NCBI GenBank assembly: GCA_016202435.1
Contig: JACQOR010000081.1
Coordinates: 1-53,545, forward strand
DNA length: 53,545 nt
Origin: Chloroflexota bacterium
Lineage (GTDB): Bacteria > Chloroflexota > UBA6077 > SHYK01
Direction: 5' to 3'
The position numbers and the translations under genes are program-made. The notes below the pieces were generated by a model. The model searched no databases and had not been told where the DNA came from. It saw only the letters and a list, made by a program, of their open reading frames with translations. Below are positions 1-53,545 of this stretch, in pieces. Numbering within the stretch: the first letter of the stretch is position 1; the number at the start of each line of letters is the position of its first letter.

Positions 1-101
1 ACCCGGTGGCGGCCCTACCCCATTGGGTAGTCCCGAAGATGGACTCCTGCTCTGTTGGGTGAGACGGGGACCAGGCTGGAACTCGCGGCGCCGACGAGAA
101 G

Positions 102-375
102 TTGTCACTGGGGATCCTTCTCCTGATTAGGGCCGCCAATCAGGTCTACATGACCATGATCAACGTCGTGCTTCAGCTCAATCTGCCGGACGTATTTCGC
201 GGCCGAGTCATGGGAGTGTGGGGACTGACCTGGAGCCTGCAGCCGCTCGGCGGTACGAATCGCCGGAGCGGTCGCGGAACACACCGGAGTGCCCTTCGCC
301 ATTGCGATCGGTGGCGTGCTCGTTACGCTGATGGCGTTCGCCGTGATCGCTCGGCCGAGCGTGCGAATCCTCTAG
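102..375 (+). pseudogene. C-terminal part of an MFS (MFS_3-like) transporter, frameshifted near 250-262
   Basis: Frame 1 reads ...NVVLQLNLPDVFRGRVMGVWGLTWSLQPLGGT; the natural continuation IAGAVAEHTGVPFAIAIGGVLVTLMAFAVIARPSVRIL* is in another frame and stops at 373-375. One extra A in ACGAATCGCC explains it. N-terminus not resolved at the window edge. Confidence 0.65.
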
Positions 376-1565
376 GGTGTGGCTGCCTCTGGGGCATGAT
401 CGGTCGGCTGCTGAGCGAGCAGACGATCCCGAGCCCTGAGGTACTCTGCCTCATCGACGCGGCCGGCAGCGTGATCGCGGTCGAGGGCGATCAGGTCCTC
501 GATGACGCGCTCCTCAGGCGCAGTCGCCGCCACCCGGTCGCGGGCGGTCCACCAAGCCGCCAAGACAATCGCGATCCCCATGAAGACACCCACGATGGCA
601 ATCGGGGCCGGAGTAACCGGAAAGCTGAAGCCGGGCGGGGCTGGAAGCTGCCCGATAGTGAGCTTTACCATCGTTCCTGCAGTGAGAGCATTGCCGTCGA
701 TTTCGCGGTATCGGCGGTCCCCCACGACTGTATCCCGCGGGGCAGGGAATCCTTCCGCCGAGATTGACGGCCCGCCGGCCGGCGAAAAGATGTGGAGCGC
801 GTCCGCTGGATAGCGGAGGGTGCGCTGGAACAGGTAGCTGCTCTCGGAGAATGGGAACTGGTAGGAGAAGGCGATTTCGGTACGACCCGGCCGCACTGGA
901 GCCAGTGATGCGAAGCCGCGGTCGATTTGGACAATGCCCGCGGGGTCGAGCCCGAGGTGTGGTGTCAGCTGAAAGGCATGTGCTGGCAAACCGAAGACCA
1001 GGAGTCCGGACGGACCGCCAGCGCCATCCGCTTGGGGCAGAAACGTGCGATCCGTGGGATTCAGAAGGCGATGGACTTCGAGAAGAGTGATGGTCTGGGC
1101 ATCGGCATTGACTTCCGAGAATATGAGCGAGGATCGCTCCATACGGATGCCCGGGTCGGAGGCAGAGCTTTCGTACACGTTGAACGTCGTTTCTACCTGC
1201 GTCTCGGTTTCTAGCTCGATCCGCTCGACGTAGGAAACGCCGCCGTAATCAGTCCCCACGATGTACGTGGCTCCAGCATGACGAGGGATGTCCTCAAGCC
1301 GGAAACGGCCGCTGTCGTCGGTGGTGCCCTCCCAGGTCCCCAAGGACTGGTTCTCGTTCAAGGCAACGACCTGAACTTTTTGGCCGATCGGTGGTCCTAT
1401 GGTTCCTCGAGTCGCGTTGATGATCTGGCCCTGCAAAGTTAGCGCCTCAGTGGTGTCCTGGGCCAGGGCCGGATGGGTCACATACGTCCCGAGCACCGCC
1501 GCGTAGACTGCTGCCAAGAGCCAGCCTGCGTGGTGGCGGGATCGGCCCCCAGGGGCGACAGCCAT
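372..1565 (-). CDS. Secreted/membrane protein with carboxypeptidase-regulatory-like (Ig-like) domain, C-terminal TM and short CcmI/SHOCT-like tail
   Basis: Translation starts MAVAPGGRSRHHAGWLLAAVYAAVLGTYVTHPALAQ (signal peptide), then GQIINATRGTIGPPIGQKVQVVALNE...DSGRFRLEDIP; C-term TM and ERVIEDLIALDRDHAAGRVDEAEYLRARDRLL. The listed ORF start at 2081 overlaps the next gene, so an internal start is preferred. Confidence 0.65.
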   Translation of the reverse strand: MAVAPGGRSRHHAGWLLAAVYAAVLGTYVTHPALAQDTTEALTLQGQIINATRGTIGPPIGQKVQVVALNENQSLGTWEGTTDDSGRFRLEDIPRHAGATYIVGTDYGGVSYVERIELETETQVETTFNVYESSASDPGIRMERSSLIFSEVNADAQTITLLEVHRLLNPTDRTFLPQADGAGGPSGLLVFGLPAHAFQLTPHLGLDPAGIVQIDRGFASLAPVRPGRTEIAFSYQFPFSESSYLFQRTLRYPADALHIFSPAGGPSISAEGFPAPRDTVVGDRRYREIDGNALTAGTMVKLTIGQLPAPPGFSFPVTPAPIAIVGVFMGIAIVLAAWWTARDRVAATAPEERVIEDLIALDRDHAAGRVDEAEYLRARDRLLAQQPTDHAPEAATP

Positions 1566-1690
1566 CTTTTCCGGAAGGCGAGAGGGTAGCAACCCCTGGC
1601 CCGTCCCAAGAGAGAGGACGGCCGCCCGCAGCCGGCGCCGAGAGCCTGCCGAGAGCTCGTGGGAGGGGTGCCCAGGGGCGAACCACGACC

Positions 1691-2932
1691 TCAATTGGGT
1701 GTCCACGCAGCGCCGCCATCCCGACTGAGAAAGAATTGATTCTGGTCGTCGACCAAACCTACGATCTGACCACGGATCCCCACGGCGCTCACAGCACCCT
1801 TGAAGGGTAGGCGGATCCACTGAGCCCCCGCCGTGGTGCTCTGGAAGAGTCCGTCGCTGGTGGCAGCGAGCAGGACGTTGGTCGTTGGATCCGCTGCCAC
1901 GGCGCGTACGGAGCCCAAGACCGCCAAGTTGCCGGCGCCGCTGGCAAGCGTCCAGGTCCGTCCGCCGTCGGAGGAGCGCATCACCCTTCCGCCCACCGCG
2001 AGGAACAGAATGTCGGGCGTGCCCTGCAGCGCGGCCAAAGCGGCCACATCGCCTGCTGGAGCGGGGCCCTGGAACTCCCAATGCGTACCTTCTTGAGTCA
2101 CGAAGATGCCAAACCCAACCGCGTAGGCATAGATGCTTCCGCCCACTTTCTGAGCACCGTGGATGTCGGCGCCGGGAAGATCGTGGACTACCGGCGCCCA
2201 GCTTTGGGCATCGTCCCGGCTTTGCCAGACGACCTCATGGCCGAGCGCGAGCCAGCGTCCACCAGACACGTTCACGATGCCCATGAAGTCTCCGGCCGGA
2301 AGTACCGGCCTCCAGGTCCTCCCATCGGCGGAGCGGAGCGCCCCGGAATGGTGTCCGATCCAGAGGTCGGCTACCTCTCCGACAAACACCACGTGAGGAT
2401 GCTCGAGGGACAGTGTGGTCATCGGCGCCTGGGCCTCTTGCTGGGCGATCAAGCGCGTGTACAGCAGTCCAATGGCGGCTACGGCGAGAACCGCCAGGGC
2501 CGAGGCGGCGAGCAGTGTACTCTGGAGTCCCCAGGGCCGGCGGGTGGTCAATGCAGTTCTTGCACGGTGCCCGTCGAGAACGAGCGGCGACGCTGATGGT
2601 CCATTCGCGCTCACTTCACGGACCGCCCGCGACTGGAGGGCAGCCGCGAGTCGGGCACGTGCATCCCTCTCGGCAGTGACCTCTGCCAGCACCGCGGCTG
2701 CTCGGAGACGATAGCGGTCCCTCAGAACGTAGTAGTCGGGATCGGCGAGATTCCCTAACTCCCTGTCGACCTCAACGTCCTGTAGATCGGCGAGAGCTGA
2801 GCCGTACCGCTCGTCAAGCTCGCGGAGGCGGCCGACCCTGGGAGCAACCCGCCGACCAAATGCGCGGCTGAGCGGATACAGAGTGACCCCGAGCGCCACC
2901 AAGACGAGGACGAACGTGAATATGGCACTCAA
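1691..2932 (-). CDS. CcmI-like N-terminus (two TM segments) fused to BNR/Ycf48-like beta-propeller repeats
   Basis: N-term MSAIFTFVLVLVALGVTLYPL...LRELDERYGSALADLQDVEVDRELGNLADPDYYVLRDRYRLRAA, second TM, then repeats such as VMRSSDGGRTWTLASG, LFQSTTAGAQWIRL, FFLSRDGGAAWTPN. ATGA overlap with ccmH. Confidence 0.7.
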   Translation of the reverse strand: MSAIFTFVLVLVALGVTLYPLSRAFGRRVAPRVGRLRELDERYGSALADLQDVEVDRELGNLADPDYYVLRDRYRLRAAAVLAEVTAERDARARLAAALQSRAVREVSANGPSASPLVLDGHRARTALTTRRPWGLQSTLLAASALAVLAVAAIGLLYTRLIAQQEAQAPMTTLSLEHPHVVFVGEVADLWIGHHSGALRSADGRTWRPVLPAGDFMGIVNVSGGRWLALGHEVVWQSRDDAQSWAPVVHDLPGADIHGAQKVGGSIYAYAVGFGIFVTQEGTHWEFQGPAPAGDVAALAALQGTPDILFLAVGGRVMRSSDGGRTWTLASGAGNLAVLGSVRAVAADPTTNVLLAATSDGLFQSTTAGAQWIRLPFKGAVSAVGIRGQIVGLVDDQNQFFLSRDGGAAWTPN

Positions 2933-3393
2933 CGAAGGGGCTGGTCCTTCAATTGTTCTAGGCCCCGGTCGACCTCGGCGAGGTAGTCGGACAGTTGATC
3001 AGACGCCGGCGCCTGATCCTCGACGGAAGGGTGCCGGCGGATCACCCAGATGACGAACGCAATCGCTGCCGCCACTCCCAGGAAGGGTGTGATCCACACA
3101 GCGGCGGTGAATCCGGTCGTTGGGGGCGAAAGGAGTACCGACTCGCCGTACCGCTCCACGAAGTAGTTGAGAATCTGCTGGCGGGAATCGCCGGCTTCCA
3201 ACCTGGTCCTGATCAGTTCCCGCATCTGCGTGGCTAGCTGTGATGGTGAGTCGGCCACCGAGAGGCCCTGGCAGACGGGGCACCGTAGATCTCGCGCGAT
3301 CCCTCGCGCCTCGTCCTCGAGATCCTGTGCCGTGGCGCCGAGGGCGGTCAGCACAAGGGCCATGACCGCCACCAGGAGGGCTTTAAACTTCAA
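2929..3393 (-). CDS. ccmH: Cytochrome c-type biogenesis protein CcmH
   Basis: Signal peptide, then RDLRCPVCQGLSVADSPSQLATQMRELIRTRLEAGDSRQQILNYFVERYGESVLLSPP and C-terminal TM. Confidence 0.93.
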   Translation of the reverse strand: MKFKALLVAVMALVLTALGATAQDLEDEARGIARDLRCPVCQGLSVADSPSQLATQMRELIRTRLEAGDSRQQILNYFVERYGESVLLSPPTTGFTAAVWITPFLGVAAAIAFVIWVIRRHPSVEDQAPASDQLSDYLAEVDRGLEQLKDQPLR

Positions 3394-5395
3394 CGGTTGC
3401 CGCGGGCGCGGCCCTGGGCATCGGGACCGTCACGGTAGGTACGACGTGGGTGGGCTCGGGCCAGAGGCATACCAGGGTGCCGATCAGCAGGATCCAGCCG
3501 CCTGCCCAGATGAGGACTACCATCGGGTTTACCGTGGCCACGATGCTGATGCTGCCGTCATCTCCCCAACCCGCAAGCACGAGGTAGAGGTCCTCAAGGC
3601 GTGTCGTCTCTATAGCGATCCTGCTGGCCGGCTGGTTGGTGAAGTTGTCGTGGAAGACTTTTCCGGGGGAGAGGGTCCAAGCGCGGTCCTCGCTATCCGT
3701 TACGCGGACTCGGGCCGACACGACGTGCGCCCCCGGCTCGCGCGTCTCGAACAGGCCCTGGTTGGTCAGCGAGTATCGGCCAACTGAGCCAGTCGTCCCG
3801 AGCGGCAAGGTGAACTCCCGAGCCTGCTGATAGAAGGACGAGTTGACTATCCCGACCGCCATTACGGCGACGCCCAGGTGGACCAGGTAGCCACCATACC
3901 GAGGACGGGCGCGAGCGATGAGCCGAGCCAGAGCGATCGGCGCGGCCTCTGCCGTCGAGCGCATTCGGGCTCGACCCCCGCGCCAATACTCCCAGCCGAC
4001 CGTGGCGGCGGCGAAAGCCGCCGCCACTAGCGCGAGGATTGCCGCTGGCGTGCGGAGTCCGATGATTACCAGGAGCGTGGCAGCGACGCCGGCGATCGCC
4101 ATCGGTATGACGAAACTCCGCTGTATCTGCCGACCGGTGGCGCGGCGCCAGGGAAGCAGAGGACCGATCCCCATGAGGATCAGAAGGAGGAGCAAGAGCG
4201 GCCCGTTGACCTGCTGATAGAAAGGAGGGCCGACCGTTGCCTTGATGCCTCGGATCGCCTCGGAAAGGATCGGGAACACCGTTCCCCAATACGTGGCGAA
4301 GGCCACACTGGTAAGGAGGACGTTGTTGAGCAGGAATCCCGTTTCGCGGGAGGCCAGACTTTCGAAGCGGTCTTCGTCCTTGAGGTGTGGCAAACGGTGG
4401 AGCAAGACGGCGACCGAGAAGATCACGACGATAGCCAGGAATCCAAAGAAGTAGGGACCGATGGCCGACTGGGCGAAGGAGTGGACCGACGTGATGACGC
4501 CACTCCGTACCACGAAGGTCCCCTGCACTGCCAGTGCAAACGCCGCAATCACCAGTGACATGTTCCAGACCTTGAGCATGCCGCGCCGCTGCTGGACCAT
4601 GACCCCGTGGATGTAGGCCGTGATCGCCAGCCAGGGCATGATCGCGGAGTTCTCAACCGGGTCCCATCCCCAGTAACCGCCCCAGCCGAGGACGTGGTAG
4701 GCCCACCACGCACCTAAGAGGTTGCCGGCGGTGAGGAAGCTCCACGCTAAGAGTGAGTAGCGTCGCGTCGCACGCATCCAGTCCGCATCGGTGTGGCCGG
4801 CAAGCAGGGCTGACATCGCGAAGGCGTAGGGTACCGCGACACTCGCGTAGCCGAGAAGCAGGAAGGGTGGATGGATCAGCATTCCGCCGTCATAAAGGAG
4901 CGGATTCAGGCCCTGGCCGTCCGGTAGAGCTCCGGGCAGCCGGTTGAAAGGACCCGAGACGAAGCCCAGGATGAAGAGGAAGAATGCCTCCACTGACATG
5001 AGCACGCCGATGGCGTACCCCAGGAGATGGTGGAGGCGGTGCTGCTCCCGCCAGATCGCCACAGCCGCGAGGATAGAAAGGCCCAACGCCCAGAACAGCA
5101 GCGAGCCCTCTTGCCCACTGTAGAAGGCCGCTATCACGAGCTGCGGGGGCATCGACCGGCTCGAATGGTCGGCAACGTATTGAACCGAGTAGTCGTGGTT
5201 GACGAAGGCGAGAAGGAGGGAGATCGCTGCCAGCGTGAGCATTCCGGCCACCGCGAACGCGCCGTTGCGCGCGGCGAGAACGAGCCGGTAGTCTCCGGTG
5301 CGACCGCCCAGGAAGCCCGCCGTTACTGCGCAAGCAGCTGCCACGAGGGCAGCCAGCACCGCACCTTGCCCAAGGTCGGCGCTGCTCAGCGGCAT
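3383..5395 (-). CDS. ccmF: Heme lyase CcmF/NrfE family
   Basis: Multi-TM protein with GWGGYWGWDPVENSAIMPWL WWD-type motif and LASRETGFLLNNVLL. Confidence 0.95.
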   Translation of the reverse strand: MPLSSADLGQGAVLAALVAAACAVTAGFLGGRTGDYRLVLAARNGAFAVAGMLTLAAISLLLAFVNHDYSVQYVADHSSRSMPPQLVIAAFYSGQEGSLLFWALGLSILAAVAIWREQHRLHHLLGYAIGVLMSVEAFFLFILGFVSGPFNRLPGALPDGQGLNPLLYDGGMLIHPPFLLLGYASVAVPYAFAMSALLAGHTDADWMRATRRYSLLAWSFLTAGNLLGAWWAYHVLGWGGYWGWDPVENSAIMPWLAITAYIHGVMVQQRRGMLKVWNMSLVIAAFALAVQGTFVVRSGVITSVHSFAQSAIGPYFFGFLAIVVIFSVAVLLHRLPHLKDEDRFESLASRETGFLLNNVLLTSVAFATYWGTVFPILSEAIRGIKATVGPPFYQQVNGPLLLLLLILMGIGPLLPWRRATGRQIQRSFVIPMAIAGVAATLLVIIGLRTPAAILALVAAAFAAATVGWEYWRGGRARMRSTAEAAPIALARLIARARPRYGGYLVHLGVAVMAVGIVNSSFYQQAREFTLPLGTTGSVGRYSLTNQGLFETREPGAHVVSARVRVTDSEDRAWTLSPGKVFHDNFTNQPASRIAIETTRLEDLYLVLAGWGDDGSISIVATVNPMVVLIWAGGWILLIGTLVCLWPEPTHVVPTVTVPMPRAAPAATVEV

Positions 5396-5402
5396 GAGGT
5401 GT

Positions 5403-5873
5403 TCACGGTCGTAGTGCCCCCTCGTAGATAGCGCGCAGCGCGATGGCCAGCGCGTATATCAAGATACCGATCATCGCCAGTTGCCAGTTGATCGAAACCC
5501 GGGGCGAAAGCGCTTCTGTCGCGCCCAATCCTGCTTTTCGTGCCAGCCAGAACATCCAAACGGCCAATCCCACCTTTGCGGCCAGCACCACCGGGTAGCT
5601 GGGGGGAACTGGCGCGCTAGCTAGCCGCTGAACCGCCAGAATAGTGCCGGTGAGCACGAAGACCGCGACACCGGCTCCGATGGTCTCACGCAGCACTGGG
5701 GAGGAGGCTGACGAGTGGCGGTCAGAACTCAGTGCCACCACCAGGGCGCTGCCGACCCAGAGCACCGCAGCTAGCGCGTGCGCCAAACGCAGGGCTCCCA
5801 GCAGCACCTCTTCAACCGCGGGAGCGATGGTTGTCCGAGCCCTCCTCCACCGCCCTTCCTGACGGGCCCCCAC
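5403..5873 (-). CDS. Integral membrane protein resembling the CopD domain
   Basis: LRLAHALAAVLWVGSALVVAL and several TM helices; start codon uncertain (5873 or about 5816). Confidence 0.5.
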   Translation of the reverse strand: MGARQEGRWRRARTTIAPAVEEVLLGALRLAHALAAVLWVGSALVVALSSDRHSSASSPVLRETIGAGVAVFVLTGTILAVQRLASAPVPPSYPVVLAAKVGLAVWMFWLARKAGLGATEALSPRVSINWQLAMIGILIYALAIALRAIYEGALRP

Positions 5874-5891
5874 ATTCTAGAGCGAAGCTTC

Positions 5892-6107
5892 CTAGAGCCG
5901 CTCGTCTCGGTCGTCGACCGGGCGGCGGGGTCCGTCGTCGTGGGGCCGCGTCCGCGCGATGATCCACGTGCCGATGCTGAGCAAAAAGAACAGCGATGCC
6001 CACATGACAAGGAGCAGAGCCGCAAACAGAATAATGATCCACCAGATAGAGAAACCGGGAGTTTCCACGAACCCCGCTCCTGCTACGCGAACAAGTATAG
6101 ACGGCAC
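5892..6107 (-). CDS. Small membrane protein
   Basis: 71 aa with two hydrophobic segments (WWIIILFAALLLVMWASLFFLLSIGTWIIA); sits in a co-directional cluster. Confidence 0.45.
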   Translation of the reverse strand: MPSILVRVAGAGFVETPGFSIWWIIILFAALLLVMWASLFFLLSIGTWIIARTRPHDDGPRRPVDDRDERL

Positions 6108-6595
6108 TCTCGCCCGGGACGCACTTCGAGGACTCGGACCGTAGGCGAGTCGAAACCCTTGGCCTCAAAGCGGAGCAACTGGGAGTCCCACTCACGCAGT
6201 TCCATCGGTTCGGTTCCGAAGGGAAAGGCCGCCAGGAGTAGCGCAGGCGAACCTCCAGATAGCGTGGACAGTCCCCGAATCCTGTCCACCTCCCGAGCGA
6301 CTTCCTCTACCGAGGCGATTGTCGTGCGCGCCCCACGGCCGGTACTCGTGTAGCTTGTGATGAGGCCCCGAACGGCCAGCCACCACTGCGCGCCTTCCCT
6401 TACCATGGAGACGTCGCACCCCTGATAGTCCGGACGCAGATCACGAATCGCGCCGGCCCGCGCGAGATCGCCGAGGACGCTCAGCGTCTCGATCTTCATC
6501 CAGGCGTCGGGACGGAGACGATGGCGGTCGAAAAGCTGGAAGTAGGACACTCGTGCGGCAAGATGTTCGAGCAAAGCGTCCCACATTGCGTCCAC
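6083..6595 (-). CDS. Hypothetical protein
   Basis: Co-directional ORF overlapping the small membrane protein by 25 nt; no family recognised. Confidence 0.5.
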   Translation of the reverse strand: MDAMWDALLEHLAARVSYFQLFDRHRLRPDAWMKIETLSVLGDLARAGAIRDLRPDYQGCDVSMVREGAQWWLAVRGLITSYTSTGRGARTTIASVEEVAREVDRIRGLSTLSGGSPALLLAAFPFGTEPMELREWDSQLLRFEAKGFDSPTVRVLEVRPGRECRLYLFA

Positions 6596-6684
6596 TCCAT
6601 CACCTCACGGGCCCGCTGGGACTCACCGTCGAGACGCGTCGGCTGAAAGGCCGGTGCGTACGGGTCGGCGATCCCCCGCCAGGG

Positions 6685-6766
6685 TGGGGAAGGCGGGACT
6701 CGAACCCGCACGCCTTGCGGCACGTGATCCTAAGTCACGCTCGTCTGCCAATTCCGACACTCCCCC
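6685..6766 (-). tRNA. tRNA-Leu (anticodon UAG), CCA not encoded
   Basis: Reverse strand GGGGGAGTGTCGGAATTGGCAGACGAGCGTGACTTAGGATCACGTGCCGCAAGGCGTGCGGGTTCGAGTCCCGCCTTCCCCA: acceptor stem pairs, long variable arm, GGTTCGAGTCC T-arm, CTTAGGA anticodon loop. Confidence 0.95.
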
Positions 6767-6836
6767 TGTGGTGCACAATACCATCGGCTTCCATTGGGAG
6801 GCCAGCACTTGACACCGGACCGGTTCTTGGCGCTAC

Positions 6837-7922
6837 GTGGATAGTGCTTCACTCTGGCAGCCCCATTTGACCAGCGAAAGATTTGAGATCGAGGCGACGC
6901 GTGGAAGCGCACGCGTCGGGTCTTTGCCCACGCCCCACGGTACCGTGCTCACACCCGCGTTCTGCCCTCGCGCTGACGAGGGGATTGTTCCTGGGCTGGG
7001 CCCGGATGAAGTAAGGCAGGCGGGTGTTGCCCTGCTGGCCGCGAGTGGTCTCGATCTTCCCCTTCGGCCCGGGATCGAGTCGATCCAGCGACTGGCCGGC
7101 ATCCATCGATTTGTCGGGTGGCCCGGTCCGTTGCTCGTGGACGCCGGTACCCAGCGGCTATGTGAACTCGACGCAGCCGGTGGGATCCACGGCCGCCTGG
7201 AGCGAGTAGATGCTGACGGAGTCTCATACGCGTCGCCAGTCGACGGGTCTGTTCGGCGGATCACTCCGGCTTCTAGCGTGGAGGCGCTGGAAGCTCTGGG
7301 TGCCGATATCGCCGTGCCCCTCTATGACCCAGGGCGCACTCTTGGAACGCAGAACCGGAGAGGGGAAGTGCGAGGCCTCTCGGCTCTGTGGGCGGCAGCG
7401 GCGTTCCGATCCCGAACGGGGAACACCGGTCTCATGCTAGTCGGAGGGGTTCAGGACGTTCGAAATAGAGACGAGGCCGCATGGTACGCGGCCAAGCTGC
7501 CCCTTGATGGGTACGCGTTCTTGGCTGTTAGCCGGACCCCGCGTTTCGGTCCGCTGCTTGAGATCTTGCCCGCAGCCACGGTCCGGTATCTTGCCACGGC
7601 TGGTGGACCCGACGAGTTGGCCATCGCACTGGCTGCGGGATTTGATCTTGTGAGCTCGGATGCTCCGTGGCGCGATGCGCGCGAGGGTCTGGCCTACACG
7701 GAACGCGGCACCGTGTCGTTGAAGGGCCCGCCGATAGTTGCAGAGCGTGGGCCAATCGAAGCCGATTGCCTTTGCTACACCTGCCAGGCGCTCGAGCGGC
7801 CCTACGTGCGCCATCTCTTTGGCACGCACGAGATGCTCGGCCCGCGGCTGGTGAGTGTGCACAATCTCGCCTTTGTGGCGAGACTGTTCGCCCGGTTTCG
7901 GACAGACCTGTTGCGCGCATGA
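6837..7922 (+). CDS. Divergent tRNA-guanine transglycosylase (TGT)-like protein
   Basis: TGT-like TPHGTVLTPAFCPRADEGIVPGLGPDEV, and Zn-site CLCYTCQALERPYVRHLFGTHEMLGPRLVSVHNL; active-site motifs altered. Confidence 0.8.
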   Translation: MDSASLWQPHLTSERFEIEATRGSARVGSLPTPHGTVLTPAFCPRADEGIVPGLGPDEVRQAGVALLAASGLDLPLRPGIESIQRLAGIHRFVGWPGPLLVDAGTQRLCELDAAGGIHGRLERVDADGVSYASPVDGSVRRITPASSVEALEALGADIAVPLYDPGRTLGTQNRRGEVRGLSALWAAAAFRSRTGNTGLMLVGGVQDVRNRDEAAWYAAKLPLDGYAFLAVSRTPRFGPLLEILPAATVRYLATAGGPDELAIALAAGFDLVSSDAPWRDAREGLAYTERGTVSLKGPPIVAERGPIEADCLCYTCQALERPYVRHLFGTHEMLGPRLVSVHNLAFVARLFARFRTDLLRA

Positions 7923-8013
7923 AACCTTTGCATCGGCATCCAACTGGGGCCCGTGACCTGGCGAAAGCGGGATGGCAAGTCGCCCCGACCCTATCACGAG
8001 TACATCACACTCG

Positions 8014-8043
8014 TTGACTGCCTTTTTGGGCCGATGCTAGGAT
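8014..8043 (+). promoter_or_regulatory. Sigma70-like promoter for UDG gene
   Basis: TTGACT (8014-8019), 18 nt, TAGGAT (8038-8043), about 35 nt before the start codon. Confidence 0.4.
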
Positions 8044-8078
8044 GGCTAGCAGCCTAGTGTTCTTATAGGGGAGCCTCG

Positions 8079-8705
8079 TTGCCCAGTCTCGATGAACTCC
8101 GAGCCCAAATCACGCAATGCCGACTCTGCGACCTCAGCAAAGCTCGAACGCAGGCGGTCCCTGGAGAGGGTAACCCCAGGGCTCAGGTAATGCTTATTGG
8201 GGAGGGCCCGGGCTTCTACGAGGACCAGCGGGGTCGGCCCTTCGTGGGGCCTGCGGGTCATTTCCTGGACGAACTCCTCGGTTTGGCCGGTTTCAGTCGA
8301 GGTGACGTGTTCATCACGAACGTGGTGAAGTGCCGCCCACCGGGGAACCGAGACCCGGAGCCTGAGGAGCTCGCTGCCTGCGATGGACATCTCAGGGCCC
8401 AGATTGAGGTCATCCAGCCAAACGTCATCGTCACGCTGGGGCGCTTCTCGCTGGCGAAGTTCGTCCCCGGCGTCCGCAGCATGAAGGAGGTCCACGGCCG
8501 TGCGATACCCTATCAGGGGCGTCTGGTCGTAGCGATGTATCACCCAGCGGCGGCCCTGCATCAGGGCGGTCTGCGACGAGTGATTGAGGAGGACTTCCGG
8601 ATGCTCCCGATGATCGTCGCGCGAAAAGCGCCGGCCGGTGCGGTGGCCGAGCCTGCGCCTGCGGCCAGTCCAGCCGCGGAACAGATCTCGCTCTTCGCCC
8701 TGTAG
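8079..8705 (+). CDS. Uracil-DNA glycosylase, family 4
   Basis: CRLCDLSKARTQAVPGEGNPRAQVMLIGEGPGFYEDQRGRPFVGPAGHFLDELL...TNVVKCRPPGNRDPEPEE...MYHPAAAL; TTG start. Confidence 0.92.
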   Translation: MPSLDELRAQITQCRLCDLSKARTQAVPGEGNPRAQVMLIGEGPGFYEDQRGRPFVGPAGHFLDELLGLAGFSRGDVFITNVVKCRPPGNRDPEPEELAACDGHLRAQIEVIQPNVIVTLGRFSLAKFVPGVRSMKEVHGRAIPYQGRLVVAMYHPAAALHQGGLRRVIEEDFRMLPMIVARKAPAGAVAEPAPAASPAAEQISLFAL

Positions 8706-8714
8706 CCCGGACGA

Positions 8715-10880
8715 TTGACGGCGACTCGCACCCCCTCTGCTCGCGGGACTCGACCGGGGATCAGAACTGGTTCGCGCGCCCGTGGATCGGCTCTGCGGGC
8801 GTCTCGCTCGACGGCCAAAGGGCCGCCTATCGATATGCCCGACCTGCCCGGCTGGCAGCTCGCCGGGACGTCATTGATCGCCGTGGCTCTCGTCGGACTC
8901 CTGGCGCTTACTTGGCCCGAAGGGCCCATCTTCCCCCAGGTAGCGCGATTCTTCACCCATTGGATCGGTTGGCTCGCCGGACTAGGGTTATTGTGGATTG
9001 GCGCGGTCGGAATCGTGGTGGTCGCTCCCCAAGCACGCCAGCAGCGCTGGGTTTGGGCGAAGCTGGTTGAAACCGGAATGCTCGCCGTTGGCGTCCTGGT
9101 GTTGGATGCCATCGAAGGGTCACGGGCTTACGGCCAGGTCGGCTACGCCCTGGCAACGTCACTCACGCGACTCTTAGGTCATGGCGCCACAACGACGGTG
9201 ATGGTCGCGGCGGTCGTCGGCTCCGGAGTCGCAGCCGTCGGGATTCGTAGTGATCAGATCTGGAGCTGGGGCCGCAGCGTGGCAGCGCTCACCTGGGGAG
9301 GGGCGTGCTTGACCGTCGGGGCGACGAGTTTCTTGCTGCATCGACTCGTCGCCTGGCTTGAACGCCGGAGGGCCAGCGAAGCTTCCGGTTCTCCGCGCGT
9401 CACCACCGGCGCGTCGGCCCACACGCCGGTGGTCTCCGGAGATCTTGCTGTTCTAGAGTTGGCGGCGGCCGGAAGTACCTGGAAAGCGCCACCTGTGGGG
9501 ATTCTTGCGTCGCGCAGGCCACCGGAGCCCAGTGACGGTAATCTGCGCGAGCAAGCTCGGGTGATAGAAGATACCTTGGCCAGCTTCAACATCGGCGCTC
9601 GCGTGCTGGAGATCAATCAAGGACCGGCCGTGACCCAGTTTGGCATTGAGCCGGCCCAGGGGGTACCCGTTAGCAGGATCATGGCGCGCGTAAATGACCT
9701 GGCCCTGCGTCTCGGCGCTACGCCCATTCGCATGGAAGCCCCGGTTCCTGGCCGCCGCATGCTCGGGGTCGAGGTTCCCAACGCCCGGGTTTCGCTCGTG
9801 GGGCTCCGAGAGATTCTGGAGAGCGATGTCTTCGCCAGAACGAAAGCGCAGATCCCATTGGCGCTCGGCCGAGACATCGCCGGTAAACCGGTTGTTGCGG
9901 ACCTGGCACGCATGCCCCACCTGCTCATTGCCGGTGCGACTGGCTCTGGAAAGAGCGTCGCCATCAACTCGATGGTGGCGTGCCTGTTGTCCCAGTTCAC
10001 GCCTGACCAGCTCCAGCTAGTGATGGTGGACCCGAAGATGGTGGAACTGACGGGTTACAACGGCATTCCCCATTTGCGCATGCCGGTCGTGACGGAGATG
10101 GACCGCATCGTGGGGACGTTAAAGTGGGTGGGGCACGAAATGGAGCGGCGCTACAAGCTTTTCGCGGCCCATTCTCAGCGGAACATCGACGGTTTCAATC
10201 AGCACGTCCGAAGGCTAGGAGAGCGGCCGCTCCCGTACATTGTGGTCATTATCGATGAGCTTGCGGACCTCATGATGACGGCCCCAGATGAGGCGGAAAA
10301 GACTATTTGCCGCCTGGCGCAACTCGCCCGGGCGACCGGCATCCATCTGGTAGTCGCGACGCAGCGGCCCTCCGTGGACGTGGTCACCGGACTCATCAAA
10401 GCGAATTTCCCGAGCAGGATCGCTTTCGCGGTGACGTCGCAGATTGATTCCCGGGTTATCCTCGACATGGTCGGGGCGGAACGGTTGCTGGGGCGGGGCG
10501 ACATGCTCTATCTGCCGCCGGACGCGAGCAAGCTGGTGCGCGTCCAGGGAACGTATGTCGCGGAGGAAGAGATCGAGGCGCTGGCAGCCTATTGGCGGCA
10601 GCTCGGCGCGCCCCAGTACGACGGTCAAGACCTCGAGGACGTTGAGAACCTGGGGAGACCGGTCGACCCGGCGGTCGATGACCTGTACGAGCGAGCGGTA
10701 GAGTTGGCGCAGCAGACTCGCCGTATGTCAGTGTCGCTCCTTCAGCGGAGGCTTGGGATCGGCTATCCGAGGGCCGCACGGTTGGTGGACCTCCTAGAGG
10801 AGCGCGGGATCATCGCCTCTGCCGAGGACGGCCGCACTCGTGAGGTGCTCGTCCAGGGAGAGTTGCCTCCACCAGAATGA
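8715..10880 (+). CDS. ftsK: DNA translocase FtsK/SpoIIIE
   Basis: Walker A GATGSGKSVAINSMVA, PHLRMPVVTEM, ATQRPSVDVVTGLIKANFPSRIAF and C-terminal gamma winged helix (SVSLLQRRLGIGYPRAARLVDLLEERGI). Confidence 0.95.
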   Translation: MTATRTPSARGTRPGIRTGSRARGSALRASRSTAKGPPIDMPDLPGWQLAGTSLIAVALVGLLALTWPEGPIFPQVARFFTHWIGWLAGLGLLWIGAVGIVVVAPQARQQRWVWAKLVETGMLAVGVLVLDAIEGSRAYGQVGYALATSLTRLLGHGATTTVMVAAVVGSGVAAVGIRSDQIWSWGRSVAALTWGGACLTVGATSFLLHRLVAWLERRRASEASGSPRVTTGASAHTPVVSGDLAVLELAAAGSTWKAPPVGILASRRPPEPSDGNLREQARVIEDTLASFNIGARVLEINQGPAVTQFGIEPAQGVPVSRIMARVNDLALRLGATPIRMEAPVPGRRMLGVEVPNARVSLVGLREILESDVFARTKAQIPLALGRDIAGKPVVADLARMPHLLIAGATGSGKSVAINSMVACLLSQFTPDQLQLVMVDPKMVELTGYNGIPHLRMPVVTEMDRIVGTLKWVGHEMERRYKLFAAHSQRNIDGFNQHVRRLGERPLPYIVVIIDELADLMMTAPDEAEKTICRLAQLARATGIHLVVATQRPSVDVVTGLIKANFPSRIAFAVTSQIDSRVILDMVGAERLLGRGDMLYLPPDASKLVRVQGTYVAEEEIEALAAYWRQLGAPQYDGQDLEDVENLGRPVDPAVDDLYERAVELAQQTRRMSVSLLQRRLGIGYPRAARLVDLLEERGIIASAEDGRTREVLVQGELPPPE

Positions 10881-10963
10881 CCGAAGCTCTTGTCAGGGAA
10901 GAGCTGACGTCCGGTCCGGTTCGCGGGGAAGACCTGGCTCAGGCGAAGCGCTAGGAGCGGACC

Positions 10964-13729
10964 TTGCTTCGAGTCCTTGCCGTCCTCGTCGGACTTGGGC
11001 TTGCGACGGTCATTTTTTATCCGGAGATCGCGCTTACCGGTCGCATCCTCGCTGATTATGACGTGTGGACATACTTCTATCCGCTGCGGCAGTATGGTGC
11101 TGATGCCCTGAAGGCCGGCCGGTTCCCGTTGTGGAACCCCGACACGTTTCTGGGCGCCCCGTTTTTTGCTAATCCCCAGACATCGCTTCTATATCCGGGA
11201 ACGTTGCTCTTTCTCGTTCTGCCGGTTCCGGACGCCTACACAGTCTCTGTCCTACTGCACGTCTTTCTGACTGCGGCCGCAGCCCACGCCTTCATGCGTG
11301 TCGTCCTCGGCGTCCGGACTGTGCCCGGGCTCTTGGGCGCCTTCGCCCTCGCCTTCGGAGGGGCGGTCTCGGCGCAGATCGGCCATATCAATCAGCTCAG
11401 TGCAACCCCGTGGCTGCTGGTTGTCGCGGTCTGTACCGACCTGGCTTTTCGCCGGCGGAGTCTGGTGTGGCTCTCCCTCGGAGCTATGGCACTAGGAATC
11501 CAACTGCTCGCCGGGCACGCGCAGATTGCCTATATGACCGCGTGGGTGGTGGGGATCTTGCTGCTCTGGCGAGTGGTTGAGGAAGTGCGCTCTGGGATTC
11601 CCGCCGAAGACGCTGGACCAGCAGTATCGCGCTGGAGGACGGTGCTCCGCGGGATCGGCATATTTGCCTTGATGGTGCTTCCTGGCGCGGCGGTGGCAGC
11701 GGCTCAACTCGTGCCCACCGCCGAGCTTTCTGGAGAATCGGTCCGAAGCGGCGGATTGTCCTTTCCCGAGGCCGTCACCTTCTCGCTGCCGCCAGATCAA
11801 ATTGCACGGGCGCTGCTCCCGGGCTATTGGGCGAATGTGTATAGCGAATTCATGGGATACGTGGGAACTCTCCCCCTCTTCCTGGCGATCCTCGCTCTGG
11901 CCTTCGCCCCCGGTTTACGAGTTCTCTTTGCACTGCTCGTTGCCTCGTTGGGTCTTGCTCTGGCTCTGGGGGGGGCCAACCCACTCTATGGCGTGGTGTA
12001 CGAGGTCGTGCCCGGGATCGACCTGTTCCGCGTTCCAGCACGCTGGCTGCTCGTGTACAGCTTGGGGGTGGCCGCGTTGGCGGCCCTCGGCGGCGAATGG
12101 ATCTTGGACCGCCCGCTGCCGACCGCCAACGTGTGGCGGCCACCCGTCGTGCTGGGAATCGCATCATTGATCGTCGTCCTGTTCACGGAGCTCGTGGGCG
12201 ACGTTCCGGATCGAATCGTGGCGCTTTGGATGTGTGGCTTCATAGGAGCGGGTGTCGTCGCGCTGCTGGCCTTGCGGCGACCCGGAAGAGCAGTCTCGGC
12301 GCTGCTGGTGCTGGGATGTCTGGCAGAACTGCGCGCCACCGCCCTGGACTTGCCGGCGCGAAACCCGGTGCCTGCCGAGGCGTATACGACGCGGCGAGAA
12401 GTCCCCAGTTACCTGGCCCAGGCGGGGCAGGGGCGCCTGCTCAGCATTGCTCCCACGGAGTACGAGGTGCCCGACAGCGCGATCCTTGCCGCGAGCCATC
12501 CCAACCTTGGCTCCGCGGCTTCGCTGGCGTTCAAGACCGCACTCAAGTTGGATGAGGTCATGTCGCCTAACGTCCCGCTGCGGTTTGGCCTCAGCACAGT
12601 AGATGGCTATGACGGGGGCGTGCTCCCGCTGCGTAGATACCTCGAAATGGCGAGCCTTTTGGTCCCCAGATCCGATCTTAGAAGTGACGGCGTGCTGCGC
12701 ACTCGTCTGCTGGCTGTTCCGGAACCGGCGCTGCTGGATCTTTTCCGGGTCAGAGCGGTCATTGCGAATCAGGTGAACGACATAGACATAGACGGGGTGC
12801 GTTTCGACACGAGCAGCGCGCGACGACTGGTTGCCGGAGCCGCCGTCACAGTGGACCTGTCCGCGCCGCTCGAGCTGCGGGAGATCGCGCTCCTGGCCAG
12901 CACGGATGAGCTGTCGACGCTGGACACCGTGGGGACGGTGGTCCTGGAACGTGCGGACGGCTCCCGAGAAGAGGTGCCCTTGCTTCCGGAGCGCCACGTG
13001 TTTGCTCGCGGGGCGCCGGGGCCCCTCAGAGCGGCACGGCGAGTAATTCAGCCGGGGCAGTCCGGCGGTGAGGACACCGCCGTGAGGATCGGGGTCGCGG
13101 CGGGGGAAGCGGTGACCCGGGTGACATACCACTGGAACGGGCCCGGTGTCTGGGAGTTGCGGGGCGCGGTTCTGGTGGGAACAGATGGCCGGCAGGAGCA
13201 GCTAGTCCTGCTTCCTGAAGTGCGGCGGACGCTGTTCCCCGTGCTTAAAGTGTACGAACCTACATGGGCGCATCCGGCCGTGACAGACCTCGTGCTGCAG
13301 GCCGAGACAGTGGATGACGAGCGGGCGCTCGCAGGACTGCGGGCGGAGCCCGCATCGCCGCAGTGGCTGGTTCGCCTGGCGGAGGGCTCGGACGCAATGC
13401 CGCAGGAAGGTGCGGGGCGGGGACGGATGTTGCTCGTCGACCGTTCCCCGGAGCGGCTGGGCTTCGAGCGCGTTGGCTCTGACGGCGCGGGCTATCTGGT
13501 GGTGGACGATGCCTGGGTGCCAGGCTGGCGGGCGTGGATAGACGATGAGGAGGTTCGAGTACAGCGCGCGAACGTGCTCTTCAAGGCCGTCTGGGTTCCA
13601 AGCGGAGCGCAGAAGGTGGTCCTGAGCTATGAGCCTAACTCAGTCAAGGTCGGGTTCGTGGCCAGTGCGCTCGGCGTCCTCGCCATCGTTGTGCTCCTGG
13701 TCCTGGGGCTGAGAGGTCGTCGGCTCTAA
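10964..13729 (+). CDS. YfhO-like large multi-TM membrane protein
   Basis: DYDVWTYFYPLRQYGADALKAGRFPLWNPDTFLGAPFFANPQTSLLYPG and C-term ERVGSDGAGYLVVDDAWVPGWRAWIDDEEVRVQRANVLFKAVWVPSG are YfhO-type. Confidence 0.85.
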   Translation: MLRVLAVLVGLGLATVIFYPEIALTGRILADYDVWTYFYPLRQYGADALKAGRFPLWNPDTFLGAPFFANPQTSLLYPGTLLFLVLPVPDAYTVSVLLHVFLTAAAAHAFMRVVLGVRTVPGLLGAFALAFGGAVSAQIGHINQLSATPWLLVVAVCTDLAFRRRSLVWLSLGAMALGIQLLAGHAQIAYMTAWVVGILLLWRVVEEVRSGIPAEDAGPAVSRWRTVLRGIGIFALMVLPGAAVAAAQLVPTAELSGESVRSGGLSFPEAVTFSLPPDQIARALLPGYWANVYSEFMGYVGTLPLFLAILALAFAPGLRVLFALLVASLGLALALGGANPLYGVVYEVVPGIDLFRVPARWLLVYSLGVAALAALGGEWILDRPLPTANVWRPPVVLGIASLIVVLFTELVGDVPDRIVALWMCGFIGAGVVALLALRRPGRAVSALLVLGCLAELRATALDLPARNPVPAEAYTTRREVPSYLAQAGQGRLLSIAPTEYEVPDSAILAASHPNLGSAASLAFKTALKLDEVMSPNVPLRFGLSTVDGYDGGVLPLRRYLEMASLLVPRSDLRSDGVLRTRLLAVPEPALLDLFRVRAVIANQVNDIDIDGVRFDTSSARRLVAGAAVTVDLSAPLELREIALLASTDELSTLDTVGTVVLERADGSREEVPLLPERHVFARGAPGPLRAARRVIQPGQSGGEDTAVRIGVAAGEAVTRVTYHWNGPGVWELRGAVLVGTDGRQEQLVLLPEVRRTLFPVLKVYEPTWAHPAVTDLVLQAETVDDERALAGLRAEPASPQWLVRLAEGSDAMPQEGAGRGRMLLVDRSPERLGFERVGSDGAGYLVVDDAWVPGWRAWIDDEEVRVQRANVLFKAVWVPSGAQKVVLSYEPNSVKVGFVASALGVLAIVVLLVLGLRGRRL

Positions 13730-13814
13730 ATTCCCTGCGGACAGCACCGCGCGAGCCTCTGGGTCCACCACGTTCCTACAAGACCGGGCGTTCCGGTGTC
13801 GATGCGGGTTCAGC

Positions 13815-13820
13815 TATAAT
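13815..13820 (+). promoter_or_regulatory. Consensus -10 box (TATAAT) immediately before rplU
   Basis: cagcTATAATgcctcccccATG; predicted TSS only a few nt from the ATG. Confidence 0.5.
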
Positions 13821-13829
13821 GCCTCCCCC

Positions 13830-14144
13830 ATGCATGCGGTAATTGAGAGTGGCGGTAAGCAGTACCGCGTCTCCCCCGGCGACAAAGTCACCATCGAAAG
13901 GCTGGATGTGGAGTCCGGCACAACGGTGGAGTTCAGCCGAGTATTGCTCGTGGAGGACGACGCGGCGATCGAGGTTGGGCATCCGACGGTCCCTGGCGCA
14001 CGGGTGGTCGGGCACGTCCTCGGGCACGACCGAGGGGAAAAACTCGTGGTGTTCCGGTTCAAGGCAAAAGCGCGATATCGCCGCCGCACTGGTCACCGGC
14101 AGTCCCGTACCCACGTCCGCGTTACCGAGATCCAGCGAAGTTAA
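13830..14144 (+). CDS. rplU: 50S ribosomal protein L21
   Basis: [25 protein letters not shown]...[27 protein letters not shown]. Confidence 0.97.
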
Positions 14145-14146
14145 CG

Positions 14147-14404
14147 ATGGCGCACAAGAAGGGCGGCGGGAGTTCACGCAACGGGCGCGACAGTGAGGGC
14201 CAGCGCCTCGGTGTAAAACGATCCGATGGGTGCGTAGTTCGGGCGGGCACTATCATCCTCCGCCAGCGCGGGACCCCGGTTCGGCCCGGCAACAACGTCG
14301 GGATCGGCCGGGATCACACGCTATTTGCTCTGATTGACGGTACCGTTCGATTCGAACACGCGACCCGCGAGCGGAAGCGCGTCAGTGTCTACGCTTCCGA
14401 ATGA
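14147..14404 (+). CDS. rpmA: 50S ribosomal protein L27
   Basis: [62 protein letters not shown]. Confidence 0.98.
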
Positions 14405-14423
14405 GCGAGGGCGAGCAGGACCG

Positions 14424-14675
14424 TTGAAGAAGGACATCCACCCCGAGTACGTAGAAGCCACGGTGCACTGTGCCTGCGGCAATACTTTTTCCACACACTC
14501 CACCAAGGCAATGATCCGAGTAGACATCTGCTCGCGATGCCATCCGTTCTTCACAGGTGAGCAGCGGTTGGTTGACACCGGTGGACGCGTCGAGCGCTTC
14601 ATGCGCCGCATGAGCCGAACCAGCTCCCGAGTTGAAGCTGCGGAATCCGCAGGGAATACCACTCCGGCGCGGTAG
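14424..14675 (+). CDS. rpmE: 50S ribosomal protein L31 (Cys-containing form)
   Basis: TTG start; [58 protein letters not shown]. Confidence 0.95.
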
Positions 14676-14843
14676 CCGGTAGCCGTTTACACTGCGGGCG
14701 GCGGCACGGCAAACAAGTTTCCCGTCAGCGCCCCCCCTTAACTCGGGCGTTCCCAGCATTTCTGACAGGCGCATCCTGCCTTCCGCTGCTCTGTTTCCCA
14801 GAGTTTCTCGCGCCGTAGAGGCGGGCCGTCGCGTAGCGTGGCA

Positions 14844-14868
14844 GTACACGCTACTCGGTACCGTGTAC
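14844..14868. repeat. Inverted repeat GTACACG-N11-CGTGTAC upstream of XRE gene
   Basis: Perfect 7-bp arms at 14844-14850 and 14862-14868; a possible -10 (TACACT 14866-14871) overlaps the right arm. Confidence 0.55.
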
Positions 14869-14898
14869 ACTAGGAAGGAGGGGGCGAAGGAGTGGAGT

Positions 14899-15144
14899 GT
14901 GGACGCGAAACCGATGAGAAAGTGGACCGCTGGCCGCGTTCGGGAGCTTCGCAAAAGCCTCGATCTAACCCAGGAACGGTTCGCTCAACACCTTGGCGTA
15001 CGGCAGCAGACTATCAGCGAGTGGGAGACGGGCGTCTATGTGCCTCGCGGAGCCTCGGCCCGAGTCCTCGACCTCGTTGCTGAAAAGGTGGAGTTCCAAT
15101 ACGGGCTCGAGGCTCCAGAGGCTACTCCCGACGCCGGCGATTGA
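14899..15144 (+). CDS. XRE-family helix-turn-helix regulator
   Basis: VRELRKSLDLTQERFAQHLGVRQQTISEWETGVYVPRGASARVLD; GTG start at 14899 preceded by AAGGAG is preferred over 14863. Confidence 0.85.
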   Translation: MDAKPMRKWTAGRVRELRKSLDLTQERFAQHLGVRQQTISEWETGVYVPRGASARVLDLVAEKVEFQYGLEAPEATPDAGD

Positions 15145-15172
15145 TCGGCGGCGGATTCGAGCGCACCTCCCG

Positions 15173-16612
15173 GTGGCTAGACATCGCGGGATCCCGGAGG
15201 CCTTTGTATGCTGGCTGTGGCAGGAGCGGAGAGCCGGTCGGACACTGATCACTTCTGATGGGCGCCGCCTGGATGTGATCTATCCGGGGCGGCGGTGGGG
15301 CAGCTGGGGTCCGGACTTCCGAGAGGCGATCTTGGCTGTGGATGGTGCGGTGGTTCGGGGTGACGTCGAGGTTCACGTGCGCGCCGCCGACTGGCGGGCC
15401 CACGGTCACTCATCAGATCCTGAGTACGCCGGAATCCGGTTGCACGTGATCTTTGAGCGCTCCGCCTCGGGTCCGGATCAGGCCACACTGATGACGGTCT
15501 ACCTGGGCGCCCACCTCCTGGAATCGATCGACGCGCTTCTGCAAGCGTGGCGTGAAGCCTCCTTGCGGACCAACAGTGAGTCTTGCCGTTCACCCGAGGA
15601 AGCTGCGGACCTGCTTGAGCGAGCCGGGTTGGCCCGGCTCAATTCGAAGGCGGCCCGCTTCGAAGGCGACCTGGTGACCGTAGGGCCCCGGGAGGCGCTG
15701 CTTCGCGGGGCAAGTGAGTGTCTAGGGTATGCGGCAAACGTGCCTCCGATCAGGGCACTGCTGGAACGCTTCTCGGTGCGAATGGTGGCAGACCTGCTGC
15801 GAGTCGAGGGCGCTCTTGTGGCGAGCGCCGCGCTCTTCGGCACCGCGGGTCTACTGCCTTCGCAGCGAGGCAGGCTTCCTCCGGACGGCTACTCCTTGCG
15901 TATGGAGCATCTCTGGCGCGAGCTGGCGTGGCCGGGCCCTTCGCGGAGTCTGGGCTGGCGTTGGATTGGAAGTCGGCCGGCCAATATGCCGACACGGCGG
16001 GTCGCCGCACTTCTGGCGCTGCTCCATGAGGGTCGGGGTGCCCCGGAGGAGGAGGTTCTGGCGGCGGTTTGGGAGCTGCCACCTCGCAGGGTGGCGGGCG
16101 CACTCCGTGCGACGTTTCAGCGAAAGGGTGACGAGTACTGGCGTGCCCATGGGGACTTCGGACAACCCCTACAGGTCCGGACTGCACTGGTCGGTTCTCG
16201 GAGGGCGGCCGACATCGTCGTAAACGCGGCCCTGCCGTGGGCCCTGGCGATCGCTCGGGCGCGGGACGACCGGCCTCTTCATGATGCCGTCATCCGTGCG
16301 TATCGTGTCCATCCGCGGCTCGCCGACGACCAGATTACGCGCCATATGGCGTTCCAGGTGCTAGGGAGCGTTTCAAACCCAGTGGTCAATTCGGCGTGCC
16401 GTCAGCAGGGATTGCACCAGTTGTATCGCGGCTGGTGCACCGACCGCGACTGTCAGGACTGTCCTGCTTTCGCTCAAGACGGAGCGACCCGGGTTCCTTC
16501 TCAAAGTCAGGCCAGCGAGGCGTCTCTTAGCAGAGCCGCGAATATGATCGCACCCGGCAACTTCGACAGGCCAGGGGAGCCGAATGGCATGCCGCACTCA
16601 TCGAACAGGTAG
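15173..16612 (+). CDS. DUF2851 family protein
   Basis: GRRLDVIYPGRRWGSWGPDFREAILAVDGAVVRGDVEVHVRAADWRAHGHSSDPEYAGIRLHVIFE...NSACRQQGLHQLYRGWCTDRDCQDCP; start approximate. Confidence 0.85.
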   Translation: MARHRGIPEAFVCWLWQERRAGRTLITSDGRRLDVIYPGRRWGSWGPDFREAILAVDGAVVRGDVEVHVRAADWRAHGHSSDPEYAGIRLHVIFERSASGPDQATLMTVYLGAHLLESIDALLQAWREASLRTNSESCRSPEEAADLLERAGLARLNSKAARFEGDLVTVGPREALLRGASECLGYAANVPPIRALLERFSVRMVADLLRVEGALVASAALFGTAGLLPSQRGRLPPDGYSLRMEHLWRELAWPGPSRSLGWRWIGSRPANMPTRRVAALLALLHEGRGAPEEEVLAAVWELPPRRVAGALRATFQRKGDEYWRAHGDFGQPLQVRTALVGSRRAADIVVNAALPWALAIARARDDRPLHDAVIRAYRVHPRLADDQITRHMAFQVLGSVSNPVVNSACRQQGLHQLYRGWCTDRDCQDCPAFAQDGATRVPSQSQASEASLSRAANMIAPGNFDRPGEPNGMPHSSNR

Positions 16613-16613
16613 A

Positions 16614-16898
16614 ATGGACGAAACTTTCAGGAGGCTCACCACCACGATTCCCGACAACCCCGATTGGCGCCGCCACCGCGGTGCCTGCCCTAACTACCGC
16701 GAGCGCTGGTCCGCGGAAAGCGAGCCTGGCGACGACGGCTGCCGCCTCCTGTATCAAGTGATCTGCCTGATGAACACGCCCCCACTCACCATCGAGGAGC
16801 AGCAGCGCTGTCTCTGCACGACCGGGGGCTGCTGGCGCGGTCCTGAGACCTGCGTCGACTCCTCTCATGCGAGGACTGGATTGGGCGTCCTTTCCTAG
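16614..16898 (+). CDS. Small cysteine-rich hypothetical protein
   Basis: 94 aa with eight Cys (ACPNYRER...GCRLLYQVICLMNTPPLTIEEQQRCLCTTGGCWRGPETC), immediately after the DUF2851 gene. Confidence 0.65.
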   Translation: MDETFRRLTTTIPDNPDWRRHRGACPNYRERWSAESEPGDDGCRLLYQVICLMNTPPLTIEEQQRCLCTTGGCWRGPETCVDSSHARTGLGVLS

Positions 16899-16931
16899 CC
16901 CGTGGCGCGGGTGGCTTCTGGGAGAGACGCG

Positions 16932-18461
16932 CTAGGATACCGCCTGCGCAAGCACTCGGGGAATCTGCGGCAGCAAGTCTGACGCGGCCAGCCCACCTGC
17001 ACCGAAGTCCGCAGAAATGTTGGCGGCCGCGGCCCCGTGCGCCCAGACCCCAAGGCGGGCCGCGGCGCTCGGCGTCAGTCCCCGCGCCAGCAGGGCACCA
17101 ACGATTCCGGTGAGAACGTCTCCCGTGCCGGCCGTGGCCAGCACGGGGTTCGGACGGGCATGCACCCAGGCGTTCCGGCCACTGCCAATGCCGGTGAACG
17201 GACCTTTCACGACCACCGTCACCCCCCAGGCTCGGGAAAGTCGTCCTGCAAGCTCCCACGCGGGCTCGTCGGGCGCAAGATTCGTACCGACCAGGCGGGC
17301 AAGCTCCCCCAGGTGTGGCGTTAGCACGACTTTTTGACCGATCCAATTCTCCCAGCCTGGACGAGTGGCGAGTGCGTTGAGACCGTCAGCATCCACCACG
17401 ACGGGCAGGCCGGCGACTGCCGCGTGACGCAACACGGCTTCCACCACGTCGCCAGCGCTCCCATCCGTCGAGAGCCCCGGCCCGACCGCCACGGCATCGA
17501 ACCGGTTGAGCTGTGGCGTGAGACGTTCAACGCATTCACGGCCCTGGGCTGCCGGTCCGCCGTCCGGCAGGGGCAAAAAGGTGATCTCGGCCAGGCGACT
17601 GGCCACGACATCCCGCAACCAGGGCGGTGCGGCCAACACAACCAGGCCCGCACCCGCGCGGACGGCAGCGGCGGTGACGAGATACGCCGCGCCTGCGTAT
17701 CGGGCTGACCCGGCCAATACCAGAAGGCGCCCGAGCGTCCCTTTGTGGGCACCGAGGGGCGTTCTTGAGAGCATCCCTGCCAGTGACGTTAAAGTCACCA
17801 CTTCGGCCGCTTCTGAAGGGCCGGGGGCGAGCCCGATATCGGCGAAGGCCAGCTCGCCGGTCCACGAGGAGGCGGCGGCGGACAGTAAGCCCTGCTTGGC
17901 TCCACCCAGGACCACCGTGAGATCGGCGATAACTGCGATCCCCCTTGCTCGGCCCGTGTCCGGGTCGAGGCCGCTTGGGGTATCCACGGCCACCACCTTG
18001 GTGCCGCGTTCGGTACGGCGCTGCTCATTTAGCGCCTGGATGATCCCTCGGAGCGGTTGTCGGGGTTCGCCTCGCGCGCCAAGGCCAAGTAGCCCATCGA
18101 GAATGACGGTCGCGTCGCTGAGCGCATGGTCCAGTTCGGAGGTGCCCTCTGAATGGTCGACTGCCTTTCCCCCTGCGCGGGTGAACTCGTCCTTCTCAGC
18201 GGCCGTAATCGAATGGCCCGGGCATAGATAGAGACCGGCTTGCCACCCAAACTGGCGGAGGCGGCGTGCCGCGATCCAGGCGTCCCGGCCGTTGCGGCCG
18301 GTGCCGACGAGCGCAAGCACGACGGCCGGTGTAGGCCAGCGGGCCGCCACGGCTTCTGCCACCGCGCTGCCCGCTCGATCCTGGAGCTCCTGCTCGCTTG
18401 TGCCCGATGCCAGCGTCTGGCGCTCGAGGTCGCGCATCTCCGCTACCGAGATCACCTTCAT
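16932..18461 (-). CDS. nnr: Bifunctional NAD(P)HX epimerase/dehydratase
   Basis: N-term YjeF-N domain (VVLALVGTGRNGRDAWIAARRL) plus C-term dehydratase (GATVVVKGPFTGIGSGRNAWVHARPNPVLATAGTGDVLTGIVGALLARG). Confidence 0.93.
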   Translation of the reverse strand: MKVISVAEMRDLERQTLASGTSEQELQDRAGSAVAEAVAARWPTPAVVLALVGTGRNGRDAWIAARRLRQFGWQAGLYLCPGHSITAAEKDEFTRAGGKAVDHSEGTSELDHALSDATVILDGLLGLGARGEPRQPLRGIIQALNEQRRTERGTKVVAVDTPSGLDPDTGRARGIAVIADLTVVLGGAKQGLLSAAASSWTGELAFADIGLAPGPSEAAEVVTLTSLAGMLSRTPLGAHKGTLGRLLVLAGSARYAGAAYLVTAAAVRAGAGLVVLAAPPWLRDVVASRLAEITFLPLPDGGPAAQGRECVERLTPQLNRFDAVAVGPGLSTDGSAGDVVEAVLRHAAVAGLPVVVDADGLNALATRPGWENWIGQKVVLTPHLGELARLVGTNLAPDEPAWELAGRLSRAWGVTVVVKGPFTGIGSGRNAWVHARPNPVLATAGTGDVLTGIVGALLARGLTPSAAARLGVWAHGAAAANISADFGAGGLAASDLLPQIPRVLAQAVS

Positions 18462-18832
18462 CGCGAAGGCGCGCTCGGCGGTGTTTCGGCGATGGCGACG
18501 GCGATCGCGTTTTCGCGCGAGTGAGAGATACTGACCTCAATCTCGGTTACGCCCAGCCGCTCGGCACGGCGTAGCATCCGGCCAGACAAACGCACCTCCG
18601 GCTTTCCCGAGGGCAGGCGCACCACCTCGATGCTCCTGAACGCCATGCCGCCCACGCCAAGCGCTTTCATGACGGCCTCTTTTGCGGCGAATCGCCCGGC
18701 GAGAGACGCCACCCGCCCCTGATTCTGTTGCCACTCCAGGTCGGTATACACGCGTCGCCGGAGACCGGCCGGGTGGCGCGCGAGGACGCGCGCCAGCCGC
18801 GAGATTTCCACGATGTCGATTCCCAAGCCCAC
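18458..18832 (-). CDS. acpS: Holo-[acyl-carrier-protein] synthase
   Basis: GLGIDIVEISRLARVLARHP...RFAAKEAVMKALG...VSISHSRENAIAVAI; 4-nt overlap with nnr; GTG start chosen at VGLGIDI. Confidence 0.93.
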   Translation of the reverse strand: MGLGIDIVEISRLARVLARHPAGLRRRVYTDLEWQQNQGRVASLAGRFAAKEAVMKALGVGGMAFRSIEVVRLPSGKPEVRLSGRMLRRAERLGVTEIEVSISHSRENAIAVAIAETPPSAPSR

Positions 18833-18927
18833 TCGTTTGCGCCCCCGTTTGCCGTGCTGAAATGGCACCGTATCAGTGCGCCGTCCCAGTGTCAAAAAGG
18901 CAGGCCGGGACGCTCGGGCGGCTGATC

Positions 18928-18996
18928 GATTGACACGGCGGCACGATGAGCCCTGTCAATCACAGGCCCGTTACAAGTCGTTGACATGCCGGCACG
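18928..18996. promoter_or_regulatory. Operator-like region: 8-bp inverted repeat plus 16-nt direct repeat
   Basis: GATTGACA (18928-18935) / TGTCAATC (18954-18961); direct repeat TTGACAcggCGGCACG (18930-18945) and TTGACAtgcCGGCACG (18981-18996). Confidence 0.5.
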
Positions 18997-19048
18997 GGGT
19001 AGGCACCATGCAGCCTGGCAGGCACTTAGTCCCTGCAGCGGAGGATGG

Positions 19049-19450
19049 ATGCAAGAGCGAGAGGATTTCCCGACACTGCTTCGATCATTCCGAGAGCGGG
19101 TGACGCGCTCTCGGAACAACCTGGCGTATGAGGTTGGCGTAGATCCGTCATACCTGACGCGGATTGAGCACGGCGACCGGGAGCCGCCGCGCCAGCACAT
19201 TGTTGAGGCGCTGGCGCGGGCCCTGCGTTTGACGATTCCGGAGCGGAACCGACTGCTCGTTGCGGCCGGCTACGCACCGGTCTCGATAGTGGAGCTCGGC
19301 GTGTGGGATGACGCGTTCCAGGCCGTGGCCGACGTGCTGAACGACCGACAGCTCTCGCAAGAGGAGCGCGACCAGTATCGGGCCGTCGTGCAACTCATCT
19401 CCACGCGGTGGCAAGCTGCCGGCCGCAATGCTCTGCTTGAGCTTCCCTGA
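19049..19450 (+). CDS. XRE-family helix-turn-helix regulator
   Basis: LLRSFRERVTRSRNNLAYEVGVDPSYLTRIEHGDREPPRQHIVEALARALRLTIPERNRLLVAAGYAP; ATG with upstream GGAGG. Confidence 0.88.
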   Translation: MQEREDFPTLLRSFRERVTRSRNNLAYEVGVDPSYLTRIEHGDREPPRQHIVEALARALRLTIPERNRLLVAAGYAPVSIVELGVWDDAFQAVADVLNDRQLSQEERDQYRAVVQLISTRWQAAGRNALLELP

Positions 19451-19538
19451 TCAGGATCTCCTTCTTGGCTCGGCATGGGCCGTGCAGTTCCCTGCTAAGA
19501 TGCTTCAGAAACATGAAGATCGGGAGGAGGATTCCGGA

Positions 19539-20039
19539 TTGACGGATGAATCTCAGACCGAGGGGATGACAGAGTTCACGCCTGAGCGCTGGGAAACGGC
19601 GGTCGAGGATGCTGCAGAGATCGTTGCACTGCTTCTGGATCGGGGCCAGGCCATACTAGACGCCTTCAATGAACTGAGGCGCGAGCGCCCCATGCTTGTC
19701 TCCGCCGCGGCGGCAGCCGTCGGAGGCGCACTGATCGGAACGATTGTTGCGGGGCGGCGTCTCCGGCAGCGGAGCCGCAGACCCCTTGGTGCCGTGGCTC
19801 AGGCTACAGCCGTCGCCCAGGCGGCGGCCGAGCGCTTGGCGCAACAGCAGCCGCTGCGGTCGCGCCTGGGCGTCATGCGGGAGGGCCGATCCGGGTCCCG
19901 CCCTCAGGAGCGGCTCGTCGAGGGCGGGCGGGCGGCCCAGCACTTGCTGCAGCTGCTTCCAGTCGTCGTCGCGGTGCTAAAGAATCCCTTGGTTCGCACC
20001 GTGCTTTGGCGATTCGCTGTGCGATCCGTCCGCCGCTAG
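19539..20039 (+). CDS. Hypothetical protein with a hydrophobic segment
   Basis: TTG start 8 nt after GGGAGGAGG; LVSAAAAAVGGALIGTIVAG segment. Confidence 0.55.
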   Translation: MTDESQTEGMTEFTPERWETAVEDAAEIVALLLDRGQAILDAFNELRRERPMLVSAAAAAVGGALIGTIVAGRRLRQRSRRPLGAVAQATAVAQAAAERLAQQQPLRSRLGVMREGRSGSRPQERLVEGGRAAQHLLQLLPVVVAVLKNPLVRTVLWRFAVRSVRR

Positions 20040-20111
20040 ACCGAATCGGCGACACCATGAGGGCGGCCCGTCAATTGCCGGACTAGCCTCGGTGGCGTTC
20101 GGGGTCAACCT

Positions 20112-21311
20112 CTAGCGGGGAACGTCAACCGTGCCGTTGAGGCGGGCTACTGTCTTGACGCGACCATCTCTGAGGTAGATCCGGGGTACCCGGGGACCGG
20201 TTCCCGTTAGCACGTCCCAGGGGATCGTATCCGCTGCCTTGGCAACGTCCCAAATGTCGAGCTTTCCGTTTGAGGCCTCTCCATAGAGCAGCGCTTCCGC
20301 ACCCGGCTGCACATCGGGGATGTTGCTTATGTCCACTACAGTGTGGTCCATCGACACCCGACCGAGCAACGGCGCCCTGCGCCCAGCGATCAACGCCGCA
20401 CCTCGGTTGGAGGCCATTCTGGGAACCCCGTCCGCGTAGCCAGCCCCGAGCGTTGCGGCGGGAGTGGGGCCATTGGCACGCCAAGTCTGTCCGTAGCCGA
20501 CGGCCGCCCCCGCTTCGAGCAACATTCGTCTTACAACTCGAGCCTTGAAGGAAACCGCCGGGCGCAGTATCGGTAATGCGGTCGGCCGTTCCGGAAATGG
20601 GCTGATCCCGTAGAGGCCCAGGCCCACTCGCACGAATTCCATATGGGCGTCCCGGTAGGCGAGGGTGGCAGCGGTGTTGGCGACGTGCCGCACGGGGAAC
20701 CGATAGCCGGCATGTGCGAGTTGTTGGACCACTCGGTCGAATATTCTCATTTGCTCAAGGGTCGTCGCTGGATCCGTGTCGTCGGCGCTCGCGAAATGGC
20801 TCCAAATCCCCTCCACCCGCAGACCGGTGGCGTCCGACAGGGCCCTTGCTAACGGCAACGCCTGTTGTGGCTCAACGCCGAAGCGGTGCAAGCCAGTGTC
20901 CACTTTGAGATGGACGGCGATGTCGCGACCTACTCGCGCGGCGGCCCTTTCCAACGCGGTGACCAGTTCCGGGGTGTCGACGGTTACGCACAAATTGTGA
21001 CCCGCGACCACATCCGTCTCGCTGGGGTCAGTGCGGCTGAGCACCAAGATCGGGGCCTGGATTCCTGCCGCGCGAAGCTCAACACCTTCGTGGACGCGAG
21101 CGACCGCGAGCCGACTGGCCCCCGCTGCGAGCGCGGTTGGCGCTATCTCCCGCGCCCCGAGGCCGTAGGCGTCTGCCTTGACGACCGCTGCCAGCGAGGC
21201 AGGCGCGATCCACCGGCAGAGCGTCCGCACATTCTCCGCTATGCGATCAAGGTCGATCTCCACCCAGCAGGGCAGACCGGGGCGTGGCTCGCGGTCGTCC
21301 GATGCGTTCAA
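20112..21311 (-). CDS. alr: Alanine racemase
   Basis: AVVKADAYGLGAREIAPTALAAGASRLAVARVHEGVELR...LLGRVSMDHTVVDIS. Confidence 0.95.
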   Translation of the reverse strand: MNASDDREPRPGLPCWVEIDLDRIAENVRTLCRWIAPASLAAVVKADAYGLGAREIAPTALAAGASRLAVARVHEGVELRAAGIQAPILVLSRTDPSETDVVAGHNLCVTVDTPELVTALERAAARVGRDIAVHLKVDTGLHRFGVEPQQALPLARALSDATGLRVEGIWSHFASADDTDPATTLEQMRIFDRVVQQLAHAGYRFPVRHVANTAATLAYRDAHMEFVRVGLGLYGISPFPERPTALPILRPAVSFKARVVRRMLLEAGAAVGYGQTWRANGPTPAATLGAGYADGVPRMASNRGAALIAGRRAPLLGRVSMDHTVVDISNIPDVQPGAEALLYGEASNGKLDIWDVAKAADTIPWDVLTGTGPRVPRIYLRDGRVKTVARLNGTVDVPR

Positions 21312-21430
21312 GAACGACGCCAGTGCCGGTCATGGGGGTGAGACGACGGTTCCATCTTGCGGTCATTATAGGGAGGGGCTCCGACCTGATATTTTCTCGC
21401 GCGTCGTTGCTGGCATTCCGGAGGCGTGGC

Positions 21431-21436
21431 TACAAT
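21431..21436 (+). promoter_or_regulatory. Putative -10 (TACAAT) of proS promoter
   Basis: TTGCTG-N18-TACAAT about 45 nt before GTG start. Confidence 0.35.
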
Positions 21437-21481
21437 CGGGCCTTCAGCGGGTTCTTGGCCGGCTTTGGCGAAGGAGCAGAC

Positions 21482-22927
21482 GTGTCGGAAGCTAGTCGAT
21501 TTGTGCAGGAAATAGCCGAGCAGAGTGACGATTTTTCGCGCTGGTACACCGATGTAGTTCTCAAAGCTGAGCTCGCGGATTACTCACCGGTTCGCGGATG
21601 CATGGTCATCCGGCCCTACGGCTATGCACTTTGGGAGAACATGCGTGACGCGCTCGACAAGCGCATCCGGGCCACTGGGCACGTGAACGCGTATTTCCCG
21701 CTCTTCATCCCCGAGAACCTCCTGAAGCAAGAGGCGGAGCACGTGGCGGGCTTCAGCCCCGAGGTTGCCTGGGTGACAGCGGGCGGCGATGACGATCTCG
21801 AAGAGCGTCTGGCCATTCGGCCAACCTCCGAAGTGCTGTTCCTCACGATGTACAGCAAGTGGATTCAGTCCTGGCGAGATCTCCCGGTGCTCATCAACCA
21901 GTGGGCGAACGTGGTGCGCTGGGAAATGCGAACGTACCTTTTCCTGCGGACTATGGAGTTCCTCTGGCAGGAGGGCCATACGGCTCATCGCACGGAAGTG
22001 GAGGCGCAAGAAGAAGTGCTCCGCATGCTAGAGGTGTACCGGGACTTCGTCGAGACGGAACTCGCGATTCCCGTCATTCCGGGTGGCAAATCGGAGGGCG
22101 AGAAGTTCGCGGGAGCGCAGGCGACCTATACGATCGAGGCGATGATGGGCGACGGACGAGCCTTGCAAGCCGGCACGTCCCACGCGTTTGGACAGCATTT
22201 CGCGCAGGTTTTCAACATCACCTTCCTCGACAGGGATGGCGAACGACGTCACGTCTGGACCACCAGCTGGGGCGTCACGACCCGTCTCGTGGGAGCCGTT
22301 GTCATGGCGCACGGTGACTCATCGGGGTTAGTGCTTCCACCCCGCGTGGCCCCGTACCAGGCCGTTGCGGTTCCGATCTTTCGGAATGAAGAGGAAGCAC
22401 AGCGGGTGCGCGGCGTCATCGACGACCTTGCCCGTCGCCTTGATGGCCGGGTGCGGCTCCACGCAGATTGGTCTGACCACACGCCGGGATGGAAGTTCAA
22501 CGAATGGGAGCTGCGAGGCGTGCCAGTCCGTCTGGAGATTGGACCCCGAGACGTGGCCAACGGCCAGGTGCTTGCGGTGAGAAGGGACACTCGAGAAAAG
22601 CAGGCGATTCCCGTCGGGGAGTTGTCCGCCCGCCTGCCCACCTTGCTTGAAGACATCCAGCGATCGCTTTTTGCGAAAGCTCTCGCCTTTCGCGAGTCGC
22701 GAAGCCACCGAGTAGGGTCGATTCAGGAAATCGTCCAACAGATTGAGGTTGAGCGTGGGTTTTTCTACGCGCCATGGTGCGGCAATGGAGAGTGTGAAGC
22801 GGAGGTCAAGGCGAAGACCGGTGCTACCCTCCGCTGCTTGCCTCTTCGAGGCGACGGGGAGTCGGGTGCGTGCCTCGTGTGTGGCCAGCCTGAAACGACG
22901 ACCGCCGTATTCGCGAGGGCGTATTGA
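21482..22927 (+). CDS. proS: Prolyl-tRNA synthetase, archaeal/eukaryotic-like type with C-terminal Zn domain
   Basis: GTG start after GAAGGAG; FSRWYTDVVLKAELADYSPVRGCMVIRPYGYALWENM...RTMEFLWQEGHTAH...FFYAPWCGNGECEAEVKAKTGATLRCLP...CLVCGQP. Confidence 0.93.
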   Translation: MSEASRFVQEIAEQSDDFSRWYTDVVLKAELADYSPVRGCMVIRPYGYALWENMRDALDKRIRATGHVNAYFPLFIPENLLKQEAEHVAGFSPEVAWVTAGGDDDLEERLAIRPTSEVLFLTMYSKWIQSWRDLPVLINQWANVVRWEMRTYLFLRTMEFLWQEGHTAHRTEVEAQEEVLRMLEVYRDFVETELAIPVIPGGKSEGEKFAGAQATYTIEAMMGDGRALQAGTSHAFGQHFAQVFNITFLDRDGERRHVWTTSWGVTTRLVGAVVMAHGDSSGLVLPPRVAPYQAVAVPIFRNEEEAQRVRGVIDDLARRLDGRVRLHADWSDHTPGWKFNEWELRGVPVRLEIGPRDVANGQVLAVRRDTREKQAIPVGELSARLPTLLEDIQRSLFAKALAFRESRSHRVGSIQEIVQQIEVERGFFYAPWCGNGECEAEVKAKTGATLRCLPLRGDGESGACLVCGQPETTTAVFARAY

Positions 22928-23922
22928 GCTCCGAGGATTTGCTAGAAGAGCTCATGAGACGTCTACAAGAGGATGCGCCGCTGCCAGAGATAGCTCTAGC
23001 CACGCTCAGCGGCCTAGAGGGGGAGCCTCTCCACCAGTTCCGCCGAGCCTGGATAGAGTTGGACACAGATCGCCGCGTGCGGCTAGTTTGGATCCTGACG
23101 GAAGCCGCCGCTGACAACGTGGTATTGGACTTCGCCGCGGTTTGCGAGGTGGCGATGAATGACCCGGAGCCCGTAGTACGGGAGCAGGCCTATCGGCTCG
23201 CGGGGGAGGACGCCGGCTCTTCACTCTTCGAGCCCACGCTGCGAGCCGCCGCTGACGAGCCGGACCATGAAGCGCGCACTGCGGCTATCGACACTCTGGG
23301 CGTCTTCACCCTCCAGGCCCAGGCGGATGACTGGCCGGAAGCGGCCCAGCAGGCGGCACAACGGGTGTTGCTTGACCAGCTCCACAGCCCCGAGGCTGAC
23401 CTCACTTTGCGTCAGGCAGCGCTGCTCTCCATCTCCTACCTGACCACTCCTGAGTCGGAAACCGAGATTCGGCAAGCATATGCGCAACCGGATATGCGTC
23501 AGACCGCCATTGAGGCAATGGGGCGGAATTGCCAGGACATCTGGCTTCCCGATTTGAGGACCGAGCTGCGCTCGAAGCAGCCAGCGTATCGACTCCAGGC
23601 GATCCTGGCGTGCATCGAGAGAGAGGATGAACGCCTCGTTCCTGATCTTGTTGATCGGATAGGGGATCCAGAACGAGAGGTGCGTCTCGCGGCCATCCAG
23701 GCCTTGGGCGCCATAGGAGGCAGGGACGCGGAATTGGCTCTGGACGAGATTGAGCGTTCATCCGACCCGGCATTCCGCCGCGCCGCGGCTCAGGCGTTGG
23801 GCGAAGCTCGCGGCCGGGACGAGTTCTTCTCGATCCCCCGTGGCCTCTCCGGCCGGGACGACTTGACGGGCGGCGAAGACGATGGCGTTGAGGACGGAGA
23901 AGACGACCCAGAAGGCCTCTAA
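22924..23922 (+). CDS. HEAT-repeat protein
   Basis: Repeats such as LVDRIGDPEREVRLAAIQALGAIGGRDAELALDEIERSSDPAFRRAAAQALGEA; TTG start overlaps proS stop by 4 nt. Confidence 0.8.
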   Translation: MSSEDLLEELMRRLQEDAPLPEIALATLSGLEGEPLHQFRRAWIELDTDRRVRLVWILTEAAADNVVLDFAAVCEVAMNDPEPVVREQAYRLAGEDAGSSLFEPTLRAAADEPDHEARTAAIDTLGVFTLQAQADDWPEAAQQAAQRVLLDQLHSPEADLTLRQAALLSISYLTTPESETEIRQAYAQPDMRQTAIEAMGRNCQDIWLPDLRTELRSKQPAYRLQAILACIEREDERLVPDLVDRIGDPEREVRLAAIQALGAIGGRDAELALDEIERSSDPAFRRAAAQALGEARGRDEFFSIPRGLSGRDDLTGGEDDGVEDGEDDPEGL

Positions 23923-23950
23923 ATCATCCCCGTCCGTCAGACGGGCGCCG

Positions 23951-25021
23951 TCAGTTGACTGACAGCGGAGGGGCCACCCGTTCGGCGATTTCCTTCCAGA
24001 AAAAACACGCCACGTAGTGGCTCGGCTGGACCTCCTCGAGCGGCGGCTCGGCTTCGGAGCACTCTGGCTTGGCAAAAGGGCATCGCGTGTGGAAGCGGCA
24101 GCCACTCGGCGGATTCGCGGGATTTGGAACGTCCCCCTGCATGATGATGCGGGAACGTCGTTTCTCAACCGTAGGGTCAGGAACTGGGACTGCTGACAGT
24201 AGGGCCTTGGTATAGGGATGAAGCGGCAGGTCATAGAGATCCGCGCGGTCGGCGAGCTCGACGATCTTGCCGACGTACATCACCGCCACGCGCGTGCTGA
24301 TGTGTCGCACCACGGCGAGGTCGTGGGCGATGAACAGATACGTCAGCCCAAGCTGGTCCTGGAGCTCCTCCAGCAAGTTGATCAGCTGAGCCTGGATCGA
24401 AACGTCCAGCGCGCTGATGGGCTCATCGCAGACGATGAACTCGGGGTCGAGGATCAGGGCTCGCGCCACGCCGATGCGTTGGCGCTGGCCGCCGCTGAAT
24501 TCGTGCGGGTAACGGTTGACGAAGTACGGATTGAGACCGACGATTCGAAGAAGCTCCCGAACTTTCTCTTCACGTTCCTTCGGAGTGAGGAGATGGTGGA
24601 TTTCAAGCGGCTCCGCGATGATCGCGCCGACGGTCATGCGCGGGTCGAGCGATGCGAAAGGATCCTGAAAGATGATCTGCAGGTCCCGTCGGTAACGCCG
24701 CAGCTCATTTGGATCCAAGGTCACGAGATCCTTGCCTTCGTAGAAGACATGCCCGCCCGTGGGCTTCTGCAGTTGCAGCACCGCGCGGCCAGTCGTCGTC
24801 TTTCCACAGCCGCTTTCGCCGACGAGTCCGAGCGTCTCCCCACGTTTGACGTTGAAGCTAATGCCATCGACCGCATGCACATGTCCCAGGGTGCGCTCGA
24901 AGATCAGGCCGCGCCGGATCGGGAAATAGACCTGGAGATCTTTGACGTCCAGGAGAACCTCGCCCCAGCCCTCCTTTCTCGTAAGCGTGCCGGCGAGTTC
25001 GGCTATTGAAGTTTCAGCCAT
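23951..25021 (-). CDS. Oligo/dipeptide ABC transporter ATPase (OppF/DppF type)
   Basis: [34 protein letters not shown]...[38 protein letters not shown]...[21 protein letters not shown]. Confidence 0.93.
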
Positions 25022-26009
25022 CGGACTGCTCCTTCCCCTCATAGACGTTGACCCAGCATGCCACCCAATGTTCCTCGCCGACCAACGTGAGAGGGGGATT
25101 CTCCTCCTCGCTGCGCTCCACCGCGTAGACGCAGCGCGGCTGGAACGGACAGCTATCGCCGACCCGGGTGAGGTCCGGCGGGAAGCCCTCGATGGGAACC
25201 AGCTTTTGTCGGATAGATTGATCCACTCGCGGTATGGAACGGAGCAACCCGAGCGTGTACGGGTGTCGCGGATTGGCAAAAAGTTCTTCGGTGCCGGCCT
25301 TCTCCACGATGTAGCCGGCATACATCACATTGATTCGATCGCATAGGCCCGCGACGATGCCCAGGTCATGGGTGATCATGATGACGGCCATACCCAGGTC
25401 CTGGCGGAGGCGATTCAGCAGATCGAGGATCTGCGCCTGGATCGTTACGTCCAGCGCCGTTGTGGGCTCATCGCAGATGACAAGCTTCGGCTCGCAAGCC
25501 AGCATCATGGCGATCATTACCCGCTGGCGCATGCCGCCGCTGAAATTATGGGGGTACTCCCGAATCCGCGTTCGGGCGAACGGAATTTCTACCATCTCCA
25601 TCATCTCGACCGAACGACGCTCCGCGGCCGCCATGTCCATTCCCTTGTGGATAACGAGCGGCTCCGTCATCTGCCGCAGGATGGACAGAACAGGGTTCAA
25701 CGAGGTCATCGGATCTTGGAAGATCATGGAGATATCGTTGCCTCGGACCTTCCGAATCTCGTCGTCGCTGTACTTCAGCAGGTCTTGGCCTTCGAAAAGC
25801 ACCTCACCACCGACGATGCGACCTGGCACTGGGACCAGGTTGAGAACCGAAAGCGCGCTGATGGACTTGCCGCAGCCGCTCTCACCCACAATCCCAACCG
25901 CCTCGCCAGGCATCACCGTGTAGGAAATTCCATTGACGGCGTGTACCACGCCCTCGCGTGTGGGGAACTCGGTCCGGAGGTTTTTCACCTCGAGAAGTGG
26001 CTCTGGCAT
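25014..26009 (-). CDS. Oligo/dipeptide ABC transporter ATPase (OppD/DppD type)
   Basis: [23 protein letters not shown]...[42 protein letters not shown] after GGAG. Confidence 0.93.
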
Positions 26010-26124
26010 TTGTCTCCTCTGTTTTTTTCGGCACGAGCCCGCCCGGGTAAAAGTGGGCAATTATACTTGGGCGCTCTCCGGCAAGCTTGCCAGCCGGACC
26101 GGTCGAGCTGATGGTGCCGTCGCG

Positions 26125-28455
26125 TTAGCGGCGCTCTCCTACCAGTGTTCTGAGTCGCTCTCCGAGGGCCCGACGCCATCGCTCGATCCCGACCAATCGT
26201 ATGATCCAAGTGCCGGCGCTCGATCCGGCGGTACGCATTCGCTCCAAGGCAGTGAGGTCGGGAGTGCGTCGCCCGTACACGCCCTCGACGTAGCCCGTAG
26301 CCACTGTCCTCAGGGCCTCAGCAGCCTCGGGCAGTGCATCCGCGAGCGCCGTTGTGTACTCGTATGGCGTCTGTGAATCTCTTGGGCCAAGCCCGAACCA
26401 ACCGGCGATCCGCACGACGCGCGCATACGGCCGGGCGAAACCAGGCAAGCTGCGCATCTGCCGTGCCCAGGACGCGGGTCCCAGCACCAGCCCGACAATC
26501 ACTAGTATGAGGGCGGCGACCGCGATCATAGCACCAATCGGCGGTCCGGCTGCGTTCGCGTCTGGCAACGTCGTGAAATCCGACTCGTCCAGCGGCTCTT
26601 CTTCGTCAAGTGCCAGGTCATCGACGCCCTCGGACTCGAGAAGCTTCTGAAGCTCCTCTTCGGTGTCAGCCACGAGTGGGATGGGGGGTCTGAACGGCAA
26701 TGGCCGGTTCGCGCTCGGCTCGAAGGTGATCCACCCATAACCGGGGAAATAGACTTCAGTCCACGTATGAGCATCGTTCTCTTTGACCAGATAGGACTGG
26801 GTGGCCTCGTCAAAGCCACCGGTGACATAGCCGGTCGCCACCCGGGCTGGGATGCCGACAGAGCGGAGCATCACCGTCATGGCGGTGGCGTAGTAGTCGC
26901 AGTAGCCCTCCTTCGAGTCGAACAGAATGAAGCTCACCCAGTCGCGCCCCGGCGGTGGCACAGCGACCCGGGTCTTATAAGCGAAGGTGCGCAGGTGCGC
27001 CTCAAGGTTCGCGGCCGCGTCGTAGACCGTCTCGGCCTCCCCCACGACGCGCCAGGCGTGCTGTCGGACCGCCTCCGGAAAGCCGTCGGGCAGTTGAAGG
27101 TAGGCAGGATACACTGACGCGGGATAGAGGGTACCGGCACGTCGCAGCTCCGAGATCGAGGCCGTTGGCACCGCAGCCAGTACGCTGTATTGCTGGCTCT
27201 GGCGAAGCGCCACGACCGGCCGCAACAAGGAGAAATCGGTCGGGTCGTTCCGGTACTCGTAGACTGCCACAACGCTGGTCGTCACGGGTGAGTCCGGAGC
27301 GTGGAGCACGGCGCTTCCCGGAGCGAGTACCGTGAAGACGTATTCGGTGAATCTTCGGCCCTGCGTGGTTTCCGCGGCGTCAGGCAGCGGCTGCCGGCGA
27401 TCCCTACGAAGCGAGGTTGCCTTGCTGCCGGTCATGAGCTGACCCGTGTACCGGTCGTAGGTCGCAGCCCGCCAGTAGGCGGGCTGCTTTCCCGTGACGC
27501 GGTAGACGGGATCTTCCCCTAGTTCGAATGACCCTCGTGGGGCGAGGGTCTGCATCGATGTGAGGCCCCGCGCCGAGAGCGCCGATGGCTTGAGCGACGA
27601 AAACAAGCGGTCGAAAGTCGCCTGTGCATCCTGCCAAGGTCCCGAGACGGTCTCCCAGGCACCCGAGACCGTGCGGCTCGCTTCGACCGTGGAGCCCCGA
27701 CCGAGCAGTATTTCCGTTTCGCCATTCCCAGGGAGGGACCAGCCGGTAAACAGCAGCGCGATCACGAGAGCCCCGCTAGCCATAGCAAATCCGGCATCGC
27801 GGCTTAGGCTTGGTTCCACGCCTTGAAGCCGCCACTCGGCCAGGCGGCGTAGCCCGCTCAAATTCAATAGCGATAGGAGGCTGGCGACGATCTGAAGGTA
27901 GGCTATCGGCCGCAGCGCCGGCGGCGAATACGAGAGGTTAAGGAGCAGCACCGCTCCGGTCGGGACAATAGCCCACCAGCCGGCCATCTGCCGGAACCCG
28001 CCGAAACTGCCAGCGTAGCCCCACGCCCACGCGAGCAAGGCCGTGCTGTAGGCAAAAAGCAGGTTGTCGGTGCTCGCTCCGCCTGAAATCGCGGCCCCAA
28101 ACCACTGTCCTACCCGGTCTAGAAGGGCGTGTACACCATCGACCAGCGAGTCAGTCGGCAGGAAGCGTCCGTAGAGCAACGTGAGGCCGGAAGCCCCACC
28201 TAACAGCCCGAGGATGTGGGCCGGTATCGGTGCCCAAGGTACACGAGCGAGCGCCCACCCGGCGAGTACTCCGCCCAATGCTGCCCACGGCAGCGGCTCC
28301 AGGTTGTCGGACCATCGGGCTAGCTCTATCGACCAGGCGGGCAACCACGCGAGCGCCCCGATGAGGAGCAGCGGGACAAACGTCTCGCGCCGACGCACGG
28401 TCTGAGCTAAAGGCGCCGAGCCCTTATGGGGCACTCGCCACCTGCAGATGTCCAT
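26125..28455 (-). CDS. Transglutaminase-like membrane protein (TgpA-like)
   Basis: Multiple TMs, then KEGYCDYYATAMTVMLRSVGIPARVATGYVTGGF...NDAHTWTEVYFPGYGWITFEPS. Start uncertain. Confidence 0.9.
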   Translation of the reverse strand: MDICRWRVPHKGSAPLAQTVRRRETFVPLLLIGALAWLPAWSIELARWSDNLEPLPWAALGGVLAGWALARVPWAPIPAHILGLLGGASGLTLLYGRFLPTDSLVDGVHALLDRVGQWFGAAISGGASTDNLLFAYSTALLAWAWGYAGSFGGFRQMAGWWAIVPTGAVLLLNLSYSPPALRPIAYLQIVASLLSLLNLSGLRRLAEWRLQGVEPSLSRDAGFAMASGALVIALLFTGWSLPGNGETEILLGRGSTVEASRTVSGAWETVSGPWQDAQATFDRLFSSLKPSALSARGLTSMQTLAPRGSFELGEDPVYRVTGKQPAYWRAATYDRYTGQLMTGSKATSLRRDRRQPLPDAAETTQGRRFTEYVFTVLAPGSAVLHAPDSPVTTSVVAVYEYRNDPTDFSLLRPVVALRQSQQYSVLAAVPTASISELRRAGTLYPASVYPAYLQLPDGFPEAVRQHAWRVVGEAETVYDAAANLEAHLRTFAYKTRVAVPPPGRDWVSFILFDSKEGYCDYYATAMTVMLRSVGIPARVATGYVTGGFDEATQSYLVKENDAHTWTEVYFPGYGWITFEPSANRPLPFRPPIPLVADTEEELQKLLESEGVDDLALDEEEPLDESDFTTLPDANAAGPPIGAMIAVAALILVIVGLVLGPASWARQMRSLPGFARPYARVVRIAGWFGLGPRDSQTPYEYTTALADALPEAAEALRTVATGYVEGVYGRRTPDLTALERMRTAGSSAGTWIIRLVGIERWRRALGERLRTLVGERR

Positions 28456-29668
28456 TGGAGGGCAGAAGCGGCTGGGCTGCGGCGAGCAGCCCTTCGAGAG
28501 GGTCCCCCCGCTTCACCAAGTGAGTCGCGATTCCCGCAGCCGCAAGGTGCTCGACCACCGCCGCAATCGCACTACCTTGCGAGGCCAAGTCATTCGGCGC
28601 AAAAGTCGCAGCATCGAGAACGACAGACATCATGTGCACTCCACGATGCCTCATCTGCTCACACACGGCCACCCACGCCGTATTCGTTGAAGGCGAGACG
28701 GTCCACGTCGTGGTATGCCGATTAAACCGGAGGGATTCAACGCTCAGGGTCTCGGACAGGGGCTCGGCGCGGTTGGCCTCGGCCAGAGCGAGTAGGTCGA
28801 GCGCATTGCCCAAGTGCCGGGTGCCCCGGTTGGGAGGAAGAAAGAGCCCCTGCCCCGTTAGACCGACCGCTCTCCCTTGAAAGAGGAAGTGTTGGAACAG
28901 CGAAGCTGCAATCGTGACCGCATATTCTTCGGTTGACTCGGGCCCGCTTCCCCGGTGAACTGCACCTTGGAGGTCGAGGACAATCCAGACATCAGAAAAA
29001 GGATCCAATTCGAATTCTTTGACCATCAACCGTCCAGTTCGGGCAGTAGTAGGCCAATGGATGCGGTGGTACGGGTCGGCGGGCTGGTACTCCCGGATTC
29101 CGGACGCCATCGGCGTTACGAATGGAACCCGTCCACTTTCCTGGGTACCCCCAGGCAACACACCCGGTAGCCGCCCCGCTACCAAGAAATCGACCGTCCG
29201 GGGGTACACGATGACCGTAGTCTCGTTCGGATACCTCGTGCTTCTCTGGAAAAGCCCAAAAGGGTCGCCCGTGGTACAGAGGATGTCCCCGATCGCGAAC
29301 TTGCCGCGCACCTCACATCGGGTGCGCATCGTCCAGGTGCGGCGCGCTCGGGGACCCAGAAAGAGTCCTTGGGCCACACTGAGGCCAGCGAGATCGCATG
29401 ACGACCGCACTTCGACCCAGGGCTTGGGCAGTAGCGAAGTGTTGTCCACGGCAATCCACTCCTCGAACACTCCGCCCACTTGCGCCCGCTGGGTCCGTGA
29501 ACGCCGCTCGACCGAAATGGTCCGAGCGCCGGCGTAGGTCCAGATCCAGGCGACACCGATGAGGAGCAGCAGCACGTAGGACACGCGGTACATAACGCTC
29601 CAGCCGCCGCTCAGGGCGATTGCTAGAGTGGCGAGCCACAGCGCCGCCAGTGCCAGGCCTCGACGCAA
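28424..29668 (-). CDS. DUF58 domain protein
   Basis: FVTPMASGIREYQPADPYHRIHWPTTARTGRLMVKEFELDPFSDVWIVLDLQ. Confidence 0.9.
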   Translation of the reverse strand: MRRGLALAALWLATLAIALSGGWSVMYRVSYVLLLLIGVAWIWTYAGARTISVERRSRTQRAQVGGVFEEWIAVDNTSLLPKPWVEVRSSCDLAGLSVAQGLFLGPRARRTWTMRTRCEVRGKFAIGDILCTTGDPFGLFQRSTRYPNETTVIVYPRTVDFLVAGRLPGVLPGGTQESGRVPFVTPMASGIREYQPADPYHRIHWPTTARTGRLMVKEFELDPFSDVWIVLDLQGAVHRGSGPESTEEYAVTIAASLFQHFLFQGRAVGLTGQGLFLPPNRGTRHLGNALDLLALAEANRAEPLSETLSVESLRFNRHTTTWTVSPSTNTAWVAVCEQMRHRGVHMMSVVLDAATFAPNDLASQGSAIAAVVEHLAAAGIATHLVKRGDPLEGLLAAAQPLLPSNGHLQVASAP

Positions 29669-29682
29669 AGGACTGCCGCCAA

Positions 29683-30633
29683 TCAGGCGGGGACTCGCGT
29701 TCCGGGCACGGGAACAGACCGCAGGACGTCTTCCAGAACGCTGGCCGCTTGAACGCCACGAACGCGCGCACTCGGACTTACGATCAGCCGATGCGCCAGG
29801 ACTGGCTCGGCCAGCATCTTGATATCGTCGGGAATGACGTAGTCCCGGCCTCGAAGCATTCCGGTCGCTTGCGCGGTTCGGAAGAGCGAGAGCGAGCCGC
29901 GTGGGCTCGCCCCCAGGTACACGTCTGGATGCCTACGAGTCGCCCCCACGAGATCGACGATGTAACGCCGCACCGCGGGCTCGACTCTCACTAGACGAAT
30001 GGCCGCGTGTACCTCCTTAAGCGCGTCTGCATCCACGACCTGGCCTATGGCTTCGATGGGGTGGCTCATCTCCTGGGAATCCAGCACGGCCACTTCCTCG
30101 TCGCGCCCAGGATAGCCCAGGCGGATGCGCATGATGAACCGGTCGAGCTGGGCTTCCGGCAGTGGGAACGTCCCTTCGTACTCTATCGGGTTCTGAGTCG
30201 CCATGACCATAAACGGTCGAGGAAGTCGGCGGGTGACGCCATCGACTGTGAGCTGGCGTTCCTCCATCGCCTCCAAGAGCGCCGACTGCGTCTTCGGTGT
30301 TGCGCGGTTGATCTCGTCGGCCAGCAGAATCTGGGTCACGATGGGGCCGGCCCGAAACTCGAACTCGCCGGTCTTCTGGTTGTAGATCGATACGCCGGTC
30401 ACATCGCTCGGCAGCAGGTCCGGGGTGAACTGAATCCGCCGAAATGTGCAGCCGATGGACTTGGCGAGCGCTTTGGCCAACATGGTCTTGCCAACGCCCG
30501 GTACGTCTTCGATCAGCATGTGGCCTTCGCTGGCCAGCGCGATGAGCGCCAGCTCCACTTCTCGAGTCTTGCCTAAGAGCACGCGTGACACGTTTTGGAG
30601 CACCGCCTGGAGTGTGCGACTTCCTTCAGCCAT
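29683..30633 (-). CDS. MoxR-family AAA+ ATPase
   Basis: [49 protein letters not shown]...[26 protein letters not shown]. Confidence 0.95.
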
Positions 30634-30686
30634 TCCGCCTCCGTCTCACCATCGGCCTAGGGTCTCGATGATACGACAAGCAACGC

Positions 30687-33278
30687 TCATTGACCGTGGC
30701 AGTACTTGTATTTCTTGCCGCTCCCGCAGGGACAAGGGTCATTCCGTCCCACTTTGCGGGTGGCACTGGCCCCTGCGGCGACCGGTACGCGCGCACGCAC
30801 GGGTGCCGGTCTTGGCGCCTGGTGCGTGAGCTGGACGTGATAGATCGTGTGCGCCACGTCATGCTGGATACCTCGCAGCAGATCGTCGAACATGCTCGCC
30901 GCCTCGACCTTGTACTCGACCAGCGGGTCTCGCTGACCATAGGCCCGAAGTCCAATGCCCTGACGCAAGTCGTCCAAAGCAGTCAGATGGTTGGCCCACA
31001 GTGAATCGATGATTCGCAGAACCACCACCCGTTCGGCGTGACGCATCAGGTCGGCCCCCAGCTCTTGCTCCTTTTGGTTGTACGCGTCCTCCGCATAGCT
31101 CTTGAGCAGGTCACCGAGGTCACTGACGCGAGTTTCCTCCAGCAGGTCGGGGGCCACGTTCGCGGCCGGACAAAGCTCGCTGAAGGCGGCCGCAAGCCCT
31201 TGAAAGTCGCTGCTTTCCCGTCCGCCGTCGGAGCTGACCAGCAGCTCAATCTCGCCGTCTACCCAGTCGAGCAACATTTCTTTCAGGGTATCCTCGCCCA
31301 GCACGGCTCGGCGATCGGCGTAGATCACCTCCCGCTGTTTGTTCATCACGTCGTCGTACTCGACGACGTGCTTCCGCATATCGAAGTTGTAGCTTTCGAC
31401 TTTTTCCTGGGCGTTCTGGATCGAGCGGGAAACGAGCCGGTGCTCGAGTGGGGTGTCTTCTTCGAAGCCAAGCTTGTCCATAAGATTCGAAATCGTCGGT
31501 CCGCCGAAGCGCCGCATCAATTCATCCTCCAGCGACACATAGAACCGGGAGGATCCGGGGTCTCCCTGGCGGCCCGCTCGGCCTCGGAGCTGGTTGTCAA
31601 TCCGGCGTGCTTCGTGGCGTTCTGTACCGATGATGTGCAATCCGCCCAGGGCGACGACACGCTCGTGATCCTGCTGGCACATCTCGGAGATCTTTTCGGA
31701 AATGCGCTGCTCGTCGTCTGGCGTCGGGACTCTGCCATTACGGAAGTCCCGCTTCAGTTCCGCGTCACTCAGCCCCACCGGATTGCCGCCGAGAAGAATG
31801 TCTACGCCACGGCCAGCCATACTGGTGGCGATGGTCACGGCGCCCGGGCGGCCCGCTTGGGCGATGATTGCCGCCTCGCGCTCGTGCTGTTTTGCGTTCA
31901 GCACCTCGTGTTGGATTCCAATACGTTCGAGCTGCCGGCTTAACTCTTCCGACTTCTCGATTGACACTGTGCCCACGAGCACCGGCCGCCCGATGGCGTT
32001 GAGTTCTCGGATCTCCTCCACGACGGCGCGGAATTTCCCTTGCTCCGTTTTGTAGATGAGATCCGGAAAGTCCTCGCGCACCATAGGGCGGTTCGTAGGA
32101 ATAGGGACTACGTCCAGGTCGTAGATCTTGCGGAACTCTTCCTGCTCGGTCGCTGCGGTGCCAGTCATCCCGCAGAGCTTTTCGTACATGCGGAAGTAAT
32201 TCTGAAAAGTAATCGTCGCCAGGGTCACATTCTCCCGCTGGACGCGTACGCCCTCCTTGGCTTCGATCGCCTGGTGAAGCCCTTCGGAGTAGCGGCGGCC
32301 GGGCATCAAACGGCCCGTGAACTCGTCGACGATCACGACCTCGCCGTCCTTTACGACGTAGTCCTTGTCCCGCTTGTAGAGGAACTGGGATTTCATCGCC
32401 TGATCTAGGTAATGGGTCAGCTGATAGTTCTCGGCTGCGTAGAGATTGTCGACGTGCATCGCGCGCTCAACTTTGCCGATGCCCTCTTCGGTGAGGGAGA
32501 TGGCGCGGTGCTTCTCATCGACGGTGAAGTCTTCACCCTCGCGGAGCCGCGGGACGACTCGCGCGAACATAGCGTAGTAGTCAGTAGACTCCTCGGCCTG
32601 GCCAGAAATAATGAGGGGCGTGCGTGCCTCATCGATGAGGATGTTGTCGATTTCATCAACAATGGCGAAGTTCAGGCCGTTCTGTACGACTTCGGCGAGC
32701 GACCAGACCATGTTGTCCCGGAGATAGTCGAACCCGAGTTCGTTGTTGGTCCCATAGGTGACGTCCGATGCGTAGGCTTCTTTTCGGCTGCGGTAATCCA
32801 TGTCGTGCTGGATGACCCCTACGGTAAGGCCGAGAAGCCGATGGATCGGGCCCATCCATTCGCTGTCCCGCTTGGCGAGGTAATCGTTGACGGTCACAAC
32901 GTGGACGCCCGAACGCGAAAGCGCGTTCAGGTACGCCGGCAGGGTTGCGACCAGCGTCTTGCCCTCGCCCGTCCGCATCTCAGCGATGCGCCCCTGGTGA
33001 AGCACGATTCCGCCTAGCAATTGCACGTCGTAGTGGCGCTGGCCGAGCGTCCGCCGCGCCGCTTCACGCACGACGCCGTACGCTTCGGGAAGCAAAGCAT
33101 CAAGGGTCTCGCCACCGTCAAATCGTCGGCGAAACAGTTCGGTTTTGTCCCGTAGGTCGGTATCGGTCAGACGCCGCAGGTCCATCTCAAGCAGGTTGAT
33201 CCGTTCGACCAGGGGCCGAATTCGACGGAGTTCCTTTTCGCCGCTGTCACGAAAAAGGCGGTTCAGCGGTCCAAGCAT
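30687..33278 (-). CDS. secA: Preprotein translocase subunit SecA with C-terminal SEC-C zinc motif
   Basis: [32 protein letters not shown]...[21 protein letters not shown]. Confidence 0.97.
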
Positions 33279-33413
33279 TCTGGCACCTCACACCCTCCGG
33301 CGATTCCAGGGCTGTGGGGAACGGCGTGCCTTCCGGCGAGATTTCTTCCCCGCGACCTGACCGGACCGAATCGCTCACTCATCTTACGTTGACAGGATCG
33401 CCCTGGGTTCATG

Positions 33414-34436
33414 TTACAGGCCGTGGACGGCGCGAGCCGCTGCAATAACCTCGGTTACCCCGACAGGCTCGCTTCCGCCCATGGCCGGCCCAAGCGCGTC
33501 TCTGGGCACTGGCTGACCTGCCAGCAGTGCCGCGGCTGACGAAACGCCGGTTCTGAGCACATTCAGGTCGTATCCGCCCTCAAGCAAGAGAATGGCTCGG
33601 CCGTCGCACAGTTCGTCGGCGGCCGCGAGGAACTGTTCCAAGATTTGGCTATATCCGCGCACGGAGAGCCTCATGCCAGCCAGAGGATCGGCCCAATGTG
33701 CATCGAAGCCGAGCGACACCAGCAGACATCCGGGCCTGAATCTCCGTAGCGCCGGAACGAGCACTTGCTCAGTGACCGCAAGGTAGCTGTCATCGCCACA
33801 ACCAGCCATCAGCGGAAGATTTACGGTAGCTCCGATCCCTCCGTCTTCTCCCGTCTCCGAGATTCCACCCGTGCCTGGGTAATACGGGTATTGATGGACC
33901 GAGCAGTACAGTACGTTGGCACGGTCGTAGAAGATTTCCTGGGTGCCATTCCCATGGTGTACATCTATGTCCACGATCGCCGCGCGAGCGATGCTCAGTT
34001 CAGTTAGGGCCCATTCTGCGGCCAATGCGATGTTGTTGAAGAGGCAGAAGCCCATAGAGCGCTCTCGTGTGGCGTGATGACCGGGTGGCCGGACCAGCAC
34101 AAGGCCATTGGGGTGGACGCCCCGCACGACGTCCGAAACGGCTTGGACCGTCGCTCCCACAGCGTAGGCGGCGGCCTCGTAGGAGGCCCCCGTGACAAAG
34201 GTATCCAGGTCGATCCAGCCGCCGCCAGCCCTGGCCAAATTCTCCACCTGGCTGACGTGCTGGCGCGAGTGTGTCAGCTCCATGGTGCGAGTGTCAGCTG
34301 GCCTCACCTCAGGCCAAGACAGGTCAAGGCCGGCGTCGCGAACGGCTTCGACCGCCGCGACGAGGCGCTCGGGACGCTCTGGATGCCCCGGACTGGAATG
34401 CTCCAGGCAGTGGGGGTCAGTGTAGATGGCGGTCAT
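33414..34436 (-). CDS. Histone deacetylase/AcuC family protein
   Basis: HPERPERLVAAVEAV...LVRPPGHHATRERSMGFCLFNNIALAA...IVDIDVHHGNGTQEIFY...GFDAHWADPLAGM; start at MTAIYTDPHC. Confidence 0.92.
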   Translation of the reverse strand: MTAIYTDPHCLEHSSPGHPERPERLVAAVEAVRDAGLDLSWPEVRPADTRTMELTHSRQHVSQVENLARAGGGWIDLDTFVTGASYEAAAYAVGATVQAVSDVVRGVHPNGLVLVRPPGHHATRERSMGFCLFNNIALAAEWALTELSIARAAIVDIDVHHGNGTQEIFYDRANVLYCSVHQYPYYPGTGGISETGEDGGIGATVNLPLMAGCGDDSYLAVTEQVLVPALRRFRPGCLLVSLGFDAHWADPLAGMRLSVRGYSQILEQFLAAADELCDGRAILLLEGGYDLNVLRTGVSSAAALLAGQPVPRDALGPAMGGSEPVGVTEVIAAARAVHGL

Positions 34437-34536
34437 GCCCAGCCGGCTCGGTCGCCGGTGAGGGGCCGGCCCCGGAGCGCGAAGAGGCTTCGCTAGCGGA
34501 GCGACCCAGCGAACGCCATGGTCCCCGGCCCAGATC

Positions 34537-36489
34537 TCAAGGCGTCGTTGCGCCCGGGGCCAACCGGGGGCGGGAGCGGCCTCGCGGGGCTGGAGCCAGC
34601 TGTTCCCCAGGCTGCTCGGTAGGCAGGGGAGGTGCCTGGGTCGGCGGGCCTTCGCTTTCAAGCGGCTGCCCCTGGAAAACTTTCTCCAGGTCTGCGCCTT
34701 CCAACGTTTCCCGCTTGATCAGCTCGGCGGCCATAAGGTCAAGCACGTCACGGCGATCCGTCAACATCGACAGTGCCCGGTCATGCGCGTTTGCGATAAG
34801 CCTGCGAATCTCCTCGTCAATGGCCTCGGCGATTTTCTCACTGTAGTTCTTCTGCTCGGAGATCTCCCGGCCCAGGAAGATCAATTCTTCCTTGCGGCCG
34901 AAAGTCCGGGGACCCAGAACGTCGCTCATGCCGTACTCGCAGACCATCTTCCGCGCGAGGTTCGTGGCGACTTCCAGGTCGTTCTGAGCACCGGTGCTCA
35001 TCTCGCCAAACACCAGTTTTTCGGCGCAATGTCCCCCGAGACTGGCGGCCAACCGGTCCTCAAACTGGGACCTAGTCCACATGTGCCGGTCCTCTTCGGG
35101 GAGGAATCGCGTGTAGCCTCCCATCATGCCGTGGGCGACGATGGAGATCTTGTGGACCGGATCGTGCTGCTCCAGGAAACGGCCCACGATCGCGTGACCC
35201 GCCTCGTGATAGGCCGTTCGCCGTTTCTCCAACTCCGAGATGACCCGGCTCCTCCGCTCGGGCCCGGCAACGACTCGGTCGATGGCTTCCTCCATCTCGC
35301 TCATGCCGACAGTGCGGCGGTTACGTCGCGCAGCAAGAATTGCGGCTTCGTTCAGAAGGTTGGCTAGATCCGCGCCGGAAAAGCCCGGCGTCTGCTTGGC
35401 CAGCACGTCGAGATCCACGGAGGTATCTATGGGCTTGCCTTTCGCATGCACATCGAGCACCGCTCGGCGGCCCGCTACGTCAGGAGGCGGAAGGACCACC
35501 TGACGGTCGAACCGGCCCGGGCGCAGCAGCGCATGGTCCAGCACGTCCGGTCGGTTTGTAGCAGCCAGAACGATAACGCTCGTACCCTGATCAAACCCAT
35601 CCATCTCGACCAGAATCTGGTTCAGGGTCTGTTCACGCTCGTCGTGGCTGCCGCCCAGACCTGCGCCTCGCTGGCGTCCCACGGCATCAATCTCGTCGAT
35701 GAAAACGATGCAGGGAGCGTTTCGCTTGGCCTGCTCGAACAAGTCGCGCACCCTCGACGCTCCCACGCCCACGAACATTTCCACGAACTCCGAACCGCTG
35801 ATCGAGAAGAACGGCACACCGGCCTCTCCCGCCACCGCTCGGGAGAGCATCGTTTTGCCCGTCCCGGGCGGACCCACGAGCAAGACCCCCTTCGGGATAC
35901 GGGCTCCAAGGGCCACGAATTTGTCCGGGAATTTCAGAAACTCGACTACCTCTTGGAGTTCCTGCTTGGCCTCTTCCACCCCGGCTACGTCCGCGAATGT
36001 CACGGTTGACTTGTTCGCTATGAACATGCGAGCGCGGCTCTTGCCGAACGACATGGCCTGGTTATTGGAACCCTGCGCCTGCCGCAACATGAACAGCAGG
36101 ATCGCACCGAAGAACACCAAGGGAAGCAAGTTGAAGAGAATACCCATCCAGTTGCCAAACTGCGAGGGCTCGGCGACCACAATCGTGACCGCCTCAAGCT
36201 GCTCGGGTGTCACCCCGTAGTCCCGCAGTTGCTGAGAGATAGGACCACCGGGTTCTTTGCGCGAGACCGCTCGGCGCTTGTCAGAATACTCGAGGTTCAG
36301 ACGGTCATCGGACCCGACTGAGATGCGGCTGACGCTTCCTTCACGGACGTCCTTCGCCAGCCCGCTGAAGCCGATGGTAGCGACCTCTTTGTCGCCGGCC
36401 GGAGGAAATGCCGTGAAGAAAAGGGCGGCAATCGCCGCGAGGATAACAAGGTAGGCGAAGCTATTTCGGAGCCATCTATTGGTGGTCAT
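34537..36489 (-). CDS. ftsH: ATP-dependent zinc metalloprotease FtsH
   Basis: [53 protein letters not shown]...[15 protein letters not shown]. Confidence 0.97.
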
Positions 36490-36513
36490 GAAACCTCTCT
36501 GGGGATTACGAAA

Positions 36514-36519
36514 ATTATA
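36514..36519 (-). promoter_or_regulatory. -10 box (TATAAT) for ftsH
   Basis: Reverse strand ctctgaTATAATtttcg about 25 nt upstream of the ATG; no good -35. Confidence 0.35.
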
Positions 36520-36663
36520 TCAGAGGCCCAGGAGCCTCCCGAATGGGGCCGGAGGCGTGAATTCAGCCACCGGACTGGCACCGCGTTTGCCTGAAGTCGG
36601 TGTGCTCTTGCCTCTTTTGGCGCAACATGAGAGGCGCGACCTAATGTCAAGGCTCCTCTGGGG

Positions 36664-37107
36664 TCAATCCGAGTCGAAGAAAAGTCGGAGCCACGCCTTC
36701 CAGTTAGCTCGCGTGACTGGCGCAGCTCTGGTCCTGGGCTCTGCTGGTGGAATCATCGACCCTTCGGGCCAGATGAGTATGACGGGACGGTCCCCCGGCT
36801 TCACGAGGCCGAGCTCGTTTCGCCCGACCCGCTCAATCTCCGAGTCACGGAGAGCATCGTTCAACTCAGCCTGGACTGCGAGGTTGTTTCGCCGAAGGGT
36901 TTCGATCTCGTTCGCGGCGGCAACAACTTGTTGGCGGGCCCGATACCCATCAAGGGCCCGCTGCCCACTCAGCACTGCCAGGTAGACGGCGGTGATACCT
37001 GCGAGAATCGCGATCAGTCGACGTCGGATGAGCACCGAGTGTGTCACCCGACGTCGCGCTAGTAGCCCGCGTGCCGAGTGCAAGGTTTGCATCACGAGTT
37101 CGTCCAA
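36664..37107 (-). CDS. Septum formation initiator (FtsB/DivIC-like)
   Basis: Single TM (LIAILAGITAVYLAVLSG) followed by coiled coil NEIETLRRNNLAVQAELNDALRDSEIERVGRNELGLVKPGDRPV. Confidence 0.8.
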   Translation of the reverse strand: MDELVMQTLHSARGLLARRRVTHSVLIRRRLIAILAGITAVYLAVLSGQRALDGYRARQQVVAAANEIETLRRNNLAVQAELNDALRDSEIERVGRNELGLVKPGDRPVILIWPEGSMIPPAEPRTRAAPVTRANWKAWLRLFFDSD

Positions 37108-38087
37108 GAAAGGCCGGAAATCGGATCGACTCCGAATTGAACGGTCACGGCGCTGGGTTTTCTTGACGACACGAGCTCAGGGCCAGCTAGAACGATGTCG
37201 ACGCTATAGATCTCGAAGGCTCCGTTTCCCATGCCGATGAAAGCTACGGCGTTGCCGAGCGGTGACCAGACCGGACTCCGCGCTATCTCCGGCTCGGCAA
37301 CCGGCACCGGCCGGTCGGGATTCTTGATGTCAGCGATCCAGACCACATTCTTGCCGGCCTCCCGAGTGACGTAGGCAAGGTATTCGCCGTCGGGCGACCA
37401 TGCCGGGTCGTAGGCGCCTCGTTCGGCGTTCGTAAGCGCCCGCGCGCCAGTGGGGCGAGACACGTCGATGAGGTATATCTGGCTCTGGCCGCCGAGGAAC
37501 CGGGTCGCCGCGATGAAACGGCCATCGGGTGACCACGCAAAAGAATCGATGGCGTCGAGACCGTGAGCGGCAAACGTAATCTGCCGCGATCCGGTGCCGT
37601 CCACGTTCATGCGCCACAGCATCGGATAGAACGACGCCCGGTCAGTGATAAAGGCGATGCTCTGACCGTCGGGAGACCAATGAGGTTGGAAAGCCCAATC
37701 GCTACTGTCCAGAGGATTTCGGCGGTTTCTCGTGATCTGCCGCGGCTCGGTGCCGTCTGCACCCATCACAAATAGCTCCGAGTACCCCTGGTACATCCCC
37801 ACCGCGACGATTCTCGCTCCGTCGCCGGAGGTGTCGGGCTGCAACCAGCCGCCTTCACGCGTAACCGGCTCGACGCGTCCGTTGGACAGTGACCAGATGT
37901 CCCCGGCGCGTGCGAAAGTTATTCGCCCTGGCAGAGCAGCGCCAACCGTTGCCCTCGAGGCCTCAGGCGGCTCAAGGGCAACAGCGAGTTTCATACTTGC
38001 AACGAGAGCGCCGCCGACGGCGCAGGCCAACAGAACGCCCAGTTGCGCCTTCCGGAAGAATTGCCAACCGATGGTCATCATCTGCAC
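37092..38087 (-). CDS. TolB-like/PD40 beta-propeller protein
   Basis: WSPDGQSIAFITDR, WSPDGRFIAATRF, WSPDGEYLAYVTRE, WSPLGNAVAFIGM repeats after a signal anchor. Confidence 0.88.
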   Translation of the reverse strand: MQMMTIGWQFFRKAQLGVLLACAVGGALVASMKLAVALEPPEASRATVGAALPGRITFARAGDIWSLSNGRVEPVTREGGWLQPDTSGDGARIVAVGMYQGYSELFVMGADGTEPRQITRNRRNPLDSSDWAFQPHWSPDGQSIAFITDRASFYPMLWRMNVDGTGSRQITFAAHGLDAIDSFAWSPDGRFIAATRFLGGQSQIYLIDVSRPTGARALTNAERGAYDPAWSPDGEYLAYVTREAGKNVVWIADIKNPDRPVPVAEPEIARSPVWSPLGNAVAFIGMGNGAFEIYSVDIVLAGPELVSSRKPSAVTVQFGVDPISGLSWTNS

Positions 38088-38098
38088 TCTCGGGCCAA

Positions 38099-39189
38099 CT
38101 AGGCCATTGCGTCTGGCGAGGCAGCCTGATGGGAGCGGCTCACCGCGCTCGCCAGGGAAGTGTATCCGCGAGCGACCATCATTCCGGGCAGCTCGTCCGC
38201 GATCGTCATGGCGGTGCGCGGTTCCACAAAGGTCGTGGTACCCACTTCGACCGCCGTCGCGCCGGCCAGAATGAATTCGAGAGCGTCTTCCGTGGAGCTG
38301 ATCCCGCCCATCCCGATGACCGGAACGGTGACTGCCTTGCTAGCTTGGTAGACGAGCCAAACCGCGATGGGGTGAATGGCGGGTCCCGAAAGGCCTCCCC
38401 ATCCCCCTCCGAGGACAGGCCTTCCGGTCCACGTGTCGATCTTCATGCCCCTTAATGCATCCACCAGCACAATCGCGTCCGCCCCCGCCAACTCGGCCGC
38501 GCGAGCGAGGCTGTGGACATCCGAGGTCTGGGGTGGAAGTTCGGCCAGGAGCGGCAATCCTGTCCGGGTGCGCGCCGCGCTCACTATAGCCTCCACTCTT
38601 GCCGTTCTTACCATCTCTGGGTATTCATGCTCCAAAGGCTCGGCCGAGGCGAGGTTGATTTCCAAACCTCGCAGCCCAGGCAACTCGTCCAGCTCGCCCG
38701 CAGGTAGGCGAAATCGTCCACGGTACTCCACTTGCGGCGGGAGTAAGCGGGATGGGAGCAGCCAGGCAGCCGTATGCGCCTCGACGGCGAATGTCACGCT
38801 TCTGCCCCGTGCCAGCGCGAGTTCCGCGAGGCCGATAACTGGTAACGTGTTGAACCCCCCGCCGACCAGCAACAGGTGCCGGGCGCCGCGGTCAACGTGA
38901 AACCGCGGCCTTGCGGACCCAGGCAGTCCAGAATGTCTGTCGGCTGGCGGTCGGCAATCCAGTTGGACGCCGGCCCAGCCCGCCAAACGGCAAGGTCCAT
39001 CTCTTCACCGTCAACCCGACACACGCTCATTGGGCGCCGCAGGAGCGGATCGTTCGAGGTCCCACACCCAATGTGTACAAACTGCCCTGCCCTGACCTGC
39101 CGGGCAAGGGGCCCGACATGAAGTGTGAGCAAGTGAGTGGACGGCGTGATGGCGCTATTTGCACTGACCGTGCCCAGAAAACGGGTCAA
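38099..39189 (-). pseudogene. PyrK-like FAD/NAD module joined to the C-terminal half of PyrD; one frameshift near 38895-38900 separates ORFs 38794..39189 and 38099..38986
   Basis: Upstream ORF: VRAGQFVHIGCGTSNDPLLRRPMSVCRVDG...DILDCLGPQGRGF; downstream frame: HVDRGARHLLLVGGGFNTLPVIGLAELAL...LRGLEINLASAEP...AGADAIVLVDALRGMKIDTWTGRPVLGGGWGGLSGPAIHPIAVWLV...GMGGISSTEDALEFILAGATAVEVGT. ATGA overlap with carB. Confidence 0.75.
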
Positions 39190-42100
39190 GCCCGAACGTG
39201 CTCCCTGCCGGTTACCGATTCCGGATCGAAGGACCAGTAGCTCGTAACCGGCAGAACCTCAAATGAACCGTCACCCGAAGCGATGCATTCGGCCACCACC
39301 CTCGCGGTGTCCAAGGAAGTAAAACACGGAATTCGGCGCTCGGTAGCCGCCCGCCGAATCTCGAATCCGTCACGAAACTGGTCACGCCGCGCAGACGGGC
39401 CAACGATGGTGTTCACCACGCCCTGAACCAGGCCTTCGGTGATGACATCGACCACATTAGGATGGCCTTCATCGAGTTTCTTAGTGCTCATAACGACCGG
39501 AATTCCGAGCGCCTCGATGAGACCAGCTGTACCCTCCGTTGCGTAGAGACGGTACCCGAGGGCAGCGAACGATCGGATGATTGGGATCGCTTCTGGCTTG
39601 TCTGCATCGTCGATCGAGAAGAGCAGCGCTCCGTTCCGCGGCAGCATGAGCCCAGCGGCAATGAGGGCCTTCATCATCGCCGGTCGGTAGCTGCGATCGA
39701 TGCCCATGACTTCTCCGGTCGACTTCATCTCCGGGCCGAGGTAGGAGTCCACGCGAGGTAGCTTAGACATGGAGAAAACCGGAGCCTTGACGGCTACCAG
39801 ATCCTGAATGGGCCACAGGCCATCCAGGTATCCTTGCTGCGCGAGGGACTCTCCGAGCATTATCCGGGTTGCCACGCTGACCAGAGGCACACCGGTGACC
39901 TTGCTGATGAAAGGCACCGTCCGGCTCGCTCGCGGGTTGACCTCGATAACGTAGAGGTTTTCCTCAAAGAGCACGTACTGCACGTTGAAGATGCCGCGGA
40001 GGCCCAGACCGAGGCCGAGCTTCCTCGTGTAGTCGACCACTGTATCTGCTTCCGCCGGGGAGATCGCGAGGGCGGGATAGACTGCCATGGAGTCCCCTGA
40101 GTGGACACCGGCTCGTTCAATATGGCCCATGATCCCCGGAATCAGCACTCGAGCGCCGTCGCAGACAGCGTCGATTTCGATCTCTCTGCCGGCGAGGTAT
40201 TTATCGATGAGCACGGGATGGACCGAAGATAGCTCGGTTGCCGCGGCCACATACCGAATCAAGTCCGCCGGGCCGTGGACGATCTCCATGGCGCGCCCGC
40301 CAAGCACGTAGGACGGGCGGACCAGCACGGGGTAGCCGATCCGCTCAGCTGTGCGGAGCGCATCTTCGACGTTCCGTACACCGGCGCCTGGAGGCTGGGG
40401 GAGTCCGAGGCTAGTAAGCAACCGCTCGAACTGGCGTCGGTCTTCCGCGAGATCGATTGCCTGCACCGCGCTGCCGAGTATCTTGGCACCGGACCTGTGC
40501 AGGGCCTCTGCGAGATTGATTGCCGTTTGTCCGCCGAATTGCACGATTACCGGGGGCGCAGAGGTGAGAGGCGACTCGCCTGCCTCATTTTCGAGGATGT
40601 CGCGCACACTCTCTTCGTCCAGCGGCTCGAAGTACAGACGGCTTGAGGAGTCGAAGTCCGTGCTGACCGTTTCGGGGTTGCTGTTGACCATGATGCTTTG
40701 AACGTCTGCGTCTTTGAGCGCCAGAGCTGACCGCACGCTGCAGTAGTCGAACTCAATGCCCTGACCAATCCGAATGGGGCCGGATCCGATGACCAGCGTT
40801 CCCCGTCCGCCTAGTGGCTCGGCCTCGTTCTCAGTTTCGTAGGTGCTGTAGAAGTACGGCGTGCCCGCAGCGAACTCTGCGGCGCACGTGTCGACCATGC
40901 TATAGGTAGGGCGAATCTTCCAATCCGCCCGCAACGTCCGGACCTGCTCCGGAAGCTTGTCCGATAACGTCCCGATCTGAACGTCGGAAAAGCCCATCCG
41001 TTTCGCCTGGTAGAGCAGCTTGGGAGTGAGGGGCTGCCGTAGGAGGTCCCGCTCGGTCGCCACGATGCTCTCGATCTTTGCCAGGAAGAACGGGTCAATC
41101 CCCGAAATCTCGGCAATCCGGTCCCGGCTGACACCGCGTCGGAGCGCGGCTGAGATGGCCCACAGTCGCTGGTCATTGGGCTCTTCGATGAGCGGGAGGA
41201 TGATCTCCAGCGGATCGTACTCCGACGTGCTCCACGCGCGATCTTCCCATTGGAGCGATCGGCCGCCAATCTCCAGCGAGCGCACCGCCTTCTGGAGCGC
41301 GGCCTCAAAGGATCGCTCGATCGCCATCACCTCTCCGGTGGATTTCATCTGAGTATTGATCGTGCGCTCGCCGCTGGCGAACTTATCGAAGGGCCACCGG
41401 GGGATCTTGACGACCACGTAGTCGAGCGCCGGCTCGAAGGCGGCCGTGGTGCGCTCGGTTACCGAGTTCGGGATTTCGTGCAACCTCCGCCCAATCGCAA
41501 TCTTGGCGGCGACACGCGCGATTGGATAGCCCGTGGCTTTGGACGCCAATGCAGACGACCGGCTCACCCGGGGATTGACCTCAATTACGTGGTAGTGGTG
41601 TGAGCGGGGATCGAGCGCGAACTGAATGTTGCAGCCGCCTTCCACTCCGAGCGCACGGATAATCTTGATCGCTGCGGAGCGGAGCATCTGGTACTCGAAA
41701 TCCGAGAGCGTCTGACTGGGCGCCACGACTATTGAGTCTCCGGTGTGGACGCCCATAGGGTCGAAGTTCTCCATGTTGCAGATCGTGATGCAGTTGTCCG
41801 CTCCGTCCCGCAACACCTCGTACTCGATCTCTTTCCAGCCCGTGAGAGATTTCTCGATGAGCACCTGGCCGATGGGGCTGAGCGTGATGCCGGCACCCAC
41901 TACCGCGCGCAGCTCCGACCCGCTCCTTCCAAAACCGCCCCCTGTGCCCCCCAGTGTGAAGGCCGGACGAACCACCACCGGGTAGCCAATCACATCGGCG
42001 ATCCGGAGAGCTTCGTCGATACTGCGCGCAATTGCACTCTCCGGCACTGGCTCGCCGATGCTGAGAAGCAGATTCTTGAAGAGTTCTCGATCCTCGGCCT

Positions 42101-42467
42101 GGCGCAGGGTGGTGAGCGGAGTTCCAAGAAGCCTCACATCGTGGCGTTCCAGCACGCCTGCTTCGGCCAGGTCGACAGCCAGATTCAGTCCGGTCTGTCC
42201 ACCGAGCGTTGGCAACAGCCCGTCCGGTTGCTCCCGGACGATGATCCGCTCGATAACGTCTACGGTAAGCGGCTCAACGTAGACCGCGTCAGCGATGTCC
42301 GCATCAGTCATGATCGTTGCCGGATTGGAGTTCACCAGGACGGTGTAGACGCCTTCTTCGCGCAACGCCTTGCAGGCCTGAGTACCCGCGTAGTCGAATT
42401 CGGCGGCTTGCCCGATTACGATGGGGCCAGAACCAATGACGAGGACTTTCCGGGGACTCTCCCTCAT
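39186..42467 (-). CDS. carB: Carbamoyl-phosphate synthase large subunit
   Basis: [33 protein letters not shown]...[27 protein letters not shown] overlap with carA. Confidence 0.97.
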
Positions 42468-43726
42468 CGAGCCTGAGTCTTCGCGGGCAGAAATCCGCTT
42501 TTCTCCGGGGCCCGCTCCAGGGCACCCCAACCCGGAATGGGCCTCTCAACCAGATCGAGAAATCGCTCAAAAATGTACTGGTTGTCCTGGGGCCCCGGAC
42601 ACCCCTCAGGGTGGTATTGCACCGAGAACGCGGGAAGCTCCCGGTGGGCGAGGCCCTCGACGGAACCGTCGTTCAAGTTCAGCATGGAGACTCGAAATCC
42701 AGAACGTTCGGAGATCGACGCGGCGTCAACCTGGAATTCGTGGTTCTGTGAAGTGATGTGGATGCGATCGGTGGCCAGGTCTCGCACCGGATGGTTTCCC
42801 CCGTGGTGGCCAAACTTCAGGCGGCTGGTCGTGCCGCCGGCGGCCAATCCGAGAATCTGGTGGCCGAGGCAGATCCCGAGAAAAGGAATTCCGCGCGCGA
42901 GCACGCCTCGCGCCATCAGGGCTGCTTGTTGCATGCGCGCCGGATCACCAGGTCCATTCGAGACTACCACGCCTTCAGCTCCGGTTTCTCGAATCTGCGC
43001 TTCCGTGGCGGTCCACGGCAGTACGATGGGCTCGGCGCCGCGGGCCGCGAGCGAACGCACGATGTTGTGCTTGATGCCACAGTCCACCACGGCGATGCGC
43101 CTGGCGGCCCGCATTACCGCGTGCGCTGTCGTCCGCTCGGTCCGGAGCGCCGTCCCCGCCGGGTCAGAGACCCCGGCGACCAAATTCTGGCTGGACAGCA
43201 ACGGCGTCGTTCGCGCCAGTTCGATCAGACGGTGCACCCCGTCTTCGAGCGATACGGCAGAGCGAAGTGCGCCCAGGGCCGCGCGCATCGTGCCCCGTTC
43301 CCGCAGATGCCGGGTAAGCGCTCGGGTGTCAACGCCCTCCAACCCGGGGATTCCGGCGGCTGCGAGGAACTCGCCGAGGCTCTCCGTCATCAGCCAATGA
43401 TTCGGAACCGGGGCCACTTCTCGAACGATCAGAGCTGTCAGCCAAGGCCGCGCCGACTCAGTCGCCTCACGTTGAACTCCATAATTGCCCACTTGTGGAT
43501 AGGTGAGGACGACCATCTGGCCGCGATAAGAAGGGTCAGTTGCGATCTCCTGGTAGCCCGCCATGCTCGTGTTGAAGACAATCTCGCCGCGAGCCACGGA
43601 GTCCGAATGGGACGACTCCAGGGGTGCGCCGAACGATTTGCCGAAGAACACTCTTCCGTCCTCGAGAGCGAGCATCGCGTCGGCTGCAGCCAGCTCGGCG
43701 AAATGGAACCCGGCTTGGTGGTTCAC
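42464..43726 (-). CDS. carA: Carbamoyl-phosphate synthase small subunit
   Basis: [14 protein letters not shown]...[34 protein letters not shown]...[16 protein letters not shown]. Confidence 0.96.
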
Positions 43727-45036
43727 GGTCGCTCGGCCGCGGTTGAGTCGTAGACCACATTCCCCTGGACCAGAGTCGCTCGAACTTGGCCGCGGAGTGT
43801 CTGGCCATCGAGGGGCGTGTTCTTACCCCGGGAGAAAAACCGCGCAGATGCCACCTTCCAGCTGGCTCCGGGATCGAAGATCACCACGTCCCCCGATGCT
43901 CCCGGCGCCAGGGTGCCGTAAGGAAGTCCAAAAACTCGACACGGTTCCGATGTGAGCCGGCGCACGAGGTCCGGAAGTGTGAGCTGGCCAGATTCAACGA
44001 GCTTCATTAAGCTCCCCAGCGCGGTTTCGAAGCCGGAGATTCCGAAGGCCGCTTCGTTGTACGTGCAGTCCTTGTCAATGGACCGATGGGGAGCGTGGTC
44101 TGTGGCGATGGCATCGATCAGGCCTTCGGCGAGAGCCTCCACCAGTGACAGCCGGTCTGCCTCGGTTCGTAGCGGTGGGTTCACCTTGGTTCGCGTATCG
44201 TAGAGGCACCGCGCGCCATCATTCTCTGACCCCAGCACCCATTCCTCTGTCATCGTCAAATGGTGTGGGGTGACCTCCGCGGTGATCGGGAGGCCGTCAC
44301 GCTTCGCGGCTCTCAGGAGCGCCACTGACCCCTGAGTGGACAGATGGGCCACGTGCAGGCGACCCCCAGTCAGCCGAGCAAGCTGGATATCGCGGGCGAC
44401 CATGACCTCTTCCGCGCTCGTCGGCTGTCCCTTGAGGCCGAGCAGATCCGAAATGCGCCCCTCGTTGACGACGCCGCCTTGGGCCAGACGGGGATCTTCG
44501 CAGTGATCGACCACAGGACGGCCATGACGTCGGCTCAACTCGAGTGCAAAGCGCATCAACCGGGCATCCCAAACTGGTCGCCCGTCGTCGGAGAAACCGA
44601 TAGCTCCCGCGTCTGCCATCTCGCTCATGTCAGACAGTTCAAGCCCGGCCTGGTTTTGTGTGACCGTACCGAGGGGGATTACGCGTGCTCGCCCAGCACG
44701 GCGCCCGGCATTCTGCACAAATTCGATGTCCGTGCCCCGATCCAGGGTCGGCAACGTGTTTGGCATACAGCAGATAGTCGTGAAGCCGCCTGAGACGGCC
44801 GCCATCGCTCCGGTCGCGATGGTTTCCTTGTCTTCGAAGCCGGGCTCGCGGAGATGGCAATGCAGATCGACGAACCCGGGAGCCACGATCAATCCCCGCG
44901 CATCGACGTTGACATCAAACTCCCCGTCGGATTGTGCGGCGACATATCTGCCCACCCGTCCGTCCTCAATCACCACGTCTATGAAATCGTCGAGCCCCTG
45001 TGAGGGGTCGATCAGCCGGCCGCCGCTAACTCGAAC
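43723..45036 (-). CDS. pyrC: Dihydroorotase
   Basis: APGFVDLHCHLREPGFEDKETIATGAMAAVSGGFTTICCMPNTLP...AIATDHAPHRSIDKD; start approximate (GTG near 45036). Confidence 0.95.
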   Translation of the reverse strand, partial: VRVSGGRLIDPSQGLDDFIDVVIEDGRVGRYVAAQSDGEFDVNVDARGLIVAPGFVDLHCHLREPGFEDKETIATGAMAAVSGGFTTICCMPNTLPTLDRGTDIEFVQNAGRRAGRARVIPLGTVTQNQAGLELSDMSEMADAGAIGFSDDGRPVWDARLMRFALELSRRHGRPVVDHCEDPRLAQGGVVNEGRISDLLGLKGQPTSAEEVMVARDIQLARLTGGRLHVAHLSTQGSVALLRAAKRDGLPITAEVTPHHLTMTEEWVLGSENDGARCLYDTRTKVNPPLRTEADRLSLVEALAEGLIDAIATDHAPHRSIDKDCTYNEAAFGISGFETALGSLMKLVESGQLTLPDLVRRLTSEPCRVFGLPYGTLAPGASGDVVIFDPGASWKVASARFFSRGKNTPLDGQTLRGQVRATLVQGNVVYDSTAAERP

Positions 45037-46084
45037 TCGCGTGCGCCACCTCCAGAGCGGGGTGGGACCGGGTGTTGCGGTCCGAGTGCGCCTCTTCAGC
45101 GTTGGAGGCAGCCAGCAGATATAGCACGGCCATGCGGACGGCGACCCCATTCGTGACTTGGTCCGCGATCAGGGACCGGAGCCCGTGGGCCACCTCGGCG
45201 GAGATCTCGACGCCCTCGTTCATTGGGCCGGGATGCATCACCACCACGTCCGGAGTTGCTCGGCACAAACGCTCATTGGTGATGCCGTAGTCCCGCGCGT
45301 ACTCGCGCAGTGACGAGATCGGGCTGCCGTCTTGTCGTTCCCATTGGATCCGCAGGGGCATCACCACGTGAGCGTTTGTGATGGCGCGATCCAGGCTCTC
45401 TTCTGCGCTAACCGGCCACGGCGAGCCGCCAGGGGCCGTGAAGCAACTGGGCGGCAACATCGTCGGCGGCCCACAAAAGACCACCTGCGCGCCGAGCTTG
45501 GTAAGCCCCCAGGCATTCGAACGGGCGACCCGGCTATGTGCAATGTCGCCCACAATCACGATCTTCAGTCCCGCGACGTGCCCAAAGCGCTCCCGCATTG
45601 TGTATGCGTCCAGCAACGCCTGCGTGGGATGCGCGTGCGACCCGTCCCCGGCGTTGACGACGGAGATTCCGGTTTCCCGTGCAACCAGGTGCGGGGCACC
45701 CGCATCGGCATGACGCAGAACCAGAATGTCGGCACCGAGGGAGTGCAAGGTACGCACGGTATCCAACAGCGTCTCGCCCTTCTCGACGCTGCTTCCGGAA
45801 GCAGCCACGTTCACGACGTCCGCACCCAGGCTCTTGGCCGCTAATTCGAAAGATATGCGTGTGCGGGTACTGGCCTCGTAGAAAAGGTTCACCATGGTTC
45901 GGCCATTGAGCGCAGGTACCTTGTGCACCGGGCGGCCCAAGACCGCTTTCATGCGATCAGCGGTCTCCAGAGCTGCCTCTATTTCCTCGCGAGTGAAGTC
46001 ATCGAGGTCGAGCACGGAGCGACGATGCTTCCACAGCCCTGCGCCTGCAAGCTCCGGGCCTGGGTTCGGTTGCTCAGCGGCCAC
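45026..46084 (-). CDS. pyrB: Aspartate carbamoyltransferase catalytic subunit
   Basis: LNGRTMVNLFYEASTRTRISFELAAKSLGADVVN...HPTQALLDAYTMRE...VMHPGPMNEGVEIS; GTG start overlaps pyrR stop (TAGTG). Confidence 0.96.
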   Translation of the reverse strand: MAAEQPNPGPELAGAGLWKHRRSVLDLDDFTREEIEAALETADRMKAVLGRPVHKVPALNGRTMVNLFYEASTRTRISFELAAKSLGADVVNVAASGSSVEKGETLLDTVRTLHSLGADILVLRHADAGAPHLVARETGISVVNAGDGSHAHPTQALLDAYTMRERFGHVAGLKIVIVGDIAHSRVARSNAWGLTKLGAQVVFCGPPTMLPPSCFTAPGGSPWPVSAEESLDRAITNAHVVMPLRIQWERQDGSPISSLREYARDYGITNERLCRATPDVVVMHPGPMNEGVEISAEVAHGLRSLIADQVTNGVAVRMAVLYLLAASNAEEAHSDRNTRSHPALEVAHASSS

Positions 46085-46662
46085 TACTGTGCTCCCCCCC
46101 GAAGGGCACCGACGTCCCCTTGCTTGATGATGACCTCGTCCTTGCCGTCAACCTCCGTGACCCGCACGACGATCTCATCTTCTTGAGACGTTGGCACGTT
46201 CTTGCCCACATGGTCGGGCCTAATGGGTAGCTCTCGATGGCCCCTGTCTACAAGGACCGCCAGGCCGATTGAGCGGGGCCGCCCGTAATCCATCAATGCA
46301 TCCAGCGCGGCTCGCGCCGTACGCCCCGTGTACAGCACGTCGTCCACGAGGACCACGTGTGTCTGTGTTATGTCAATCTCTGGGAATACAGTCCGATGAA
46401 GCTCCCGAGCGCCACCGGCGAGCAGATCGTCGCGATAGAGGGTGACATCGAGCTGACCTAGGGGAACCGCCACGCCTTCGAAACCCTCGATCGCTTTCTG
46501 GATCCGCGCGGCCAGCGGCACGCCCCTGGTGCAGATGCCCACGAGCAAGAGGTCGTCCGGTCCTTGATTGCGCTCGATGATCTCATGAGCCACGCGCGCG
46601 AGCGTGCGACGCATCTCGTCAGCCCCAAGAACGAGCCGTTCGCCAGAGCTCGCCGCACTCAC
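46084..46662 (-). CDS. pyrR: PyrR bifunctional regulator/uracil phosphoribosyltransferase
   Basis: [16 protein letters not shown]-type [51 protein letters not shown] start. Confidence 0.95.
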
Positions 46663-46683
46663 GAGTCCGTCTCACTGGGCAAC

Positions 46684-46721
46684 AAAAAAGCTCTCCGTGG
46701 CCCGTAAAGACCTCGGAAAGC
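46684..46721 (-). terminator. Intrinsic terminator in the pyrR leader (attenuator)
   Basis: Reverse strand GCTTTCCG-N16-CGGAGAGC-TTTTTT (one G-T pair), 22 nt upstream of the pyrR start. Confidence 0.7.
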
Positions 46722-46753
46722 CGTGAACTTCGAACAACGCACGACCGAACTCC

Positions 46754-46775
46754 CTTTCCGGTCTCGCGGGGCCGG
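46754..46775 (-). promoter_or_regulatory. PyrR-binding-loop-like hairpin overlapping an antiterminator arm
   Basis: Reverse strand CCGGCCCCGCGAGACCGGAAAG contains CCNGNGAG core; its 3' CGGAAAG is complementary to CTTTCCG of the terminator 5' arm. Confidence 0.6.
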
Positions 46776-46891
46776 TTTAAAAGGATCGCTGCCAGCGGAC
46801 GGTTGCAAGTGTATCACAAAGGGCCGAAGGTGCCCCAGCGAGGCCCGGCGGCGCAGCTTGTTTAGTTTGCCCGGGTTTCGTAGGATTCCGT

Positions 46892-48640
46892 GTGCACACT
46901 GCACGAGCCCGCTCCGATGCGCCCCGACCTGCGGTCACGGTGGCGGACGCCCTGCGGCTCGCGTTGCCGCCCGCTACCCGTGTCGCCGAAGGTCACGACC
47001 ACCTGCGCCGCGCAGTGAGCTGGATTCGACTCTTCGTGACCCGCCCCTATCAATTGGGCGCCCTGGAGCCAGACGCCCTGGTCGTCCTGTCACTACGGGG
47101 GCTCAATTCAGGTACCCAGACTCAACGTTTTCCTCGCCTCGTCGAAACTCTCGCCTCGGCAAGGGTGTCCGCGATTGTCTTGACTGAAGAGTCGTCATCG
47201 ATCTGCGAAGCCGCAAGAGCCTATGACACCCTGTCCGTCCTCGTCCTCCCCCGGGATGCTTCCCTCCAGGAAATCGAACGTGCAGTGATCGCACTCATCT
47301 TGGACCGGTCTAGCCAGGTCGAGCGGCGCGTGACAGAGGTTTATGAGCAGTTGATTCACCTGGCCCTGCGAGACTCTCCGTTAGCTGTGCTCGCCAGCGC
47401 GCTGGCTGACGCTTCCGAGCGGGTCATTTACCTGGAAGATGAGTATGGAGCTCTCCAGGCGCTGGAGGTACCCCCCGATTTCGGGCCGCGGGGACTCCCT
47501 TCTCCCGAGGAGGCCGCTCTCCTGTATTCGGCGCGGGACGTTCTGGGTATCTCACCTGCAACGCCCGCCGGTCCCGCTCGCTCAATCCCTCCGCTACAGA
47601 GGATTCTGGCGGACGGCGAGCACGCCGTCTGCTCAGCTCCGATTACCCTGGGCGATGCAGTGGTTGGCTTTCTGACGATTCTCGGTAGCATTGAGGATAT
47701 CCAGGATCTGGATGAATATCTGGTGGTGCGATGCGCGTCGGCGTTCGCGATCCCCATCGCCAGGCAACGGGCCATCATCGAGACTCAGACGCGGCTCCAG
47801 GGCAGCTTCCTAGAAGGCCTGTTCTCCGGCAATCTGCACAACGAAGATGACCTCCTGGAACGCGCTCGCTACCTCGGCCACGACCTCCGGGATCGCTACG
47901 GCACCGCCTGCCTCGTGCTCGATGACCGGGCAGGACCGCGTGGCGTGCGCACATCGGAAAGCCAGAGAGCGGCCACTTGGGCATCCTTCCTCGATTCCGC
48001 ACGTCGAGAGATCTCGCAAGTGTGGCCGCGCGCCCTGCTGAAGGACCGGGGAGCTACCCTCGCGATTGTCGTCCCGTCTGAAAGCGATGAGGCTGCCACT
48101 AGAGCATCTCTTGAGCGGATCCGCGCCGGGCTCAGCGACGCCGTATCAGAAGCCGCGGTGACCTGTGGCATCGGCCCGGTAGCAACTGGTCCAGCGGAGA
48201 TCGTGCGATCCTATCTGCAGGCCGAACAGGCCGCCCGGATCGGCGCTCAGTTCCTCGGGGGTGACCAAACCGTTGCTTTCGGGGAATTGGGTGCCTACCG
48301 TCTCCTGGCTAGCGTCGAGAATCAACAGGCGCTAGATGGCTTCTACGAGGAGTATCTCGGGGCCATTGAAGGTTACGACGCTCGCTACAACGGTGAATTG
48401 GTAGAGACCCTCGAGGGATTCTTCTCGGCTAACGGCAATCATGCCCGCGCCGCTGATGGGCTACATCTGCACCGCAACACCCTGCTGTATCGCCTCGCTC
48501 GCATCGAAGCGCTGACCGGCCGTGACCTCGGCGACCCTGAAACGCGTCTCTGCCTGCAGCTTGCTCTGAAAATTCGGCATCTCGGTACCCGCAAGTCCGT
48601 GCCGAAGCTTGCGCCGATCATCGAAAGGAATGGCTCATGA
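46892..48640 (+). CDS. PucR-family transcriptional regulator
   Basis: N-term PucR-like VADALRLALPPATRVAEGHDHLRRAVSWIRLF and C-term HTH FFSANGNHARAADGLHLHRNTLLYRLARIEALTGRDLGDPETRLCLQLALKI. Confidence 0.88.
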   Translation: MHTARARSDAPRPAVTVADALRLALPPATRVAEGHDHLRRAVSWIRLFVTRPYQLGALEPDALVVLSLRGLNSGTQTQRFPRLVETLASARVSAIVLTEESSSICEAARAYDTLSVLVLPRDASLQEIERAVIALILDRSSQVERRVTEVYEQLIHLALRDSPLAVLASALADASERVIYLEDEYGALQALEVPPDFGPRGLPSPEEAALLYSARDVLGISPATPAGPARSIPPLQRILADGEHAVCSAPITLGDAVVGFLTILGSIEDIQDLDEYLVVRCASAFAIPIARQRAIIETQTRLQGSFLEGLFSGNLHNEDDLLERARYLGHDLRDRYGTACLVLDDRAGPRGVRTSESQRAATWASFLDSARREISQVWPRALLKDRGATLAIVVPSESDEAATRASLERIRAGLSDAVSEAAVTCGIGPVATGPAEIVRSYLQAEQAARIGAQFLGGDQTVAFGELGAYRLLASVENQQALDGFYEEYLGAIEGYDARYNGELVETLEGFFSANGNHARAADGLHLHRNTLLYRLARIEALTGRDLGDPETRLCLQLALKIRHLGTRKSVPKLAPIIERNGS

Positions 48641-49998
48641 CCCTCTCAGACCAAGATGAAGACATCCGAGCTGACGTGCTGGCGCGCGGTGAGCGCGACC
48701 AGGTCAAATTCGTGAGCTTGCATTTCACCGACATCGTAGGCGCAGCTAAGAGCGTCACGATTCCTTTCCACAAGCTCAAGGATGCCGAGGACCACGGCGT
48801 TTGGTTTGATGGTTCCGCGATCGAGGGGTTCGCTCGTATCCACGAGAGCGACATGTACTTGGATCCGGACCTGAGGACGTTCTCCATCATTCCTTGGGAG
48901 GGCAAGGAGAATACGACCGCGCGGGTGGTGTGCAACGTCTTCACGCCAGATGGTGAGGAGTTCGCCGGGGATCCGCGGCACGTGCTTCGGCGGGCCATGG
49001 CGGAAGCGAATCGTCTGGGGTTCGTGTTTCAGACGAGTCCAGAGCTTGAGTTCTTTCTTGTCAGGGCCGATCACGAGTCTGTCGGAAGCGGCGTTTTTGG
49101 TCCGGATCGAGCGGGCTATTTCGATGCGACTCAGGACGAGTTGGCGAACCTGCGCAAGGAGATCGTGACTGATCTGGAAGAGATGGGCATCATGGTCGAC
49201 GCCAGCCATCACGAAGTCGCCTACGGTCAGCACGAGATTGACCTTCGTTACGCGGACGCCCTGCGCACAGCCGACAACACCATGGCAGCGAAGACCGCCG
49301 TCAAAGCGCTCGCTCAGCGCCACGGGCTTACCGCTACGTTCATGCCGAAGCCCTTCCTGGGAATGAGCGGCTCCGGTATGCACATTCATCAGAGCCTGGC
49401 TGGTCTGCAGGACGGCACAAATCTGTTCTACGACACCGACGATGAGTACGAGATCTCACAGGTAGCGCGCCATTTCGCAGCGGGTCAGCTCGCTCATGCT
49501 CCGGGGATGTGCGCTATCCTGGCGCCGCTCGTCAACTCGTACAAACGTCTGGTGCCCGGCTTTGAGGCTCCGGGCTATATCAGTTGGGCGCGAATCAATC
49601 GTTCGGCATTGCTTCGCGTCCCGAGAGTGAACCGGCGGCGACCGGAATCGGCCCGCATCGAGCTACGGTGTCCCGATCCGAGCTGCAACCCCTATCTCGC
49701 TTTTGCGGTCATGCTCGCGGCCGGCTTGGATGGGATCCATCACCAAATGCCACTCCCGAACGCCGTGGAGGAAGACCTCTTTCAGCTGGATGACCCCGCG
49801 CTTGCTGGCCGCGGGCTCGGACCCCTGCCGACATCGCTGGAGCAGGCGCTGCAAGAGCTGGAACGGGATCAGGTGATCCTGGACGCTCTAGGGGAGCACG
49901 TGGCGGAATGGTTCATCGAGGCGAAGCGGCGGGAATGGGCAGAGTACCGGACCCAGATCAGCCAGTGGGAATGGGAGCGGTACTTGGAGTCCTGCTAG
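48637..49998 (+). CDS. glnA: Glutamine synthetase (type I)
   Basis: VWFDGSAIEGFARIHESDMYLDPD...FMPKPFLGMSGSGMHIHQSL...DPSCNPYLAFAVMLAAGLDGI; 4-nt overlap with the PucR gene. Confidence 0.95.
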   Translation: MTLSDQDEDIRADVLARGERDQVKFVSLHFTDIVGAAKSVTIPFHKLKDAEDHGVWFDGSAIEGFARIHESDMYLDPDLRTFSIIPWEGKENTTARVVCNVFTPDGEEFAGDPRHVLRRAMAEANRLGFVFQTSPELEFFLVRADHESVGSGVFGPDRAGYFDATQDELANLRKEIVTDLEEMGIMVDASHHEVAYGQHEIDLRYADALRTADNTMAAKTAVKALAQRHGLTATFMPKPFLGMSGSGMHIHQSLAGLQDGTNLFYDTDDEYEISQVARHFAAGQLAHAPGMCAILAPLVNSYKRLVPGFEAPGYISWARINRSALLRVPRVNRRRPESARIELRCPDPSCNPYLAFAVMLAAGLDGIHHQMPLPNAVEEDLFQLDDPALAGRGLGPLPTSLEQALQELERDQVILDALGEHVAEWFIEAKRREWAEYRTQISQWEWERYLESC

Positions 49999-50057
49999 AC
50001 GGCCAGGCTGGGTGGAAGCGAGTTTGCCGGGCCTCCAGGGTTTCCGTCCCTCGCAGA

Positions 50058-50783
50058 TCAAACCTGACCAATGTGTACCGTCACGGAGCCGAACCCGAGC
50101 CGATTGAAACGTACGTTGCGAAAGCCAACGCTGCGCAGCATCGTTGCCAGCTCCACGGCTGTTGGCAAGGGACCCAACGAGGCGGGCAGGTACCGATAGG
50201 CCGCCCACTCGCCCGAGAGCGCCCCGCCAATCACGGGAACGACTTGCTGGAACCACCAACCGGCCAGACCGCCAAGCGCATTGGACGGGGGATGGGTCAC
50301 CTCCAACGCGATCACCCAGCCGGCCGGCTTCAGGACGCGCCGCATTTCGGCCAGCCCGGCACCCAGATCCGAGAGATTGCGCAGCAAGAACGCGCTGCTT
50401 ACCCGATCGAAGCTTTCGTTGGGGAACGGCAGGCGGAGCACGTCAGCTTGCACCAGTTCCAGGGCGGCGCCGGACTTCTTCCGTCGAAACTTTTGCTGTG
50501 CCGCGAGGAGCATGGACTGGGAGAAATCCACTCCAACGACCAGTTGAGCGCCCGCCCGTTCGAACTGAATAGCAAGATCTCCGGTGCCAGTGGCCAGATC
50601 GAGCACCGAGGTTCCGGCGGGCTGCGAGACTCGCGCGGCAAAGCGGCGCCACCGACGATGCTGGCCCAGGGACATCACGTCATTGACGAGATCGTACCGG
50701 CTAGCTACCCGGTCAAACATCGCCCGCACCTGTGCGCCCCGCTCGCCTTGGGGCGGAACGAAACCCGTGGCGTCCGGGTTCAC
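50058..50783 (-). CDS. Demethylmenaquinone/ubiquinone methyltransferase UbiE/MenG
   Basis: VRAMFDRVASRYDLVNDVMSLGQHRRWRRFA...SVLDLATGTGDLAIQFERAG...SSAFLLRNLSDLGAGLAEMRRVLKPAGWVIALE. Confidence 0.93.
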   Translation of the reverse strand: MNPDATGFVPPQGERGAQVRAMFDRVASRYDLVNDVMSLGQHRRWRRFAARVSQPAGTSVLDLATGTGDLAIQFERAGAQLVVGVDFSQSMLLAAQQKFRRKKSGAALELVQADVLRLPFPNESFDRVSSAFLLRNLSDLGAGLAEMRRVLKPAGWVIALEVTHPPSNALGGLAGWWFQQVVPVIGGALSGEWAAYRYLPASLGPLPTAVELATMLRSVGFRNVRFNRLGFGSVTVHIGQV

Positions 50784-50849
50784 GGGCGGCCGCGGCTCGG
50801 ATTGTGGGAGGCGCAGGAAGTCAGAGAATCACCGACATGGTGCAGCGCC

Positions 50850-51908
50850 CTACGAGAGACTTACCTCGTCGTCCTCAGTGACTCCCTCACCTACGGCGAC
50901 CCGGAGCGGCATGGCACCAACTGCCGCCGCGCGAATCTGCTGCTCGATCTCATCAGCCATTTCGGGATTCCGCTTCAGGTATTCCTTCGCGTTCTCTCGG
51001 CCCTGGCCCAAACGCGTATCGGCAAACGAGTAGAAGGCACCGGTCTTGTGGATGATTTCGAGCTCCGTGCCTACGTCGAGCAAGCCACCGGTCCGGGAGA
51101 TGCCCTCGTTGTACATGATGTCGAACTCGGCCACTCGGAAGGGTGCAGCCACCTTGTTCTTCACCACGCGGACCCGCGTCCGGTTGCCGATAACGCTGGT
51201 CCCCTGTTTGATCGAGTCCGTGCGGCGAATGTCAAGACGCAACGAAGCGTAGAACTTGAGGGAACGGCCGCCGGGAGTAGTTTCCGGGTTGCCGAACATC
51301 ACGCCGATCTTCTCTCGCAGTTGATTGGTGAAGATCATCGACGTCCGAGAGCGACTGATGGCTCCGGTCAGCTTGCGGAGCGCCTGGGACATGAGTCGGG
51401 CCTGCAAGCCCATGTGGGCGTCGCCCATCTCCCCTTCGAGCTCGGCGCGTGGCACGAGGGCCGCCACCGAATCCACGCACACCACGTCCACCGCGCCGCT
51501 GCGTACCAGGGCCTCGGCAATCTCCAGGGCCTGTTCTCCGGTGTCTGGTTGCGAGACCAGCAGGTCGTCGATCTTGACGCCGCAGTTCTGCGCGTAAATC
51601 GGGTCTAGGGCATGCTCAGTATCGATGAGCGCTGCCACCCCTCCCGTCGCCTGGGCCTGGGCCATGATGTGCTGCACCAGTGTCGTCTTGCCGGAAGACT
51701 CTGGGCCGAAGATCTCGGTCACTCGCCCCCGGGGGATGCCACCTACGCCCAGGGCCAGGTCGAGAGAGATCGATCCAGTTGGGATGACTTCGATGGCGAG
51801 CCACGCTGGTGCGTCGCCCAGACGCATGACGGCGCCCTTGCCAAAGCTCCGCTCGATATGGTTCAACGCCATGTCGAGGGCGCGCTGTCTATCAGCATCC
51901 AACGACAT
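50850..51908 (-). CDS. recA: Recombinase RecA
   Basis: [68 protein letters not shown]. Confidence 0.99.
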
Positions 51909-51955
51909 GCTGCCCGACCCCCACGAGGTGCTTGACGCCGCGCGTCAGCCGCTCA

Positions 51956-51983
51956 ATGATAGCACATGCGTTCTATTCGTCAA
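51956..51983 (-). promoter_or_regulatory. recA promoter with embedded SOS-box-like palindrome
   Basis: Reverse strand TTGACG-N16-TATCAT; spacer holds TAGAACGCATGTGCTA (51960-51975), close to GAACN4GTTC. Confidence 0.6.
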
Positions 51984-52474
51984 GCCCCCGCGAGACTTTC
52001 GACGAGCAGCTCCAGGGCCGCTCGGACGCCAGCCTCCCGGACCTCAGCTCGCGAGCCGGGCCATACGTCGCGGCGGATCCGTGTCCCTCCGGGCGTCGCG
52101 ACTGCCACGTAGACCAAGCCTACTGGTTTTTCGGCCGACCCACCACCGGGGCCCGCGATTCCGGTGACTCCTATGCCCACGGCGGCCCGCATGCGGTCCC
52201 GAACGCCCTCCGCCATGGCTCGAGCCACCGGTTCGCTCACGGCGCCGTGCTGCTGAATCAGTGAGGAAGCCACGCCGACGAGCTGCTCTTTCACCTCGTT
52301 GGCGTATGAGACGATTCCACCCTTCACGTAGTCCGACGAGCCGGGGATCGCCGTCAACGCTCCGGCGAGCAAGCCACCGGTACAGCTTTCCGCCACGGCC
52401 AGGTCGAATCCGCGAGTTCTGAGTGCCTCACCTGCCACCGCGGCCAGCCGCTCCGCGTCAGTGAAGCCGGACAC
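51980..52474 (-). CDS. CinA C-terminal domain protein (nicotinamide-nucleotide amidase family)
   Basis: [44 protein letters not shown]...[25 protein letters not shown]. Confidence 0.93.
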
Positions 52475-52480
52475 GCACCG

Positions 52481-53254
52481 CTAGCCGACGATCCAGGTAG
52501 CCTCGGCCGCCTGCCCCCGCTGGCCGAGAGGACCCTGCGGGACCCCGTTTACCGAGATCTCGATCCCCGCGGCGTTACCCACTCGGAGCCTGATCCCTTG
52601 CCTGCCACTGAACGTCCGCAGCGTGCCACTGGGCAGTGTCTCGGCTAGAGCCGGATTGCCGTCCACCCACACCTGCACCCAGCTTCGCTCGGTCGTGCGC
52701 GCCTCCAGCAGCAGGCCGGTCACCGGCGTGGGCGAGGGGAGTGACGTCGGGGGCGGAGGACTTGTCGCGGTCGGGAACGGGGTCAGCAGCGCCGATACGC
52801 TCCGTCCGGTCTGCGTGGGGAGGGCCGGGGCGGTCACCGCGCCTCCTCCGGCCTCGAGGCTGCGCGCCAGAGAATTGTATTGCGCCTGCAGGTAGGCAAA
52901 AAGCCCAACGCCGGTGGCGACCACGAGCACGGTGACGATAGCTTTGAGAGAAACGATAGGAGGCCGATCCATAGCAGGCAAAGCCGGCCGCACGATATCC
53001 CGTTCGACTGGCCGGGCACGTCCGTAGCGAGCGAGCAGCTCCGTCGGGTCAAGGCCCAGCAACGCGGCATACTGCCGAATCAGGGCCCGCGCGTACACTC
53101 CGGGCGGGAGTGCCGCGTAGTCATCCGCTTCGAGCGCCTGGAGGTATCTCTGGCTCACGCGGAGCGTCTGCTGAACGTCCGCCAAGCTGAGCGCCTTCTC
53201 TCCACGAGCTTGCCGCAGTAGCGCTCCGATGGAGGGCCCCAGGCCGGCGTCCAA
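52481..53254 (-). CDS. RodZ-like protein (HTH, TM, DUF4115-like C-terminus)
   Basis: IGALLRQARGEKALSLADVQQTLRVSQRYLQALEADDYAALPPGVYARALIRQYAALLGLD; TM; C-term RTTERSWVQVWVDGNPALAETLPSGTLRTFSGRQGIRLRVGNAAGIEISVNG. Confidence 0.9.
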   Translation of the reverse strand: MDAGLGPSIGALLRQARGEKALSLADVQQTLRVSQRYLQALEADDYAALPPGVYARALIRQYAALLGLDPTELLARYGRARPVERDIVRPALPAMDRPPIVSLKAIVTVLVVATGVGLFAYLQAQYNSLARSLEAGGGAVTAPALPTQTGRSVSALLTPFPTATSPPPPTSLPSPTPVTGLLLEARTTERSWVQVWVDGNPALAETLPSGTLRTFSGRQGIRLRVGNAAGIEISVNGVPQGPLGQRGQAAEATWIVG

Positions 53255-53545
53255 CTATCCAACTCCAGGGTGTGAAGCTTGCGTCACGTTTGCGATGCGA
53301 TCCCAGAGGTCGTGGCGACCGCGCCTATGATACCTAAACCCGGCCTCACGACTTTTCCAAACCTGACAGACTGACACCCTCCGGTCCACGGGCGCGCGCA
53401 CCGGGTTGGAGCTCCAATTCCTACCGGTTTCCGACGCGCGTCGGACGGTCCGCGTACTCCGGGCTCCTAATCATTCTTGCGTCCGCACTGGTGCGTAACG
53501 GGGGAAGTTCGCTGGCGTTTTCTTACGGCTGTTGCCCTGGCGTCC

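Follow-up and report, generated by a model that had tools for sequence, protein, structure and literature searches.

Does the end of the pyr operon in a draft Chloroflexota genome encode a compact PyrK-PyrD enzyme, or does it hold what is left of two separate genes? The window, i.e. the whole stretch of DNA that was analysed (53,545 nucleotides), belongs to a metagenome-assembled draft that is 77% complete in 105 contigs and is the only genome of its genus in our comparison. We refer to this genome as G000 and to four other genomes of the same GTDB family as G001-G004. A preliminary description had located a PyrK-like part running into a C-terminal part of a class-1B PyrD at 38099-39189 and had offered two readings, a decaying remnant or a novel minimal fused enzyme or regulator. 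The coordinates proved right, on the minus strand, where the gene order is pyrR, pyrB, pyrC, carA, carB, the remnant, a PD40 beta-propeller gene, an ftsB-like gene and ftsH. As judged from its sequence, the locus is very likely a pseudogene, namely the remains of pyrK and class-1B pyrD after a class-2 PyrD took over.

An apparent fused reading frame and three lesions

In the remnant, pyrK keeps its first two-thirds and runs into a class-1B pyrD of which the last two-thirds are left. Its pyrK start is a TTG at 39189 that overlaps the carB stop as TTGA, rather than the ATGA first described. The features of the locus are as follows.

39186..42530 (-), carB, intact control neighbour, 81.6% identical to G004 over 1112 aa in one frame
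38099-39189, minus strand, pyrK-pyrD remnant, directly after carB at the end of the pyr operon
38884..39189 (-), pyrK remnant, N-terminal part with the FAD domain, read from the TTG start; NF000799, E 1e-15; aligned with the PyrK proteins of G001-G004
38875..38889 (-), lesion 1, loss of a single pyrK base (GRGFTL / RHLLLVGGG), 50 nt where four relatives have 51 nt
38723..38881 (-), pyrK remnant, opening portion of the NAD domain (RHLLLVGGG...LLPPQVEY), read in a shifted frame; aligned with the relatives' PyrK
38721..38724 (-), lesion 2, deletion junction joining PyrK ...VEY out of frame to PyrD TVDDFAYL, placed by the distances between flanking codons in relatives
38701..38724 (-), pyrD remnant, eight codons TVDDFAYL in a frame unlike both neighbours, matching TVDEFASM/TAEDFAYL of relatives
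38692..38706 (-), lesion 3, loss of a single base directly past TVDDFAYL, as judged against G003 and G004 DNA; reading resumes in the frame used by the pyrK NAD part upstream
38099..38701 (-), class-1B pyrD remnant, residues ~113 to the end plus stop, open; NF005574, E 3e-54; used in the invariant-column analysis
37092..38087 (-), PD40/TolB-like beta-propeller gene, intact, downstream; PF07676, E 1e-21; place conserved in relatives by synteny

Elsewhere in this region, a histone-deacetylase/AcuC-like gene, identified by sequence and synteny, lies between secA and ftsH (33414-34661, minus strand) and is also present in relatives. In G001, pyrC and secA (L045:3891-5134 and 16035-18628) are each split into two overlapping frames, probably by sequencing errors of that draft.

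The family assignment given in the preliminary description held up. The 102 residues read from the TTG align with the PyrK FAD domain and account for the NF000799 match, while the C-terminal part matches PF01180 at positions 147-291 only (E 2e-28) and scores 183.9 bits against the class-1B family NF005574, below its cut-off of 269. PyrD residues 1 to about 110 are deleted, leaving an incomplete barrel without Lys48 and Asn72, and no single frame holds the FAD domain, the NAD domain and the four-Cys [2Fe-2S] segment of a PyrK.

Where a single frameshift had been proposed, comparison with the intact orthologues at the same locus revealed three frame-disrupting lesions within 200 bp. Translation from the pyrK TTG goes out of frame at lesion 1 and ends after 131 aa. 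At lesion 2, 657 (G002), 673 (G004) or 695 (G003) bases that separate the flanking codons in relatives are missing, a deletion that removes the end of pyrK with its [2Fe-2S] Cys segment and the start of pyrD, both of which had already been noted as absent; the two sides of the junction share 3 bp, ACC. The RGRFRLP originally reported at this junction results from reading TVDDFAYL out of frame. Lesions 2 and 3 together restore a frame of 301 open codons that continues through the pyrD remnant down to a TAG at 38099, and yet the PyrK start and the fused parts never share one frame. From the alignments, the apparent fused open reading frame is the sum of three lesions, and the surviving frame can probably give nothing longer than a 131-aa PyrK fragment, which would have no part in pyrimidine synthesis.

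That lesions 2 and 3 offset each other in frame counts against a pseudogene, and the 301-codon frame that results would be the basis of any compact working PyrK-PyrD fusion. We nevertheless find a working fusion scarcely credible, since translation from the pyrK start begins in a different frame (lesion 1), the deletion has taken the Fe-S segment, half of the NAD domain, K48 and N72, another sequence stands in place of the catalytic loop and the junction occurs in no relative. The same junction, which the preliminary description had proposed to look for in related genomes, was absent from the 40 nearest relatives, from 400 genomes of the phylum and from a GTDB-wide scan with the window protein, and a scan with a two-sequence profile (44 loci) returned only the sister described below and ordinary PyrDs. 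Our literature search found no report of such a case. Of the two original readings, the decaying remnant is supported, and the minimal fused enzyme or regulator is not, for want of a shared frame and of active-site residues.

Intact orthologues in relatives and a class-2 PyrD

G001, G002, G003 and G004 each carry separate, full-length pyrK and pyrD at the same place in a conserved gene order. G004 (Chloroflexi bacterium isolate Baikal-deep-G117) is the sister of the window genome, with support of 100 in a CarB plus CarA tree and identities of about 82% for CarB and about 88% for FtsH. Relatives of this kind, in combination with an assembly deletion or collapse here, would have spoken against the preliminary description; the relatives exist, but the collapse is very unlikely. 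For the locus to be an artefact, an intact pyrK and pyrD would have to have been collapsed by ~660 bp with the loss of two further bases, and although the metagenomic origin and fragmentation of the draft leave room for error, three errors would be needed within 200 bp of one gene pair whose flanks share only 3 bp. Moreover, of the genes compared with G004 across ~36 kb (16.9-53.3 kb of the window), some 25 can each be aligned in one frame and only pyrK and pyrD are broken, which makes base-calling errors an unlikely cause, and active-site residues outside the lesions have been replaced as well.

The second dihydroorotate dehydrogenase that the preliminary description expected elsewhere in the case of a decaying remnant was found. 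A complete class-2 (quinone) pyrD lies directly downstream of malQ on another contig of the window genome (C86:5098-6207); its product carries the motif NVSSPNT, scores 403.6 bits against NF003652 (cut-off 267) and also exceeds the TIGR01036 cut-off. The sister likewise carries a class-2 pyrD immediately downstream of malQ; its product, too, has NVSSPNT and exceeds the class-2 cut-offs. We considered contamination as the source of the class-2 gene and rejected it because the sister has the same malQ neighbour and a copy 58% identical. In contrast, G001-G003 each have one PyrD above the family cut-off, a class-1B protein with NISCPN, and no class-2 gene. That G000 and G004 share a malQ-linked class-2 gene and G001-G003 have none is what suggests a pseudogene left by class-2 displacement. 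The class-2 gene may either have been gained by the common ancestor of G000 and G004, or be older and have been lost in G001-G003.

A completed replacement also exists within the order, since G010 has a class-2 gene and no match to PyrK or class-1B PyrD. Two further genomes carry other PyrD-like genes. G009 combines a class-2 PyrD with a divergent PyrK/PyrD pair at L121:7166-9278 (C371) that has no carB beside it in the 12 kb read; we considered this pair as a dead copy and rejected it because its NISCPN is intact and it does not adjoin carB, and it possibly belongs to a different pathway. G008 has no match to PyrK and seven PyrD-like proteins (L095, L118 and other places) with 31-37% identity to class 2.

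Active-site residues and evolutionary rates

We next compared the surviving PyrD sequences with 58 class-1B PyrDs, in which 49 columns are invariant at >=95% (34 of them comparable in G000); these references were picked for having SCPN, so that the loop columns are invariant by construction and their contribution is inflated. Residue numbers follow L. lactis and were fixed by comparing NADGLQN in 5KSW with NAIGLQN in 5UE9 (an I74D-type difference) and by Lys48. A paper in the reference list of PMC8097209 states in its title that flavin reduction requires Lys48. The class-1B loop N-x-S-C-P-N, with Cys as base, reads NLASAEP in the window, as first described, and NLPGRYA in the sister. A frameshift as the source of the loop change was rejected, as the other frames show no SCPN. 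Asn72, Asn132, Cys135, Asn193 and Thr194 have roles in the class-1B active site.

In the window genome, 8 of the 34 near-invariant columns are changed (S134, C135, P136, N137, the conserved Lys of VKLSP, N193, T194 and one Gly), seven of them at the active site, while 25 of 26 near-invariant scaffold residues are kept. The sister has changed 8 of 49 columns: K48, N72, S134, C135, P136, N137, T194 and one Ala. The control genomes G001, G002, G003 and G006 have 0 or 1 such column changed. Fisher tests gave p about 1e-5 for each of the two genomes, or 1.0e-3 and 7.7e-4 when the loop is counted once; with the SCPN loop columns left out, our own arithmetic gives p about 0.005 for G004 (3/6 versus 1/39) and about 0.004 for G000 (3/4 versus 1/26). 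Among class-1B loci of relatives that had not been selected for SCPN, all keep the Cys where it is readable, the exceptions being the window and its sister.

Despite having lost K48, N72 and the SCPN loop, the sister PyrD scores above the NF005574 cut-off. Both genes of its pair (L040:10639-12466, contig C5; pyrK of 258 codons and pyrD of 366 codons) are full length and stop-free, and its PyrK keeps all four Fe-S cysteines, although the NAD site is altered (GGG to GRG, CGP to SGP). Fold-bearing glycines are retained. In a rough neutral simulation of the excess change, 3-4 stops were expected in the G004 pair, and none arose in about 1-3% of runs. The remnant in the window shows the pattern seen in the sister, and PyrD probably lost catalysis before the gene broke.

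Branch lengths on a fixed tree, expressed relative to the mean of G001-G003, were raised for both proteins in both genomes. For the retained part of PyrD, the G000 branch was 3.1-3.5 times and the G004 branch 2.3-2.4 times that mean; for PyrK the values were 2.4-2.5 and 2.1 times. By comparison, the branches of CarB, CarA, FtsH and PD40 were 0.5-1.2 times and those of FtsB 0.8-1.1 times the mean. Since the PyrDs of G000 and G004 differ more from each other (48.5% identity) than from that of G002 (53.9 and 56.5%, respectively), both lineages accelerated after their split.

On another view, the PyrDK of this clade, once class 2 had taken over, became a flavoprotein that was non-catalytic or re-purposed, with selection on fold and cofactor scaffold, and broke only later in the lineage of the window. 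We hold this to be less likely than not. The full-length, stop-free G004 genes (simulated probability of no stop about 0.01-0.03), the four retained Fe-S cysteines and the concentration of seven of the eight changed G004 columns in K48, N72, S134, C135, P136, N137 and T194 all argue for it. However, the SCPN-picked references inflate the loop columns, rates are up 2-3 times as in decay, the G004 PyrK has lost conserved NAD-site residues, and no partner or new substrate is known in a case of two genomes only. A non-catalytic PyrDK may, with similarly limited likelihood, have been kept as, for example, a structural partner in the pyr operon, with the window genome caught just after breakage. Re-purposing is compatible with the window copy being a pseudogene now, and it refines an earlier stage of the displacement account.

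Taken together, the preferred reading of a pseudogene after class-2 displacement would run as follows. A class-2, quinone-dependent PyrD would have taken over dihydroorotate oxidation, upon which selection on PyrDK catalysis would have ceased in the line shared by the window genome and its sister. Residues for orotate binding and catalysis would then have changed in both genomes, with the fold still preserved for some time, and the pair would finally have been broken in the lineage of the window by the deletion and the two 1-bp losses. Against this reading speaks the absence of stops over about 360 codons, together with the 25 of 26 scaffold residues kept, so that the break must be recent or the fragment still constrained. 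Likewise, the retained glycines, the Fe-S cysteines of G004 and the lack of stops suggest that the gene was not free of all constraint; in its earlier stage, seen in two genomes, it may have encoded either an expressed idle protein held to a stable fold or a protein with some other non-catalytic use.

Comparison with known dihydroorotate dehydrogenases

One bacterial family thus appears to display successive stages of a replacement: class 1B only, class 1B with a dead active site beside class 2, and a class-1B remnant beside class 2. The order of loss would be active site first and fold later, an order that the intact genes of the sister make directly testable. Where such genomes are annotated with a PyrD or PyrK in the pyr operon, the working enzyme may be another one, and annotation pipelines would likely still call the G004 pair a dihydroorotate dehydrogenase.

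The parent system is the class-1B pair of PyrDB and PyrK (Lactococcus lactis, PDB 1EP1-1EP3; also 5KSW/5UE9; families NF005574 and NF000799), which the relatives encode as pyrK-pyrD after carB. Compared with this pair, the remnant lacks ~0.66 kb across the gene boundary, two single bases, the Fe-S segment, the catalytic Cys and the orotate-binding residues. Class-2 PyrD (TIGR01036/NF003652) carries out the same reaction and is present here as an intact copy on another contig; it differs from the remnant in belonging to another class of the superfamily at another locus and in being a single membrane-associated protein that uses quinone instead of PyrK and NAD+. The decay of a displaced gene is a process already known, and the locus resembles non-orthologous gene displacement with pseudogene decay in that an intact analogue is present and the old gene was accelerated and then broken. 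It departs from the usual course in that the active site lost its residues earlier than the scaffold did, and in two lineages; the apparent active-site-first loss in the sister is the less ordinary feature of the case.
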